DNA of 5,714 nucleotides. Origin: an uncultured Eubacteriales bacterium (GTDB lineage Bacteria > Bacillota_A > Clostridia > Lachnospirales > Lachnospiraceae). The notes under the pieces are model-generated. The model did not search any database and was not told the origin of the DNA. It saw only the letters and a program-made list of their open reading frames with translations. The stretch spans positions 1 to 5,714 of the forward strand of contig ONVT01000271.1 in assembly GCA_900321365.1 (NCBI GenBank), written 5' to 3'. The position numbers and the translations under genes were made by a program. This document shows, piece by piece, positions 1 through 5,714 of the stretch (the stretch's first letter is position 1; each line of letters starts with the position of its first letter).

Positions 1-833
1 CCGTCATATCCGTATTCCCTGCAGAATTCCGCGATCCTCTCCGCTCCCTTCTGGAAATCGCCTTCTCCGAGCCGCTCGATCAGAAGGTTAGCGGCGTCAT
101 TGTCCGATACCGTGATCATGCTCACGATGGTATCCCGCAGATGTCCGTCATAGTTTTCATGGAAGGGGATTGCCTGTTCTCCTTCCTTCGGATAACACAT
201 GTAGCGGTACACGGCACCCATGATGAACAGCTTCACCACACTTGCCGACTGCATGATGTCATCCTCGTGATATCCGTAGACTTCCCCTGTCTCAAGATCC
301 TCATAGGCAGCTGACCAGTGTTCTCCCATTGCTTCCCTGTCTCTGATCAGATCCGTCACAGCTGCCTCCAGCGGTCCCATTGCTTTCTCCGTTTCTGTTT
401 CGGTTTCCGTCTCCACTGCAGCTTCTGTCTGATCTTCCGGTTCCACCGCAGTCTTTGTCTGAGCCGCAGTTTCCGTCTGTACTTCCGTTTCCGACATACT
501 CTCCGTCTGTACTGTCCCGGATACCGGCTGCATGGTTTCCGACACCATGCCGGATTCCGGCTGTCCTTCCGTCTGCCCAAAAGCCATGGTTTCCGGCTCC
601 GTACCGTCTTCTACGATAAGATCCATCTCCGTACCGGGCTCCGGTCCGACCATCATATCTCCGACCTCATCGATCAGCTGCTTTCCGACTGCGGTATTCT
701 CCGTGATCTGCTGCTCCTGCGTCTGGTCCTGCAGGTTTCCGATAATCGGTCCGATTCCCCCGCAACCGCCAAGTCCCAGTGCCATACATGCGGCCAGCAC
801 ACAGAGTCCGGTTTTTTTCATTCCTGTCTTCAT
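1..833 (-). CDS. Lipoprotein serine hydrolase, class A beta-lactamase-like fold (3' end outside window)
   Basis: Seen: 277 codons are present and the frame is still open at the left edge. Residues 1-24 form a lipoprotein signal: a short basic start (MKTGMKKTG), a hydrophobic stretch, then LGGC with the likely lipidated Cys24. Residues about 77-150 are a low-complexity Thr/Glu/Gln-rich linker with VQTE repeats and an ETETETETEK run, probably a flexible spacer away from the membrane. The catalytic domain begins near residue 153. It carries S198-V-V-K201, which fits the SxxK nucleophile motif, and S243-D244-N245, which fits the SDN motif of class A penicillin-interacting enzymes. The KTG-type motif and any Glu166 equivalent would lie beyond the edge. 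Known: this family includes true beta-lactamases and many envelope hydrolases of unknown substrate. Inferred: an outward-facing membrane-anchored serine hydrolase. Antibiotic hydrolysis cannot be claimed; the 45-residue SxxK-SDN spacing is shorter than the 60 of class A enzymes. Start chosen for the AAAGGA 8 nt upstream; Met5 is the alternative. It starts 94 nt after gyrA. Confidence 0.85.
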   Translation of the reverse strand, partial: MKTGMKKTGLCVLAACMALGLGGCGGIGPIIGNLQDQTQEQQITENTAVGKQLIDEVGDMMVGPEPGTEMDLIVEDGTEPETMAFGQTEGQPESGMVSETMQPVSGTVQTESMSETEVQTETAAQTKTAVEPEDQTEAAVETETETETEKAMGPLEAAVTDLIRDREAMGEHWSAAYEDLETGEVYGYHEDDIMQSASVVKLFIMGAVYRYMCYPKEGEQAIPFHENYDGHLRDTIVSMITVSDNDAANLLIERLGEGDFQKGAERIAEFCREYGYD

Positions 834-841
834 TCCCTAAA

Positions 842-847
842 TCCTTT
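842..847 (-). promoter_or_regulatory. Ribosome binding site of the serine hydrolase gene
   Basis: AAAGGA on the minus strand, 8 nt before the ATG at 833. A second purine run, AGGGA, touches that ATG. It would be 12 nt from the alternative ATG at 821 (Met5), which is less suitable. This spacing favours the start at 833. Confidence 0.6.
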
Positions 848-886
848 TTTCAGGCTGTCAGGAGCAGTTCCTTTCAGCGGTACCCG

Positions 887-901
887 GCTGCTGATAGCAG
901 C
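887..901 (-). repeat. Small hairpin in the gyrA-hydrolase gap
   Basis: A perfect 6-bp stem (GCTGCT / AGCAGC) with a 3-nt loop, 26 nt past the gyrA stop. A second, imperfect hairpin lies at 855-877 (CTG..AGGA / TCCT..CAG). Neither is followed by a T-run in the minus direction, so I do not call a terminator. They may protect the 3' end of gyrA mRNA or slow readthrough. The rest of the 94-nt gap (834-927) shows no convincing promoter. Confidence 0.4.
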
Positions 902-927
902 TGACATACAGATTCCGCTCCATGCAT

Positions 928-3522
928 CTACTCCATCTCTGTGTCCGGGGAGTCTTCCTCCTGTATGTCTTCCGCATCGTCCATCTCATTATCGATGTCG
1001 TCCACATCCTCTCTGTCTACGGACTCATCTGAAGGATCCTCATCCGTTTCTTCTTCGTCTTCGCTCTTCTGTACACTCTCACGCACTTTCGCGACAGAGA
1101 CAACGAGGTCATCCTCATTCAGGCGCATCAGCTTTACGCCGGACGTAATCCTGCTGAGAACAGATATATTCTCACAGCTCATACGGATGATAATTCCGTC
1201 AGAATTGATCATCAGAATCTCATCATCCTGCTCAACGGCCATTGCATCCACCAGATTGCCTGTCTTCTCCAGAATTCTGTAGCAGAGGACACCCTTTCCG
1301 CCGCGGCTCTGTGTCTTGAATTCAGCAATATCCGTCAGCTTGCCCAGGCCCTTTTCCGACACAGTCAGAAGGAACGGCGCCGCATCAGCGATCACCATGG
1401 AAACCACTTCGTCACCGTCCATCAGGTTGATGCCCCTCACTCCCATGGAAGGCCTTCCGGTAGATCTCGCGTCGGATTCCCTGAACCGGATACACTGTCC
1501 AAACTTCGTGATCAGGAGGATCTCCTGCTCATCGTCCGTCGCTTCCACAGAGATCAGTTCATCGTCCACTCTCAGCGCAATCGCGATCAGACCGTTCTTC
1601 CGGACATTCGCGTACTCGGACAGCAGTGTTCTCTTGATCTGCCCACGTCTGGTTGCCATGGTCAGATATCCGTTTTCATTGTATTCCTCATCGGACCCCA
1701 CGGCGATTACGGCAGACAGTTTCTCATCACTCTGCAGCTGAAGCAGGTTTACAATCGCAGTGCCCCTTGCCGTACGGCCCGCCTCCGGAACCTCATAGGC
1801 CTTCATCTTGTAGACGCGGCCCTTGTTGGTGAAGATCATCAGGTCCGCGTGGGTATCCGTCATGAGAAGCCGGTCGATGTAGTCCTCCTTCAGGGCCTGC
1901 ATTCCCTTGATCCCCTTGCCGCCGCGGTTCTGTGACTTGAAGTTGTCTTCACTCATACGCTTAATGTATCCAAGCTTTGTAAGCGTGATGACGACATCCT
2001 CCTTCTCCACCAGGTCTTCCGCGTCGAATTCTCCCAGATCATAACCGATCTGTGTTCTCCTCTCATCCCCGTATTTTTCGGAAATGACCAGGATTTCTTC
2101 CCTGATTACGCCAAGCAGCAGCTTTTCGTCGCCGAGGATTGCCGTGAGACGGGCAATGGTTTTGAGCAGCTGCTCATGCTCTGCCTCGATCTTTCCTCTC
2201 TCCAGACCGGTCAGTGCCCTCAGCCGCATGTCGATGATTGCCTGGGCCTGCGCGTCATCCAGGCCGAATTTTTCGATCAGGGATGCCTTCGCCGTCTGCG
2301 GGCTCTCCGAGGAACGGATGATCCGGATAACCTCATCGATATTGTCCAGCGCGATCAGCAGACCCTGCAGGATATGATCCCTTTCCTGTGCCTTGTTCAG
2401 GTCATAGCGCGTGCGCCTGGTGACAACCTCTTCCTGATGCTTCAGGTAATACTGGAGCATCTCCAGCAGATTCAGAACCTTCGGTTTGTTGTCGATCAGC
2501 GCCAGCATGATCACGCCGAAGGTATCCTGCAGCTGGGTGTGGAGAAACAGCTTATTCAGGATAATATTCGCGTTCGCGTCCTTCCGCACATCAATGCTGA
2601 TGCGCATGCCCTCCCGGCTCGACTCATCCGTAATGCCGGTGATGCCGTCGATCTTCTTGTCACGCACCAGGGAGGCCATCTTTTCGATCAGCCTTGCCTT
2701 GTTCACCAGATACGGAAGCTCCGTGACAACGATCCTGCTTTTCCCGTTCGGAAGCGTCTCGATATCCGTGACCGCGCGCACCCGGATCTTTCCCCTTCCG
2801 GTCCGGTACGCGTCACTGATTCCGTTCTTTCCCAGAATCATCGCCCCCGTCGGAAAATCCGGTCCCTTGATGATCTTCATCAGTTCTTCGATCGAAGTCT
2901 CGCGGTCTTCATTAACCCGGTTGTCAATAATCTTTACCACCGCATCGATGACTTCTCTCAGATTGTGGGGAGGAATATTGGTCGCCATTCCGACGGCAAT
3001 TCCCGTCGTCCCGTTTACCATCAGGTTCGGAAAACGGCTTGGAAGCACGGTCGGTTCCTTCTCCGTCTCATCAAAGTTCGGAACAAAATCAACCGTGTCC
3101 TTATTGATGTCCGCCAGCATCTCCATGGACATCTTCGACAGCCTTGCCTCGGTGTAACGCATCGCGGCGGCACCGTCGCCGTCCACCGATCCGAAGTTTC
3201 CGTGGCCGTCCACCAGCGGATACCGCATGGACCAGTCCTGTGCCATATAGACAAGAGCACCGTAGATGGAACTGTCCCCGTGAGGATGGTACTTACCCAT
3301 GGTATCGCCGACGATACGGGCACACTTGCGGTGCGGCTTGTCGGGACCGTTATTCAGCTCGATCATCGAATACAGAACCCTGCGCTGTACCGGCTTCAGA
3401 CCATCCCTGACATCAGGAAGCGCCCTTGCGGCGATCACGCTCATCGCGTAATCGATATAGGACTCCTCCATCGTCTTCTGAAGATCCACTTCCCGGATCT
3501 GGTCAAATATTTTGTCATCCAT
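928..3522 (-). CDS. gyrA: DNA gyrase subunit A
   Basis: The DNA-cleaving subunit of gyrase (A2B2), which passes one duplex through another and wraps DNA to add negative supercoils. It is 864 residues long and complete. Seen: the winged-helix breakage-reunion domain has QRRVL (46-50), the quinolone-region motif YHPHGDSS (78-85) and MRYTEARL with catalytic Tyr123 next to Arg122. Ile175 in [15 protein letters not shown] matches the DNA-intercalating isoleucine. Coiled-coil and exit-gate segments span about 360-490. The C-terminal beta-pinwheel (about 500-815) carries the GyrA box QNRGGKG at 531-537, which separates it from topoisomerase IV ParC. A box-like QSRGGKG recurs at 738-744. The last 44 residues (821-864) are very acidic, with 27 Asp/Glu and one Arg. 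Oddity: Gly88 sits where E. coli GyrA has Asp87; Ser84 (E. coli Ser83) is kept. The start is fixed by AGGAG 8 nt upstream, and the gene lies 15 nt after gyrB, so it is almost certainly co-transcribed. Confidence 0.98.
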
Positions 3523-3530
3523 TCTGTGAT

Positions 3531-3535
3531 CTCCT
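3531..3535 (-). promoter_or_regulatory. Ribosome binding site of gyrA
   Basis: AGGAG lies 8 nt before the gyrA ATG and starts 2 nt after the gyrB stop codon. The entire gyrB-gyrA gap is this site plus its spacer. That allows translational coupling and helps keep the two subunits balanced. Confidence 0.85.
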
Positions 3536-3537
3536 GC

Positions 3538-5466
3538 TTATACATCCAGATTCCGGACTCTGGCTGCATTCTCTTCGATAAACTCCCTGCGCGGCTCCAC
3601 CTGGTCGCCCATGAGAGTCGTGAACGTCACGTCAATCGAGGAGATATCGCTCTCATCCATGGATACTCTCTTCAGGATTCGTCTCTCAGGATCCATGGTG
3701 GTCTCCCAGAGCTGGTCTGCGTCCATCTCTCCCAGTCCTTTGTAGCGCTGGATCTTGTTATTCTGGTCCCGGCCGACTTCGGAGAGAATCCTGTTCAGTT
3801 CCTCATCGGAATACGCGTACCATACCTTCTTGTTCTTTTCAAGCTTGTACAGCGGCGGAGTTGCGAGGTACACATGCCCCTGCTGGATCAGCTCCGGCAT
3901 GAACCTGTAGAAAAATGTCAGCAGCAGCGTCGCGATATGGGCTCCGTCCACGTCAGCATCAGTCATAATAATAATTCTGTTATATCGAAGTTTCTCGATA
4001 TCAAAATCTTCATGAATACCGGTTCCGAACGCCGTGATCATGGCGCGGATCTCAGCGTTTCCGAGGATCCTGTCCAGCCTTGCCTTCTCGACATTCAGGA
4101 TCTTGCCGCGCAGCGGAAGGATTGCCTGTGTCGCCCTTGCTCTCGCGGTCTTGGCAGAGCCGCCGGCGGAATCTCCCTCGACGATGAATATCTCACAGTT
4201 GTCGCGGTTCTTATCTGTGCAGTCCGCAAGCTTTCCGGGAAGGCTCAGTCCGTCCAGCGCGCTCTTTCTTCTCGTCAGGTCTCTCGCCTTTCTGGCGGCA
4301 GCCCTGGCTCTCTGTGCCATCACGGATTTCTCGATGATCAGCTTGCCGATCTGCGGATGCTGTTCCAGATAAATCCCCAGCCGTTCACTCAGAAGGCTTT
4401 CCACGGCACCCCTTGCCTCGGAATTGCCAAGCTTCTGCTTTGTCTGTCCCTCAAACTGCGGTTCCCCGATCTTGATGGAAATAATCGCGGTCAGGCCTTC
4501 GCGGATGTCTTCTCCGGTCAGATTCTCCTCACTGTCCTTGAGCAGCTTCTGCGCCCTGCCGTAATCATTGAATGTCTTGGTCAGCGCATTTCGAAATCCG
4601 GTCATGTGCGTCCCGCCTTCCGGCGTGACGATATTGTTCACGAAGGAGTATGTCGACTCGTTGTAACCGTCGTTATGCTGCATGGCAATCTCGACCAGCA
4701 CACCGTCCTTCTCACCCTCGCAGTCAATGATATCATCATACAGAGGCGTCTTCCCTTTATTCAGGTACTGCACGAACTCACGGATTCCGCCTTCATAGTA
4801 GAATGACCTCTCCTTCCAGGGATCCACTCTCTCGTCGGTAAGCGTGATCCTAAGCCCCTTCGTCAGGAATGCCGTCTCGCGGAGTCTCTGTCTGAGCGTG
4901 TCAAAATCATACTCCAGCGTCTCAAAGATCGAACTGTCCGCCATGAATGTGACCTGCGTCCCGCTCTCTTCCGGGCTGCAGTCTCCGACCACCTTCAGGT
5001 CATAGATCGCATGTCCTTTCTCATAACGCTGCTGGTAGATCTTCCCGTCATGGAACACCTGAACCTCCAGGTAATCGGAGAGCGCGTTCACAACCGACGC
5101 TCCGACACCATGCAGTCCTCCTGAAACCTTGTATCCCCCTCCGCCGAATTTTCCGCCGGCATGGAGCACCGTGAAGACTACCTCCACCGCTGGCCGTCCT
5201 GTCTTTTCATTGATCCCGACCGGAATCCCCCTGCCGTCATCCCTGACCGTGATGGAGTTATCAGGATGAATATTCACCCTGATATGAGAGCAGGCGCCCG
5301 CCAGCGCTTCGTCAACAGAATTGTCCACGATCTCATACACAAGGTGGTGCAGTCCTCTGGAAGAAGTCGACCCGATGTACATTCCCGGTCTCTTCCTGAC
5401 TGCCTCAAGTCCTTCCAGTACCTGTATCTGATTCGCGCCATATTCGGCGCTCGTCTCAGTTCCCAT
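3538..5466 (-). CDS. gyrB: DNA gyrase subunit B
   Basis: The ATPase subunit of gyrase: ATP binding closes the N-gate and drives strand passage through GyrA. From the preferred start it has 642 residues, the usual length for Gram-positive GyrB, without the roughly 165-residue insertion of E. coli GyrB. Seen (numbering from 5466): the GHKL ATPase domain with catalytic Glu45 and Asn49 in [11 protein letters not shown], the DDGRGIP box at 76-82, the ATP lid [15 protein letters not shown] (116-130) and the QTK loop (341-343). The TOPRIM domain has EGDSAGG (430-436) and the metal-binding DADVD (503-507). The C-terminal [20 protein letters not shown] (574-593) is the conserved GyrA-contacting tail. 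Start: an in-frame ATG at 5490 would add eight residues (MAADFGGF) but has no ribosome site. The ATG at 5466 has GGAGG 4 nt upstream and gives a typical N-terminus. A promoter lies upstream and gyrA follows in the same operon. Confidence 0.98.
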
Positions 5467-5470
5467 AAAA

Positions 5471-5475
5471 CCTCC
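5471..5475 (-). promoter_or_regulatory. Ribosome binding site of gyrB (decides the start)
   Basis: GGAGG, 4 nt before the ATG at 5466. The spacing is slightly short, but it is the only good Shine-Dalgarno near either candidate start. The sequence before the ATG at 5490 lacks one, so the shorter reading of GyrB is preferred. Confidence 0.75.
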
Positions 5476-5480
5476 GAAAT

Positions 5481-5498
5481 CTGCCGCCATCCGGGCAG
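5481..5498 (-). repeat. Small leader hairpin upstream of the gyrB ribosome site
   Basis: CTGCC and GGCAG can pair around an 8-nt loop in the gyrB leader, ending 5 nt before the GGAGG. The hairpin would cover the alternative ATG at 5490, another weak argument against that start. The stem is only 5 bp, so it may be chance. Confidence 0.35.
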
Positions 5499-5517
5499 GA
5501 AGCCATTATTTCTTTTA

Positions 5518-5571
5518 CGTTTTTTCATTTAACGCATATGGAAGAATTATACCACAATTATGAAAAAAACG
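5518..5571. repeat. Inverted repeat with A/T tracts bracketing the gyrB promoter
   Basis: The left arm at 5518-5528 is CGTTTTTTCAT; the right arm at 5560-5571 is ATGAAAAAAACG. They are inverted copies apart from one extra base in the A/T run, with 31 nt between them. The -10 element lies inside. The right arm overlaps the place where a -35 would fall and the left arm lies about +11 to +21. The two A/T tracts are about four helical turns apart. This could be an operator, a DNA bend, or a chance match between A/T runs. Confidence 0.45.
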
Positions 5572-5574
5572 CGA
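5546..5574 (-). promoter_or_regulatory. gyrBA promoter with extended -10
   Basis: On the minus strand TATAAT (5546-5551) is preceded directly by TGG (5552-5554), giving the extended -10 form TGnTATAAT. At a 17-nt spacer the -35 hexamer reads TCGCGT (5569-5574), a poor match to TTGACA, so the extended -10 probably carries recognition. The expected transcription start is an A near 5539, giving a leader of about 73 nt before the gyrB ATG at 5466. The call rests on sequence match and position only. Confidence 0.7.
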
Positions 5575-5584
5575 GATATACCCA

Positions 5585-5702
5585 GGAATCAGCAGGCAGG
5601 CCGCGCGGCAGGGGCACCGCCTCCGTGTGCCACCAGCGCCCGCTCCCGCTATGGTGGCACACGGAGGCGGTGCCCCTGCCGCGCGGCCTGCCTGTTGATT
5701 CC
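5585..5702. repeat. Very long GC-rich palindrome, 51-bp arms, upstream of the gyrB promoter
   Basis: The left arm at 5585-5635 (starts GGAATCAGCAGGCAGG) and right arm at 5652-5702 (ends CCTGCCTGTTGATTCC) are inverted copies over 51 bp with one mismatch (G5592 against T5695). The loop at 5636-5651 is 16 nt and can add three more pairs (GCG with CGC) beside a 2-nt bulge. Each arm contains its own 10-bp palindrome, GCCGCGCGGC (5600-5609 and 5678-5687). The arms are about 75% GC and sit next to an AT-rich promoter. There is no adjoining T-run on either side as in an intrinsic terminator, no obvious target-site duplication, and no transposase. The base of the palindrome lies about 34 nt upstream of the -10. 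Candidates are a non-autonomous mobile palindrome or REP-like element, an unusual terminator for the unseen upstream gene, or a structured RNA. I do not recognise the family. Confidence 0.9.
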
Positions 5703-5714
5703 CTCCGTACTCTC

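Follow-up and report, generated by a model that had tools for sequence, protein, structure and literature searches.

A near-perfect palindrome upstream of the gyrB promoter in a Lachnospiraceae bacterium, probably a MITE-like hairpin repeat

The window, by which we mean the whole stretch of 5,714 nucleotides analysed here, is a Lachnospiraceae-like gyrBA stretch with a long palindrome beyond the start of gyrB. Its main features are as follows.

928 to 3522, minus strand: gyrA
3538 to 5466, minus strand: gyrB, its start taken as the ATG at 5466, after GGAGG, as in relatives
5546 to 5551, minus strand: TATAAT, probable -10 box of the gyrB promoter, with the same box found in relatives
5563 to 5569, minus strand: run of seven T, starting 15 nt beyond the stem base
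5573 to 5714, no strand assigned: extended imperfect stem of 61 pairs from local folding, reaching the last base of the window
5585 to 5635, no strand assigned: left arm of the palindrome, 51 nt, 50 of them complementary to the right arm
5636 to 5651, no strand assigned: loop between the arms, 16 nt
5652 to 5702, no strand assigned: right arm of the palindrome, 51 nt

The list of open reading frames puts the gyrB start at 5490; from comparison with relatives, the ATG at 5466 is more probable. The far end of gyrA (928-1080, minus strand) encodes a strongly acidic GyrA C-terminal tail of about 45 residues. Positions 3-833, also on the minus strand, encode what is probably a lipoprotein; it has a linker rich in Thr and Glu and a Beta-lactamase2 domain (PF13354, E 3e-14), and is truncated by the window start.

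The arms of the palindrome make the near-perfect hairpin that had been described in an earlier note on this DNA. The sole arm mismatch, at 5592, would be a G.U pair in RNA of the plus strand and an A.C opposition in RNA of the minus strand. The GC content of the arms is 0.745, against 0.542 for the window. Folded as RNA, positions 5575-5714 (140 nt, minus strand) reach -131.4 kcal/mol, compared with -64.75 (sd 4.09) for shuffled sequences; the z score is -16.3 and none of 200 shuffles was equally stable, which upholds the view that the hairpin is far beyond chance. The palindrome is a short non-coding unit of 118 nt, or 142 nt with the outer stem included. An open frame on the minus strand (5515-5712) crosses it, and a protein search with this frame, seeking copies in mis-called genes, gave one candidate and scored none. 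The sharp ends attributed to the unit by the earlier note did not hold up, as the imperfect stem continues outward on both sides to its 61 pairs. In the best reading, which we think probable, the palindrome occupies the gap that separates the recF end from the gyrB promoter. On its recF side just 12 nt separate the perfect arms from the window end, and the stem runs through them, so the true end of the element may be off the window. With that short flank, no duplication of the 8-bp type described below is visible around the palindrome, the best flank match being 4 of 5.

The nearness of the arms to the window end also raises the question whether the palindrome is an artefact of assembly or fold-back where a contig ends, which we regard as very unlikely. 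Fold-back would make the flank outside one arm a long reverse complement of the other flank, and it is not; the internal mismatch and the 16-nt loop likewise make a fold-back unlikely. Long hairpins are moreover present at this site in other assemblies.

The TATAAT box (read on the minus strand, 5551-5546) lies 33 nt from the stem base, placing the palindrome upstream of the gyrB promoter, as had been proposed. The proposed lack of a U-tract is likewise borne out, since a terminator scan of 5400-5714 found no site and the nearby T-run stands well away from the stem base. Rho-independent terminators resemble the palindrome in being GC-rich hairpins after a gene, as in some of the relatives; we rejected this assignment in view of the 51-bp stem, the distance of the T-run and the empty scan. 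The suggestion of a structured RNA module gained no support from Rfam, in which all 15 matches (E up to 1) were microRNA-precursor models below their gathering scores; we accordingly rejected membership of an Rfam RNA family. Six related loci also gave no Rfam match that reached a gathering score.

Close relatives of the window GyrB, at L001 and L002, are 96% identical to it. The comparison genus, reached from L001, comprises 19 genomes. Four of these (G005, G009, G011 and G012) were left out on account of a paralogue-like GyrB match of 52-54%, leaving 15 genomes readable before gyrB. In 14 of the 15, recF is the gene read ahead of gyrB, and in G017 the contig starts inside the repeat. A script found TATAAT or TATACT after the recF stop in 11 of the 15, and by eye the box adjoins or overlaps the stop in three more. 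A block from TCGCG through TGTGGTATAATTC is common to the window, G010 and G002. The recF stop of G002 is 6 nt before TATAAT with no hairpin between them, while G010 has a 174-nt hairpin in the same interval.

Unrelated long hairpins or hairpin elements occur before gyrB in G001, G008, G010, G017 and G018. Copy number was counted for these five of the 15 regions, and in four genomes (G008, G010, G017 and G018) the element before gyrB is multi-copy in its own genome. The four types resemble neither each other nor the window palindrome. The long hairpin of G001, followed by a run of six T at 3 nt from its stem, is present in full once in its own genome, with one further match of 34 nt. No long hairpin or tested repeat was found there in the other 10 relatives, several of which have ordinary terminator-like stems (for example G007 and G015). 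The elements lie upstream of TATAAT in G001, G008 and G010, and between TATAAT and gyrB in G018.

These positions bear on the idea that a cruciform-forming palindrome might act as a supercoiling sensor at the gyrase promoter. The short distance to TATAAT and the long palindromes close to gyrB in several species are in keeping with such a role. The 10 relatives without such an element, the bare interval in G002 and the G018 element on the other side of its TATAAT make it very unlikely.

The G001 hairpin shows that a long hairpin before gyrB need not be a repeat, given that it has no second full copy. The window palindrome could similarly exist in a single copy, having grown where it stands between recF and gyrB to serve as a terminator or as a stem for RNA processing, and having been kept near-perfect by selection or by arm-to-arm copying. 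The G001 hairpin with its run of T, the terminator-like stems of other relatives and the lack of copies of the window sequence in the 19 genus genomes and 397 family genomes searched agree with this explanation. The missing U-tract at the stem base, a stem far longer than the terminator-like stems of the relatives and the dispersed repeats at this place in four of the 15 relatives argue against it, and we consider it unlikely.

The dispersed elements are of four types. The L101-type is a 133-bp element with GTAACTGTTCAG ends, seen at L101:1358-1490 and at nine further loci of G018 and G019 (the set L270-L279, in which L270 is the L101 site again). It has at least 40 places in G018 (40 scored of 263 candidates), and a single match, in one of six other genomes searched, outside G018. 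On this sequence comparison, species-private families are the rule for at least this one type. The L102-type, of about 165 bp with GTAACTATTCAGCACC ends (L102:1-87, L264:376-541, L266:1432-1596), is found in G001, G002, G008, G017 and G019. With both orientations counted, it gave 53 matches in G017 and at least 80 in G008 (from the best 40 of 117 candidates). The L104-type gave at least 79 matches in G008, with at least 23 places at which 113 or more of its 124 nt are covered (from the best 40 of 78 candidates). In an alignment of 32 L104-type copies (A2), mainly from G008 and G017, conservation is higher at the apex near GACTTTTGGGGGTC, with GAAACGAAGG or GGAGCGAAGG, than in the arms; two loci of this type matched no Rfam family. 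The L099-type gave 9 matches in G010, two of which are self-matches of the arms, leaving 7 places, and 13, 5 and 1 matches in G001, G002 and G017, respectively. Judging by titles, we found no published description of the relatives' repeats, and we know of no published name for the L101-, L102-, L104- or L099-type elements.

Three of the types often carry target duplications, which we defined as 8 flanking bases agreeing at 7 or 8 positions, with the terminal repeats defined by sequence. Such duplications flank the L101-type at 8 of 9 distinct full-ended sites, all eight of them exact (8 of 8), the L102-type at 8 of 12 sites and the L104-type at 10 of 18, of which one is exact. They are also present at 6 of 8 sites of short elements that have the same GTTACAGG ends. 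Shuffled pairings gave, in the order L101-, L102- and L104-type and short elements, means of 0.91, 0.66, 0.54 and 0.77 such sites and maxima of 7, 4, 4 and 5, the sets being small. At the gyrB site of G018 the L101-type copy has an exact 8-bp duplication, with GACCAATC on both sides; the 8-bp flank comparison of the L104-type copy that G008 has at its gyrB site found none. L099-type copies have no defined ends and no demonstrated target duplication. A transposase search of seven relatives matched IS66 in one and IS256 in one, both at loci without the elements' terminal repeats, and the Y1 (RAYT-kind) family in two.

In an inverted-repeat census of 400 kb of G010, 11 inverted repeats scored at least 50, four of them at least 70 nt long; the control, 120 kb of base-shuffled sequence, gave none. 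The census is an undercount, as it missed L099-type copies in its own 400 kb. The same 400 kb holds eight elements, the one at gyrB included (two L099-type, five L104-like and one terminal-repeat pair). Relative to this background, which comes from G010 alone, occupancy of the region before gyrB in 4 of 15 genomes looks high. As the background density is known for that one genome, we make no claim that the region is a hot spot.

The sequence of the window palindrome itself was found in none of the collections searched. It matched none of the 19 genus genomes (E 0.01), carriers of all four element types included, and none of 397 family genomes sampled from a larger group (E 1e-4), both searches being without a positive control. 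Plasmids and phages gave no match, and an exact 19-mer of the palindrome was absent from IMG/VR. Against the two nearest genomes, with E up to 10, the best match was chance-like (E 0.243). A search with the apex, allowing up to five differences in 2.2 Mb of the relatives' loci, gave 99 matches, none with fewer than five differences, and among the first 60 of these no like-built long hairpin was seen.

The explanation we favour is that the palindrome is probably a small, non-coding, MITE-like hairpin repeat from a family private to the window's Lachnospiraceae species. This explanation is drawn by analogy with the relatives, in which dispersed hairpin elements lie before gyrB and such elements carry terminal inverted repeats and 8-bp target duplications. 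The earlier proposal of a non-autonomous mobile palindrome is the best-supported reading on this analogy alone, with dispersed elements in four of 15 relatives and frequent target duplications in three of the four types; the palindrome's own sequence was matched in no relative searched. That absence fits families that turn over between species, as does the single match of the L101-type outside G018. At least 15 contigs of G008 start at base 1 inside an L102-type copy; repeats of such a kind break assemblies, and a window that ends 12 nt past the arms would give weak support to a repeat here as well. Set against a repeat are the failure to find copies of the window sequence, the lack of a visible duplication beside the 12-nt flank, the transposase search of relatives, which gave no mover, and the G001 hairpin, which is single-copy in full.

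MITE-like hairpins are already known as a kind, to which the palindrome probably belongs as a new member; we do not call it a proven MITE. As bacterial MITEs are characterized in part of a review (PMC10969869), the palindrome resembles them in being short, non-coding and intergenic and in forming a stable stem-loop. MITEs are there said to be typically AT-rich, whereas the arms of the palindrome are GC-rich, and the palindrome differs further in having no visible target duplication, no terminal repeats with defined ends in the window, no counted copies and no mover found in relatives. Inverted arms are present, though the stem runs to the window end and its true limits may lie outside. With the L101-, L102-, L104- and L099-type elements it shares its place before gyrB, a similar size (124-174 nt in those elements), a long stem and the lack of coding capacity, but no sequence relation. 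REP palindromes moved by RAYT transposases, as portrayed in part of another paper (PMC3733652), are 20-40 bp long with a GTAG or CGTC tag, and are like the palindrome intergenic and thought to be mobile. With 51-nt arms and a length of at least 118 nt, the palindrome was not assigned to them.

If the palindrome belongs to a species-private hairpin family, it would have arrived by transposition, through a transposase acting in trans. Transcripts that read through from recF into gyrBA would form at the palindrome an RNA duplex of about 51 bp. Cleavage of this duplex by RNase III is expected, judging by its structure and by Correia elements, the examples of RNase III cleavage given in the MITE review (PMC10969869). 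The palindrome RNA is on this analogy a likely RNase III substrate, and the palindrome would separate the recF and gyrBA transcripts by processing instead of by a U-tract terminator. If a MITE-like repeat is the right explanation, it connects an unexplained palindrome at a housekeeping locus with the many species-specific hairpin repeats that burden an uncultured gut genus, and it means that several species have such elements in the region before gyrB.

The L099-type has an unusual construction. In an alignment of 23 copies from G010, G001, G002 and G017 (A1; for example L131:1469-1682, L140:1469-1683 and L156:2095-2307), a conserved core runs from GCAAAC to GTTTGC and the outer arms vary between copies, yet each arm pairs with its own partner. 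Duplexes between arms of the same copy average -44.3 kcal/mol, and those between arms of different copies -21.3 kcal/mol. In 18 of the 23 the best pairing is with the own partner, and none of 2000 permutations was as good, with kinship uncorrected; the G001 copies share much arm sequence, so the 23 copies are not independent. At orthologous sites in the 400 kb of G010, three pairs (L156, L132 and L142) lack the element in G010, with gaps too diverged to trace the origin of the arms.

It is doubtful, though conceivable, that the window palindrome is of this L099-type class, with a core inside copy-private self-complementary stems whose arms are made or renewed locally without a master copy. Such arms might arise when the insertion site is copied in inverted form, or when one arm is corrected again and again from its partner. 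Arms made locally are not inherited from a master copy, and no relatives of the window arms would be expected. The conserved core in private stems is a side result that may be more novel than the palindrome, and the pattern would make testable how bacterial palindromes arise and stay perfect. The L104-type shows the same effect weakly: arms of the same copy average -37.0 against -29.6 for different copies, and 9 of 31 pair best with their own partner, a result equalled in none of 2000 permutations, again with kinship uncorrected.
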